From Rhexocercosporidium sp. MPI-PUGE-AT-0058 (lineage: Eukaryota > Ascomycota > Leotiomycetes > Helotiales): DNA of 64,000 nucleotides. Below, piece after piece: positions 1 to 64,000 of the stretch. A model generated the notes under the pieces. That model was given only the letters and a program-made list of their open reading frames with translations, was not told where the DNA came from and made no database searches. A program made the translations under genes and the position numbers. Within the stretch, counting starts at the first letter, position 1. Each line of letters begins with the position of its first letter. The stretch is taken from positions 248,001 through 312,000 of the forward strand of contig JAGTJL010000002.1 of assembly GCA_020746875.1 (NCBI GenBank), given 5' to 3'.

Positions 1-1517
1 CCGTGGGGACTCGGGTAAAATATCCAATTTAGTCTAATCAAGGTCTTCCTCTTGAGACGTTAGTTTTCGGGGAATTTGTTTCTTCCTCCGAGATTGCTGT
101 CAAGTGTCATCCCAACTCCCATTCGTGTGTGGAACTAGCATGTTTAAGGACCGAATCTGTGGGTGTCAAGAGCGCATTGAGGGAGAGATGGTCTGATGTC
201 CCGAGTTGAGATGAGCTCGGGGGTTGACTCCTATGATGGTTAGTTTGCTACTACCGTATCGCGTGGGCAAGCGCTGAAGGCATTTGGGTGGAGGTAGCTT
301 GAATTCTAGGGTTTCTGCGGATTATTGTCCGTGACATTTATCGCTTCTGTTATTTGATTTTACAAATGTGTGGAGATTTTCTGGTTGTCCAGCTCATTCT
401 ATTCAAGATGCTCTCTTGATTTGTCAGTGCCAGCTCTTCCCATACTCCTGAAAGTCCATAGAACCCGTCCTCGCAAAAACACAACACATCCTGCGTCGCA
501 AAATGAACAAATCCGCCAAGGGGCGTCGTCTAAAGCGGCCCAATCACCGCTGCATCCCCACAGTCGCCGGCACCAATTCCCCTGTCTAAGTGTCCCTGCA
601 ACTTGGCACATTTCTCGTCTCAGCTTGCCGCTCTATCCACCACATGCTAGATGCGAGGTGATCGACGCTAGGTTACAGGGCTTCACTTGCCCGTTCGAAC
701 AATGTGAACTTTCGACTTCTGAAAACTAGTGAAACTGGATAGCTGAGAAAAGGGAAACAATTGTTATCCATTGGCGAGAACCTGATTGATGATCGAAGTA
801 TTTGAAGCTGTCAGCCTTCTCAATGTAAGGTTAAAAGTCCGGTTAAATATGAAAGTAAACACTACAGATTAAAAGCAGGCAAGTTTCTCAGTGGGCAAGT
901 CTCGCTCATCATGGGCGGAGTGCACTAATAAGCGAGGTAAAAGGGGCAGCGCCAGAGAAATCAGCGCCAACCGTCGCCTCAGCGCATAGACCTCAATGGA
1001 CATGAGGACGGACAACCAATCTAATTTTGGCGTCTCCTTTTGTCAAGGAAAGCAAGCCGCCTTCGAAAAGCTTAAGCTCCTGGCCGGCTGGCTTGGCCAG
1101 AAGGTCGAGACGGGTTCAGATGGCATCGATCGAGGGATCGCCTGAAACCAGATGGCATTTGCTTGGGAGCAAGCCCACGCGACCATGCTGGATACCAGAT
1201 GAAACCTGCTGTAACCTCTCCTTTGGGTGTGTGACCGAGTGATTCCATGCGCGTGTATGATAGCCCCCTAGCGTAGGGAGAAACCTTCCGCCTCTCCCTG
1301 GACAGCTCCTAGGGACAATCGTCTGAAAGTTGTCCGCTGTCAATCAGTCTCACCACATCCCCATCGTTGTGTTTGTTTGATATTATCAACAGTCTGGCAC
1401 TGCATTTTTCTCGTACTGCAAGAACTGGATTCTTCACTTTCTGGAACTGGTTTCTCATCACGTACTTTCTTGCTAATTTTGGTTCCTTTAAATTGAACAT
1501 CACATTCGTTTATTACC
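1..1517. other. Intergenic, no gene recognised
   Basis: Short open frames occur on both strands but none shows a recognisable domain, a plausible intron structure or a start in good context. The last few hundred bases are presumably the promoter and leader of the UstYa-like gene that starts at 1518. Confidence 0.5.
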
Positions 1518-2584
1518 ATGGCTCTTTTACATCATGAGAAGCAGAGCAGATATGCTACACTCGACGACGATGAAGTCATGTCCATCGACCTTGAGAACGA
1601 CAACGACCATGACTCCGATACTACGCTCGCCTCAGATGGATTCCTCAGCAGTAAAAAGTCCGCACTTCGCCATTCTAGATATGAACACAGTTCTCGGTTA
1701 TCAACGGTGTTGACGTGGATAAGATGGGGTGTGATTGTATTCTTTCAGGGCATCATCATCATGCTCTTACTACCAACCAGCGGAGTTCTGAGTGATGGCT
1801 GGGCTGGACTGGGATCGGCGAGTGGATGGACGCAAGAAAAGACCGAGACGGGTGGCGATATCAATGGGCTCTACATTCCAAGTGAGTATAGCGATTCCAT
1901 GGACCTGATACAGTGACTGACATGAACAGCGAGTCACAAGTGGACACTACTTACACCCGATGAAGAGATGTTCGTGCCAAACATGACGACCAACGATAAC
2001 CGCATGGAAGTTAGGAAAAATTGGGATATGCTGATGCCTCGTAAGTGCTGTGTTGAGAAGAGTCTAGTTCAAGGCTAATAGTTATAGTTGGAAGTGGAAG
2101 CGTCTCCATCCCAGATTGGGAGCAACATCCTATGCTCGGGAAGCCCATTTCCACCGACCCTCTTCGCTCAGGGCCAATATTTGAAGCATCCTGGACACAC
2201 GCCTTGCATTGCGTAAGTCCCTACCCACTCTTTACGAGATAAGACTAATGGAAACAGCTGTACTACACTGTCGACACCTACCATCAACTAGTCGTGAACA
2301 ACAAGTTCGGGTTTGACGGGGAGCGGAATGATTATCACGCAGCCCATTGCTTTGAATACCTCCGCAATCAAATCATGTGCATGGCAGACATGACACTCGA
2401 GGGTTCAGAATCGGTTCTTGACGCGACAGGCGAAGGACAAGCGCACATGTGTCGGAATAGGGAGGAGGCCATAAAGTGGATTGAGGACAGGAGGGTGGAT
2501 GATATTCAGAGTATTGTTGGTCCTGATCCACCAAAGGCTAATTCGACTGAAACTCCAGAAGACCTGTCATCGGCTAAGTCATAG
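1518..2584 (+). CDS. UstYa-like (DUF3328) membrane oxidase
   Basis: Four exons join to a 308-residue protein: 1518-1881, 1930-2040, 2088-2212 and 2258-2584. The frame is kept across three short GT..AG introns. An acidic N-terminal tail precedes one hydrophobic membrane segment at about residues 69-90. The lumenal part carries the two family motifs: HALHC at 196-200, ending exon 3, and YHAAHC at 226-231, followed by the conserved LRNQIMC and DMTLEG stretches. UstYa-family proteins are copper-dependent or presumed oxidases that cyclise or halogenate peptides in fungal RiPP pathways, and occur in other metabolite clusters. Both HxxHC motifs are intact, so it looks functional. I see no RiPP precursor and no second UstY gene beside it, so its substrate is unknown. 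The start is the first ATG before the acidic tail, in the context ACCATGG. Confidence 0.88.
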
Positions 2585-2639
2585 ACGAGGCTTGGACTCT
2601 GAATTTTAATAGTATTTGAGCATTTTATGATGAGTGTGT

Positions 2640-2897
2640 AGTGATTGTCCCTGAGCGACCTCGATAAAGGCGGCAGCAACACCGAACGCCTAGGAGACAA
2701 AAGCCGCAATTCTAGATAGTAGTATCACACCCACGATTGCGGTGGAATAGGAACCGCTCTATCATTATGACAACCCCAAAGGGAGTTGCCCAGTAAAACA
2801 ACAAATTTAGGAAGGTCTCCAGCGCCGCACCGAAATGGCTGCCTTGTTGAAACATATAAGCCCAAGTAGAAAATTTATTCTCATTTTCAGTCAGCAA
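2640..2897 (-). pseudogene. Possible NCS1/purine-cytosine permease remnant
   Basis: The minus frame from 2897 to 2712 encodes about 60 residues with a stretch (ETFLNLLFYWATPFG, then IERFLFHR) that resembles a late transmembrane segment of NCS1 purine-cytosine permeases, where a YW motif is followed by a conserved EHxxFR. Stops and a frame change follow at once, and no other permease segments could be found upstream. I read it as a decayed fragment. The match rests on a short motif remembered from the family, so the assignment is weak. Confidence 0.22.
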
Positions 2898-3957
2898 CTT
2901 ACTTTTCTAGTGTTTTGAGGCTCAGTCGTTTTTGTCAGAGAAAGCCCTTTGGAAGATGAATTTCCTATTGCAAAATCAGAGTCTACAGAGAATGTTCATT
3001 AGCGCCAGTATCATGAATGGATTCATTTGGTCTGGCTTACAGCAGCATTCCCAGCAGTACTTGTCGACGTGATACTGATATTCTGGCAGGTTTTACTGGG
3101 GATGAGATGCCTGAACGTGAGAATTAGAGAATGAAATCAAACTCGGGGAGAATGCTCGACGAGGTAGGATTCCGGTTGAGGTCCTTACATAGCCGCTGCT
3201 CGAGGGCGATCGGTAACTTTTCGGCCGTTAACTTGCGCCCAGTAGTGTGGGAGTGAAGGCCTCATCAATGTCTAGCGGTATACCGTTTCATTCCATGATC
3301 GAGGATAGGATAGAGTGTGTGCTAGCATCGACGTCGGAGTAAGACGTTAGCTTCTTTTTATATCTCTCCTCCGTTAGCTTAGCATCGTCACTTAACCTCT
3401 AACACAAAGACCTCAAAGCTAGCTCCTTTCATTCATCTCTATTCTGAGCTCGGCAAAGACTCAAAATGTACAATTCAAAGAAGAATGGCTGCCAGCATAT
3501 CAAACCGACACTTTATTTTCAACCTTCAAGAGTGAAAATTGTAGTGAATTGTCTTCATCCTTTCTCTTCGAAAGATGTTAGCGAACAGCTGTCTTACTTG
3601 AGCTGTGTCATCACAGCTGCAACGCAAGCATCATTAATGAATTATGATTATGACCGCCATGACAGACGAAGAAACTCAAAGCGTAGGCAAGTACCGTTCG
3701 AACCGTGGTGTCGGGATATAAATTGAGCCACCATACTGTTTGTGTTGAGGGAGAAAGTAGTTATAAAAGCAGAAGAATTCTTTTATTCTCATGGGCTTAC
3801 CCCGTACATGTCTCACAGGGCACAAACGCTAATCTTCCAGTACTGTACATCATAGCTAAAGTAAATATTTCAGGCATTCCGCCGCTAGAACTCCAGGCAG
3901 GTACCGCCTCACTAACTCGTAATTCTACCAAAACCTTCCATTGGAAACAGAATTCCT
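2898..3957. other. Intergenic, no gene supported
   Basis: This stretch lies between the UstYa-like gene and the 3' end of the ankyrin gene. An 86-codon plus-strand frame at 3466 follows a pyrimidine-rich leader, but its product has no recognisable feature and no intron-extended continuation, so I leave it unannotated. Confidence 0.4.
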
Positions 3958-5521
3958 TCATCTTGACTTTGGATTAAGCCAGACCTTAACCTCATATCCC
4001 GCTTTTCCGAAAGACGCACCAATACTCTGCAAGATCTTCCACAGCTGCTTGGGTAGATAGGTTACAACCCACATAATGCTCCATCCAAAACACCATAGCA
4101 CTTCTCCAAACAAACCAAAGATCGCTTTTAGCATTTTGTAAGAGAAGTCCCCAAAAGATTCGATCCACGACCAGAGAAGCTTTGGGAACGCAACGAAGAC
4201 AGCTCTCAAGACCTCCACAAAGCCATTCCAAATATCTTTCAATGTCAGACTTTTAAAGAATGATACAACTGCTTCGACGACGGTAGACAAGAAAGAAACG
4301 ACTTTCAAGATGGCGTTCCAGATCGTCTTGCCTAGAGAAGTGATCCCTGAAAGAAGCCATTGTCCCAAGATTTTCATGGCCTTTGGTAGCCTCACCGTCA
4401 GTACTTTCCACAGCCACACAGAAAATCTTTTCATCCATATCGGAAGAGTTTCTGTACCAAACTTCCACGCCCCCTTGACGACGGTTGCAATACCCTTCGG
4501 GATCTTCATCAAAGCCTTCCCCGCCCAAACGCCAGCCCTCTTCACCCTCCTAGGCATCTCCGTAACCTGATGTTTACACCAACCCCCAAAAGCCTTGCGA
4601 TTTTCCCAGCACCACTTGCAACTCTTCATGAACGGCTTAACAATGACATGTTTAGGCACAGTCCAGAGAAAGAACTTCTCTATATCAAAGACGAAGAACT
4701 TGACGAACTTGCCGATATTGGTGCAGAGTCTCTTGATGCGGTGGAAGGATTTCCGGTTCTTGAATTGCCAGCGTTTGAAGCCGCCGTTACGGCGCGAGGG
4801 AAGGTAGTCGACTACTTCCCGGTGGTCGTCTTCCGCTGCTAGACGGAGTGCTATTTGACCGTCTGGAGCGACGAGGGAGTCGTCGCAGTGGTATTGTTCT
4901 ATGAATAGCTTGACGAGGATGAGATGGCCTTGTGAGGCCGCTAGTTGGAGTGGAGTCCGTAGCACTGACATCGTGCCTAGATCACGATCGTAGTATGTTG
5001 ACTGGGGATATCAGTTTTTGTCGTTTATTTTAGAAATTACCAGATCTTACCGCGCAGCCAAACGCATCTGGCTCAGCTCCCGCATCAAGAAGTTGCTGCA
5101 CGATATGCACATTTCTCGTCTTCACAGCTCGCAGCAACGGCGTTTCATCATCGCGCCTCGTGTTAGCATCCACGGATCCTTCCTCAAGTAGACGGGAAAT
5201 CCATTCTTGATTGCCTTGATCAACAGCAGCAAAGAGCTGAGTCGATGCATCGGCATCGCGGCGACACTCTGAGTCCCTTTCTCTTTGGCGAACTTCTCGC
5301 ACCCGTGCCAAGTCTCCTGGAGCCAGTATTGCTTCGGTAGGATCATCACCGAATGGCTCGCCCGTGGGATTTGAATCTGAATCGGGATGCTCGCTGTAAG
5401 TGGGAGCTGGCTCTATGAAGTCTGCTCCAGTCCTGTCGGGGCGTTGGAGGGAATAGCTTGGTGGAACCGTCTCATCGGATTCTTCCGTCTTTGGTGAAGC
5501 TGTTTTTCTATCGTTGTCCAT
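3958..5521 (-). CDS. Ankyrin-repeat protein with Trp-rich amphipathic C-terminus
   Basis: Two exons (5521-5051 and 5001-3958) join across a 49-bp intron to give 504 residues. The acceptor CCCCAG at 5002 keeps the ankyrin frame. Residues 1-70 are acidic and Pro/Ser-rich. About 90-235 hold ankyrin repeats, recognisable from DETPLLRAVKTRNVHIVQQLL and TPLQLAASQGHLILVKLF. The remaining 270 residues are very unusual: basic, rich in Trp, Phe and Lys, with repeated blocks of the form GxxWK..LPxxMK..LGK, likely long amphipathic helices or membrane-lying segments rather than classical transmembrane spans. Ankyrin repeats bind protein partners; the tail could anchor the protein to a membrane. No enzymatic domain is visible. 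It is divergent from the ABM-domain gene at 6167. Function is not assigned. Confidence 0.8.
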
Positions 5522-6166
5522 TATAAAGCCCGAGTTCTATTTTGCAAGAATGGGTCTGTGTGAGAGATTGTACGTCCTTTGATCGGTCGGGTCAAATCAA
5601 AGAAAGTATCGAAGAGAAGTAACTGAACGTGAATGTTGATAGAAGAGATGGGGCATACCAACCTTGAGTTAACCTTAAGTCAGACCGCAGGACTATCTGT
5701 CTGCCTAGAGCAAAGCCATGAAGAACAAAATCAGCCTTAGGATAGCGAGCTGTAGCGATTGCTGGTTCTTTGTTGAGTGAGGCTGGTGCAAGACATGGCG
5801 TTCTTGTGAGTCGCTTAATGCCCCTAAATTAGGCGGCAGCGACATCTGCTCCTGAAAACACCCGCTGGCAGACGACTGCCGTCAGCCAACCGAGGTCGAG
5901 CAAGCTGACAGCTTGGCGATGCATGTGCATGGAGATGGGACTTGACGTTCGAAAGCGAGAAGTGCGAACTGGCCAATGATAAGGTTAGGTTTGGAATTAG
6001 GGTTCTGAGATGTCGGTTCAGCTTCATTCGAATACTTTGCTACTGATGTAGTAAATTCTTGGAGATAAATATGCGACTGACAAATACACATGTATAAGTA
6101 AGGTAAGGACACAGCTCTTTAAAGTTTTCGTCCTTTCATTCCATTATCTTCCCAAACCAAGTCAAA
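5522..6166. promoter_or_regulatory. Divergent intergenic between ankyrin and ABM genes
   Basis: This 645-bp spacer separates two divergent starts and must hold both promoters. A pyrimidine-rich leader directly precedes the ATG at 6167. I could not pick out a specific regulator site. Confidence 0.4.
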
Positions 6167-6624
6167 ATGTCAACACCAATCCTCGCTCCAAAAGTAGCTT
6201 TTATCTTGCAGGTGAAAGTTACGTTCGACCCCAAAAACAGGGATACTTTCCTCAAATACTTCAAGCCAGCCTACGACGCCGTCATCGCCGAGGCAGAATG
6301 CGCGTACTTCTTCGTTGGGGAGAATGCTCAGGACCCAGGCGTTTTCCGGTGGACGGAGGGCTGGACAAAGGATGTTGCTTGGTTCATGGCAGTGAGTTAT
6401 TTTGGGCGGGTGGGTTGGAGTTGAAAAGGGTACTGACTGTTGGGACAGGAGCAAATTCACAAGCCCTATTATGAGCCATATTTGAAGGCTACTGAACCGC
6501 TGTTTACGAGTCCGCGTAAGTTTGCTGGACCTATTCGGTGGGTGTGGTGACTTACACTTTCACAGGTGTTGCGGAGATATGCATCCCACTTGAGGGAATG
6601 GGACATATCACGATGGATTCATGA
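6167..6624 (+). CDS. Small ABM-domain (antibiotic biosynthesis monooxygenase-like) protein
   Basis: Three exons (6167-6391, 6449-6515, 6566-6624) join to a 116-residue protein, the usual size of a stand-alone dimeric alpha-beta barrel. The features are a beta strand near VAFILQVKV, then DTFLKYFKP, a central YFFVGENAQDPGVFRWTEGW block and the helix before KPYYEPYLKATEPLF, all typical of ABM-domain proteins. Members include cofactor-free monooxygenases and simple aromatic-binding barrels, so catalysis is not certain. It ends 103 bp from the tail-to-tail kynureninase gene. In that context it may act on, or bind, a tryptophan-derived aromatic compound; that is inference. Both introns have clean GT..AG ends and the frame is kept across both. 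Confidence 0.8.
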
Positions 6625-6726
6625 GACAGTAGCAAGATTCACAATCATAATTTCAATACATAACCATTTTCCACCCCTCCTAAACTCCATGCCAATGCCA
6701 ATCACCATGCTTTCCCGTGCAACTGT

Positions 6727-8238
6727 CTAATCAAACTTTGCCAATGCCTCGTTGAAAATCTGTACAAAATTCCACACCTCCGAATACGTATTGTACAATG
6801 GCACAGGTGCGATTCTGATCACACCCGGTTTCCGCTTATCGGCTACAATACCAGCCTGCTCTAGCATGTCGGAAACGGTGTCCAGTCTTCCGTCAGCAAG
6901 TAAGACGCTCAATTGTGTGCCTCGTGCTTCGGGATTGGAGGGGGTGATGATGCTGAAGCCGTGCTTGTAGTGTGGGCTGGCGTGAAGAAGCGTCTCAAGG
7001 TAAGCGGTCAATTTGACGGATTTCTTGCGGATCTCGGCCATGCTTGTTTGGTTGAAGACGGAGAGCGAGCCACTCAATGAGGCGAGCTCGACTGTCGAGC
7101 TGGTGGACACTTGGTATCCGCTTGCTCCTGGACTGGGACGGAAGCCTGGAAAGTTGGTTTTGGTCATCAGTTTATACTGTGAGCAGACTTACTGTTTTGC
7201 ATGTTCATTCTTCCAACTTGATCTCCACCGTACCATCCAGCAAGGCGGTGTCTATAGACAGGTTTGTTCTCTCCTTGGGAGTAATCGACCTTTCCATGTC
7301 TCTCGTGGACGTAGAAGCCTCCAACTCCACCAGGTCCGGAGTTCAGGTACTTGTACGTACACCAAACCGCGAAATCCACATTCCAGTCGTGCAACTGAAG
7401 TGGGACATTTCCGACAGCGTGGGCGAGGTCCCATCCAACGGTCAGGCCCTTCGATTGAGCGTAAGTAGTGATGGTCTTCATGTCGAAGAATTGGCCTGTG
7501 TAGTATTGGATTCCGGGGAGGAGTAGAAGTGCAGTGGTCGAAGCATGCTTATCAATCACAGACAGGATCTTCTCGGTCGTAATCTCAAAGGTTCCCTCTT
7601 CAGGTTCAATCAAGATCATGGACTCTTCTGGGTCATACCCATGCTGTCTGATCTGGGACTCAATGGCGAAGTGATCACTGGGGAAAGCTTTCCAGTCCAG
7701 GATAATCTTGTTCTTCGTCGCGGTTGGAGTATAGAAGCTCGCCATCAACAAGTGCAAGTTCACAGTTAGGCTTCCCATGATACCGACTTCGAAAGGAGAA
7801 GCTCCGACGATGGGAGCGAACTGTTTAGAGACATCCTCGGCAAGGAGTTGCCACTGGATCATAGGCGAGTTCTCGAGAGGTCTGAAATGGCCGTGGACGC
7901 CAATTGTTGCCCAAGTATCGAGGTATGTACTGATATACTCTCTCGTAGCACGCGGCTGGAGACCAAGAGAATTGCCACAGAAATAGATACACGGCTCCTC
8001 AGTTTCTAGATTATAAAGTTCAATGATGTCACATGATATCGCGGGGTTAAAAAGGAAACACACCTGGCTTCACGACTTTCTTTGTCTTGATGTTTGACTT
8101 GGACGGGATGATGAACTTTTCTCTGAAAGAGCGGAGGTGGTCTTTGGCGTCGAGTGATTGTGCATATTCAAGTCTATTTGCCTCCTCAGCAAAGGCGGGC
8201 TTGATAGTTTGCTGTTCTTCAGGCATGATGGAACCCAT
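6727..8238 (-). CDS. BNA5: Kynureninase (L-kynurenine hydrolase)
   Basis: Three exons (8238-8064, 8005-7193, 7145-6727) join to 468 residues, normal for the family. This PLP enzyme cleaves kynurenine to anthranilate and alanine, or 3-hydroxykynurenine to 3-hydroxyanthranilate, in the cytosol. Recognisable blocks are [26 protein letters not shown], the PLP lysine at about residue 277 in [18 protein letters not shown], the GWYGG loop and the [11 protein letters not shown] block after the second intron. The start is the first ATG in the open frame; a TTG-initiated extension upstream would look like a mitochondrial leader but has no ATG. It shares the 738-bp divergent promoter with the IDO gene, which argues for co-regulation. 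Filamentous fungi often have more than one kynureninase, so this may be a pathway-specific paralogue. Confidence 0.95.
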
Positions 8239-8976
8239 TTTGGCGAGGCGAGGCGAGGGAGACAGGTGAAATTGGCGAGATAACTTGGATGTCGAGATGG
8301 TGGAATAAAATGAGGATGAGAATAATGACCTGATCGCGTCCCTTCTCAATTCACTTTGTACCCCGCTCCGGATTCCTCTTCGTCAACGTCAGTGTCTTAT
8401 CGCGTTGTGTCGGCTCAAGATCTTCGAAAAGCTTTACGTGATCCGTGTCTTGGCCCGTATCCGTGCCTACATCCGTGTAGTAGTCTCCGCCCGATTGTGT
8501 GCGGGCTTGGGCGAGGATTGTTACTTCGCGTTGGGTGTGGATGATAGTTCGCATGAGGAATGCACCCCTGGTCAGGGTGATGGTGTTCTGAGTGGCCATG
8601 AATCGGTATGTGCCCAACTCGCCTGCCTATGGTCTTGGTAATGGGAGCAAATCTGTTCGATGTGCGAGTTGTGAGGATTACCGAGACAAACAAACCGTGC
8701 CCAGCTCTCGTCCGTGCCCGTATCCGTCAAGCATCCGCCCTCATCCGGACCCTCTTCAGATCAAGATTTGCGTTGAAAGAAAAGCTTGGTTGTTGTCGCC
8801 CGCATGTTGCCGGCATGGTATCGTTTCCCATGTTGACTGATCTCAGTTTCCAGCCTGTACTTTCGTACATTAACAAATCTTGAGGACTCTGCGAAAACTT
8901 TCCGATCAAAACCTCCAAGCAAAACATATCGGCCCCCCCTTTGCCCAAATCCAAATATCTTTGCCTTATTCTTACC
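8239..8976. promoter_or_regulatory. Shared divergent promoter, kynureninase / IDO
   Basis: The two tryptophan-catabolic genes start 738 bp apart on opposite strands. Nothing else convincing is encoded here, so the spacer is best read as a bidirectional control region. I could not assign a binding motif with confidence. Confidence 0.55.
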
Positions 8977-10313
8977 ATGTTGGGTCCTTTGAATATCAAG
9001 TTAGCGGAGTTTAGTGTTTCGACTCGAAATGGCTTCTTACCAGATCAACCACCCCTCCGAGAACTGAGCAACTCATACTACGAGAGCTGGGAGATCGTTC
9101 TTGCTCAACTCCCGACACTTCTCAAATCCTCTTCACTGAGGAGTCAAGTGGATCAAGTACCTATACTATCAACTTCACACCTCATATCCGAAAGCGAATG
9201 GCAAAGAGCATACCTCATTCTTTCGTTCTTCACACATTCATACATCTGGGAAGCCGGCGGACCATCACAAGTAAGCACCTCGAGCCGGTCGCGACTCCTA
9301 TCTAACCCGGACAGCGCCTCCCTCCTTCAATAGCCGTACCATTTCTCGAAGTAGCATCCCATCTCGGCCTACCACCCACCGCAACCTACGCCGCTTTCAA
9401 CCTCTGGAATTTCGAATCAATCTCCGGCAAGAACGACTTCACCCAACTAGAAGATCTCCGAAGTCTACACACATTCACCGGCACGAAAGATGAGGAATGG
9501 TTCTACCTCATCTCCGTTGCCATTGAGGCATACGGCGCAAAAATCATCCCGGCGATGATGAAAGCCATGGATGCTGTTCGAGCGAATGATTCTGGAGTCG
9601 TCGCTGCTTCGCTCGAGACGTTTGCTCTCAATATCAAAGAGATTGCGATTATCCTGAATAGGATGGATGAACATTGTTCTCCGAAGGTCTTTTATGATGA
9701 TATCAGACCGTTTCTGGCGGGAAGTAAGAATATGGTCCTCGCGGGCCTTCCAAAGGGAGTGTTCTATGATGAGGGCGAAGGAAAAGGAGAATGGAGACTG
9801 TATAGCGGTGGAAGCAACGCCCAGAGCTCTCTAATCCAATTCTTCGACATCGTTCTTGGTGTCGAGCATCACTTAACCCATGGCTCGAAAGCGAGGAATG
9901 GATTCCTTTCGGTAAGCAAACTCTAATTCCTAACCAAAAGTCAATATTGACAGACGCAGGAAATGAGAAACTACATGCCCGGAGGTCATCGTGCCTTTCT
10001 CGAAGAAATGGAAACAATTGTCAATATTCGAGAGTACGCAGAGAGCACCACGATTTCCGAAGTCACTGAAGCGTACAACCTCGCTGTGAGGGAACTTGAA
10101 CTGTTCAGGAATGTCCACATCCAAATTGTCACTCGATTCATCATCACGCCTTCGAGGCAAAAGAAACCGAATGTACACCCTGGACTCAACCTCGCAGTCG
10201 CTTCGTCGAATACCGCGTCCAAGGAATTGCACGGAACTGGCGGAACCCAGCTGCTGCCGTTCCTCAAACAGAGTCGGGATGAGACGAAAGATGCGACTTT
10301 AACGACTACATGA
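8977..10313 (+). CDS. BNA2: Indoleamine 2,3-dioxygenase
   Basis: Three exons (8977-9270, 9315-9911, 9954-10313) join to 416 residues, all in phase 0. This haem enzyme opens the indole ring of tryptophan to give N-formylkynurenine, the first step of the kynurenine pathway. Diagnostic blocks are FLPDQPPLRELSNSYYESWE at the N-terminus, STSHLISESEWQRAY, the PFLEVASHLGLPPTATYAA block, GVFYDEGEGKGEWRLYSGGS and, in exon 3, YMPGGHRAFL. The His of that last motif, about residue 309, corresponds to the proximal haem ligand. The C-terminal GTGGTQLLPFLKQSRDET is also conserved. The first ATG lies just before the conserved N-terminus. It runs tail to tail with the formamidase gene, 191 bp apart. Confidence 0.96.
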
Positions 10314-10504
10314 TGACTAGTACAAACATTCTAGAGTTGATGAGATTTGCATTTTCAGGAGCACGGGATGGAGTTCGGGGATGCTCATTTGCTGGACAAT
10401 GGTGTGAACGGTGTAAACATAGCAGATATAAGCCGGTTGGATAATCTCCATAACCAGTAGCATGAAAAGGTTCAGAAATTCAAATACATCCAATCAAGAC
10501 TTCA

Positions 10505-11499
10505 TTAGCTTCGTTCTCGCTTCGTGCTCTCGAGCAAGGCAGACTCATCATCGCCCAACCAAGCCTTCAAAGTCTGGACGATGACATGTGCCAAACCAAT
10601 GCCCTCATCCCAGATATGATCATGTGTCTGATGCAAGAACCCCTTCAACACCATGACCACAGCACTGGCTCGTAGATTCTCCAATCGCGTTGCCATGCAT
10701 TCGATCTGGGTAGGATCAACTAACTCATCTCCACTGGAGCTTACCACCACGACGGACTTCACCTCCGGCCACGAAGCCAAGAAATCGTGATTCGCAGGTG
10801 ATGCACGATCCCAAGCCTTCTCATCCTCTCCAAAGGCACTAACTAAAAACTCCTGATACGCAGGATGCGAATTTTTATCTCGGAGGAGTCTCATGTCATA
10901 GATCCCCGCTACACCAACTACGATTTCCGGATTCTTGAAAGGAATGGGTGGAGAGAGCGAGAGTTGCTGTCTGATAATACTCTGGAAAGCGAGTGTTGCA
11001 CCACATGAGTGGCCGATGAGGAGGTATTTGCTTCCGAACTTGTATCTGGCTTGGAGGAAGGAGACGGCTGAGACGACGTCGTGGAGGTGGTCGGGGTGTT
11101 TGGCGTCTCGGAGTTCTGTGGACGGCGTTCCTGGTTCTTGAGGGTGATCGGCGTGCGGTGAGAGGCGGTATGAGATCGACGCGAAGGCTGTGATGTGGCT
11201 GTTGACGAGATCTTGCTCTGACGGGTGGGAGAAGAGTTGGCGGATGGTGGGTAGGAATGATTTATCTGTGATTCTGGGATCTCGCCACGCTCCTCCGTGG
11301 ATGTATCTGATGAACAGTCAGATATGGATACTTGTGTAGTACAAAGAGAGGGTACTCACATGATGTAGAGTCCTCTTTCTTGTCGGATGTTCTTGCCAAA
11401 GTGGTGATACACGCTCAACTTCTGCAACTCATGGTCTCCATAGCTGAAGTCTTCCTGTACAATGACCTTTTCTTCTCCCACTGGCTCATGAGAAGACAT
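10505..11499 (-). CDS. BNA7: Kynurenine formamidase (arylformamidase)
   Basis: Two exons (11499-11360 and 11306-10505) join across a 53-bp intron to 313 residues. The protein is an alpha/beta hydrolase with the oxyanion motif HGGAW at 50-54, directly after the intron, and the nucleophile elbow GHSCGA with Ser at about 147. The likely acid is Asp 240 in SGDELVDP and the likely base is His 275 in HQTHDHIW. These fit fungal kynurenine formamidases, which hydrolyse N-formylkynurenine to kynurenine and formate. The position beside IDO and kynureninase supports this over a generic esterase. With these two it completes the path from tryptophan to anthranilate. The start chosen is the first ATG that precedes the conserved DFSYGDHELQKLSVY block. 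Confidence 0.92.
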
Positions 11500-11987
11500 C
11501 TCAATCCACGTGATATATGATCAATGTTTGCGTTTGAGGAATATCTCATGGAGATATTGCTAGACTCGGTATAAAAACACCCTGGAGCAAAAGTTGTCAA
11601 TTGCCAATCAATGGAGGTCCAACTTCCAACAAGTTCTTAATGCCTGTATTCAATTTCGAATCCAAGCTAGATAATCAGATAGCGGCGATCAAAGGAATAT
11701 CGACGATTCCGCTTTTGGATTGCATACAGGTTGCAGAGCTGCTGACTCGCTGCCGCTGCATCGAAGGATGTTAATGTCGAAGGACCTGAGCCGAGGTGGA
11801 GAGGGCGGAAGCGGATGCGGAAGAAAATCTTTGTCGCAGGCAGTGTGGTTCGCCGCGCTGGACTAAACTTCATCAACACAGCAACACGATTCCAACGGAG
11901 CAGGGCTGGAATGGCGGCAAACAAGGAACCTCGTACTTTACTTGACCATTACCTTATCTCTGACTTTTCTGTCAAGTCGCTCAGATA
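11500..11987. other. Formamidase upstream region
   Basis: The stretch holds the promoter of the formamidase gene and ends at the left target-site TA of the transposon. No coding feature is supported. Confidence 0.4.
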
Positions 11988-12015
11988 ACCGGCTTCCCTT
12001 ACATAATCCCACCCC
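11988..12015 (+). repeat. Left terminal inverted repeat
   Basis: The 28 bp start with ACCGGCTTCC and include the shared core TTACATAATCCCACCCC. They pair with 14158-14185 with three mismatches, all at positions 5, 6 and 8 and all transitions. Confidence 0.9.
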
Positions 12016-12146
12016 GGCTACAAATCCCGCCCTAACAACATTTTGCACCTGATTTCTGAAAATAATAACTTCACGGAAAATAAAGATATATTCATGATTA
12101 TTGAAGTGAAAGATGTATTAAATCTCGCTCTATAGAATGTATTAAC

Positions 12147-14102
12147 CTAATTTTTGTGAATATATCGTGCAGGCATTTTAATCTTCCGTCCTCCTCGACT
12201 TTCACGTGACAACCACGCATCCTCCCCTATCACAACTGGAGTGCGGCAGAGATCCCCCAAAGGTAACTTGACGATTAAAGAGGGTTTTGAAGCAGGTTGC
12301 TTAGCTTTAGGTTTAGCGCGAGCTGGTGCTTTAGCTGTAGGTGCATTGGATTTCACCGGTAAAGAGCGTGACTTTGGTGTCTTTGGAAGAACTGAGTTAG
12401 CAGCTGCCAAATCCTTTGCTAATTGCTTCGCAGCTTGCCTCTATTCCTTTGCAAGTTGTTCCTCTCTCTTTTTGAGGGCATTTGCAGCTCGCTGTATCTT
12501 GCGTTGCTCTTTAGCTTCGTCTTTAAGCTGTTGTAGCCTCTCTTTTTTAGCTTGAAACTCTACTGCCTTAGCAATAGCATTTGCCTCCCAACACATAACT
12601 CTAGTATCTTTTTCCCCATATAAATTAAGCTTCTTTCCTTTCTTACGCTTCTTTTGCTCTAAAACAAGTGCTTCGCGGAGGCCATGGTTCTTATGGATAA
12701 TAATAGACTTTTCAGCGGCGAGGATCTGAAGTGCTTTGGATGCTCGTTCCGCACGCTCTTTTGACGGGGACTGCTGGAACCGGATTGTGAATTTGCGAAT
12801 CGCCTTTGCTGTAAGAGGTGTCCTTTCTATCGCAAAAGGTGTTTTTAGGTGAGGAACAGGCTTTCGGATCTTTGCTAAGATGACTTCCTTGTCGATAGGC
12901 CAGATGCCGGGTTTTGCAAAAGCATGGATAATGTTATCCTTAGTGAAAGCAGCTTCCTAAGCAGTCTTAAAGAACCTATAAAAGAATCTTTTAGACATTT
13001 GGACATATCCTAAACCTTTCGACATGAGTTTGTTGACCTCCTGAGAGTAGAATGTTGCCAGGGGCTGGAATAAGCCGACATCTAAGGGCTGAAGCCGGTG
13101 AGTTGTATGAGGGGGAAGCACTAAAAGGATGATTCTATGCGTCTTAGCCCAACGAATAAACGCTATATTAACATGACTAGAATGCCCATTAAGCAGCAAA
13201 AGACGATGTTCCCGCGGCGAGGAAGGTTTAGTATGGGGTTTAAAGACTTCCTGCAGCCACTTTATTCCCATGGCTATAGAACTCTACCTATTGTCGGAAA
13301 TAGAAAAGTAACACTTGTCTCTAGGCTTTACATCTTGCACCCACGTGTCTTGCAACTCTTTGGAATCGCCTCTGTATATTAGAAGTGGAGGAATCCATTT
13401 GCCAATAGTAGAGACGCATGTAAGACAACTGACAAACTCTCGACTCCCGTCCTGCTTTGCCTTTGTAACTCGTCCTGATTTGTATGCCTCTAAGGTTATG
13501 ATTCTCTTTACAGAAGAGCAATAACCCATTATAAACCCCTTCTCATCGAAATTCCAGATATTTTCGGGTTTAATCGAATACTTAATAATAACGTTTAGTA
13601 ACTGTAATTTGTACACATATAATTAGCTAAGAACTCAATTAAAAGACAGAAATAAAAGCACGGGATAATATACCAGCTGGAAAAAGACGATAAACATTGG
13701 AATATACTCGGCAGAGAATCGTAAGTTGTCAATATTCCGAAGGTAAGCACTTTTCAACTTCGTCTTATGGCGACGGACGAAAGTCCCGGTCTAATTCTTG
13801 CCTATAGCACTCCCACGAATCTCCTCTGCTAAACTCTTTATAATAGAACTAGTCGGAGGTAGTCCACGGTCTGTTAGATAATTGATTCGATCGATCAAGA
13901 CCTTTTCTTGCGCGTGGGTAAGAGCTTGCTTCCAAAAAGCGGTGACATCCTTACGGGAGCGAGTCAGGCCACGGATCCTCTTGGAAATCGCTGTTCGATC
14001 ACATTTAAATTTAGCTGCCGCAGCAGAATAATCTGCGACTTCTCCGCTTTGAATTGCAGCAACTGCGGCGGAAATCGCTGCTGATTTGTCTGCTCTAGCC
14101 AT
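12147..14102 (-). pseudogene. Pogo/Fot1 transposase, inactivated by in-frame nonsense changes
   Basis: Reading from 14102, the frame runs through a psq/CENP-B-type DNA-binding region, a probable 72-bp intron (13673-13602), the DDE_1 core (IWNFDEKGFIMG, LLLLNGHSSHV, HRLQPLDVGLF) and a Lys/Glu-rich coiled tail to about 12147. There is no frameshift. Four internal TAG stops interrupt it, at about 13791, 13284, 12957 and 12436. Three replace Trp codons judging from the sequence around them; the fourth is a probable Gln. The second catalytic Asp of the DDE triad reads as Asn (AAT). All five changes are transitions that fit CpA to TpA on one strand or the other, the preferred RIP context. The product could not transpose. 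Gene start and intron are inferred from the family. Confidence 0.88.
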
Positions 14103-14157
14103 GATTTAGTGGAGTATATGGGGGGGTGGATCGTGAATTTAGACGGGATTATTAAGA

Positions 14158-14185
14158 GGGGTGGGATTATGTAAGGGGAATCGGT
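14158..14185 (-). repeat. Right terminal inverted repeat
   Basis: Read on the minus strand it begins ACCGATTCCC and shares the TTACATAATCCCACCCC core with the left end. It abuts the TA at 14186. Confidence 0.9.
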
Positions 14186-15405
14186 TAGAGACGTCAGTGC
14201 GCAGGCGTCATCCTCAGTTTGCTAGCTGTCCTCTTATCTCCCTTGCTTCATGGGTGCTTCTCCGCCCATCACTCCCTCCCTCCCTTTCATTAATTTCCAA
14301 GCAGATTGGTCTGCCGCTGGGCTTCGGCGGCCTTTGTCGGGAGGAATTGGTAATGCTAATGTGTCCAACCAATTGGGCAACATAAATCATGCCTCAAAAC
14401 TGGCCAGTACTAGAAACAACGTTCGTCGAAGGGGGGCACACGATCCATCCACGAGATGGCCCACGCCCTGCCGAAACGGATACTTAGAAGAGAGTTGATT
14501 ACCACAAACTGCTTTGTTAGCAGCATGGCTACGGAGTGTGCATACCCGGCAGGAGAACATGCTGTGGGCAATGAGGCTGCTAGGGCAGCTGAACAGTCCA
14601 TAGATCCATTCGAACCGACATGCATGTAAAAGTGTTGGAAGTGGCAGTCATGGGGCGATACAGCATTGTTATCTTGCTAGTCACGTAAGGTAATTGGACG
14701 TTGGGCGCCGCATGATCATATTCGAGATGGGCAATGGAGGAAGTACTGAAGGAATTGAATGCGGAGCGGCAGATGCGCCATATGGCTGGGAAGGAGGACT
14801 GTATGAAGGGCATTTTCTGGGGAATTGTTACTGCTCTCCCTTACGTCTGGTATCCCTGCTTCTGCCGCTGTCAAGAAGTTGTTACTATCAAGAACTAGCA
14901 ATTCTGTCGGAAATGATGTGTCTTCAAGCCAGGGGAAGTGCAGTGAGGATTCATGAGTACGATGCTTTGATCTCTCTTCTCATATTCATAGGCTATACTA
15001 AGGTAATCTTACAGGTAGGTGTAGTGCCTTGAAGAGCAATGAGAGGTAAGAACATAGCATGTCCAAGAGAAACTAACTGGGAGACACAGATTTTAAACGT
15101 AATTTTACTAATGAAAGATATACGCTTTGACTCCGCAGTTGCTCTATTTGATCACCAGATATCGTGAAATACTCTCCTCTCGATACTTACGTATTACTCC
15201 ATGTGATATGAGAACTGCAGATCCTGCATTTCAAAGTGGAGGTCATCGCTGAATTCCGAATTTGACCCGGATACGGCTTAGCCCGGGTCCGACGACGACA
15301 ATCCCAACCCTGATCAAAAGTCCCGCCCAGAAGAAACGCAATGCAAAACAAAAACATGATGTCCAGCATGCAGCTAGTCATCTAAATATCCAATTACGAA
15401 TAACA
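14186..15405. other. Intergenic upstream of Zn2Cys6 gene
   Basis: About 1.2 kb lies between the transposon and the regulator. Open frames here are short, overlapping on both strands and featureless. I see no further transposon ends. Confidence 0.4.
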
Positions 15406-17691
15406 ATGTCCTCAGAACGTCCAGCAAAACGGATCCGACAAGCATGTGAACCGTGCCGGTATGTACATCTGATGATCCGCATGGTTCCGTGCTACAGTGC
15501 AGGAGCACAAAGCTGACCGCGACAGGCGCAAGAAGTCACGATGTCCGGGTGAAAAGCCCGTCTGCTCGCACTGCGCCCGATTACACCAGAACTGTTACTA
15601 TGCCGATGAGCGTCCTGAAAATGATCGCACGAGCATCACCCCTTCTCCTCAGGTTGGCCCAATTGGGCCGACGCGCTCAGCGGCTGGGGATGGGAGAGTT
15701 GTATGTATTCTGAAGTGTCGTAAATGCACTATTGACGAGGATTAGGAGGATCGATTACGATTTCTAGAGAATCAGCTCTCGGAAGTGCTTGCGAACCAAG
15801 CTTCCATGAGTAGGGGTACTTCGATTCAGCTACCATCCTCCCCCAGTAGAGCGATTCCTCCTAGTTTGCCAAGTTCGAGATCTTCTGAGACGTCAGTTTT
15901 TTGTGTTACCTAGAATTCAGAATCTGATCATTACAGAAATTTACCCACCTGGGATATCATCCAAAGGGCTGCTGAAACATATCTTCAATATTGCGACTGC
16001 CAGCCCCTTCCTCTCTTTCAACGGACGAATTTTATCCAGACTTTGAAATACCGCCAACCAGAAATTCTGTTTACGATTCTCGCCGTAGCGTCAAGATTTA
16101 TAGAGAATCAGCAGCCTCGAACCAACCTTACGAAGCCCACTAACAGATTTGTTGAAGCTGCTAGAACAATCATATCAAAGCAAGTCTTTGAAGGAGCTGT
16201 GGAGCTATCAACGATTCAGGCCTTGTGTCTATTGACCATCATCGATTTTACAGGTATGTTTTGCGTCTATCCGATATTTCTAGCTGACATCAACAGATGG
16301 TCACACGAGACGAGCCAGCATTCATTGCAGTCTGGCCATGAGTCTAGCACACAATGCCGGGCTAGCATCTGAGTGTAATCTCGTCCTACCAGATCAGGAG
16401 AGAGAAGAGCGTCGGCGATGCTTCTGGAGCTTGTTCCTTGTCAAGCGACTCCACGGAGCAGATTTCATGGTCCTCGATTTTTCGGCTGAGGATAATTTTC
16501 CGTGGTACCCCGAGACAACAGGCGAGCCGCTTTCTCCAAGGCAAGAATCGAATCTTGCTCGAACAGACGAGCAAGGTCCAGGCAATGGCATCGTAGCATA
16601 CGCTATCCAATTGAGCGAGGTCTGGTTCAAGATCACTCGATATGCTCGTCGGCGGGGCAAGCCAAGCAGCTTACCACCTTGGTCTTCACAGTCTGAGTAT
16701 GCCACGATCTTGGCACACCAGATGGACTTTGAGACTCGGATGCCATATTTGCATCGCTTTGAGCCAGCGAAGTTCTCGCAAAGATCTGTGGAGCATCTGA
16801 ACTCGAATCGAGATTATTGGGGACCTTGGCTTTTCATTCAGTTCCTCTACCACACCAATCTATGTCTACTCAACCATCCTTTGCTTCTTTCACTCCGACT
16901 ACGTAACTTCAAATGTGTCATCCCAGAGATATTTCTGCAACATACCTCTGATCTCATATCATCACATGCCTCTTGGATCATCAATTTTATTGAGATGCTA
17001 GAGGCCAAGCCGTTCAAAGTCACAGATCCATTCCTCGGTCACTGCGTGGCGATTATCGCTACAATTTACCTACAAGAGAGCTTTGTGGATGACCCAGGGA
17101 CTAGAAGAGAGAAGCAAGACAATTTCGACAAATGCTTGAAGTTCATCCGTGGATTCGGCGAGCAGTGGCCTCATCTAGGCCGAATCGTAAGTCCTCACTC
17201 CTATCAGTCACAAGGACTTCGGCTGACATGGCCAGGCAAACAAACTTCAAAGACTAGCCGAAACAGTCTCTTCAACATATGTTGCCAGTGAAGAGTCCAC
17301 TCGTCAGAACCGCAAACTCTTAATAGATCTCGGCCAGTTCTTCGAGGTTCTAGAATACTCATCCTCAAGCGAAGTCCACGGCTCAGCACGCCTACTCTTT
17401 GGCACCTCACTACACACCAGCTTCAGCGGATCGAGAACAGAGATGGCACAAACATCAGTCTTACCCCAACCAACACGGGTTGAGCGACAGGAATTCGGGA
17501 ACTTGACGCCGAATATGACTCTCGATAGTTCTATTCCCGGTACTGCCAACTTACCGGTGTCGGCTGCTTCGGTGCCGTTGACTTATTCGGATGATGAGTT
17601 GGCTGTTCTGGCGGAGAGTTTCTTTCATCAGAGGAACGAGTTTGATGGGAATGCGAATTGGTGGAATACCATGAGCATGGATGGAACATGA
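15406..17691 (+). CDS. Zn2Cys6 transcription factor with fungal-specific TF domain
   Basis: Six exons (15406-15458, 15526-15700, 15746-15891, 15937-16253, 16297-17186, 17236-17691) join to 678 residues. The first intron lies inside the zinc cluster; its acceptor at 15525 restores C14-X2-C17-X6-C24-X6-C31-X2-C34-X6-C41, a complete GAL4-type binuclear cluster. A short coiled dimerisation segment (DRLRFLENQLSEVL) follows. The middle region (about 130-530) is the PF04082-type regulatory domain, with LCLLTIIDF, a helix with RRASIHCSLAMSLAHNAGL and the ERRRCFWSLFLVKRL block. It is the closest regulator gene to the kynurenine-pathway genes, but a transposon lies between. Regulation of that group is possible and untested. 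All six joins keep frame. Confidence 0.9.
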
Positions 17692-18378
17692 GAATGAATC
17701 GGTTGAGGTTTAACATTACACTTCAAGCGATATGACGTGGTCCTCTAAAGTTGGTATGAGGTGGCTTCAAGAGATAAAGAGGTCATGCGAATGATCAAAC
17801 CCTCTGCAGTTGAGACGACAACACAAGTTGCGACTGGCCATTTTCGCTTGCACGCCGAGTAAGCAAATACTATAAACTTCAAACGATGTTTCGCGCATGG
17901 GCACCCGATTCAGCTAGTCCTCCATCGTCCGAAGTTCGAAAGATTCCAATAATCAGAAAAGCATCACCCGAATTGATGCACAAACATTCATGCCCCAGAT
18001 CTCCAGCAATGCCTGTCTCAGATCGCAGCTTAGCACTTCTTGTTTACCTTTCGCCCATTATTGTGATCGGTTGAAACGGATGGCGGATATGCAACGAGTT
18101 GGGAAAGTCAACATGCAATATGCCATCCCACATTTAAATTGTAAGTTGCGAGTCGAGCGCATATGCCTCCATTCAGAGTTAGGTTTCGTTCATGCGTGTA
18201 CGCTTCGTCTGGTATATAATTCCCTTCATCTCCTCTTCGAGATATCCTGCGGTCAAGTCACTCTTTACATACTTCAAATTTTAGAACAGTCAACACTCTC
18301 TTGCTCTACCTTTCATCTTTTCATAATCTCGGGATCTTAACACACATGCCAATACACCCCACAACGCCAACAACGAAC
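17692..18378. promoter_or_regulatory. Upstream region of LPMO-like gene, with TATA motif
   Basis: A clear TATATAA at 18213-18219 lies about 160 bp before the ATG at 18379 and could set its transcription start. The rest shows no coding feature. Confidence 0.45.
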
Positions 18379-18813
18379 ATGCGTCTTCAAATTCTCTCCT
18401 CACTAACCTTCCTCATCCTCACCCACAGTCACAGCATCGTTACCTCTCCACTAACCCGCGTCGTTGGCGCCGCCATGAAAGCCGTGTGCGGCGAACAAGT
18501 TTTCAATAATCTAAAGTCCAACGCCTACGGCCCCATCGAACAACTACAACAAATTGGATCTTCTCAAAAGGATTTCGACCCTGCGGCATGTGATGTCATT
18601 CATGCTGTGCAAGGGTCTACAATTCGAGGACAACACCAACAACGTGCAGCAGTATACCGCGGGGAATTGCCGAAGAATCAGACGGAGTTCGAGGTCACGA
18701 TGCCAGATGTTAAGGCGCAATGTGGAATGGCTGGGCAGTGTGTTATGCAGTGGTGGTGGGATTCGAAGGAGGCTAAGCAGACATATATGAGCTGTGTTGA
18801 TTTCACAATGTGA
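18379..18813 (+). CDS. Secreted LPMO-like (chitin-binding type 4-like) protein, frame-disturbed
   Basis: An open frame of 144 residues begins with a signal peptide ending near THS. Cleavage would expose an N-terminal His, as in copper LPMO-like proteins. The pattern H..P..R..G.A....CGEQVF after it matches a fungal secreted LPMO-like family that I recognise, and so do the end motifs NQTEFEVTMPD, CGMAGQCVMQWWWD and SCVDF. The middle does not fit: between 18602 and 18664 the conserved family segment (MLCKGLQFEDNTNNV, then YTAG) is read in the +1 frame. Just after it a block of roughly 40 residues usual in the family is missing. The two frame changes cancel, leaving the ends in register and the frame open. 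It is either a recently decayed gene or a remodelled short protein; catalysis is doubtful. An upstream in-frame ATG at 18346 would spoil the signal peptide. Confidence 0.65.
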   Translation: MRLQILSSLTFLILTHSHSIVTSPLTRVVGAAMKAVCGEQVFNNLKSNAYGPIEQLQQIGSSQKDFDPAACDVIHAVQGSTIRGQHQQRAAVYRGELPKNQTEFEVTMPDVKAQCGMAGQCVMQWWWDSKEAKQTYMSCVDFTM

Positions 18814-18908
18814 GGTGGGCAGGTGGTTACTTGGTGATCGATGTCCTGCAGGTTGAACATTTCCGGGTCAAGCTCTCTTCACTACATTCACTTGTGTATA
18901 ATGCGTAC

Positions 18909-19332
18909 TTATTTGTCTCTTTCGCAGTTCTCATACAGTTTAGTAATTGTCATAGTATTCTGCTTAGCAACCACAGTGTCCTTTTCTTGGATGGCGATTT
19001 CCACAGCTTTCAGCTTTTCTTGAAGATCGGTTATCTCTTTCTTGGCACTGGATATGTTCTTGGACCATTTCTCCAGCGATTATAAAGAATCGCAAGTACA
19101 CCCCGCAAACCCATTTGGAACGTTCTTACATCGGGTACAGCTTTCTGGAGACTACCTGCAATATCACTAACATCCGATAAACTCTCTCTAGGGGCTCAGA
19201 CATGGTTTTATCGCTCTTGCCGGCATAGCTATCCTCAGTATTGATAACTGCAAGTCCAGAATTCAACTCTGCCTCTACGAAGCCAAATACGGCTGGTACT
19301 GCAGAGAATCCCACAAATGCGGCGATCCACAT
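18909..19332 (-). pseudogene. Coiled-coil gene remnant
   Basis: On the minus strand, three successive frames each look protein-like. One starts at the ATG at 19332 with a hydrophobic segment and a following MSEPLE. The next reads LSDVSDIAGSLQKAVPDV. The last reads KWSKNISSAKKEITDLQEK and on into a heptad-like, Glu/Lys-rich coil ending at TAA 18909-18911. No pair of GT..AG sites joins all three convincingly. I read it as a decayed or fragmentary gene of the type with a membrane-like N-terminus and coiled coil. The family is not recognised. Confidence 0.3.
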
Positions 19333-20698
19333 TTCTACGTCTCACTTCCCGTCCTCTCCTCTCCCTAAGCTCCTAGCTAACAAAAATCCCAAACCTTATA
19401 TCTCCTGTCTACTTATCTACTGAATTTGATAACAACATCCTCAGTGCGGCACATACAACAATCCCAAGGCCGGTCACATCCCGTAAGGGATGCGAGTGTT
19501 GGGCTGCAAAGACGACACTTATCGTTTAGCGGGAAAGAGAAGGACTACAGAGTGCCGATGTTGCAATAAGTCAGTGTTATGCTCGGGAATACTGCAGGGT
19601 AGGGATGGAAATTAGGTTGGGTGTACAGTACATGCTTTCTTGGTGGTAGAGATGTCGACATGTCGCGCTGACTTGCAGTTTCTGTTTTTTTCTTCTTGAA
19701 TTGACTTCCTACTCCTGCCATTTATATGCACATGTCTTATTATCTATTCATCTATCTACATGTACACATACTTTCCATTCCTTTTTCGTTCCTCCTCTTC
19801 CGCCATTTCCTTCCTCGCCTCCTCCAGCCGCCTACCTTGACTCCAGGCTCCCTTCTTGTAAGCAGGTAGCTTTCTATCGCCCGGCTGTTCTCTCGCGCGT
19901 CTCTCTTTCCAACTTGCTAGTCTGCAGCCGTCAAGGAAGCGATCGAATGGCCTCCAAGAGCATGCTATTTCACTAGCATGCATAGTAGCGGCAGCCTTTA
20001 GTCGATTGAGCGCGGAGCATGGGATAGTTCATCAAATACCCATCAGGCAAACTTCCCGAATTCGAGAGCTACTCGCCAAGCAGGGTCCCCATCAAACAAT
20101 TAGATTCTGGCCCAAACTCATAGGCCTCGTTAGTGGGAATTGCCACCTCTCTCGCTCTCCCTTGTCCTTTCCGCGAGCTTGTCAGACTAATACCTTTATT
20201 CCAAAGCCTCCAAGCAGCCAACTAGAGTATCTCAGCACCGAGAACTGTGGCTTTGTGCGAAAGGCAGGAAGGTAATCAGCGCAACCTGATGACTCGTATT
20301 TTCTTCAAAATCGAAGCAAGTTGGACCGGTGGCACTTGAAGCAGTCTGCTGCCGGACGAAACGAGCACAGCATATGACATGTCAACAAGTACTCGTCAAA
20401 ATCAGGACAGTTGGCTGGTCTCGGGAGCTGCTCGTGGAAAGGACTTTCCGTCGTCGCCTTCTCAAGCTATCATCTGCCTCTAAACCTGGAGGCAGGACCT
20501 GCGCTTCCTTTCAAGTGACCGTAGCCGATAGAGCGAGCAGGCGATGACCATGTGGTATGGTCGTCCAAAACTTTAAAGTTGCTATCTGAACCATCTTTCA
20601 AGATCCGAAACACGTGCAAAGCGTAGAGAGAATTCTACCTCGCTTTAGGATAGACGTCTGCATATAGCCAAGACCCAGATCATTCACCGAGGCGCATC
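19333..20698. other. Intergenic, no gene recognised
   Basis: No open frame here has a domain or convincing exon structure. The right end lies just past the stop codon of the large Zn2Cys6 gene, so part of it is that gene's 3' region. Confidence 0.4.
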
Positions 20699-23242
20699 TC
20701 AATGCATTCCTGGACCTTTCGGCAACCCACCATGCCCACCCATACCTCCACTCCTCGCAAACGGTGTATCAATCGTCCCCCAATGTGTGTAAGCTGTATG
20801 AGGCGGAACCGGACCCATCAAATCCTCCTCCTCGCCCACCATTCCCATCCCAGCATACGCACCCCCCAAATTCGGCATATTGCCCCCATAACCTTCGCTA
20901 ACCACTGGACCAGCAGGGACATATCCCTCGGTGCCGAAGAGAGAATTAAGATCCCATGGTAACTCCACGGGGTCTTTCTGGAACCAGTTGTGCACGACAT
21001 TGCCGTTCTGGTTCTCATTGGCGTGGCCCGCCTGCGTGGGCTGGGGGCCGTAGTCAAAGCCGAAAGCAGCTTGTTGCTGGTCGATGTACTGGCGATATTC
21101 CTCGGATTTCTCATGGGAGTCGGAACGCGCGTCGAAGATGCCGACAATTTTCGCGAGTTGGAGCGCGACTTGGGTGAGGACCGTGAAGGTTCGGCACAGC
21201 TTGAGGGGTTGGAGGGAAGTCATTACGTCTCGGACTGCTTGTTTGCGGGAGATGTCTTCGGGTGTGTCGCGCTCGTCCCAGGGTCGAGCGAGGAAGTCGA
21301 GCGCGAGGATAAAGACGGATTGGTAGATGTAGTAGGCATCTATCCAGGCTACGCCGTCGAACATGCCTGTGACGATGAGTTGGTGGAGGAGGAGAGCTGC
21401 TTTGCGAGAGTAGGTTCCGCAGGCGTGGCTTAAATTTAGCTCTTCAGTATCGAGATCGTGTGAGCGAACGTGCCGTCCTAACTTTCTAGCTAGTTGAACA
21501 CCGACTTTCCTCAAAATGAAAGGTCGCGTGACTAGAGATTGGATTTGGTGGAACTGGATATGCATGAGAATGACTGCTCGACGATGTTTTGGTATAAGTG
21601 AAAGGTTTTCAAGTCGCAGAGAAGAAGGGAGACTGTGATTCCAGGAGTCGAGATCTAGTAGAAACTGTACCGCAACGCTCATCTTTGGAGATTCTCCTTT
21701 TTGAGTTGCGCTTGATGGTGAGGAGTAGATTTTTCTCCTCACTTCGGAGAGCAACTTCATCAGCCGCACGGAATAGTCGATAAATCCTGGAGGCACTGAA
21801 GATCCACCATCAAGCATCACCTCATCTGGAAAAGTGACATTGACTTCTGAATCATCAATAGCGCAAGGTCTGCCAAGAATAGCACATTGGTTCTGTTCGA
21901 ACATGTAGGCTGTCCACCATACACGCTTCCGAACTTCCCGTTCCATGTCATCAAAACCTCCGGATGTACCTTCTCTATGCATTCCCAAGGCCATTGCCAT
22001 TCTTGACGCACATCCTAGTAGCATGAAAGCGCTGTTTCTTTCAGTACAGTTGTGCTGGTAGAGTTGAAGGAGCAGAATGGCCTGAACATTTACCAGAGTA
22101 GAAGCACTGATCAATTGATGCATCCTCGACTGAACCAGATTGAGATAATGCCGTTGGATTTGCATAGACTGTCTCGCATCGCGGTCTTCCAGATTCTGAG
22201 CTCCAAACACAATCATCATGAAAATACAGCAAATCCAACCTGGGTCGATATCTCGTAGTAGGACGTGCGGTTGAGTCCACATGTTTTCGTATCGAAGCTG
22301 AAATGTAGGTCGGTGGAAGAGGAGATAGTTCGAATGAACAGACTCAAAATAAGCATCGACGAAAGTATCAGTCACCTCCCTACCGAGAAGTAATGAGAGG
22401 ACAGTTACCCTCTTCAACCGTGCCGTCAAGGCATTGCTATCCACGGAACTTGGAAAAAGTGATGGCGCTCGTTGCCTTGGTATTCTTGACGAAGGCTCAC
22501 CGAAGTGCCTATCGATATTGTCTTCTGAAGACTCATCACTCTCATCCTTGACAATCGGTTCCAGGGCTTTACTCCAATTCGATCCCGCAAAGTCCGCAGA
22601 GAGTTTCGTTCTTTCGTCATCCGGTTGAATTGTCCTCAATGCCGCATTGAACTCCGCAACCATATTCCTCACAGTCAAGACGAATCCAAAAGAACTGGAC
22701 GGCCCAATATAATGCGAAGGACCCTGCGGCATGGGAACCAACTTCTCCTCAACAACCTTTCCTTTCAGATCTGGATTTTCCGACTCCCGCGACCCCATTG
22801 AAGGGCTCTCTGCGCTCCCCGCAGACTGTTGTGGTGAGGGCGCATTCTGTTTGGGTGGCTGGTTGAACACCTCCTCCGCCACGGTCTGCTCGTCAAATGT
22901 AGGAAGTTGAATATCGTGTGCTTCGGCGATCGCATAGAGGGTCTCGATATTATTCGTGTCTCTGTCGGGGTAGAGGCCTTTGATCAGGGTGTCGAGGACG
23001 CGGTACCGTACGCTGAGGGTTTCGACGCTGCCGTATATCCTCGTCTTGCGGGGCAGGGTTGATTCGCAATTGACGCCGACCTCGAGACAACTCTGGCATG
23101 GTTCATTGACATCACTGCCGCTGGATCTGGAGCATCGTATGCGTCTCTTTTTGCAGCGATCGCAACTGACCAGTGCCCTTCGGCGCAGATGATCCGGGAT
23201 GCGAGCCTTTCCCGTCTTCTTGGTCTTGGCAGGATGATCCAT
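20699..23242 (-). CDS. Large Zn2Cys6 transcription factor, intronless
   Basis: A single uninterrupted frame encodes 847 residues, which is unusual among the many-intron genes of the window. The zinc cluster is C27-X2-C30-X6-C37-X11-C49-X2-C52-X6-C59, with a KKRRIRC core. A linker ending RIYGSVETLSVRYRVLD follows. The PF04082-type regulatory domain is seen at about 300-560, for example RRKIY, HRPTFQLRYENMW and CASRMAMALGMHREG followed by REVRKRVWWTAYMFEQ. The C-terminus is Gly/Pro-rich and disordered, as in activation regions. The first ATG is at 23242; the codon before it is GTG. Its target genes cannot be read from sequence. It is divergent from the MFS transporter at 25600, 2.36 kb away. 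Confidence 0.93.
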   Translation of the reverse strand: MDHPAKTKKTGKARIPDHLRRRALVSCDRCKKRRIRCSRSSGSDVNEPCQSCLEVGVNCESTLPRKTRIYGSVETLSVRYRVLDTLIKGLYPDRDTNNIETLYAIAEAHDIQLPTFDEQTVAEEVFNQPPKQNAPSPQQSAGSAESPSMGSRESENPDLKGKVVEEKLVPMPQGPSHYIGPSSSFGFVLTVRNMVAEFNAALRTIQPDDERTKLSADFAGSNWSKALEPIVKDESDESSEDNIDRHFGEPSSRIPRQRAPSLFPSSVDSNALTARLKRVTVLSLLLGREVTDTFVDAYFESVHSNYLLFHRPTFQLRYENMWTQPHVLLRDIDPGWICCIFMMIVFGAQNLEDRDARQSMQIQRHYLNLVQSRMHQLISASTLVNVQAILLLQLYQHNCTERNSAFMLLGCASRMAMALGMHREGTSGGFDDMEREVRKRVWWTAYMFEQNQCAILGRPCAIDDSEVNVTFPDEVMLDGGSSVPPGFIDYSVRLMKLLSEVRRKIYSSPSSATQKGESPKMSVAVQFLLDLDSWNHSLPSSLRLENLSLIPKHRRAVILMHIQFHQIQSLVTRPFILRKVGVQLARKLGRHVRSHDLDTEELNLSHACGTYSRKAALLLHQLIVTGMFDGVAWIDAYYIYQSVFILALDFLARPWDERDTPEDISRKQAVRDVMTSLQPLKLCRTFTVLTQVALQLAKIVGIFDARSDSHEKSEEYRQYIDQQQAAFGFDYGPQPTQAGHANENQNGNVVHNWFQKDPVELPWDLNSLFGTEGYVPAGPVVSEGYGGNMPNLGGAYAGMGMVGEEEDLMGPVPPHTAYTHWGTIDTPFARSGGMGGHGGLPKGPGMH

Positions 23243-25599
23243 CACGATATAAATATGGAGTCAGATGCAGCCTCAGCCGCAGATTCCGCGGGACTGGTAA
23301 GTGGGAGGGGATATGCTTGTCGGAGGCACAAGAGCACCTCATGGATAATATGGGGGTTCAGCTGGGTGTTTGTGTGGTTGTAAGAGGACGAGGCGTTCAG
23401 GCGCAGAGGTGGATGAAGTAGAGTAGAGTAAGTACGGAGGTCTAGGATGATCTCGATGGGGTATTTGTGGATCGGATATTGAGGTGACGGGATGGATATG
23501 AGGGGAGAGTGGAGAGAGTCGACGAAGCCTGGAGGGGAGGGAGAAAGGTGGAGGAGAGGGGGTCAAGCTTTCTTGGGCGATACAACACAAGCCCGATTCC
23601 GGGGCTTGTTTTCTTTTCCCAAGTTCTCAGACCACACTTCAACCTGGTATTACAGTAATATAGTCAACAGTCTGCTGCTCTATTCTGGTGCGTTCCAGTT
23701 CTTCCATTCGTCCCGTCCCGCCGGCCAGGATACTAGGTAGATATCGAACTGTAGGCAGTATAGCGAGGGTGGCAAAGGGTGCAGTATACTCCGTACGGAG
23801 TAAGAAGTGTGGAATGAGACTGAGGCGTTTGCTGACGAGGACGACTGACTGTTCACTGTCCGCTGTCTCCCGTCGTCATGACATCTGCTCCCCTGGAGTT
23901 GCGAAGCCAGGCGGGGATGTCATTATTGTCATTGGTGCGCCGGTTAATGGGGGAAGTGGGATTTGGGCCGAGAACGTTTTAGAACGAGAACTGTATGTAA
24001 GAGTCTAGAGGGAACCAGGTCTAGTAGGGAGATAGAAGTAGAGAATAGGCCTAATGAGGCATGGTCTAGAACTATTTTCCGATACAGTGGAAGTTTCCAT
24101 CAACAGGAGCTTGGAATAGATCTCGGCATCTTATCCGGTGTAGTCGGCCGACAAAAGCAATTAAAGTACCCATGGTATCCGATGAATGCGGGAGGCAAAG
24201 TCAGCCAACGAAGACAGCCGCGATACGGGAAACATATTACTTCTTCTTGAAGTAGGGAGGGAAAAAAGGGGCATCAGCAAGATCATGGCATAGGATTCTA
24301 CATAGAAATCCACTCCACGACGAGTGGAAAGGGGATCAAGGTAGAGGTATTTCTTCAACCTTGTTGTCGCAAATATTCGTATTCCACCCCGATTATGGGG
24401 TATGAAGTCTATTTAACTTCAGTATCCCACGTTGCAAATCCTAGTACAGGCAGGGCCGAAGGACGACCAAATCGCATGCAGACAAGACTTGTTATGAGAA
24501 TTGAGTTTAGGCAGATGCATGAACTCACTCGAAGGTATAGTTAGTATAGTATAGAGTTCTGATGACGGAGGCGGCGCTTTACAGATCCTTTGAAATGAGT
24601 TGAAGTTGTTATGTAGGAGATGTACTGTACAACTATATATTCGACCTTCACCAAGATATCAAAGAAACTCAATATGATGACTTCCTAATGTCAACAACTC
24701 AGGACTTTGAGCGTAGCGAGGCTGGGGGTTTGGGGGCTTGCCCCCTTGCAAGGAAGTTGAAACTTGAAAGATGAGAAAGATATACTGTATACTTGAGAAA
24801 TGACATCCTCTTCAAATCGACAACGCGAAGCAAGCCTAGGCCCAGGATTATACAGTCATCATCTCATCCCATTTTTGAATTGCAAGCGAGGCCAATTCCA
24901 GTTGATGATTACACCAAATCCCGAAAACAGCTTCGCTTGGATAGAATGCCTGCCACCCTGACTGACTGACTGACTGGGTCCAACGTCCAATCAGGAAGGT
25001 CTAGGTCCATGTAAAGCATGCATAGTAGCTGCTTACCACCACGTTACCACCAAGGTATGCATAAGTCCAGGTACTTGAGTAGTATATTCTATATTCTATG
25101 TTCTACTGTAGATGTGGCAGGTGGCGTCTCTGCGAGGAAACTTTAGCCCGATCGGATCGAGCGAGAGCGGCCGGGGGTCGGCAGGGAAACCAACCGAGGG
25201 CTTGGGACTCGGGACTGGGACTGGGGCGTGGGATTGGGGACTGGAGAGACTGGGGGGCTTGGTGAAACTTGACGCCCGCGATTTGTTTTTTTTTCGGATT
25301 GGATTGCCAGCCTCACCTTAGTTTCTGCCTTCTCTCACTCTCATATTATTCATGTTCACTCCGTTGACATTTATTACTTCGCACTTTGACTACCCTCTCT
25401 GCTCACGGACTGGAGGTTAAGCGAATGTCCAATTGGTCTATTGCTTCGCCCTCAAGCTCTTCTTGACAAAACCCTTCTCAGCCTCGTCTCTTCTCTTTCC
25501 TTCCCTTCTCCTCTCATCTTCCGGCCTGACTGATCTCTCCCCACGTTCTTCATGCATTCAATCGCCTGATAATTACTTGTATGCATGTGAATACGCGCG
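23243..25599. promoter_or_regulatory. Long divergent intergenic, regulator / MFS transporter
   Basis: The spacer of 2.36 kb has no supported gene. It contains a perfect 16-bp palindrome at 23787, a (CTGA)n run near 24959-24977 and a G-rich/C-rich hairpin-like stretch near 24724-24746 (GGGGGCTTGCCCCC). The right end is pyrimidine-rich, as expected of the transporter leader. Confidence 0.45.
23787..23802. repeat. Perfect 16-bp palindrome
   Basis: TACTCCGTACGGAGTA is its own reverse complement. It could be a dimeric regulator site or a relic of a dispersed repeat. It lies about 545 bp upstream of the Zn2Cys6 start. Confidence 0.6.
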
Positions 25600-27431
25600 A
25601 TGGCAGACCTCAAATCAGACCGTAGCCTCCACACCGGCGTCACGGAACCATCCTTCCTTGATGCTCATCCTCGCCCTCACCCCTCCACAACCGCGTCCAT
25701 GGATCCGGAGAAAACCCACGGGGAAGATTTCAGACATGATGATTCAAGGCCTATGTCAGCTGAGAGTCTGAGGCTCGATTCGAACGGTCTACCACTCGTT
25801 CCGCAACCGAGTAGATTTAAAGATGATCCTTTGGTACCACATCCCTTACTCTCCCTCCTCCTTCTCTGTCCTCTCACTTTCCTACTCTCAACCTCTTAGT
25901 TTCGAATCTCCATATATACCTCAACTAACACCCTACAGAACTGGCCCTCCTGGCTCAAATGGGCCGTCCTAATCCAAGTCGGCTTCATGGCCTTCCTCGG
26001 ACCCTACAACGCCGCCCTGATAAACCCGTCCCTCGTCCTCCTCAGCGATAGTATGCACGTGTCGCGTCAAAAAGCAGCCTACAGCACCACGACCGGTATA
26101 ATCATCGGCGGCGTTTCGCCCTTCATCTGGACTCCCCTGACGAACTTCTACGGCCGTCGTCCCATCACGCTGCTGGCTGTCCTGTTGACGATCCTAGGGG
26201 GCGTCGGTTCAGGAGCCTCGCCTAATTTCAGTGCGTTGTTGGGCACGAGGGCGCTGTGTGGGTTTGGCTTTGGGGGGATGATGTCCGTTGGGACGGCGTG
26301 TGTCAATGATATGTTCTTCTTGCATGAGAGGGGCGAGAAGACGGGTGTTTATTCTATTTTCGTTACAAATGGTGCACATGTTGCTGCATTGAGTATGTCC
26401 ACCTTTCTCCACCTAACCCAACGCAACACAACACAACACAACACAAGCTGATATCATATAGTTGGAGGTTTCCTCGGCCAGAAAGCTGGCTGGGAATGGG
26501 ATTACTACCTCGGAGCAATCAGTACCAGTGTCTGCTTCATCGTAGCACTTGTTCTCTTCCCCGAAACGCTCTTCTCCCATGACCCTACCTTCCTCGCCAA
26601 CCGTCAGGAGAGAACATATTTGCAAATGCTCTTTAACTTCAAAGGCAACATGATTCCAGGTATGTCTCCCCTCATGCTCTCTCTCCCCCTCTTTCACCGC
26701 TCAAAGCAAGCGAACCTAACCCCCTCTTCTCAGGCCACCGCCTCCGCCCAACAGACTTCCTCCAATCCCTCTCCATGCTCCGCTACCCCTCCGTCCTAAT
26801 CCCCTTCTGGTACTACACCTGGTCCTGGACATTCATCAACGTCATGCCCGCCATCTCGCTCGCCAACATCTACACACACTTCTACTCTCTACGGCCCGGT
26901 CCCATCGGCGCCTGTCTCGGAGTCTCCCTGACAATCGGGTCCATCCTCGGGGAATTCTTCGCCGGCCGCGCATCGGACTACCTGATGCTCGTGCTCGCCC
27001 GCCGCAACAAGAACGAGCGCAAGCCGGAATACAGATTATACCTCTGCACCTTATCCGCGGTCTTCATGCCCCTCGGGCTCATCATCTTCGGCGCCACGGT
27101 CGGGAAGTACAATTTCTACATCCCGCTCGTGGGACTAGGCGTCGGTGTCTTCGGATTGCAAATCGCTTCCACGACACTCTACGCATACACGTCCGACTGC
27201 TATAAGCCGCAGACGCCCGAGTCCGGGACGGTGTTTAACCTCAGTCGCGGGCTGTCGTTCGTGGTGGGGTATTTTGCGCTGCCGTTCGCGGCGGCGGTAG
27301 GGTATTTCTGGGCGTGGTTCACTTTCGCGGCGGTGCTGTTCTCGTTCTTCTTACCGGTGGCGGCGTTGATGGTTTGGGGTGAGGGGTGGAGGAAGAGGCT
27401 GGGGGAGCCGAGTTGGAATAGGGATTTGTGA
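25600..27431 (+). CDS. MFS transporter (DHA1-like)
   Basis: Four exons (25600-25833, 25939-26392, 26462-26659, 26734-27431) join to 527 residues. About 80 hydrophilic N-terminal residues precede twelve predicted hydrophobic spans. Typical signatures are GFMAFLGPYNAALINPSL in the first span, the loop 2-3 motif TNFYGRRPITLL, and FGFGGMMSVGTACVNDMFF in spans 4-5. A long central loop (HDPTFLANRQERTYLQML) is followed by the second half from WYYTWSWTFINVMP. The layout fits fungal DHA1 proton antiporters of small organic compounds. The substrate cannot be read. The first donor is GTACCA, a weaker site, so the exon 1 edge is less certain than the others. Codon use is GC-rich at third positions. Confidence 0.9.
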
Positions 27432-28928
27432 TTTTACGTCTAATTCTGTTTTTGTTTTGCTCTGCTCTTTTTCTGTTCTTCTTTCATGGGCGTTTTACTA
27501 CGAAGCGATAATGAGTGATGGGTAAGTATATCGGTAATGACAGGAATGAATAGCTGGAGTTCGGGAGCCCGACCTAATTGATACCTAGGAAGCTAAGCAC
27601 GAGAGAAAGGGAATATGATAACATGGCGTCCATGCTCTGATCTACTCTGCTCTGCTTTACTCTGCTCTACCTTGCTTCATAGCTAGATAAAACCTTTATC
27701 TCTCCACGTCTTAAGGCGGCCGAAGTCCAAGCTCTAGATAAGATGCCAGATGCCAGACCACGCGAAAGCCAAGAACCAAAAGGGACACATCACTGTTTAA
27801 ATATAAAGTATTTCATATAGCCGAGCCCAGCGGCGGCTGGGAAGTTGACCGACCAGACGAACTGTGAGCTTCCGTTAGGGACGTAGTAGGAAGGAAGTGG
27901 GCATTATTATTGGAGGGGGGTGGGGGAAAGAAGATGGAAGGGAATTGGCTTTCCAAGTGGACTTGGAAAGAAGAGGCTTTTTTTCTTCTTCATAAACATA
28001 GAATGAAGGTTGATGCAATGTATAATGAAGCAGAGGGTTAGAGTTGGGAATCACAGCAGCGAAACTTACATGGCGGCCTGAGTCTAAGAGGAAGATAGTG
28101 CTTACTATACGACATCGTTTCACTTACTTCCAATCACATCACCCAATTCGACACAGCACAGGCGAATCTTTAGTTTCATATACATGTGGGCATTCATCTA
28201 AATGCTACCTGTCTGCTTTGGCGCCTGCTTGCCATCTCTCCCCGTTCCCATTCGCCATCCCCTTTCCCCCATCGAAAACACAACTCCGATCCCTCCTTTC
28301 CTCACTCCAACACCAGGTACAGCCCACAATAATCCTACCACCCATACAACCCATCCAGGTAACCGCACCCTCCACCACTCCGCACCGCAGGAACAGGAGC
28401 CAATCATCCCTCATCCATCATTGTATACACATTGCCCCTTTCACCTTACGAGCGCCATCGCCATCCACATAGCAAGCAAACAATCCCTAGACCATATCCC
28501 GTTCCCTATCCATAGTACAAATAAAAAAAAGTTGTTGTCTTGCCTTTCTCTTTCCATCACACACCAAACGCAATTGGGAAAATTTCGCTCTCCGCCTGAG
28601 AATAGAAGAAAAGAGAACAAAGACAAAGCAAAAAAGTATCAAGCCAGTAAATAGACTTCTTTTGTTTCAACACCGAACAAGTATGATGTGTGAAGATCGC
28701 TCTTCGTCTTCCCTTCATTCGTCCGTTCGTTCGCTCAAGTCGCAACGCATGACTACAAAATCCCAAACGCCCTGTCTGCCTCTGAAAGCCGAACCCGCCT
28801 CCAGGCAAAGGTGTAAGCGTTATCCGATCCGATCCGTACCGTGTTATTAACTCCACATTTCCGCTTTTTGAAGAGAGAAACGCCATTAATACATGAATGA
28901 TGTTGGAGAACATTTGTGGTAGAAGTCC
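27432..28928. other. Convergent intergenic, MFS / RhoGEF
   Basis: The stretch is a tail-to-tail spacer with pyrimidine-rich tracts. Open frames on both strands are low-complexity (Pro/Thr/His). No gene is supported; both neighbours end here. Confidence 0.45.
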
Positions 28929-31900
28929 TCAGTCGGCGGCTAATCGAGCAAAATGCTTGCTCCAGATCCATCCGACTTGGTCACTGGGGTCATCTTGGTT
29001 TTTGGCTAGCCACAGCTCGCCTTTCTCGCCTATGACATCAAAGATCTGCGGACTGTTAGTTGGGATCATAGATGGGAAGGAGGGAAACCTGCCTCGCCAG
29101 CTGAATATGTCAAGTAAGGGTATCCGGCTTCCGATTTCGTAGCACTGATATTGAATTCGAACAGACTTGCAGCGAGATACAGCACATTGTAACCACCTGA
29201 TACATTTCGGTCCCGTGATGAAGCTCTTGATGATCTCTGACTATCTTCAGGACCATCAGGCAGAGGCATCGCAGAATGGAAGACCCCTGAATATGGTCTG
29301 GTGGAAGGGGGCGGACCATCAACATAATGTGAATTGTATGTTGATCCCGATTCACGACGATACTGGCTGTTGTAGTCGTTGCTTGGACGCATTGGTGTAT
29401 CAGATGTGTGACTTCGACTTGTACTTGGCCTCGCCATACTTGCTTGGTGTCGTGAACTACTCGCTGTATCCGGGGTCGCAGGTGATCCAGAACCAGCACG
29501 GGAGTGGCCAGTGGAGAATGAGTGTGGTTGATGGTTGAAATGTGGCAGACCAGGTGTGTTCGCCACGATTGGTGAAAACGTGAATTGGCCACTGTGTCGT
29601 TTTGCAAAGTCTGGCGTGGGAAGACTTGGTGACTTGTCGCTGTTGAATGAAAGTCCACGAGAACGACTTGACAAGTTCGAAGGCCGTCCTTTCCGCACTG
29701 ACTCGTCATCTTGTGTTGACTGCGAAGGTCGAGTAGACATTCCACTGCCGAAGCTTCCATTGATGATGCCCAACTCCTGGAATTTGGCCTCGGAATACTT
29801 GAAGTCTCGATGGAACATATCCGTGATCTCCTGCACGGTCGTTGCCATCTGCCCCTCTTCCAAGTTCTGACTGAGCTTTGCTTGCCAGATACCCCACCAC
29901 TCCGACTGCACGTACAAGAGTCGAGTCGAGCAGATCTGCCCGATGGTGTTTGTCAAGCCGGACAGTTTTGGGAGCTCAAGTTTCAGTGTTTCGTTCAACG
30001 CTTCGTATTGAGCAACCAACTCCGCCAATTTTTCATCGATCTTCTTGCCCTGTGCTTTGAGAGCTAGAGCCTTCTCGTAATCGAGGCGGCGCTTGTTGCG
30101 TTTCTTAATGGCAAGACTTGGTGGACCGTAGAGGGCAATGATCTTCTCCACCGGCTCAATGACTTGCTTTCGAACAGCTGCAACATGGTCCTCCAGCCCA
30201 ACACTTCCCACATCTCTCATAGACATGTTGAAGTGGACCCACTTGCTCTCGATCTCGGGATACGAGCTCGCTCCTAGCCGCATGAAGAGTTCCATAGACG
30301 AGAAAAGGCGGAGATTGTTCTGAACATAGTTGGTCGCCTCGCGTGTCTGGTATTCCGCATCTCGAAGAATGACCTGAAGCCTCAGATAATCGTCACCAAA
30401 CTTCTCGTGGTACTTGACATAGGCCTCATCATCCGGTGGCCGATTTGGGTTTGCTGCAATCTTCTCGGTGCGTCTGCCAAACGCTTTTGCAAGGCCGGTC
30501 CGGACGTCGGATTCCTTTCGTTTCCGGCCAACAATCTTTCCGACCATGTGAATACGCTTCTTCAGATCATCGATGTCCTGAAGTAAGCTGCCTAAGTCCT
30601 GTCGTGCAGTCTGCAAAGCATCAAAATCTGGGTGATCAGGAGGAGTACTTTCCTTGATCAAGGTCAGGAAGAGCTGGTACCGAGTGATCCGCTGGACTGG
30701 CTTGACTAGAAGTGCATCCAGATCCCACGCTCCAGTAAGATCCTTGGCCACGAGATTGCATTCACTCAGCCAAACCTTGACAGCCCCATCATTCTGAAGA
30801 GCGGACAAGCGACTGTTGGCCACCTCGCTGTTCTTGAGGTAGTCGGTGTATATGGCCTGCATTCGCTTGAGATGCTTGCCAAAATTCGCTCCGATGAAGG
30901 TCTTTCGGTCCTTCTGGTCGTCCGTCTCATCATTGAGAGTAACTGCCACAGAAAACCTGTCTGTAGAAGGAGATGTATTTCCTGTCGCCTTGTTCTGCCT
31001 CGTCTTTCGCGGAGAGTAAATGCTAGATGCCGCCGATTTCAGCTCGTCCAAAAACATTGTCGAGAACTCCACAATTTCGTTGGTATTTCTGAAAATGGTC
31101 TTGATATCACTGGGATCGAGTTTGGGGCATGCTTCTGCGGTACCTTTGTAGATCTCCTCTACAACATTCATGTCCTTGATGTACACAGACTCGGTGTCGA
31201 TCAGTTCCTTGATCCCCATCATTCGCTTGAACAGACGTTTCCTTGTTTCTTCGGCAGCTTGACGCTCTTCCTCGGTCATTGTCGATTCCTGGAGCTTAAT
31301 TTTGGAATCATTGTTTGCCTCGTCAAATGATATTTGGGTACTGGACCTAGGGGTGGAAATCGATGCCCGAGGAGAGTACAAATCATCGCTTGCACGCCTG
31401 GAATCTGGATTACGCTGACCATTCAGACTTGATTGGTAGGCGCTACTTGGGGGACGCCTGTTGTAGAGGCTTGCGGGAGGTGGTGACCGGCGTACAGCTG
31501 GCGAGGCTTCTTCTGAGTCCGGGGGAGGAGGTGGTGGGGAGTAGTCGGGCCAGACAGGGTTAGCGCTAATATTGAACGCGGGGGATGGACCAGTGAAGCC
31601 AAGACCGAGACCCTCTCCTGTTGAGATCGGAGGAAGTTGGTGCTTGGATGGGCTCGGAAGCATGTGCGTTTTGGCCGCAAATCGTGGAGAAGGAAGTGGG
31701 CTGTAGCCTTCTGGTTTGGGAGGGACAACTGGAGATATTTTAGGTGGTGGAATGGGCTTCTGCTCGCGTTCAGCTGAGTACGAGTACTCATCCCGCTCAG
31801 AGTAATCATCCACTGTACCAACAGAATAATCTGTTCTCCATGACTGATGGTTTGAGTGGAAAGTTCGAGGTGATATCTGACCATCCCTACTTCCGTAAGT

Positions 31901-34597
31901 ATGCTCAAAGTTCTCTCCGGAGCTCGCTTGTTCAGCTCCCTCTGAGCTCTCATAATCCATATCAGTAGTCGGGGTATTGAGGTAATCCTGACTGCCGAAA
32001 TCGCTCGGAGGAGCCAGAGCAGTATGAAGGTTTGGAAGCTGAATCCTTGGCGACTCTGGGTGTTCCTCTGGGTAAGAAATCTCGGGAGTTTGATTTTGGA
32101 ACTCTGTGATTGTAAGGTCTTCCACGGTGTGACTCTCGTCATTGCTAGAGAAAGGTTCAGCGCCTTGTTCAAACAGACTATCCGGCCTAGACTCGGCTAG
32201 GGTCGCTTCTTGAGGGCTTGCAACTGTCACCGTCGAAGTAAATATCGGTTGCTCTTCACGAAAGGCGCCTGGGGGCGAGGGATCTCTTGCAAATGCATCG
32301 TTTGTTGGAGTTGATTCAGGTTGTACGTCCTCCACCGGCGTGGCATCGAGCATAATCTGGATATTGTCCTCCTCCACTCCAAGATTCTGCATGCCAAAGA
32401 ATGCCTGCTCTGGACTTAGATGATCCTCGAAATACTCCACATGACTGGATAGTCCGCTCGGTCGAGATGGCATCCGGCTGAGTCGTGCAGCTTCCGTCTG
32501 TGGCTCGTTCTCAATCTCCGTGGCATTGGATACAGCAGATGGTGGAGGTTCATCCTCGTCCACAAAGGTACCAGGCATCCCAAGAGTCGGCGAATCCTCG
32601 TCTACTGGCACATACTGCAGTACTGGTTCCGGTCGCTGGAACGAGGTATTGATGTGCAGAGGAGGCGACCTTGCTTCCACCCTGTGCTCCTCTACCCTAT
32701 GTTCTTCCGGCCGTGGCTCTGCCGGAGCCTGTACATCCTTCTCTGTATCCTGGGAAGCTACCGATGCTCTTGCGGCCTGCCGTTCTGTCAACCGCCGCAG
32801 ATTGTCTGCTCGAATCTTCTTCTGCTCGCTTTCGTGGATCGACTTGGTATATGCCCGCTGTATCAGTTCTCGCTTCGCCACAAAATCCTCCTTGCTCAAC
32901 GGCACCTCCGGCCTCGTCCGCTTCCTCGCGTCGTTCGCCTCTGCATTGTTGCGAATAATTTTCATGCCAGATCTGATGTGTTGTGGGGAACCCGACCTGT
33001 CGGCGGCCTTTTGTCGCGAGCCTTCGGTCGATGCGGAAGAGACAGGGAGTCGAGGACGTGAGCTTCGAAGAGGTGGAGAGGTCTTGGGTGGAGGGGCTGA
33101 GATGTAAGCTTTGAGACTGGCATTGTTTGATGTAGATTTTTCCGCGTTCCTCTTGCCTCGAGGTGATGAGCGAGGGGTCTTCTCCCTGTTTGTCGGTGTC
33201 ATGGAGCGACCCGCAGGACTCCACGGTCTCTGCTCAGGCTTTCGCACCTTGCTATTCGAAAGAGTTTTCGTCGCAAAGGGAGAGTTCGCGCGTGTTGAGG
33301 GTAAGCTAGACGAATCGGACGAATTACTCAGCCTCTTCGACGGCATAGGCAGACGAGAGGGAGCTTGCACAGCGGATGGAATCGGAGGCGGGTTTGAACT
33401 CTGAAACGAAGGGCTAACACCATTCATGGTGTTGACCTTTGAATCGTGAAAGTCGCTGTGGTTGCGGTTGTGGCCTATCGAGGAACGTGGTTTGTGTGTA
33501 TCAACATCCTCCAGTGTAGGTGTTACGCCCAGATACCAAGCCGTTGGGGAAGATGGGGAAACATCGAGGTCTGATCTACTCCGCCTATGCTGTGACCATG
33601 AAGGATGCAAGCTCGAGTCCGACGTCCTGCGCGTTGCGGCCCGAGGAATGCCATAGGCTATATTTGGGGTGCCCTGGTCTATAGGGAGGACTTCACCAAA
33701 CAGTGGTCTTCTTGTTTGGGCAACTGGGATGTTTGGTGATGTTGGAGAAAGGTTCGTCATAGATTTCGACGCCTGGACACTGGAACCCGAAGCATTGTGT
33801 CGTGGTCGGCGAGGCACTGCAGACTGGGTGTTATTCGAATGCTGGTCTTCTGGGGCAAACCGGGTTCTCTGCGGCCTCGAATTCACTGGTGATTGCGTCC
33901 TCGTATCCCTTGTAACAGTTCCTGGTGGTCTGGAACCCGCACTTTGGGTGGCAGATCGAGCTTGATATCCACGCTCCCGCATGTATCCAGAGGCATTGGG
34001 ATCCTTGATGACAGTCCTGGGCGCAGGTTTGCGGACGACAGATGCATCTTGATCGTTGTTCTGGTCGAATCGTTTCAGCAAATCCTTCACACTAGGCTTG
34101 CCAGAGTTTGAATAGCCATTCAGAGCAGATGTAGATTTTGCAGTCCCTAGAGCTCTGCTGTCCAGAGGGGATGAGGCTGAACGGTATGACGGCTTGAGAG
34201 CGGTGCGTGCTTGTGGCAATGCTGGGTGTTTCGGTGTTGTTCCATTTCCATTTGATCTTAGAGACGATGGAGTTGGCCTTGACTCAGACACCGGGGCAGC
34301 CATGTCGGGAGAAGTGATGTTGTAACCGTTTGTCGACTGCGTGACGCCGCGATATTCTCTGTAGAACTCATCCGGATCTCCTCCATTCAATCTGGGCCCG
34401 ACATATCCATTCGAAGTGACGGCTTGCAGGTTCTGCGTGGTGAGGAAGGGAAGCTTGGGGGGTAATTGTGGGGATCTTGCTTCGAATTCGGGAAGGGGAG
34501 GAGGCTCGTAGACTCGCGTGTGATGTTGGTGATGCTCTGGGGAGGAGGAGAGGCGCCTAGAATAGAAATTCTGGTCTGCGTTGATACCGTTTTCCAT
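28929..34597 (-). CDS. Rho/Cdc42 guanine-nucleotide exchange factor with DH, BAR and SH3 domains
   Basis: Two exons (34597-29093 and 29045-28929) give 1873 residues. About 1110 N-terminal residues are disordered, Ser/Pro/Arg-rich with many polyproline stretches. A DH (RhoGEF) domain follows at about 1120-1345 (ELIDTESVYIKDMNVVEEIY; LLVKPVQRITRYQLFLTLI is the signature helix). A BAR domain lies at about 1375-1610, ending in KRNKRRLDYEKAL and the coil after it. The C-terminal SH3 spans the intron: LYLAASLFEFNISATK before it and WLAKNQDDPSDQVGWIW after it. The family (Tuba, S. pombe Gef1-like) activates Cdc42 at curved membranes and growth tips. The intron of 47 bp starts with GC, not GT; it is the only join that keeps the SH3 frame. 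The start is the first ATG, MENGINADQ. Confidence 0.92.
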
Positions 34598-37218
34598 CGT
34601 GCCTGAACATCGATCAGGCTGGGGGGCGATGGGTACGGGTCTATCCAGTCCAGTCCAGTCTAGTTCAGCCCAGTCCGTATCTGCAGATCGATCAACCAGC
34701 AAGCAAGCACAACGCAACACCGCTACCCGCAACTAAAACAGTCGAGGCCGGTTCTCTACAGGACAGCAGCGAGGCGGTGGGCAATGCGTGACGATGGAGC
34801 AGAGATCAGATCCATGCGGGCATCAAGTCCAAGTGTCGGAGGTCGTGGGAGTCGCTGAGTGGCTGTGGTCAATGATTCGTCGGGGGATGTTTGAGAATTC
34901 GACGTGGTCCTTGCCGCACGTTAGCTTTTCGTTTGCGGTACGGTAGCCGTGGGTTGGGTTGGATTGGACTGGATAGGATTGGATTGGGGGTTGGGCTGTG
35001 CGACGCAGAACGAGTGGATGACAAACGACGGAATATTTCAAAGGACGATTGAGAGAGAAGAGAGCGAGGAGAGCGTGTGAGAATGGGTGGTCGGTGGTTG
35101 TTAGAAGCTGGAGAGGAGAGGTGGTGGTGGTGCGGTGGAATTAGAGTAGGATGGGGATGGGATGGGATGGCGTGGCGTGAAATGAAGGAAGGGGGAAGGG
35201 TGAGCCGGACCGTAGTAAGGACGAGTAGGTACGGTAGGTGGTCGAGAGTTGCAGCCGTGAAGAGTGAAGCTTGAGGCTGGAGGTTTGAGGTTTGAGGTTT
35301 GAGGTTTGAGGCTCGAATGGAGATGGAGAAGGAGGAGGTGGGAGTAGTCTGTCTAGTGGAGTGGAGTGGAGTGTGGTGGATGTAGTGTAGTGTGGAGTGC
35401 AGGCCGTATAGGTGAGTACGTTCGTAAGGTGAGGAAGGTACGTCCAGTCCAGTCCAGTGCAGCTCACTCTTCCTGCCAATATTAATCCGGACTAACGTTC
35501 CTGCTGCTTCTTCTTCTTCTTTCGAGGAAGTAAGTACCTGCCTACACTCGTCCAGGTAGGAAAGAAAAGTCCAGTCCAGGACGTCTAGTCAGATCCTGCC
35601 CGGGTTCAGGTCTGTCTGGATGAGGTGGGAGATGTCTGTCATCGCAACCAATTCGAACACCCCAACCCAATCCAACCCGTCCCATCCCATCCCAACCAAC
35701 CCAACTTAAAAGCCCCCAACTCTTTCTTTCTCTCCATAGATATGATAGATATGTGAGTGTGGTTGAGTCGAGTTGAGTTGAGTCGAGTTCAGTTCAATTG
35801 AGTTCAGTTTACTGTAGTTCAGTCCAGCCCATCAAAGAACTATGACCCTACTGTGCAGGCAGGTATTATCCCCCTTCTCTGTCCTGTGTTGTCCTGTTCT
35901 CCCACCCATCCATACCTCCATCGTCATCTGTACAGTAGATAGTACCCTTCTTCAAGCCTTGTTCAACGCTCCCTCCTAACAACCAACGGCCTCCTTTCCC
36001 TTCGCAGCGCGCCTTCAGCTTCCCCAGCACAGGCTAAAGGGCCTAGACGAGCCGCTTCAGGGAATCTCAGGCTTCTCAACGCATCCTCCCACGAGCTCCG
36101 GGGAGCGTTTCGTACTGTACTGTTCTATACTGTACAGTCCTGTACTGTAGGGTCTCCACCTCCATGGACTCTTCCTTCCACCAACCCAGATTGCATTGCG
36201 CGCTGCTCTTGGTGCGTGCGTGCGTGCGTGCGTGCTCTGACTTCCTCTTGCGCGGCGATGTCACCTCAAGCCAAAGTCAAATCCTCATTTGATGTCTAAG
36301 CGCGTCTTGGGCTCCAAGAATAGCAATAGCAAATCGGATTGTCGATCATAACGATGCGGATTATCATATCATATCGACAGACCTGGAGGCTGTTGCTGCT
36401 GCTGGTGCTGCTGCATCTCAACAATCCGCAAGCAAGGGGCTGCTTATCGACAAGATCCGATCATCCAGGGTGGGTTGGTTTGATATTTCCTCTTCCGGCC
36501 ACAACCTTCCGCGGAACTGTCTTATTAGTCTTTATTGATTTCCCCCCCTTCCCCCCCCCCTTCCCCCCCGTTCGGTTCGAGTGTTGAGTTGCCTTGCCGG
36601 ATCTCTGCCGCGCTGCACTGACAGTAGTACCGTGCGTGTTGGACTGGACTCCTCTGGCTCGGCTCATTATTCCCTTCATGCGATCCATCTCTTTTATCCG
36701 GCTTCTGGAAGGCAAAGCCGCACCGCCCACATACCCTCCCCCTCCACAACTACCTGCACTGTCCTAGACTGTAGACTGGGTCCCGGATCAGCCAGTAGGA
36801 TCGCGCCTCTGCATCTACCCGCTCGACGCGTTTTGCCTCGACGCCATTCGTTATTTTCCGCGTCTGTACCACGCTCGTGATCGCAGCTCGGGTTTCATCT
36901 CTCGTTGACTTGGGACGGGTGTGTTTGTGGTGTGTGTATGTGCTGCACTAACTACACGCTGGATCAAGGCCAATTGAAATCGACTTCAACTTCCCAATTA
37001 TCCGGCTTCTTTTTGTTTGCTCGTCAAGGGGTATCACAGTGCCCAAGAGCTCTGTACAACCGCCGATATTGATCAGTAAGACATGATGCAACATTGGAGG
37101 GGAATATACTTCATAGAATTGTTTCGCGACACTTTTTGAAGAAGCCCTCCTCCGCCAGTATCAAAAACGTGAGTCGGGAAGAGAACAGCCATCTATCAGC
37201 GCATTAGGCCAACCCAAC
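34598..37218. promoter_or_regulatory. Long divergent intergenic, RhoGEF / TERT
   Basis: The region of 2.6 kb has no supported gene. It is full of simple sequence: a tandem heptamer at 35280, GAGTT/GAGTC runs near 35770-35830, a (GTGC)n run near 36212-36234, and C-tracts near 36542-36570. It should contain the promoters and long leaders of both genes. Confidence 0.45.
35280..35311. repeat. Tandem heptamer GAGGTTT, 4.6 copies
   Basis: Four perfect GAGGTTT units and a partial fifth follow a degenerate copy (GAGGCTG). It is not the TTAGGG telomeric unit. Confidence 0.7.
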
Positions 37219-40200
37219 ATGGCTGGAAAACGAAAGAGAAAGAGGTCAGGCTATAGTGAAGGAGATCAAAGGCAACAAAACACTTCCTCGAATAATGCCC
37301 TCGTTGTCAAAGAATCCTTGCTCGCCAAATACTATCCTCAAGTTCTGTCCTTAAGAGAGTATCTTTTGTCGAAGCTGCCAAAAACTTCCAAAGTCCGAAG
37401 AAAGAAGATCATCTCAGTTGGCAAGAAATCAGACGACAAGAAGACCGAGCAAGAGCTTGCTCGATTCCTTGATCAGACATTGATAGGAGTGTCGAAGTTC
37501 AAGGAGGCATCTCAAGATGAAAGATGGAAGCAATGGACATCATTCTCTCAAAAGCCGGATGACTCTGTATCATTTGCGAACTTGAGCGGGGTCGGGACTT
37601 ACTCACAAACAGAGGTATGTTTACTTCCCATTCTCCATCGGAATGTTGATATTTGGAAATGAGACACTGACATCATCTAGATTGTGGACTTCGCCATCTG
37701 GTTACTCTTTTCCAAATCTTCGAATGGGAAAGTACAGCATCTGCTATGTCAAGGTTTCCGAAAAGATGTTCCTCATAGGACCATCAACCGGGGAGAGAAT
37801 GCTGGTTCTTCGATACCTGGTGTTGTCTCAACATATCCGAACAGTCATGTGACTGAGATGAAAGCACGACCATGGCCTCAAGTATTGATGCTAATGGGCA
37901 AGGAAGGAGAGAGGGCGATGATAGACTTGATTCTGGACTGCGGAGTATTTCTGGCCGTGGAGAGTGGTCATGGAGCCTTCAATCAACTGAGTGGTAGGTG
38001 GTTCGTTAAACAGATCGACCCTGGCTGACAAAACAGGTGTACCACTTGCCGACCTGTCACTCCTACCTACAACGGAGGCGGCCGTGGTCACGATGGCAAA
38101 GACAACAGATACCCTCCGCAATCCTTCAAGTATTAATTTCGTTCGTAATCGGATGATGTATGCTAGAGCTGCATTGAATGCCAAACGCGAGGTCAGCTTC
38201 GGGTTGAGACACATCCGTAAGTTGCTCTATCTATCACTTCGGCTTTGCTTACATGTCTAGATGTTCTCAACCGATACCCATTGCCTAAAGCCTCAGCGGA
38301 TGATGATCAGTCTATTGACCCACACACAATCCAAGTCATGATGTACATCTTCCCTCGACAGTTTAGCCTTCACAATGTCTTCACCAAGGACGTTGATCCC
38401 CGGCAAACAGTCCAACCATTCAAGGACTACACCCTACGTGAAGATGAAATAAAATCAAAGTTCCGCTCCAAAGATCCCAAAATCCCCAAGCGCCTGCGAG
38501 GCAAGGCAACGGATTTGGTTCGCAAACTTCAAATCCTTCATAGCCGATGTCCATACAAGTTGCTGCTAGAACATTACTGTCCAGTGAGTCATCTCTCAAT
38601 CGCTTAGATCCTACTGACTTCTAGATTCTTGATTCTCGTTCCCGAATGCCAGACGTGGAATCAAGCGCCGAATCAAGCGCCGAGTCATCAAGCAAGTTCA
38701 AAACACAGATGTCTGCTATCAGTGAAGCAACTCCAGTCACGGTCGAGAGCTCAGCCTTGGTCACAATACCTTCTAAGAAACCATCCATGATGGATCACGC
38801 GACCCCAACTGCCAGAGTATCTGCATTCTGTCGTGCAGTTCTTTCGCGTTTGATTCCATCTGAATTCTGGGGGTCGGGAGAGGTTAAGGAGCAAAATGAG
38901 AAGATCTTCCATCAGAATACCCACAACTTCATTAAGCTTCGCAGGTTTGAGAGCATGTCATTGCATCAAGTAATGCAAGGACTGAAGGTAAGCTACCTCT
39001 ACACTCCAGAGTACTGTCTAACAACTCCAGATTACGGATATCGAATGGCTTGCTCTACCTGGTGTCGAAGGGAAGACCTCAAAATCAGACATCTCCAAAC
39101 GCTGGGAGATATTCCATGAATTTCTCTACTACCTCTTTGACTCGATACTAATCCCACTCATCCGATCCAACTTCCACGTCACAGAATCTAATGTCCATCG
39201 ATATCGTCTCTTCTATTTCCGCCATGATGTCTGGAGAGCACTAGCTGAGCCAGCTCTGACATCCTTGAAGGTCTCAATGTTCGAGGAGGTCAAGCTAGAG
39301 AAGGCTCAGAGAATATTGGATTCTCGACCACTTGGATTCAGTCAGATCAGGCTCTTGCCCAAGGAAACTGGGGTGAGGCCAATCATGAATCTCAGACGAA
39401 GATCGCTCAAGAAAGGATACAACAATTCGAATGTCCTGGGGATGAGTATCAACTCGGTGTTAGCCCCGGTTTACAACGTGCTGAGTCTCGAGAAGGTACG
39501 TCGTTCCATTCTATCCACGACGCCCCACTGACAATTTAGACAACCAACCCTGCCCGTCTAGGATCAGCACTCTTTTCAGTAGGCGACCTCTACCACAAAC
39601 TCGTAAGATTTAGGTCTCAACTCCCAAAATCGCACTCCCACCTCTACTTCGCCAAACTTGACGTCCGCTCCGCATTCGATACCATCCCGCAGTCCGCCAT
39701 CCTCAACCTAATCCGTACCCTCCCCTCAGAATCCAGCTACCGCATATCCAAACATACAACCCACAAACCAGGCGACAACCACCTCTCCGACACCTCCGCG
39801 AAACCCATCCGCAAATGGACATCCCTCGCGCACTTCCCCGACGACTTCGATACCTTCGCCGAGCAACTCTCTTGCGGTCTCGCGGAAGGCAAGAAGAACA
39901 CCATCTTCACCTCAAACATTGTCTCGCAGTTCCGCGACCGGGATGAGATTCTCACTCTCCTAGACGAGCATATCACGCGTAACATGGTAAAGATAGGCAA
40001 GAAGTTCTACCGGCAGAAAGAAGGGATTCCGCAGGGTTCGGTCCTCTCCTCTCTGCTGTGCAATTACTTCTACGCCGATCTCGAGGCGACGTATCTCGAT
40101 TTCCTGGATCCGAGAGAGAGTCTGCTACTTAGACTTATTGATGACTTCCTACTCATTACTACGAATCGTGCGGACGCGAAAATGTTTTTGGAGGTCATGC

Positions 40201-41859
40201 ACGAGGGATTGCCGGAGTATGGCGTTACTGTCAATCCGGATAAGACGCTGGTTAATTTTGAGGTCGTTGTCAATGGAAGGAAGGTCTCGAGATTACTTGG
40301 TGATGGGGGGTTTCCATATTGTGGCTCTTTTGTCGATATGAGGACGTTGAATCTTAAGAGGGATAGGGAGAGGAGGAAGGGTATGGGTGAGTTTCTCCAT
40401 CTAAATCTCTTGCGCGGCCTTCCAGGACCTGCATATCTGCTTCTCGAGGCTTCGTGGATGAGTTATTGTGCGATGCAGGAAATGAAGACTCGCTAATTAT
40501 TTACGTTTGCAGCGGTGCAAGATTCTCTCACGGTAGAATACTCGCGCATCCCGGGGAAGGCATACGGGAAAAAAGCTCTAAGTTAGTCTACAATCTCCTC
40601 TCATATTTTTTCGTCTTGTTTTTCCAACTTCCTATCATATTTTTTTCTCCCTCCATACATACATTGCCAGTGGCATCCCCCTTCTCGTTCGCCAATGGTA
40701 ATCCAACACAAGCGTGTCTCTTCGCTTCCCTTCTTGGCGGCCCATTCCCCACCCAGCTCAACCCCAACTCCAACCCCAAACACTTCACGCGCATGAAAAC
40801 AGCCCGAAAAATATGGCTATATGTATTCAGATACAGCCATCTCTGTCACATACGACCACAGACTGAGGAAAATTGGGCATCCCGTCCGCTCTGCCATACA
40901 CAAGCCTCAGATCGGCAGATTAGTAGTTGGGTGGGTGACCACCAGCGAATACCTGCTGTTGTATGTTTTTTGCTTTTTATTTTTGACCATTAGCTTGGGT
41001 GGAATGAATGAATGAATAGAGAGGGAGCGAGTGCTTTAATCTAGTTGACTGTCTTCTCGTCCATGGTTTTTCTTTTCTTTTTTGCAGCTCCTTGATTTAC
41101 TTATCTTGTGAACTCATCTTATATTCCCCTCATCCTCCGAGCCGGAGGTATCTTTTTCTGCCTCATCCACCTCCGGTTAATGATCACCATTTCACTCTGC
41201 CAACAGCTCACTAATATCCCTCTCCTTCGTAACAGATACATTCAAAATTCAAGCACACGCCATGTTCCTCGACACGGCGTTCAACTCCCTCGCAACTGTG
41301 AAATCAAACATCTCAACCGCCTTCACCGAGACGGCTGTCAAGATGTGGATGTATGCGCGGTGTTTAGGGAGTGGGAAGAGACCTAGTTGGAGGATTGTCG
41401 TTGGTGAGTTTTATTTATCTATACTTCCTTCCTCATCATGAGGGTCGATTTTGGTGTTGGGTTCACATGTTTGGTTTTGTAGGTCTCGTAACGGGGGAAA
41501 GGAATGGATGCAAGGAGTACATTGATGGAAGGGTATTGTATGACTTACTGACGGAACAAAACAGGAACGATAGAGAACCTCATCAACCTAGCCTTCGTAC
41601 TCATGAAATCCAAAGCCAAGAATAAGAATAACGTGGGGTATAAGTGCGCGATTACGAGGGTGCAGGTTGAATGGTACGCGCTTCCTCTCTTGCGTTGTCT
41701 AGGTTAGTTGCTGATATGCGTGTGTGACATAGGTTGGCAATAAACGCGTTTAGACAGGTGCTCGGGAAGAGGCAGAGTGGGTATAGGGATGTTATTGCAT
41801 GGTTAGATGGGAGGATTAGGAGGGTGGGTGGGGAGGTGGGAGGGCAGGGTTTGAGGTAA
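37219..41859 (+). CDS. TERT: Telomerase reverse transcriptase catalytic subunit
   Basis: Eleven exons give 1119 residues: 37219-37614, 37681-37993, 38037-38216, 38261-38583, 38625-38987, 39031-39495, 39540-40386, 40513-40581, 41236-41403, 41565-41673, 41733-41859. The N-terminal TEN-like part is followed by the RNA-binding domain (NFVRNRMMYARAALNAK; MYIFPRQFSLHNVF) and the T motif after FWGSGEVKEQNEKIF. Then come the RT motifs: 1 (LLPKETGVRPIMNL), A (KLDVRSAFDTI, Asp 721), B' (KEGIPQGSVLSSLLCNYF), C (LIDDF, Asp 881-882) and E. Exon 8 holds DSLTVEYSRIPGKAYGKKAL; the thumb extension resumes in exon 9 with NTFKIQAHAMFLDTAFNS. It extends telomeres using an RNA template. Exon 7 could instead end at 40380 (GTATGG). 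Intron 8 is 654 bp and holds a 5S rRNA gene; reading into it gives a stop after one codon. Confidence 0.95.
40818..40822 (+). promoter_or_regulatory. TATA motif of the 5S rRNA gene
   Basis: TATAT lies at -30 to -26 relative to the first base of the 5S gene. In Neurospora 5S genes a TATA element near -29 is needed for transcription; the spacing here fits. Confidence 0.7.
40848..40966 (+). rRNA. 5S ribosomal RNA gene inside TERT intron 8
   Basis: The 119-nt sequence starts ACATACGACCA and ends GTTGTATGT, which pair as helix I (nine pairs, one G-U). The invariant blocks AAATTGGGCATCCCGTCCGCT and TAGTTGGGTGGGTGACCACC are present. The latter covers the TFIIIA box C region. CTGAGG (40863-40868) pairs with CCTCAG (40905-40910), a helix whose sequence differs from the Neurospora form but keeps pairing, so the gene looks selected rather than a pseudocopy. 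A TATA motif precedes it and six T residues end it. It lies on the same strand as TERT, 266 bp after the donor and 269 bp before the acceptor. Dispersed single 5S genes are normal in Pezizomycotina; this location is not one I know. Confidence 0.93.
40966..40971 (+). terminator. Pol III T-run terminator of the 5S gene
   Basis: Six consecutive T residues follow the last helix I bases. A second T-rich stretch, TTTTTATTTTT, begins a few bases on and may act as backup. Confidence 0.8.
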
Positions 41860-44370
41860 GATATCGAATAGGATGAAGAGCGAGAGGAAGCGAGATGGCC
41901 AGTCGTATTCTATTGTACTATATATGATATATGATACCCCAGCCGTGTGAATGGCTGTCAAATGCTTACATTCGTTTGTTATTTTCCTCCATTCTGTTGT
42001 TGTGTTGTTTTTTTAAGCCTGAAGCGAGGAATGCCTCGGATGGAGAAATGTGCGGGGTCGATATCACAACAGTAACACCACACATCGCCATATCTCCCAT
42101 CAAATCGTATCTCCATTCCTAATTTCCCCTCTTCTAGATCTCACTGCATACTGCTTACATACTTGCCTACTGGAAATCCACCGGACCTCCCCTCTCCAGT
42201 CCGTGTCACGTGTGCTCCTCTTCTAGTCTAATCCATCCATTTCCGCCTCAAACAACACAACCTTCACGTCAATTGAATGATAACCACGAATGCTGCGTAC
42301 CTTCTTACCCAAGCATTATTTCCCTCTCTGAGAATGCATTTGTCTTCTTTTTTCTCTTTTCAACTTCCTATCCAGAACCACCATTCCCACGTGAAATCCC
42401 CCCACTAAATTACTCTTTCTTCACCAGCCCCGCCTGGTGCTGCCTTGTTTACAGTACTGTACCAGCCACTCCTCACTCCTCACCGCATGCATGAAAAGGA
42501 AATTCCACAACTCGCATTCGCTGTTCGATCGAAGATCAGCCACCACCACCACCACCAAACAAAACCACACCGCATCGCACGGCGCGCTACGGACCAGCCA
42601 CGCATCTCATTGACTTGCAGCAGCCGTGCAGCAGTGTAGTGTGCAGGACGGGCTGGTGATGGTGGCTTGGGGGCGGGGAGGGGAGAGGGGGGTGAGTTTT
42701 TCTTGGTTGAGGTGCAGTGAGGTGAGGTACAGTGAGGAGGGGGAGGTATGATGATGGATGGGAGGGGAAAGCTAACTCGAAGCCCGAAGTTTCGCGATAA
42801 GCTTGACTGACGTGCTTGGGTGTTGGAAATCAAGAAAAACGTCGATGGGAGGGGGTAGGCTAATGGGATGATGGGAGGATGGGATTGGAGGGGGGGAGCG
42901 AGAGAGCGAGGAAATAGAAACTACTGTATGTATGTATGTATATACGAAGAGGTATTAAGACAATGACGCCAGGGCTTTGAGATATGTATGCGTGCGCTGG
43001 CTGGCTGGGCTTGATGTGAGGCTTCCATTGCGTGCGTACTTGACTTGTGGGATGCAATAGATAGAGGCGAGCGTGCTTTATCTTTATCTCTCTTTGCGTG
43101 TCATGGCCCTGCCTTCAGCATTTTAATTCGATTCGATCGAATTAAGTGATCGGGGTTAAGGAGCAGATAGATTTTGTTGATCCTTCCCTTCTCTTCCCTC
43201 ATACATCATCCCTCTCCTCGCTCTCCTCCCTCCCCTCTCCTCTCCTCCTCTCATCTTCACACATCCCCTATTCTCAAATAAACATCCTCACCATCTCACT
43301 CACACTCACATACACACACACACACCTTCACACCCAAATTGATACCATTTCCCGTCAGCCACAAAGCCAAACCCAACACTTCTCCCCCTCTACCCACGGC
43401 GATTCGTTGGTCCACCCTCCGACCTGGATTTTATCCGACCTATCAGCAGCCAATCCGGGGTGCGGATCCTGGAAGCCGCCCCGTTTTTAATCGGATTGTA
43501 ATCTTGATCGTGCAATCTTAGCGCAGGCACGTATTCAGGGGCAGAGCAGAGACGAGAAAGTAATACAGCCGGCCAGAGCGAATGCCCAGGTGGATCTTAA
43601 GTCTTTTGAGTTCTTAAGTCGAGCGAATTGGACAGGGGAGGGATTTATCAACAGGGGAGCCAAGTCAAGTCAGGACCAGGCAGGAAAGAGACGAAGAGAC
43701 GCAGGAAGGAACGAACGAACGAACGAACGGGTTCAGCAAGCATCACCATAATCACCGGACATCCACGCCAAAATCCTGCTCTTGCCTTTCTTGTTTTCTC
43801 ACTCGATTAATTCTTCACTCTTCGCTCTTCATCTTCACTACCTTCTCTACCTTCACTCGCTCACTACTACCAACCTCACTACCACCACTACTCGCACTAA
43901 CCTACAATCTCACCGACGTCTCTCGTTACCTTTTACCCTTTTACTCCTTTCCCCTCTACGTACTTCACTCTACTCTACTCAACAACACTCAATCACACCC
44001 CACGGCTCCCACAGCATCTCCAGCACGATTAATACCGTACGAATAATCCATCAATTCATCTCCTCTCATCTCATCCTTCTACTGCGGTCCTTATAATTAC
44101 ATTACCTTCCGCTTCAACTCCCCTCTGTTGAGACAAACTCCGACAAACACCCACCGCTTGTTCCATCTCCCGCGCGGCTTTCGTGACGACTTCGCCCATC
44201 CCTTCAACACATCAGGGGCCGTGTCAAGACCAGTTGAAACCATAATCCGAACTTTCCACACCGACAGTCAACACAGACACATCAATTGATCAGATCGATC
44301 ACCAACCGCCAAGATAGCTACTCTGCAAAGAGCCCTCACCTGCCCCCCAACCACGCTGTACGAAGATGCG
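41860..44370. other. Intergenic, TERT 3' region and TBC-gene upstream region
   Basis: About 2.5 kb has only low-complexity frames. The right half is strongly pyrimidine-rich (CTC and CA repeats near 43170-43330, CTAC-rich near 43800-44100), as expected for the long leader of the TBC gene. No gene is supported. Confidence 0.45.
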
Positions 44371-46568
44371 ATGACCTTCACCAACCATGCCGGCCTCCCC
44401 TCGCCCATGCCAGGCTCACCTCCCGATCTGACTGGGTCGAAATCCTCGAAATCCTCCTCTTTCCACTCCTCCTACCAGTCCGACAACAGCATCATCTCGG
44501 ACGTGGGTCACTTTGAAGATATCGGTCTGGACGACGAATCAAGGACTGAAGCAGAGATTGGGACTTTCGAAGTCAAGACTAGCAGCAACCCGTACGATGC
44601 TACCTTCACCACCGACCTACGAAACACAGCGAACTCGAGAAAACGTGTCCCGATGTCTGCCACGAACGGGAATCGGGTGCAGCGCGAATTGACCGCTGGG
44701 AAAGGAAGGCCGTCGTTCCCCAGCCTGCGTGGTCAGGTCCGGAGCGTGACGGATGGATTAGGACTGCAACCTGTACAAAATGGCATGCGGAGGGGACTGT
44801 CGAGTCCCAGTGCACCGTCTCTACCAATGATGAAACGAAACCGAAGTTCGAGCCCAAATATAATGCGCAATGCTAGCTATAATTCTTCCATGAATGCTTT
44901 GAAGACGAGGAGGAGCAGTTGGCAGGCTAATAGAGAGAGGAAGACTGCCCAGCAATTGGAAATGGAGTGCGACGAAGACGACGGGGATGATGTTCCCGAT
45001 GAGTGCTATTTGGAGAATGTGCCGATCTCGCCGCGGCCGTTGAAGGAGCGGACGAAGAGCATGCCTCCATCTACGGCAACGAGTCCGGAGCGGCCGCCAA
45101 AGGAGAGAGTGAGGAGTGTAGGGAATGGGACATCACCAATACCTGCCGAGCAAGGAGAATTGCGATCTCCGAGGACGAACATGCATCGGGCGGTGACCAT
45201 GGGACAACTTCCTTTTAATTATGATTCATACCCAAAGGCTAGAGCCAAGAGCTGGACTGCTGCCTTGTCGGAATTGAGTGAGGAAGCCAAGGCACTGACG
45301 GAGGCGTTGGAAGCACATGCTGAGGATCTGGAGAATGATCCTATGCAAAGGAGGAGTTTCAACACCAAGAGTCGACCAGTTGTTGAAAAGCAGCGGGTCA
45401 AATCTGCCATTGCGGAATTGCCACCTCTGCGGAGGACAGAGATTATGATTGATCCGCTACCAATCTCGAAAGAGAAAGAAGCTGTCCTGTCTCGGACTCG
45501 CCCTTCATGGCTCCCACCAAAGAATCCCGCGGAAGAGAAACGCCATCTCAAGGAATACCAAAAGATGATGGCTTCTGCTCTGGAAGCAGAACGCAAGAAG
45601 GAGGCTCAAAGCAAGGCGAAAACAACGTGTCGAGATGACACTGCCAATTCTCTTTTGAGGATCTGGGAGGAGCACGTATTGCCAAACTGGGAGGAAGTCA
45701 CTCGGCAGAAACGGACAAGAGAACTCTGGTGGCGAGGAATCGCCCCTAGAAGTCGAGGCACCGTGTGGGAGAAGGCTATTGGGAACCAACTGGGCTTGTC
45801 GGATTCTTCATATACTGCTGCTCTGCGTAGAGCGCAGGCTTTGGAGAAAACGATCAGCAGAGGTTCACAATTGAGTCCTGATGAGGAGAAGAAGAAGGCT
45901 TGGTTGGATAAGATCGAGCAAGACGTAGCGGAAACCTACCCCGAGCTGAGGATCTTCCAACCAGATGGTCCACTTCACGGTGCACTGTTGGATGTGTTGA
46001 AGGCATATGCTATGTATAGAAGTGATGTTGGATATGTCCCTGGGACAAGTGTAGGCACCCCTCTCCTCTCCCAAATAGCATTCACTAACAACCCCCACAG
46101 ACAATAGCAGCCCTCCTCCTTCTCAACCTCCCGACACCCTCAGCATCCTTCTCCGCCCTCTCCAACCTCCTCAACCGGCCCCTCCCTCTCTCCTTCCACA
46201 CCTCAGACACCGGCGCCATATCCCGCACCTACGCCCTCCTCACCTCAACCCTCAAACTCAAATCCCCCCGCCTAGCCAAACATCTCTCCTCCCTAAATAT
46301 CTCACCCTCCGCCTACCTATCTAATATGTTCACCTCCCTCTTCACCGAGAACCTCAGTCTCGACAATGTGACCCGTCTCTGGGACGTAATGGTCTTCGAG
46401 GGTGATGCTGTTCTAGTCAGGGCCGCTGTTGCGTATCTCACTGAACTTGAGGGCAAGCTTTTCGGTGCCCAGACTGAGGAGGAGGTACGTGGTATTGTCG
46501 AGAAGGGATTGGGTGGTCTAGGGGAGGAGGCGTGGATGAGTGCTGTGAGAGGGGCGGGGAAGGCGTGA
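44371..46568 (+). CDS. TBC-domain protein lacking the catalytic fingers
   Basis: Two exons (44371-46050 and 46101-46568) join in phase 0 to 715 residues. The first 400 or so are disordered, Ser/Arg/Pro-rich. The TBC domain is about 445-700: RELWWRGIAPRSRGTVWEKA, then IEQDVAETYPELRIFQPDGP, DVGYVPGTSTIAALLLLNL and VTRLWDVMVFEGDAVLVR. TBC proteins are GAPs for Rab GTPases and use an Arg finger (IxxDxxR) and a Gln finger (YxQG). Here the Arg position is Glu 521 and the Gln position is Pro 557, so ordinary GAP catalysis is unlikely; a scaffold or Rab-binding role is more likely. The best-fitting donor, GTAGGC at 46051, keeps the conserved YVPGTS/TIAALL join. An ATGCGATGA just before the start forms a two-codon upstream frame overlapping the main ATG. 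Confidence 0.9.
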
Positions 46569-49526
46569 TTGTGAACCTGGATGTGGATTTGAGCATTGTA
46601 CAACAGCCGTCAATGTGGTGTAACTGAGCGAGCGAGCGAATCAATGAGTTGGAATCCTTCACTGAAGAAGGGTGCTATGCTGCAGCGGGTGGCATGTTGT
46701 CCTACCTACAACTGATCCAGAAAGAATCAGAAGAGATGGAAACAAGGGACAAACGCTCGTGGGCATGGAGATCTGGAGATCTGAAGATAGATGTATAAAA
46801 GGATGGATGGAGAAGAGTTGAGAGTGTATAGTTTGTCCCATCTAGCGATCTACCGATTGATCTTCATCGTTCATTGGGATCGTCGAGCTTACATAGTAAT
46901 GCATATGTATATATCCCTGTTCATACATGCATATAGTTCATTCAGATCTGGATCATCTGTAACTGTGGTTCTTTCTTCGGTGTACAGTGAATACTTTAGA
47001 GGTATCGGGTAAGTATGATATGATATCAAGACCTGAGGGATGGCGAGTGGGATGCTGGTTTTGGGGAGGTTGGAAGGGTGTGCGGAGATAGGTAGGTGGC
47101 GGTTTTTGCTTTCTTCTCTTTTACGCTGTATAGTAAAGTAGATAGATAAGTATATTTGCGCGTATCCTTCTTAAATGCTTTCCCAACGTAATAAACAAGA
47201 TATATAGCAAGAACCCAGAGCTATTCCCATCGTACTCGGGCCATTCTTTCACTACGCTACTCGTATTACGCACAATCGCCTTGAAAGATGAGATCCGCGA
47301 GCTATTATAGAGTATCGTTCGCCTATCTGTCCTGTCCATTACCCCAGAATTCTTCTGCCTGTTATATTTTTAAACTAAACTCTATTAGAAAAGGTTCAAG
47401 AATCCTCGTCATTTGTAGGAGGGTTATAGGGGTACCTGAGGGGCGAAGGCGAATAATCGCTCTGATGACTTCAACGGCAGCGCGGGTTATTATTATACTT
47501 ATTCTATTGTTATGATCGTTGTATCTCTGTACTTGATTGGTGCAATTAGTGAGATTCATCAAAAGCGCTCATATGAAAAGAAATAATTTTTTTTTTTTGC
47601 AAGTGCGTGTCTGGTTGTGCCATTGATTGATTGATGTCTATCTCAAGTGATGTCATGCAAGACACGTACTCTTTTCCCTCGACCTCAGTTGACAAAGGCC
47701 ATTCATTCATTCATCCTCCTTAGGGCGTAGCTTCAAATCATCAAGTTGAGATATGATTCTCTATGTAAGTGTAAGATGTTATATCTGCTTTACTCGAAAG
47801 CAAGTACCCATTGTATACTTCCTTACATTGACTGTTTCTATACAAAACGTAACATTTCTCCTTCCTGGAGTGACGGACCGTATCCATATATCGCATAACT
47901 TCAGGTGCCAGTGGGTACGGGAGACTGGGGATAGTTGTAAGAGCTGCTTCTGCTTGAACGACGCAGTGGAGCGATTGCTAAAGTAGGTGTGAAGGTATCG
48001 CTCGCATGATGGATCGGTGGGTCATGGCACTTTCGAATATTTTGTCTTGAACTTGAATTGAGTAGCCGTATACTTTGGAAAGTGCAAGAGATAGATAAAC
48101 TCAAGGCACATAGGGAGTTTACATAGGGACAAGGACTCCACATGAATCCATGGCGGGCTGACAGTTCGAGGTCCATAGCCATCCAAAGAAGCCGGGCAAC
48201 TTCTCATCTCGTCTTTCTCGTACGGTGCTGACTGAGTGGATCTAATATTTCTTCATCCAATGTCCTAACATCCAGCTCGAGATCAAGATTACCGCAAAGT
48301 ATCACGAAAAGCAGTCGAGCTTTCACATCGATAGTCAGTCAGTTGTTACACAGCTCTCGTGGATGAAGCCGATGATGATAGAGTCGAGGTAGGCTTTGTA
48401 AGAGCCGCTCAAAAGCACTGCACCGCTGATGAGCTTTTTCATGAGCTAAAATACTTGATCGCCTGGTGCGATTCTAAATGTATGGAATTACTTGAAGACT
48501 CGGCTTAATAAGAGAGGTACTTGGACTCCCAAAGGCAAAACACATCGACGGCTACATGATGGTGTCAATGGCGACACACATGCGTGCGAGGAGGATAGTG
48601 GACGATACAATGACCCATGGCATGATCTGTGACAAGTCCGGGAGGAAGAGCTTGCTCCATGCGGTGAGTTTTCGACGAGGTGGGATCATGAGGCTTACGC
48701 AAAAAGGCAGCTGTGGGTGTAGTTTTGACCAACCATACGAGGGTCGCGACTGGAACCAGGATCTAGTGTAAGGTTGGTTAATCTAAGTGAAGAGGTTGGT
48801 AATATTAAAGAATGCCTAGGTCACGACACTAGGGGACTCATTGGGGAAATGCACCGACTATAGAAGTGTAGTTGCCCTGGCCACGCCATCCAGTACTCTT
48901 TGTGATGGCTGTATCTACCGACATCGTGAGGTTGAAATTGGCTGAAGGTGTGTCGTGGTGTATTGTCCGAGAAAAGTCTGCGGCGGGTGAAAGTGTACGA
49001 GTGCTTTCTCTCCGGTATCACGGAGAGTACGGCATGATTTACCATTGCAGACCGTTAGCCGTGATTGTGTAAGCGAGACCATGTCAACAAACAGTAGGAG
49101 CTGCAAATAGAAGGTACGCTCGAATGTCAGGCGATGGAGATATAATTTTACTGCCAAAAAGGCTTCTCACGTCCTGTGGAGATAGTATCACGAGCCATGG
49201 AGCATCAGTATGCCTCAGTTCCATGTAAACAATCCGCGCGCACGTGATGGGGCGAAAAGTACCTTGCAAGCCTGTGGTAACCGATTCCACGATTCGTGGG
49301 AGAGGAAATTGAAGAAGGTATCTGAAATACTTCTATTTTATTCAAAGAGTGTTGCCGTGTTTGTCGAGTGTGAATAACTCCAATTCTATGCAAATGCTTC
49401 TCTAGTCGACCTGATCATCTGGGTCATCCATGCGTCCTCCCAATCCAGTCATCCAGAAAAAACATCAGAAGCCAATTCCTCATGATTATTTCTCCCTCCG
49501 ACCTTTCAATCCCCCCCAGTAACTGC
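46569..49526. other. Intergenic, about 3 kb, no gene recognised
   Basis: No frame has a recognisable domain. The part near 47110-47550 is rich in TA dinucleotides (TAGATAGATAAG, TATATAG, TTATTATTATAC) and may be an old RIP-affected repeat, but I found no ends or coding core. The right end is the 3' region of the effector gene. Confidence 0.4.
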
Positions 49527-50090
49527 TTAATGGGTGTACACAGTGGTGTTCACAGTATCGGTGCTGGTCGTATCTCCAACAGTGACGGAAACGTTGAAAG
49601 GGACCAGGAGAGGACTATATGCCGCGCCATACAAACTAAAAACACTTGCTGACAGAGTCGCTACGCCATGAACTGTGTTTGCATTGGTAGATACCGTGAA
49701 GTTGAGCTTTTGAAGGCTATTTGAGAGGTCTGGGCCAATGTAATCCGAGCCAACAAGGATTCCAAGATTGTAGGGGAAGTCACCAGTGGCAATGCCAAAG
49801 GCAGCGGCTACATCGTAGACAGATCTGAGGTGGAACCAAAATCAGCATTTGCTAATAGGGTGTGCTTAGAGAACCTGACACGATGTCTCTCGAAGGTGTT
49901 GAGACAACCAGAAGAAAAGTGCGGGCTTGCCAAATACCTACTGGATGTAGTTTTCGGTGAGGAGAGAGACTGTGAACGGTTTCCCAGCAGCGATGGTTCG
50001 AGGAGCTTCGAAGCCGATGATCCGGGCTGAAGCTGTCGATAGAAGAGTAAGGCCAGAGATGAGGCTGATGGAAGAGATTGAAAAGCGCAT
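49527..50090 (-). CDS. NIS1-like secreted effector
   Basis: Two exons (50090-49942 and 49824-49527) join across a 117-bp intron to 148 residues. The N-terminus is a clear signal peptide ending near STASA. The mature part begins RIIGFEAPRTIAAGKPF and, across the intron, reads NYIQ-SVYDVAAAFGIATG, then a LG..YIGPDLSN block, ASVFSLYGA and a final VTVGDTTS. This layout is that of NIS1, a conserved fungal effector first known as a necrosis-inducing secreted protein of Colletotrichum; homologues dampen plant pattern-triggered immunity. It has few or no cysteines, as is normal for NIS1. The flanks are gene-poor, as is common for effectors. Function in this organism is inferred from family only. Confidence 0.85.
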
Positions 50091-51383
50091 CTTGTCGAGT
50101 GCAGATTGATACTGGGAGCGGTTGGAGGCTTGATATTGATATTGGAAGAAGTGGAAGTTTGTGTCGATTTGTATGGGCGTTTTTTTGTGAATGTGAAGTT
50201 GGAATCCAGCTGGATGTCGGTTGATGCTGGAACAGGGTATGTCAGTTTTGAGGGAAGGAGCGAGAGAGCTCGGCATATATACTTCAGAAGTGTCTTTCTC
50301 GATGTCCCCAAACCTTGGGTTCTGACGAGCACTTGTGGTCGTACAGAGTCAATACGAACATTGATCAACTGACTGCAAGGTAAAAGTAGTTGGAAAGTGT
50401 CTCGGTATGATGTAGAGATCTACAAAAGTCTATTCTTGGCTGTACCGAGTAAGTGTGGGGTGGCCGGCACTAATACGAAGTGCCGGACTCCATGTGCGTC
50501 TGTGGTTACTCAGAACAGTACTCGAGTATGGATTCGTTAAATCAAAGCGAGTGCTGAATCCTCGTTATTCTTATTAAAGAAAAATATTCGGATCATTTTG
50601 TTTTCTGGGACAATACATTTAGTTTTGACAAAAATAGAACCTCATATCGAAACACCACTCTTGAAGACATGCGAGTTTAGCGCTCAATACAGGTCCATCG
50701 GTCTGATGAGAAAACACTCTTTCTTCTCGTCTTTCATAAATAATGACGGAAATTCGAGAGCGCTGGGATATCCAGAGTGGAACTGCAGTGCCACGGTTAG
50801 TGAACCGACTCTTGACATCAATCGTTGCCACCATCGGCCAGCAGCGCAACTTCACTACAGTATTCTAAAGCCCGTATATGCACAGAATATTTCATGTCGG
50901 GAATTGATTGTTGCAGAATGATTTCATCACTCAGCTCTGTGATGCAGCAGCAAATTACTGCAAAGCTGTGATGCCCTCAAGTGCTGACGAGGAAGGTTAG
51001 ACGGTGCGCAGCTACGCTATAATCGCAGTAGAAGGACCGATGCACTTGTACTAGTCTTCCGCATAAAGTCTGGTTAAAGTAACAGTCATTTGAGGGGGGC
51101 AATAGAAGCAGAGTAGCTTGTCAGGAAGAAAAAAAAAGCTGATTCGTAGTATACTTCCTTCGCGGGGGAATGGACCCAGCGGATGACTTGACCAGGGTAC
51201 TAACCCCACTACTGTCAATAATGTGAGCCAGCTGACAGAACACCAGAACAAAGGGAGACTTAAGATTAATAGAAAAAAAAAGACCAGTAATTGAATCTTT
51301 CATTGTGCAATACATGCTGCTCTACATCAGCCTGCCGGGTGGGAAGATCGGTCTAATAAGTAAAAGCAAAAGAAAATTCACAG
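50091..51383. other. Effector upstream region and gene-poor spacer
   Basis: The left part holds the promoter of the effector gene. The rest, up to the tRNA, is AT-rich with scattered A/T runs (AAAAAAAAA near 51130 and 51275) and no supported gene. Confidence 0.4.
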
Positions 51384-51455
51384 TGACCTACGCAGGGATC
51401 GAACCTGCAATCTCTTGATTCGTAGTCAAGCGCCTTGCCATTGGGCCAGCAGGCC
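51384..51455 (-). tRNA. tRNA-Arg (anticodon ACG)
   Basis: The 72-nt minus-strand sequence folds as a cloverleaf. The acceptor GGCCTGC pairs with GTAGGTC (two G-U pairs). The anticodon arm is CTTGA-CTACGAA-TCAAG with anticodon ACG. The T arm is GCAGG-TTCGATC-CCTGC and the D stem is a 3-bp GCC/GGC. The discriminator base is A and there is no intron. ACG read as ICG decodes CGU, CGC and CGA arginine codons. Confidence 0.93.
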
Positions 51456-52178
51456 TGTTAATGTGACTATTGAAGAGAGAGCGGTTATTTAAATATATAT
51501 CAATGTTACAAATTGGGTGTGCAGAGTTTTTTGGGGCCCAGTTATTCCACCAGTGAGATGGACGTGGGCGGGCTTCTCGCTTAGCACCACACACCTCTCC
51601 TCGCAAACGCACCTTTCCCTGCTTGGCATTGATAGGAAGTTGGAGGGTTTGGGTATATGGATGAATTCTTTGTTCTGTAAAATATACAGAAGTGTGTTCT
51701 AGCGATCTTTCTTCTCGGATTCACGTTGAATCTCCTTGGGCCTGGAAGCAAGACTCCCTTAAGAGCTCCATTAACATGACTCGCGACCAGGTCCGTTCTG
51801 ATTCAAAATGTAATATGCAAGAATTCTACTGCTCAGTTCGGACAGTACTGTCCAGTGGATCTCAGGGAAAAGGCGATGGCCTATTACAACTCATTGTATC
51901 AAGACAAGCTGACAAGTTAGAACTAAATGGAGAACATGCTTAAATTCAGAATCCATTGCTCGGTTGTATTTCTACTGAATTGGCTAAGCCAATACCATTC
52001 AGTCTTAAGGGGATAGAGAGAACTCCATCCGTCGAACTTAGTATCGTCCTTCTCGTTCGATCCAGTTTGTAACCAGAATATTGGAGGTTAGTACACCCTA
52101 AATACAGGGTGCAGGCACCTGAAAACGACCACTGGCAATGGATAAGTGGTATTATACCGTCGTAGCACGACCCAGACA
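51456..52178. other. Intergenic between tRNA and dehydrogenase
   Basis: No coding feature is supported. The right end is the 3' region of the dehydrogenase-like gene. Confidence 0.4.
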
Positions 52179-53494
52179 TCACTCAGCTTTCTTCCTCTTT
52201 GCAGCCAGTCCATCGCCCATAGCAAGTGCCACATCATCCACCGTCCGTCCCCTCTTCCTTCTCTCAGTTTTCTCCTCCCCCAGCACCGTCTCATCAGCAA
52301 CTACTCTATAAACCTCGGCCACCGCATCGAAGATACCTCTGTCACCATCTCTGCCCTCGAAATCGAATCCTCCATCTACACCGTGAGTCCGTCCAATTTC
52401 TTTCATTTCTTCTACCCACCTGTACGCTTTTGGAGCCATGTTGACGACCCCATTACTGGCTTTATATAAGCCGGGGATACGCTCTGACATCTCACTTTTC
52501 AGCTCGTCGAGGACGCCGAGGCGGGATGCCGTTGTGAAGGCTTGGATACAAAGGGCCGTGAAGCCCTTTGTCGTTGTTGCGAAGCACATTTTCAAGCCAG
52601 ACGCTGGGCCAATTTCAGAGGAGATGTGCTTGATATTCAGTAAAGCTTCGAGGGTGGGGCCTGATATAGGAGCCTTTGAGAGAGGGTTAGATCCTGAGAC
52701 GGGGATGGAAGGTCTGTTCCATGTGTGAGAGGTGGGTGGAGTGGAAGAGGTTGTGGTAGGTTGTTCTGAGGCATCTTTTCGGGATGGAGCACCGCCGATT
52801 ATACCGCCATCGAGGAACTTGATTGAGGGTGTTTCGGTGGAAATGAGCTCTGCTATTGAGCGGGCGGTGTTAGGAGATATGGCGTTGAGGTCTAGGTAGT
52901 AGAGGGGTGATGATTTGGGGGTTTGGAGGGAAGCAAAGGCGTTTGTGATTCTCTTTGCTGTGGCGACCGCATCTCGAGGTGGAACGATTGAGAAGATGTA
53001 ATCTGCTTCTGTGACGAGAGATGTGTCTGTTGGGAGACTCTCAATGGATGCTGCTTTTACACGTGCTTGTGTATCTGCGCTGGGAAGTGTCAGTCGACAC
53101 AGCTCGTTGAAAGTGGGGCGAGATAAGCCACATGAGCACTTAAAGATACTGTATATTTACACAAATTGAAAATTAAAGGAGTTAATTCAATCCATTCTCT
53201 TATATCTCCGCCATTATACCTGACCCTTCCTCCTCTTCAACAAATGAACGGCACAAAACCTACGAGACAATCTCTTCACTAGAGGACCACCAGCATCCAA
53301 GAAGAAAAGAATACAACCAAAAGGCCACAAAAGCAATGGACAAAACACAAGAATTGTCAGCAAAAGAAATGTATATTTTACCTTCTCCCCTCCAAGTTCG
53401 TAACGACGCGATAGTTATGCGCAATCAGCAACCTGGCAATTCCCATACCCATCTCCCCGATCGAGAGGATACCGATAGTAGCTAGAGGCGACAT
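52179..53494 (-). CDS. 6-phosphogluconate dehydrogenase-like protein with DUF1932 tail
   Basis: Two exons (53494-53382 and 53079-52179) give 337 residues. Exon 1 carries the Rossmann entry (ATIGILSIGEMGMGIARLLI, then YRVVT). Exon 2 has ADYIFSIVPPRDA, the YYLDLNAISPNTA block and FLDGGIIGGAP, as in beta-hydroxyacid dehydrogenases. The C-terminal half (GPASGLKMCFATTTKGFTAL up to MAPKAYRWVEEMKEI) is the DUF1932 domain found on fungal and bacterial members. Family members use NAD(P) to oxidise or reduce hydroxy acids; the substrate is unknown here. The intron is 302 bp, longer than usual in this window. The AG/C join gives a Ser codon and keeps frame, but a further small exon inside the intron cannot be ruled out. 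The C-terminus is Lys-rich. Confidence 0.85.
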
Positions 53495-54129
53495 CTTGAT
53501 TGCTTGCTTGAACTCAATTGACTTTGTGGTAGCGGGGTTCTGGAGTTGAGAAAAGGCGAATGTGGGAATTGAAGTTTGGAGATGGCAAATCTACTGGAGA
53601 GGAGGAAGAGGTCCTAAGCCCTGGAGGAAAGGGAGGTGGGAAAGTGGGGGACACGTGATGAGGATGAAGATACTTTGGTGAGTGTCGAAGATGTCCTCTC
53701 AAGAAAGAATACAGTGGCGGTGTCAATGGAATTGACTCTACGACTTACATACTTGTTACGGGATCTTATGAGCTACGAAAATGGCTGTGTCTTGTTCGAT
53801 AGCTAATAAGGATACAGTTCAATAGGCAAATCTCACACACTGGATGTCCTCATTCTGAGAGGAACTATTCATCGTTCTTATTTTTGGAATTTGTGCTGCT
53901 ATGCTTTTAGATTCATCTATGCACTCATGCCGTCCGCTCATTCCATAACCGGGCATCGTCAAATATTCATGGACATGCCTACGTCCTAACCCCTGTGTTG
54001 CGATGCATAGCCCAAAGCATAGATAACCCAGGCAGGTAGGCAAACATGCGACGACGCAGCAAAAAGAACTCCTGGGAAGATTTGCGATAAAAGGGAAGAA
54101 AACTACAGTAACAACACTCCAGTCGTTCC
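53495..54129. other. Spacer between dehydrogenase and eIF3b
   Basis: The stretch holds the promoter of the dehydrogenase-like gene and the 3' region of eIF3b. No gene is seen. Confidence 0.45.
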
Positions 54130-56459
54130 TTATGGCATGATCTCCTCAGTCTCCTCCACGATCTCCTCCACAATCTCCTCGATGACCTGGTCCTCGCTCT
54201 CGTCTGTCTTCTGGATGAGACCTTCGATTGGATCGAGTGGGAGGCCGCGAGCTTCTCTCTCCTCTGCGACTTCCTCGGTGATGTGTTCTCTCCATGCCAA
54301 CCATTCGTTGAGAAGTCTGCGTCTGTGCTCGACGACGGCAAGATCGGCCGAGGCGAAACGGTCCTTGTCCTCCTCATCGAAGACTTTGCTGTACTCACGG
54401 AGGTTCTTGCGGATTTGCTTTTGCTCCTCTTTGGTGAGAAGACTTGCTGGGCGAGGGCGCCAGAGCCATTGCTTGAACTTCTCGACAGGCTCTTCGCGAA
54501 GCTGCTCGCCCTTGAAGTCGTACAGGTGGTAACCGTTCTCCATCTACATGTATGTTAGCGCGGTACTTAGGAGAGTATTTCTTAGGGGATACGTACAGCG
54601 TGCTTCCAGATTGATGCACTGGTAGCGACGAATCGGCCAGTTGGATCCCAATCAATATCAGTGACACCGTAGTGATCAGCAGTGTTCATGAGCTGCAAGT
54701 TGGCAGTCAAATCCTTGTCACTCTCTGGCTTCTCGCCCTCGAAATCCATATCGAAGAACTCCATGTCAAAACTCTGTTGCGAGTGAACAGTAGCAACGAT
54801 AACGAAACGTCCCTTTGGCGACCAGTAGATAGCATTGCTATTCTTCTTGTCGTAGGTTCGGATGTGCTTGTAGTTACCAACACCGGCACCCTTGACCTTT
54901 TCTGGGCAGTAGAATGCGACTGAAGTCTTTGGGGGAACAGCTGAAGGTGCGACAACTTCGGCTGTGGTGATGATGACGAATCGGTCTCCCTTGGGCTCCC
55001 AAGCAAAGTTGATGACAGTATCCTTGATGCCATCGACAACCTCAACAGGTACTCCCTTCTCACGGACACGGAAAATTTCCAAACTCGTTGCCAAGGACTT
55101 CTTTGACTTCGAGTGTCTGTCGACCTTAACACACAGGTAATCGGCATTCGATTGCCAGTGAAGCTTGGCATCAGTGACACTGAACAGGTTGAGCGTTCTG
55201 ACAATTTCCTTGGAGGGGATGCTCATCAGTCCAACCTTGGCTGGGTTGCTACCGATTTCAGGAGTCCAGAAGCAGAAAAGTTGCTCATAGGTCTTGACAC
55301 CTTCTCGGTGGGGTGTAGCTGGGGCCCAATCGAATTCCATAACACCATCAATTTTGATTGATGTCTTGTCCAAAAGTCCCATGCGAGGCAACTCATAGAC
55401 GGAAATGGAAGCACCTTGTGTCAAACGTGCAACGTACTGGTCATCAGCAGACCACTTGAATGCTGGCCAGACAACCTTTCGCTTTACTGGTTGACCAGCC
55501 TCATCAACAGAGTTGCTGGGAAGGTCAAGGTTTGCGAATGAACGAAGTGGTTTGCCTGTCTCTATATCCCAAATAACATAGTTCTTTCCATCATCATCGA
55601 CCGAGAGCGCAGGGTGACCTTCTTCTCCAATGACGATAGGGCGATTCGACCAGGTTGTGATGTACTTCTCTCCGGGTGAGAAATCGACCAAGTTGACAAA
55701 TGGATGGGGGAATCGTTTTTGTCGGATCCAAGAGGGACCACCCCAGAGTTGAACACCTTGCTGATGCATGGAGGTCAGGTATGTGCCTAGAGGGGACCAT
55801 TGCACGAAGGATTCGGTCCAGTGTTGGCGGTCCACGATGCTCTCTGGCGCATCTTTCTCATTGTTCCAGAGGACCTGAACCCTATCATCCTTGTACATAA
55901 CGAACTGGTCCCTTCCACGGCCACTTGGATCTGCCAACCATGATCGCAAGTGCTCCTTCTCCTGGAATTCCTCGATCTTTGGGGGGGTGTAGTTTTCATC
56001 GATACGTCCTTCTCGGCCAAAACGCTCAATGTCCGTCAACTTATTTACTCGTAGGATGTGCTTCTTGTCGAGAGGAACGCCATCGAGCTGCTTGCATGCA
56101 GCGAGGGCTTCGGCGGGGGTAGAGTACTCAACGAAGGCAAATCTGCAGATTGTCAGCGTCGCAAAGATGAGCGCACAAGTCGTCACCTACTTCTCCGACT
56201 TTCCAAAGGAATCAAGCGGCATATGAATCGACTCCTCCTTTATCTTGCCAACTGGCTCCAACTTCCTCCTCAAGAACTTGATCAGCTTTGACTTTGTCTC
56301 CTCCGTAACCTCTGGCAATCCATCGACGACCACGAATGCATCTAGTCCTTGCTCCAGCTGAACCTCAAATCTCTCTCGCAGATCAGAAAAGTCTAGTTCC
56401 TCGTCCTCATCGTAATCATCCTCCTCTGGATCGGGTAGGTGATCGAAGCTCGGCGCCAT
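54130..56459 (-). CDS. PRT1: Translation initiation factor eIF3 subunit b
   Basis: Three exons (56459-56191, 56142-54597, 54543-54130) join to 742 residues, the normal length. An acidic N-terminus precedes an RRM split by the first intron ([12 protein letters not shown]; then [21 protein letters not shown]). The central part is the eIF3b WD40-like propeller (for example [21 protein letters not shown] and [10 protein letters not shown]). The last exon is the helical C-terminus that binds eIF3i and eIF3g, starting [15 protein letters not shown]. eIF3b is the scaffold of eIF3 on the 40S subunit. It is essential, and both introns are short. The start is the ATG before [15 protein letters not shown]; divergent CCT-beta starts 408 bp away. 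Confidence 0.97.
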
Positions 56460-56867
56460 GATTGCGGTTTATTTGACCTCCTCTCTCCTTGCCCGTAGTT
56501 GTTTTGTGACTTGTAATCGTGTGTGGTGGAATTTTACCCCTCGTCGGTGGGCTTTTTTCTGTGGGATCGCGGCTCTTCGGGGTAGGGATTTCGAAGACTC
56601 TCTCGATGGGGGCGACGGTCTCAATGTACTGTAGGTGGAAGAGTACTTCGTGAGTCAAGGGGTTGGGTGAGTCGACGGCGCCGTTGTTCAAGAAAAATCG
56701 AGATCCAGGTATCGTATCGTCGACCAGTCGTGGTGTGGTGGGCTAGCAATTTTAGCGAGGATCTGTCGGCGCGAAAATTTGGGGGACTTCTGGACGCGAC
56801 TGAAGCTGCCTCTGCCTCAATACCGTAGCCAGCCTCCAAAAAAAGATAACACAACACAGTCACAATC
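56460..56867. promoter_or_regulatory. Divergent promoter, eIF3b / CCT-beta
   Basis: These 408 bp separate the start codons of two housekeeping genes of the translation and folding machinery and must carry both promoters. The element responsible for co-expression is not identifiable by eye. Confidence 0.5.
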
Positions 56868-58554
56868 ATGGCATCCTTCAACCCAACACAGATCTTTGAA
56901 GACGGCACTACAGAAGAAAAGGGCGAAAACGCTCGTCTTTCTGCGTTCGTTGGTGTAAGTTAAGAAGCTCAACTTTGCATCAAACGCTGACTGTTGGTTC
57001 AAGGCTATCGCTGTGGGCGATCTAGTCAAGTCCACGTTGGGTCCTAAGGGTATGGACAAGATTCTGCAAAGCGCTTCTACAGGGGAGGTATTAGTTACGA
57101 ATGATGGAGCTACAATTCTGAAATCCATAGCTTTGGACAACGCTGCCGCCAAAGTTCTCGTCAATATCTCGAAAGTCCAGGATGATGAAGTTGGAGACGG
57201 AACCACATCAGTCACAGTTCTGGCTGCAGAGTTATTGCGGGAGGCCGAGAAGCTGGTTGACAAGAAGATCCACCCCCAAACGATTATCGAAGGATACAGA
57301 ATAGCAAGTCAAGCAGCTTTGGCAGCTCTGGAGAAGTCGGCGGTGGACCACAGCAGCAACCCCGAGGCGTTCAAGAAAGATTTACTGGCTATTGCGAGGA
57401 CAACACTGAGTTCGAAAGTCTTGTCGCAAGACCGTAATCACTTTGCTGAGCTGGCGTGTGATGCTGTCCTGCGGATGAAGGGTTCTTCGGATCTCAGCCA
57501 TATTCAGATCATCAAGAAAGCCGGTGGAAAGCTCATGGACTCATATCTCGACGAAGGATTCATTCTGGACAAGAAGATCGGCGTCAACCAGCCAAAGCGG
57601 TTAGAGAAGGCAAAGATTCTAATCGCAAACACTGCTATGGACACGGACAAGATCAAGATTTTTGGTGCTCGGGTCAAGGTTACGTCAACTGGAAAGCTTG
57701 CAGAGCTTGAGAAGGCAGAGAAGGACAAGATGAAGGCAAAGGTTGAGAAGATCAAGGCACACGGCATCAACTGCTTCATCAACCGACAACTTATTTACAA
57801 CTGGCCCGAGCAACTGTTCTCGGATGCTGGAATCATGTCTATTGAGCATGCGGACTTTGACGGAATAGAGAGACTGGCTTTGGTCACAGGTGGAGATATC
57901 ACATCTACATTCGATCACCCAGAGCAGGTCAAGCTCGGTCACTGTGATCTGATCGAGGAAGTGATCATTGGTGAGGATACCTTGATTAAATTCTCTGGAG
58001 TGGCTGCTGGTCAGGCTTGCACTATTGTTCTGCGAGGTGCAACTGAGCAACTTCTGGACGAAGCCGAGAGATCCCTTCACGATGCCCTTGCAGTCCTGTC
58101 ACAAACTGTCAAGGAGCCAAGAACCACCCTCGGAGGTGGCTGCGCTGAGATGTTGATGGCCAAGGCTGTCGAGGGAGCCGCCTTGAAGGTCGATGGAAAG
58201 AAGCAGATTGCTGTTGGAGCATTCGCCATTGCTCTCCGTCAATTACCTACTATCCTTGCAGACAACGCAGGTTACGATTCCAGTGATCTTGTGGCCAAGT
58301 TGAGAACCGCCATATACGACGGCATGACCACGTATGGGTTGGATCTGCTTACACCAGGAGGTGGCATCACAGACATGCGTGAGCTCGGCGTTATTGAGAG
58401 TTACAAGCTCAAGAAGGCAGTGGTTTCATCTGCCTCGGAAGCTGCTGAAGTAAGTTTCCCTCTGATTGTAACCATGATAATGCTGATTTTGTGATAGCTC
58501 CTGTTGAGAGTAGACAATATCATCCGTAGTGCACCCCGGAGACGCGAGAGATGA
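56868..58554 (+). CDS. CCT2: T-complex protein 1 subunit beta (CCT2)
   Basis: Three exons (56868-56954, 57004-58449, 58498-58554) join in phase 0 to 529 residues. It is a group II chaperonin subunit of the cytosolic CCT ring, which folds actin and tubulin. Visible are the equatorial ATP-site motifs [18 protein letters not shown] and TNDGATIL, with [16 protein letters not shown] carrying the hydrolytic Asp. The beta-subunit-type apical domain contains [18 protein letters not shown]. The C-terminal equatorial part includes [19 protein letters not shown]. The last exon encodes 18 residues ending in RRRER. All key residues are present and length is normal. Confidence 0.96.
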
Positions 58555-59791
58555 TTGATAAACGAAAAGGGCAGGAGTTCTCTGTATTATGAATGGGGAA
58601 AATTAGGAGCGTTGTACCATACCATAGATCATATTGCAGCCTCAATAATGAATGGAATGACATCTCAATCTTCCAGCAAGGAAACCTTTGGGGGTACTAG
58701 TCCTAATGATTACGGGAAGATGATGTTTGATCAGCACCCAAGAGCTGGGCTAGACGCACAACGCATTTTCCAAATATCGTCTGGAAACCTCTCTCAGAGC
58801 CGGCCCAATCAGACACTCAGACCCTTGCTTTCCTATATTTCTTTGTCGTACAGAAATCTCACACGACGCTGTGTCATCAGAACACAGTTGAAATGACGAG
58901 ATGCATCGACTCCTACATTAGTGACTGCTCAACGATCACCTCAAGCCGACGTCCTCTCCTGATCACTTATGATGTTTCTACATTCCTGACACAAGTGTTC
59001 CGGATGTTTCCAAGCCCAAAAAGCATAGCCCCCTTACATCTTGAGGACACGACCAGCGGGAGCGAGACCGACAACTTGCAGTACCAGGCGAAGAATCGCG
59101 ATACAAGACGAATCAGGAAGTAAGGTGGCACAAACGTAGCGTGATGAGCAGAAGCAAATCCCACAGAAGCAAAAAGTGTGCGGTAAGCTGACGGATCAGT
59201 GTTCGCTGTTCTCTCATATACTGTAGCACACCACCGACTGCCTGCAGCTGATCGATCCCATCGATGATGGATGGATTGATCGCCCCTTCGCAACTGATGC
59301 AATTAATTTGTTGGACACTTCCGTCGTGTGGCCAGTTCAGGAGAGAGATTCTCCGTCGTGAAGAAGCCCTCGAAGCCCTCGCCTCGCCTCTTCTCTTTTT
59401 GCCTTTTGCACCCGAAACGAGGAGACTCGTAAAGACCCGCTCTCTTCCCGGAGCTAAAGTGTGAGTGTTCTCCTGAAACACCTGCCTGTGTACCACTCCC
59501 GCCTCCGCCGCCCACCTCCCACCTCCCACCTCGCACCACAACCAACAAGGCACACGCCATCCATCCATCCAACACCCGTTTATTAATATCGATCCAACAT
59601 CCTTCCTTCACCGCATCGAAGGGGTCTTCATCCTCCCCCTTCGATAAGACGACAAGTCTGCTATTCACTAGACCAGACCTCATATTTGCACACTTTCCCA
59701 ACCCGCTCATTCCGAACCTCAACCCCCATCGCTTTCTTTCAGACAGACTTGGTTCTGTCTTCTCAACCAACAGCAACGTTGAAGGTCCACA
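58555..59791. other. CCT2 3' region and IRE1 promoter/leader
   Basis: A 113-codon frame directly after CCT2 has no domain and probably lies in its 3' region. The right half is pyrimidine-rich and should hold the IRE1 promoter and 5' leader. No gene is supported. Confidence 0.5.
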
Positions 59792-62700
59792 ATGCCGCGA
59801 CGGCGGCCTCCTCGAGATGGTCACGTCAATAACTTCATACTACTAGCAGCCGCCATACTCTTTCTGCCATGGCTTGTCGACGCTCAGCAGCAGCAGCGAC
59901 CAGCAGTCCAGCGAAACGAGTCACCCCATGAAATTAACAACAAGGTCGAGGTGACAAAGGTACCTAGGTCGGTCGAGACACCAGCCAGCTATGGAAGACG
60001 CAAGAATACTTCAAGTCCCTTCGAGGGCAAACAAATAAACAATAAACACAACAAGAACGATGCGAGCGCCATCGCAACTTTGGCTCCGGCAAAATCCGCC
60101 GTTGCAGCACCTCCTACAAGACGGCTCAACCACTCCACGGTTGGGCTTGGCTCGCCGCACATTGCGCGGAGTCTTGAGGATTGGGAAGTAGAAGACTTTG
60201 TGCTTCTGGCGACCGTCGATGGGAAGTTACACGCCAGGGAGAGGAAGACTGGACAGGAGAAATGGCATCTGTCAGCAGAGCTGCCGATGGTGAAAACCGA
60301 GTATCATCGAAGGAAGAGATCCACGGTTGATCCAGACTACAACCCAATGTCAATCGACGAATTCCTTTGGATCGTCGAACCGAGTCGAGACGGCAATCTG
60401 TTCATGTATGTTCCCCATGGACCCGGCCGCGGATTAATACCTACAGGCCTCACAATCAAGGAAGTGGTCGGGAGAACGCCATACTGCGATGAAACCATGG
60501 GTGTCGTTTACATTGGAGGAAAGAAGACGAGCATGCTCACTATCAATGCCAATACTGGAGATGTGATAAGTTACTTCGGCAGCCAGGGCGCCATGGGAAA
60601 CGAAAAATGCAAGGCTCACGACGGCCGAGTCGACTCGGATTCAGAGGAGTGTCCGAAGGTAGCTACTTTGACTCTAGGGAGAACGGAGTATGAAGTCACG
60701 ATCCGGAGGCAGCACGACCTGCACCATATCGCTACCTTGACGTTCTCGGAGTGGGGTCCAAACAACTTTGATCAAGATCTCCAGCGACAGCACAGCAAAT
60801 CGCTCGACAATAAATACATTTACACTGGACACGACGGAGGTATATTTGGATTCGACTATGATGGAAAGGATCCTGATGAACCTGGACGAATGTTCAACCA
60901 TAAATTTTCCACTCCAGTTGCCCGAGTATTCGATGTGGCTCGACCTTGGGATTCAAATAAGGGTGAATCGAACCTGATCATGCTTTCACAACCGCTGCCA
61001 CCAAGCAACGAGGATGTTGCTCTACTCAAAGAGAGAGCTAGCAGCATTTTTCTGAATCATACCGAGGATGGAAGCTGGTTCGCTATGTCTGGCAAAGCAT
61101 ACCCGTTGGCTGTTCGAGGTATTCGTCCAGCACGATGCAGTCAACAAAGTTGGTTGGATCATCATCCTCAATGGGACTTCACGGATCAGGCACGTCTATC
61201 AGAGGCGCTTGTTGGTTTGCACTCCATTGAAGTTGCGCAGAGTACGAATCCTCTGACTATTACTGGGTCTTCTGAGGAAAACAGCAGCGAGTCATCAATA
61301 CCAGGTGAACACCCTTTGGCATTAGTTGAAGAACCAACATTATCTCAATTTCTTCGCCAGCTTCCTCGCCAAGCAATGAATTGGCTTCGGGATTTCTTCA
61401 CCAATCCACTCTTGTTCTTGCTTATAGCGGCGGTTCTCGTACACAACCAAAGACAAATCCGTACGAAGATTGGTCACATCTCAAGCAAATTGTTGGAGCC
61501 AAAGCCTAAACCCGTAGTGGCCAAGGCACCCGCAGATTTTGACCCTCTCCAGAAGATTGAAGAGGACAAAATCATAGAGCTTCCATCCCTAGACGGCCCA
61601 GCTGATGTTCCATCCGTCAAGATCAAGAAATCCGTTGCTCCCACCGAGCCAGTGGAGAAGAAGCCATCTGTCACGAATCCAGAGAATCCTGCGGACCAGA
61701 AGCCAGCAGGGTCTCCCGAAAAAGAGAAAACCAAAAAGGCCCATCGAGGTCGCCGTGGTGGTGTCAAGCATAAAAAGGGGAGAGCAAGCTCTCAAGGTGC
61801 ATCAGAAGATGGCATTACGACTCCTAAACCTCCTCTGACGGTCGAAGATGCAGTCCGAAACGCTCAGAAGCTGGGTCAGCAACCACAACTAGAACCTGAT
61901 ATTCGCACCATCCCCAGTGATCCTCAAGAAGTTTCTGGTCCTGTCATCCGGATTGGAGCCCTTGAGGTTAACACAGACAAGCTTATTGGTACCGGCAGTA
62001 ACGGCACGTTGGTCTTCGAGGGAAACTTTGATGGGCGTGATGTTGCCGTGAAGCGGATGCTTATCCAATTCTTTGATATTGCATCGCAAGAGACTAAGCT
62101 CTTGAGAGAAAGCGACGATCATCCCAATGGTAAGTTCCTATCTGTACCCTTTTGACAAATTACTAACAATGCCACAGTCATTCGTTATTACGCCCAGCAA
62201 AGTGCAGGAGAATTTCTCTACATTGCATTGGAGTTGTGCCCAGCATCCCTTGCCGACGTCATCGACAAGCCTCAAAAGAATCGTGATCTGGCACAGGCCG
62301 GTGAAAGAGACTTGCCCAACGTACTCTACCAGATTACCAACGGTCTTCAGCATCTCCATAAGCTCCGTATCGTTCATCGAGACTTGAAACCACAAAACAT
62401 TCTTGTTGCAATGGGCAAGGATGGCAGACCCAGACTGCTGGTCTCAGATTTTGGTCTTTGCAAGAAACTGGAGGGAGAGCAGTCATCTTTCCGAGCAACC
62501 ACTGCGCACGCCGCTGGTACGTCAGGCTGGCGTGCTCCAGAACTTCTTCTCGACGACGATGCAAAGGATGGTCGTGCTCACCAGGCAATGGTTGATGCCA
62601 GTACTGATGGCAACTCTGGCTCGATCATTCTCAACCCAGATCTGCTTCCTAACCGAAGAGCTACGCGTGCTATTGACATCTTCTCTCTTGGTCTGGTGTT

Positions 62701-63328
62701 CTTCTACGTCCTTACCAAGGGTTCTCACCCTTTCGATTGTGGCGACAAGTTCATGCGTGAAGTCAACATTCGGAAAGGACAGCACAACCTTGGACCACTT
62801 GAAGTCCTTGGTGACTACGCATACGAAGCTAAAGATCTTATTGGCTCTATGCTTAAGGCAGATCCAAAACAACGGCCCCAGGCCCGTCAAGTCATGGCAC
62901 ATCCATTCTTTTGGTCTCCCAAGAAGCGTCTCAATTTCCTCTGCGATGTCTCCGATCATTTTGAGAAGGAGCCGCGTGATCCCCCATCCTTCGCTCTAGC
63001 AGAACTCGAGAAGCAAGCTCCGTACGTATGTCGTCAAGACTTTCTCAAGCACCTCGGCAAGGATTTCGTTGAGTCGATGGGCAAACAAAGGAAGTACACA
63101 GGCACCAGACTTCTGGACCTGTTGCGAGCCTTGAGAAATAAGAAGAATCATTACGAAGATATGAGTGATAAGTTGAAGAAGGATGTCGGCCCGTTACCTG
63201 ATGGATATTTAAGCTTTTGGACAAGACGATTTCCGAATCTTCTGATCGTTTGCTGGGAACTGGTTTATCAAGTGGAATGGGACGAGACAGACCGTTTTAG
63301 GGAGTACTATTTGCCTGCTGGTCTTTGA
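59792..63328 (+). CDS. IRE1: IRE1 unfolded-protein sensor, kinase/endoribonuclease
   Basis: Two exons (59792-62129 and 62178-63328) join to 1162 residues. A signal peptide (1-30) is followed by the ER lumenal sensor, which begins DFVLLATVDGKLHARERKTG and has several PQQ-like strands. One membrane span lies at about 533-552 (NPLLFLLIAAVLVH), then a basic, Pro/Lys-rich linker. The kinase starts at IGTGSNGTLVFEG with Lys 754; HRDLKPQN has Asp 848 and DFG has Asp 870. The KEN RNase domain (1045-1162) keeps RALRNKKNHYEDM with His 1104. IRE1 oligomerises on ER stress and cuts the HAC1/hacA mRNA for unconventional splicing. Every catalytic residue seems intact. The intron lies between kinase lobe strands, in HPN-VIRYY. 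Confidence 0.97.
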
Positions 63329-64000
63329 GCTTTTGGAGTGTTTCAGGGCGGATATCAAAATTGTTGGAGAATAGGACAGCCTTGTCTAGTAGTTGGATCT
63401 TGATGAAGCGCAGCGATTGCTATTTTGGTCTCTTACAATTTGCTACAGCGAAATAAACACTTCTCAATATCAAATTCAGTTGTGATTTTGTAATCGAAGT
63501 GTGAAGGATGGCTTGCTGCAGGCAGTCAGGTATTAGCCAGGTCTAGATTTTGGTAATGCGGCTAAACTATTTCTAGACACATCATGAGGTGAGTGACAGC
63601 ACAACAGAGCTTACCTTCCCTAGCTTTGAAATATGAGACAGATATACTTCATTTAATAAATATCGATACTTTTGAAAACCTCATTGCATGCTCATAGATA
63701 GCATTTGAAGTCCTGGGTTCCACGCTCTTTCGTTGGGGCACTGTAGTAACACTAGGTGGAGACGGCTAGTCGTGGCGCATAGCTCTTCTACCTTAACCTT
63801 CACCAAGACGACGGCTACGCGCACCACCAATTGATCCACACTTTCCAGGCACATTGCGTTCACAGCTTCTACGAAAACACACCTGCCTCTTACTATTTGA
63901 ACTGTTGTCCTTCCTCACAGAGAGAAAGCTCACCAGCATTGCGTTGCGAAACTGGCGGTCGACCCCTCCCCATTCGCAACCACTGAAGGGATAGCTTGTT
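63329..64000. other. IRE1 3' region, no further gene seen
   Basis: The last 670 bp contain short unrelated frames only. A neighbouring gene may begin or end beyond the window. Confidence 0.4.

Follow-up and report, generated by a model that had tools for sequence, protein, structure and literature searches.

The gene for telomerase reverse transcriptase (TERT) in the window, i.e., the whole 64,000-nucleotide stretch of DNA that was analysed, contains a full-length 5S rRNA gene within its eighth intron and on its own strand. Translated 5S sequence was also found at the corresponding junction of TERT models from relatives, and the nested gene looks like an old arrangement that has been kept rather than a recent accident.

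TERT and Its Intron 8

The structure of the TERT gene was obtained from a splice reconstruction, Pfam matches and homologues. The features of the gene and of its eighth intron are as follows.

37219..41859, + strand, TERT gene, start to stop codon, 11 exons, 1119 amino acids
40513..40581, + strand, TERT exon 8, with a 3' end reading ...KKAL plus the first base (A) of an N codon (phase 1)
40582..41235, + strand, TERT intron 8, 654 bp, donor GTTAGT, acceptor GTAACAG, placed from homology
40818..40847, + strand, promoter-like region upstream of the 5S, with TATATG at -30, GATAC at -18 to -14 and CTGTC at -5 to -1
40848..40967, + strand (that of TERT), full-length 5S rRNA gene, Rfam RF00001, 75.1 bits, E 4.6e-14
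40961..40966, + strand, GTATGT in the 3' end of the 5S, from a motif scan with five donor hexamers
40966..40971, + strand, T6 run, a Pol III-type terminator, overlapping the 5S 3' end
41236..41403, + strand, TERT exon 9, opening AT ACA TTC, so that the join reads N-T-F-K-I-Q (TFKIQAHAMF)

The spliced product carries Telomerase_RBD (166.6 bits), RVT_1 and TERT_C in one protein, each above the Pfam cut-off. Introns 1 to 10 measure 66, 43, 44, 41, 43, 44, 126, 654, 161 and 59 bp, respectively; intron 8 thus has 654 bp as compared with 41–161 bp in the other nine. The initial annotation had read the gene from KKAL in exon 8 to NTFKIQAHAMF in exon 9 across a 654-bp intron with a GTTAGT donor, and had put the first six introns at mostly 40–70 bp. 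The junction was reproduced by the splice reconstruction and the homologues, and the lengths given above agree with the estimate. Among the best 120 of 1014 TERT homologues, 79 pass from the exon 8 pattern directly to the exon 9 motif, three have inserted residues, seven have no recognised continuation and 31 have no match to the exon 8 pattern. From these data we infer the join 40581/41236. By its TERT the fungus belongs to Helotiales: among the matches listed, the nearest TERT proteins are those of Leptodophora (92% identity, with 79% of the searched region covered), Cadophora gregata (81%, with 81% covered) and Oculimacula (80%, with 98% covered). A home-made hexamer coding score was weak and marked four TERT segments only.

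A 5S rRNA Gene with Pol III-Type Signals

The covariance model 5S_rRNA (RF00001) matched the centre of the intron over model positions 1–120 of 120, with 75.1 bits as compared with a gathering score of 38. This agrees with the initial annotation, which had placed a complete same-strand 5S gene inside a TERT intron, with a TATA motif at -30 (here TATATG) and a T6 terminator (40966–40971). Its start at 40848 stands, and its end, given as 40966, was corrected to 40966/40967.

To score the upstream region, we used a weight matrix of the 35 bases 5' of the 5S, trained in a leave-one-out manner on the other copies of the genome. The TERT 5S reached 18.3 and ranked seventh among the 21 copies, whose scores ranged from -12.6 to 22.8. 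The matrix optimum within intron 8 fell exactly on the base preceding the 5S, and the background maximum was 9.6 for window positions sampled every 7 bases. The internal region, the upstream elements and the T-run are like those of the sibling copies, by sequence. The TERT 5S has the structure of its siblings together with their Pol III-type signals, and would be expected to be transcribed by Pol III.

The 5S Family of the Genome

An Rfam search of the 62.7-Mb genome (60 contigs) gave at least 22 matches to 5S, 20 of them above 71 bits, and six more places in the genome matched the 5S part of the intron partially. As the initial annotation had stated for fungal 5S genes in general, the copies are scattered over the genome; they differ from each other by up to about one fifth in an ungapped comparison, and degenerate copies are also present. 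The 5S genes of filamentous ascomycetes are known to be dispersed and to undergo birth-and-death evolution (Rooney and Ward 2005, via the available part of PMC5555474), and the scattered divergent copies and pseudogenes of this genome resemble that pattern. The same part of that source does not mention any TERT or condensin intron with a 5S gene.

The TERT 5S is identical at 120/120 bases to a copy at G000:C9:323784-323903, which lies on another contig with unlike flanks. The neighbourhood of the 5S copies was scanned with Pfam for 30 of the 50 candidate ORFs within 1.5 kb of them, and for the nine ORFs of an 8-kb region around the C9 copy. A nested position was shown for two of the 22 copies, and two others, L005 and L006, have a different Pfam-recognised gene on either side. 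The idea that the identical C9 copy is nested as well was not supported, as Pfam recognised nothing but a DUF6594 gene, to one side of it, among the nine ORFs of its 8-kb region. The copies L004 and L009 resemble each other in their upstream sequence and each lie beside an NPP1-domain gene, perhaps within a duplicated segment.

When intron 8 was compared with the genome, self excluded, all of the 27 matches fell inside intron bases 233–404, the 5S itself occupying bases 267–386. The intron flanks of the 5S (266 + 268 bp) have no other copy in the genome. A duplication of the whole intron from elsewhere in the genome was accordingly rejected, only the 5S and some adjoining bases having matches in other places.

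The pairing of the 5S was assessed with 21 copies (20 distinct, L022 left out) and 500 shuffles. The number of pairs changed on both sides was 7, as compared with 4.1 after shuffling, and cells changed on both sides numbered 28 against a shuffled mean of 9.2, with none of the 500 shuffles as high. The covariation score was 0.123 versus 0.049. Further pair types (13 versus 11.8, with 139 of the 500 shuffles as high) were the one of five measures that did not exceed the shuffles. The paired helices noted in the initial annotation are thus supported by covariation of the family above shuffles, with helices 3 and 6, short and mapped from Rfam, pairing poorly as mapped (17.5% and 33.3%, respectively). 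Helix II varies among the copies with its pairing largely kept (GAGG/CCTC, GAAG/CTTC, GGTG/CACC and CTTG/CAAG). Several 5S types occur in this one genome, and the TERT, CND2 and C9 copies belong to one type.

5S Sequence in the TERT Genes of Relatives

Odd protein models were used as a trace of intron DNA, and the best 120 of the 1014 TERT homologues were inspected in this way. Three models among these 120 contain translated 5S after exon 8. In Sclerotinia trifoliorum (P0075, Sclerotiniaceae), exon 8 is followed by NWASRPLCHTQASDRWISSWVGDHQRIP, which is 5S frame 3; in Ciborinia camelliae (P0054, Sclerotiniaceae), exon 8 is followed by 36 other residues and then by TYDHRLKRIGHPVRSAIHKLQIGGLVVGWVTTSES, 5S frame 1; and the model of Cadophora gregata (P0003, Ploettnerulaceae) ends with ...LPHTTID and a stop, corresponding to 5S bases 2–19 in frame 2. 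The nested 5S probably explains at least these three truncated or chimeric public TERT models. Peptide searches with the 5S frames, in which that part alone was scored, returned 8 proteins and 230 proteins (best 120 listed), of which 126 were new. A BLAST comparison of the 126 with ten TERT proteins revealed three more TERT models with 5S at the exon 8/9 junction, namely Lachnellula suecica P0143 (Lachnaceae), P0135 from JGI and P0146 from ENA.

Among the matches listed, an intron 8 5S is therefore present in at least seven TERT genes, that of the window included, and the named carriers belong to Ploettnerulaceae, Sclerotiniaceae and Lachnaceae, all of them Helotiales. The initial annotation had proposed an inspection of intron 8 in related genomes; the protein models revealed a conserved 5S, with six other TERT models carrying it at the same junction. 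An assembly artefact is ruled out by the occurrence of the 5S at this junction in models from six other sequences. Conservation of the intron 8 5S across relatives, as read from these models, is what is new here. A gene for chromosome ends that hosts a Pol III-type gene, apparently across an order of fungi, amounts to a natural experiment on the coexistence of Pol II and Pol III.

In the powdery mildew Golovinomyces magnicellulatus, model P0088 continues through intron 8 for about 40 codons with no 5S among them, so that a 5S is not a necessary part of the intron; judged from this model, the 5S was lost there or never present. The models of Leptodophora P0002 and Rhynchosporium P0011 break at the exon 8/9 junction, and no 5S peptide was recognised in them. 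When the 120 listed TERT models were searched for 5S in antisense, two chance 5-letter matches were the only result. The shared sense orientation of the carriers is not independent evidence, because the peptide queries detect sense insertions only.

Origin of the Nested Gene

In Cadophora, the 5S starts 274 bp into the intron, as compared with 266 bp in the window. The 30 bases upstream of the Cadophora 5S fit the TERT copy best of the 22 copies (21 of 27 constrained positions versus 8–18), and the upstream 120 bases agree with the TERT copy at 57 of 98 positions versus 30–49 for the other copies of the genome. The intron flanks of Cadophora and the window align with a score of 56, with shuffles reaching at most 54 (0/500), and a shorter flank piece scored 55 versus at most 45 (0/1000 shuffles). 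The two nested 5S genes are taken as an orthologous pair on this likeness of sequence. The corresponding flanks of four further models showed no homology with the window intron above chance, with shuffles as high in 89/500 (P0135), 230/500 (P0146), 311/500 (P0054) and 47/500 (P0138) cases. Only the Cadophora flank alignment is significant, and the case for one origin in the different families is therefore based on the shared intron junction.

A TERT tree was made from the window and 36 chosen proteins, with 29 of the 37 rows being unlabelled, which does not make them negative for the 5S. The carriers are scattered through Helotiales on this tree. With the unlabelled rows counted as lacking the 5S, seven changes were required, as compared with a mean of 6.5 for shuffled labels. 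The smallest node uniting all carriers had an SH-aLRT value of 82 and was not starred, and P0143 sat on a long branch. The tree speaks neither for nor against a single origin, because cleanly spliced models are uninformative about introns. From the shared junction, we infer a single origin of the intron 8 5S.

A Tolerated 5S Gene as the Favoured Explanation

We consider it reasonably probable that an ordinary Pol III-type 5S gene was inserted early into a pre-existing TERT intron, where it was tolerated and retained. TERT is typically transcribed at a low rate. The TERT 5S would be one of about 20 dispersed copies, co-directional with its host, and would go back to one acquisition, in which a 5S entered an already existing TERT intron, early in Helotiales, to be kept ever since. 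Pol III would read the 5S by means of the internal and upstream promoter that the 5S itself brings, and stop at the T-run; Pol II would cross the intron at a low rate, and the 5S would be spliced out with the intron. The sense orientation would spare head-on collisions of the polymerases. As for retention, the 5S would be a working member of a small family that a weakly transcribed host tolerates, and TERT itself would have no need of it. A weakly read gene is probably disturbed least when the Pol III gene in its intron is co-directional with it, and intron 8 would be spliced normally, with no strong effect on TERT.

The closest experimental comparison is offered by mammalian Polr3e, whose intron 1 hosts a Pol III-transcribed MIR (Yeganeh et al. 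2017, PMC5358760, available in part). According to that part of the paper, an intronic MIR decreased a host reporter by 20–30% when antisense, and no effect could be measured when it was sense. The TERT 5S resembles the Polr3e MIR in being a conserved Pol III unit (here by sequence) within a Pol II intron. It differs in that the MIR is antisense and a SINE, whereas the TERT 5S is a sense, functional-type 5S gene of a fungus; the antisense orientation needed for the Polr3e-MIR effect is absent, the 5S lying on the TERT strand. The lack of a measurable reporter effect of the sense MIR favours a tolerated and retained 5S. Sense orientation is nevertheless no guarantee of no effect, since human cases of Pol II accumulation include sense Pol III units (same part of PMC5358760).

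A non-coding RNA gene in a fungal intron is also known from Candida albicans, in which the snoRNA snR18 lies in the EFB1 intron (available part of PMC2926782); unlike snR18, the nested gene described here is a 5S and has Pol III-type signals of its own. The open PMC literature matches listed, a set with subscription papers and preprints outside it, gave no description of a TERT or condensin intron that contains a 5S gene, and within this set the view of the initial annotation that the arrangement is undescribed holds.

Splice Signals inside the 5S and a Possible Role in Regulation

The initial annotation had suggested that the nested 5S may affect elongation or splicing of TERT and could tie telomerase output to ribosome synthesis. 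The main alternative hypothesis, which we regard as rather unlikely, is that the 5S is a regulatory element tuning TERT, either by Pol III slowing Pol II, or by an L5- or TFIIIA-bound 5S fold steering splicing as a poison exon or decoy donor. Several observations fit this hypothesis. The GTATGT motif in the 5S is the only donor of intron 8 besides its own GTTAGT among the five hexamers scanned. Exon 8 (phase 1, A) joined to CACAG/ACTGA inside the 5S reads AAC TGA, i.e., Asn and a stop right after exon 8, and the modelled TERT of S. sclerotiorum (P0091) terminates precisely in ...KVLN, as predicted for such splicing. The models of Ciborinia, S. trifoliorum and Venustampulla CND2 read as if spliced at GTATGT, and so appear to use 5S-internal splice sites; this is a peptide reading of protein models only. 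In plants, a TFIIIA exon derived from 5S rRNA (P5SM) works likewise, its inclusion leading to a premature stop (PMC5568362 and PMC10753412, both available in part), and the proposed TERT poison exon parallels it as a 5S-like sequence within a pre-mRNA whose inclusion would bring a premature stop. The TERT 5S differs from P5SM, an exon with TFIIIA as host, in being a complete 5S with a promoter-like region and a terminator in a TERT intron. Moreover, TFIIIB roadblocks can be orientation-independent in yeast (available part of PMC5358760).

Against this hypothesis, the models are not transcripts and a 5S could mislead gene finders, and the sense MIR mentioned above was without measurable effect. 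GTATGT occurs in 20 of 21 and ACTGA in 13 of 21 5S copies of the genome; no special design is needed, because both are ordinary 5S sequence. No convincing branch point was found by eye before the internal 5S acceptor. Since the motifs are normal for 5S and the protein models are predictions, splicing into the 5S is a lead rather than evidence of use. The nested arrangement raises the testable question of whether a sense Pol III gene within TERT limits telomerase or alters splicing.

Other Nested 5S Hosts and Independent Insertions

In the same genome, the 5S copy at C12:1804506 lies inside an intron of the condensin subunit 2 gene, with the following features.

L016:1259-2996 (G000:C12:1804264-1806001), condensin subunit 2 intron, 1738 bp
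L016:1501-1620, 5S in this intron
L016:2142-2242, tRNA gene in this intron
L016:2684-2767, tRNA gene in this intron

L016 positions 659–1261 and 2997–3119 match residues 30–228 and 261–301, respectively, of the Venustampulla echinocandica condensin P0122, and the P0122 residues between the matched parts are translated 5S, at the same junction as the L016 intron. The condensin 5S indicates that nested 5S genes are not unique to TERT. The L016 intron also holds an antisense 5S-like fragment near 2411–2430. The SMC_N models P0179, P0195 and P0203 (27 member sequences) read into 5S after ...DAALDFRNVS, the best PDB match of P0203 being SMC4, and a nested 5S in these models, in another lineage, is probable from their sequences. 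A POT1 model (P0232, ENA; degenerate 5S) and an APC2 model (P0121, JGI) also run into 5S. Several of the recognisable hosts, i.e., TERT, condensin subunit 2, SMC4, POT1 and APC2, are chromosome-maintenance genes, a grouping made post hoc from a small sample to which other hosts exist.

These hosts would fit independent insertions, with 5S genes landing repeatedly in introns of TERT or of weakly transcribed chromosome-maintenance genes. In the JGI model P0167, the 5S peptide lies one TERT intron further on, in intron 9, about 75 bp past the donor, and this too is in line with repeated landing, as are the unaligned tested flanks between families and the scatter of carriers on the tree. However, six other TERT models carry the 5S at the identical junction, and the window and Cadophora agree in flank sequence and in spacing, so that we consider independent insertions improbable. 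It also appears quite improbable that the 5S genes in TERT, CND2, SMC4, POT1 and APC2 form a conserved regulatory link, by which Pol III activity or the 5S-RNP would divert TERT splicing to the stop and telomerase would follow ribosome synthesis. Finally, an inert passenger, or a pseudogene decaying within a long intron, would suit the flanks unconserved between the families tested and the degenerate copies in the genome, but is very improbable for a 5S with no substitution as compared with its identical copy, family-wide pairing that has been kept and an upstream region among the better-scoring copies.

Apart from the 5S, the only RNA match of the window above the gathering score is a tRNA gene at 51384–51455 on the - strand (Rfam, 58 bits).
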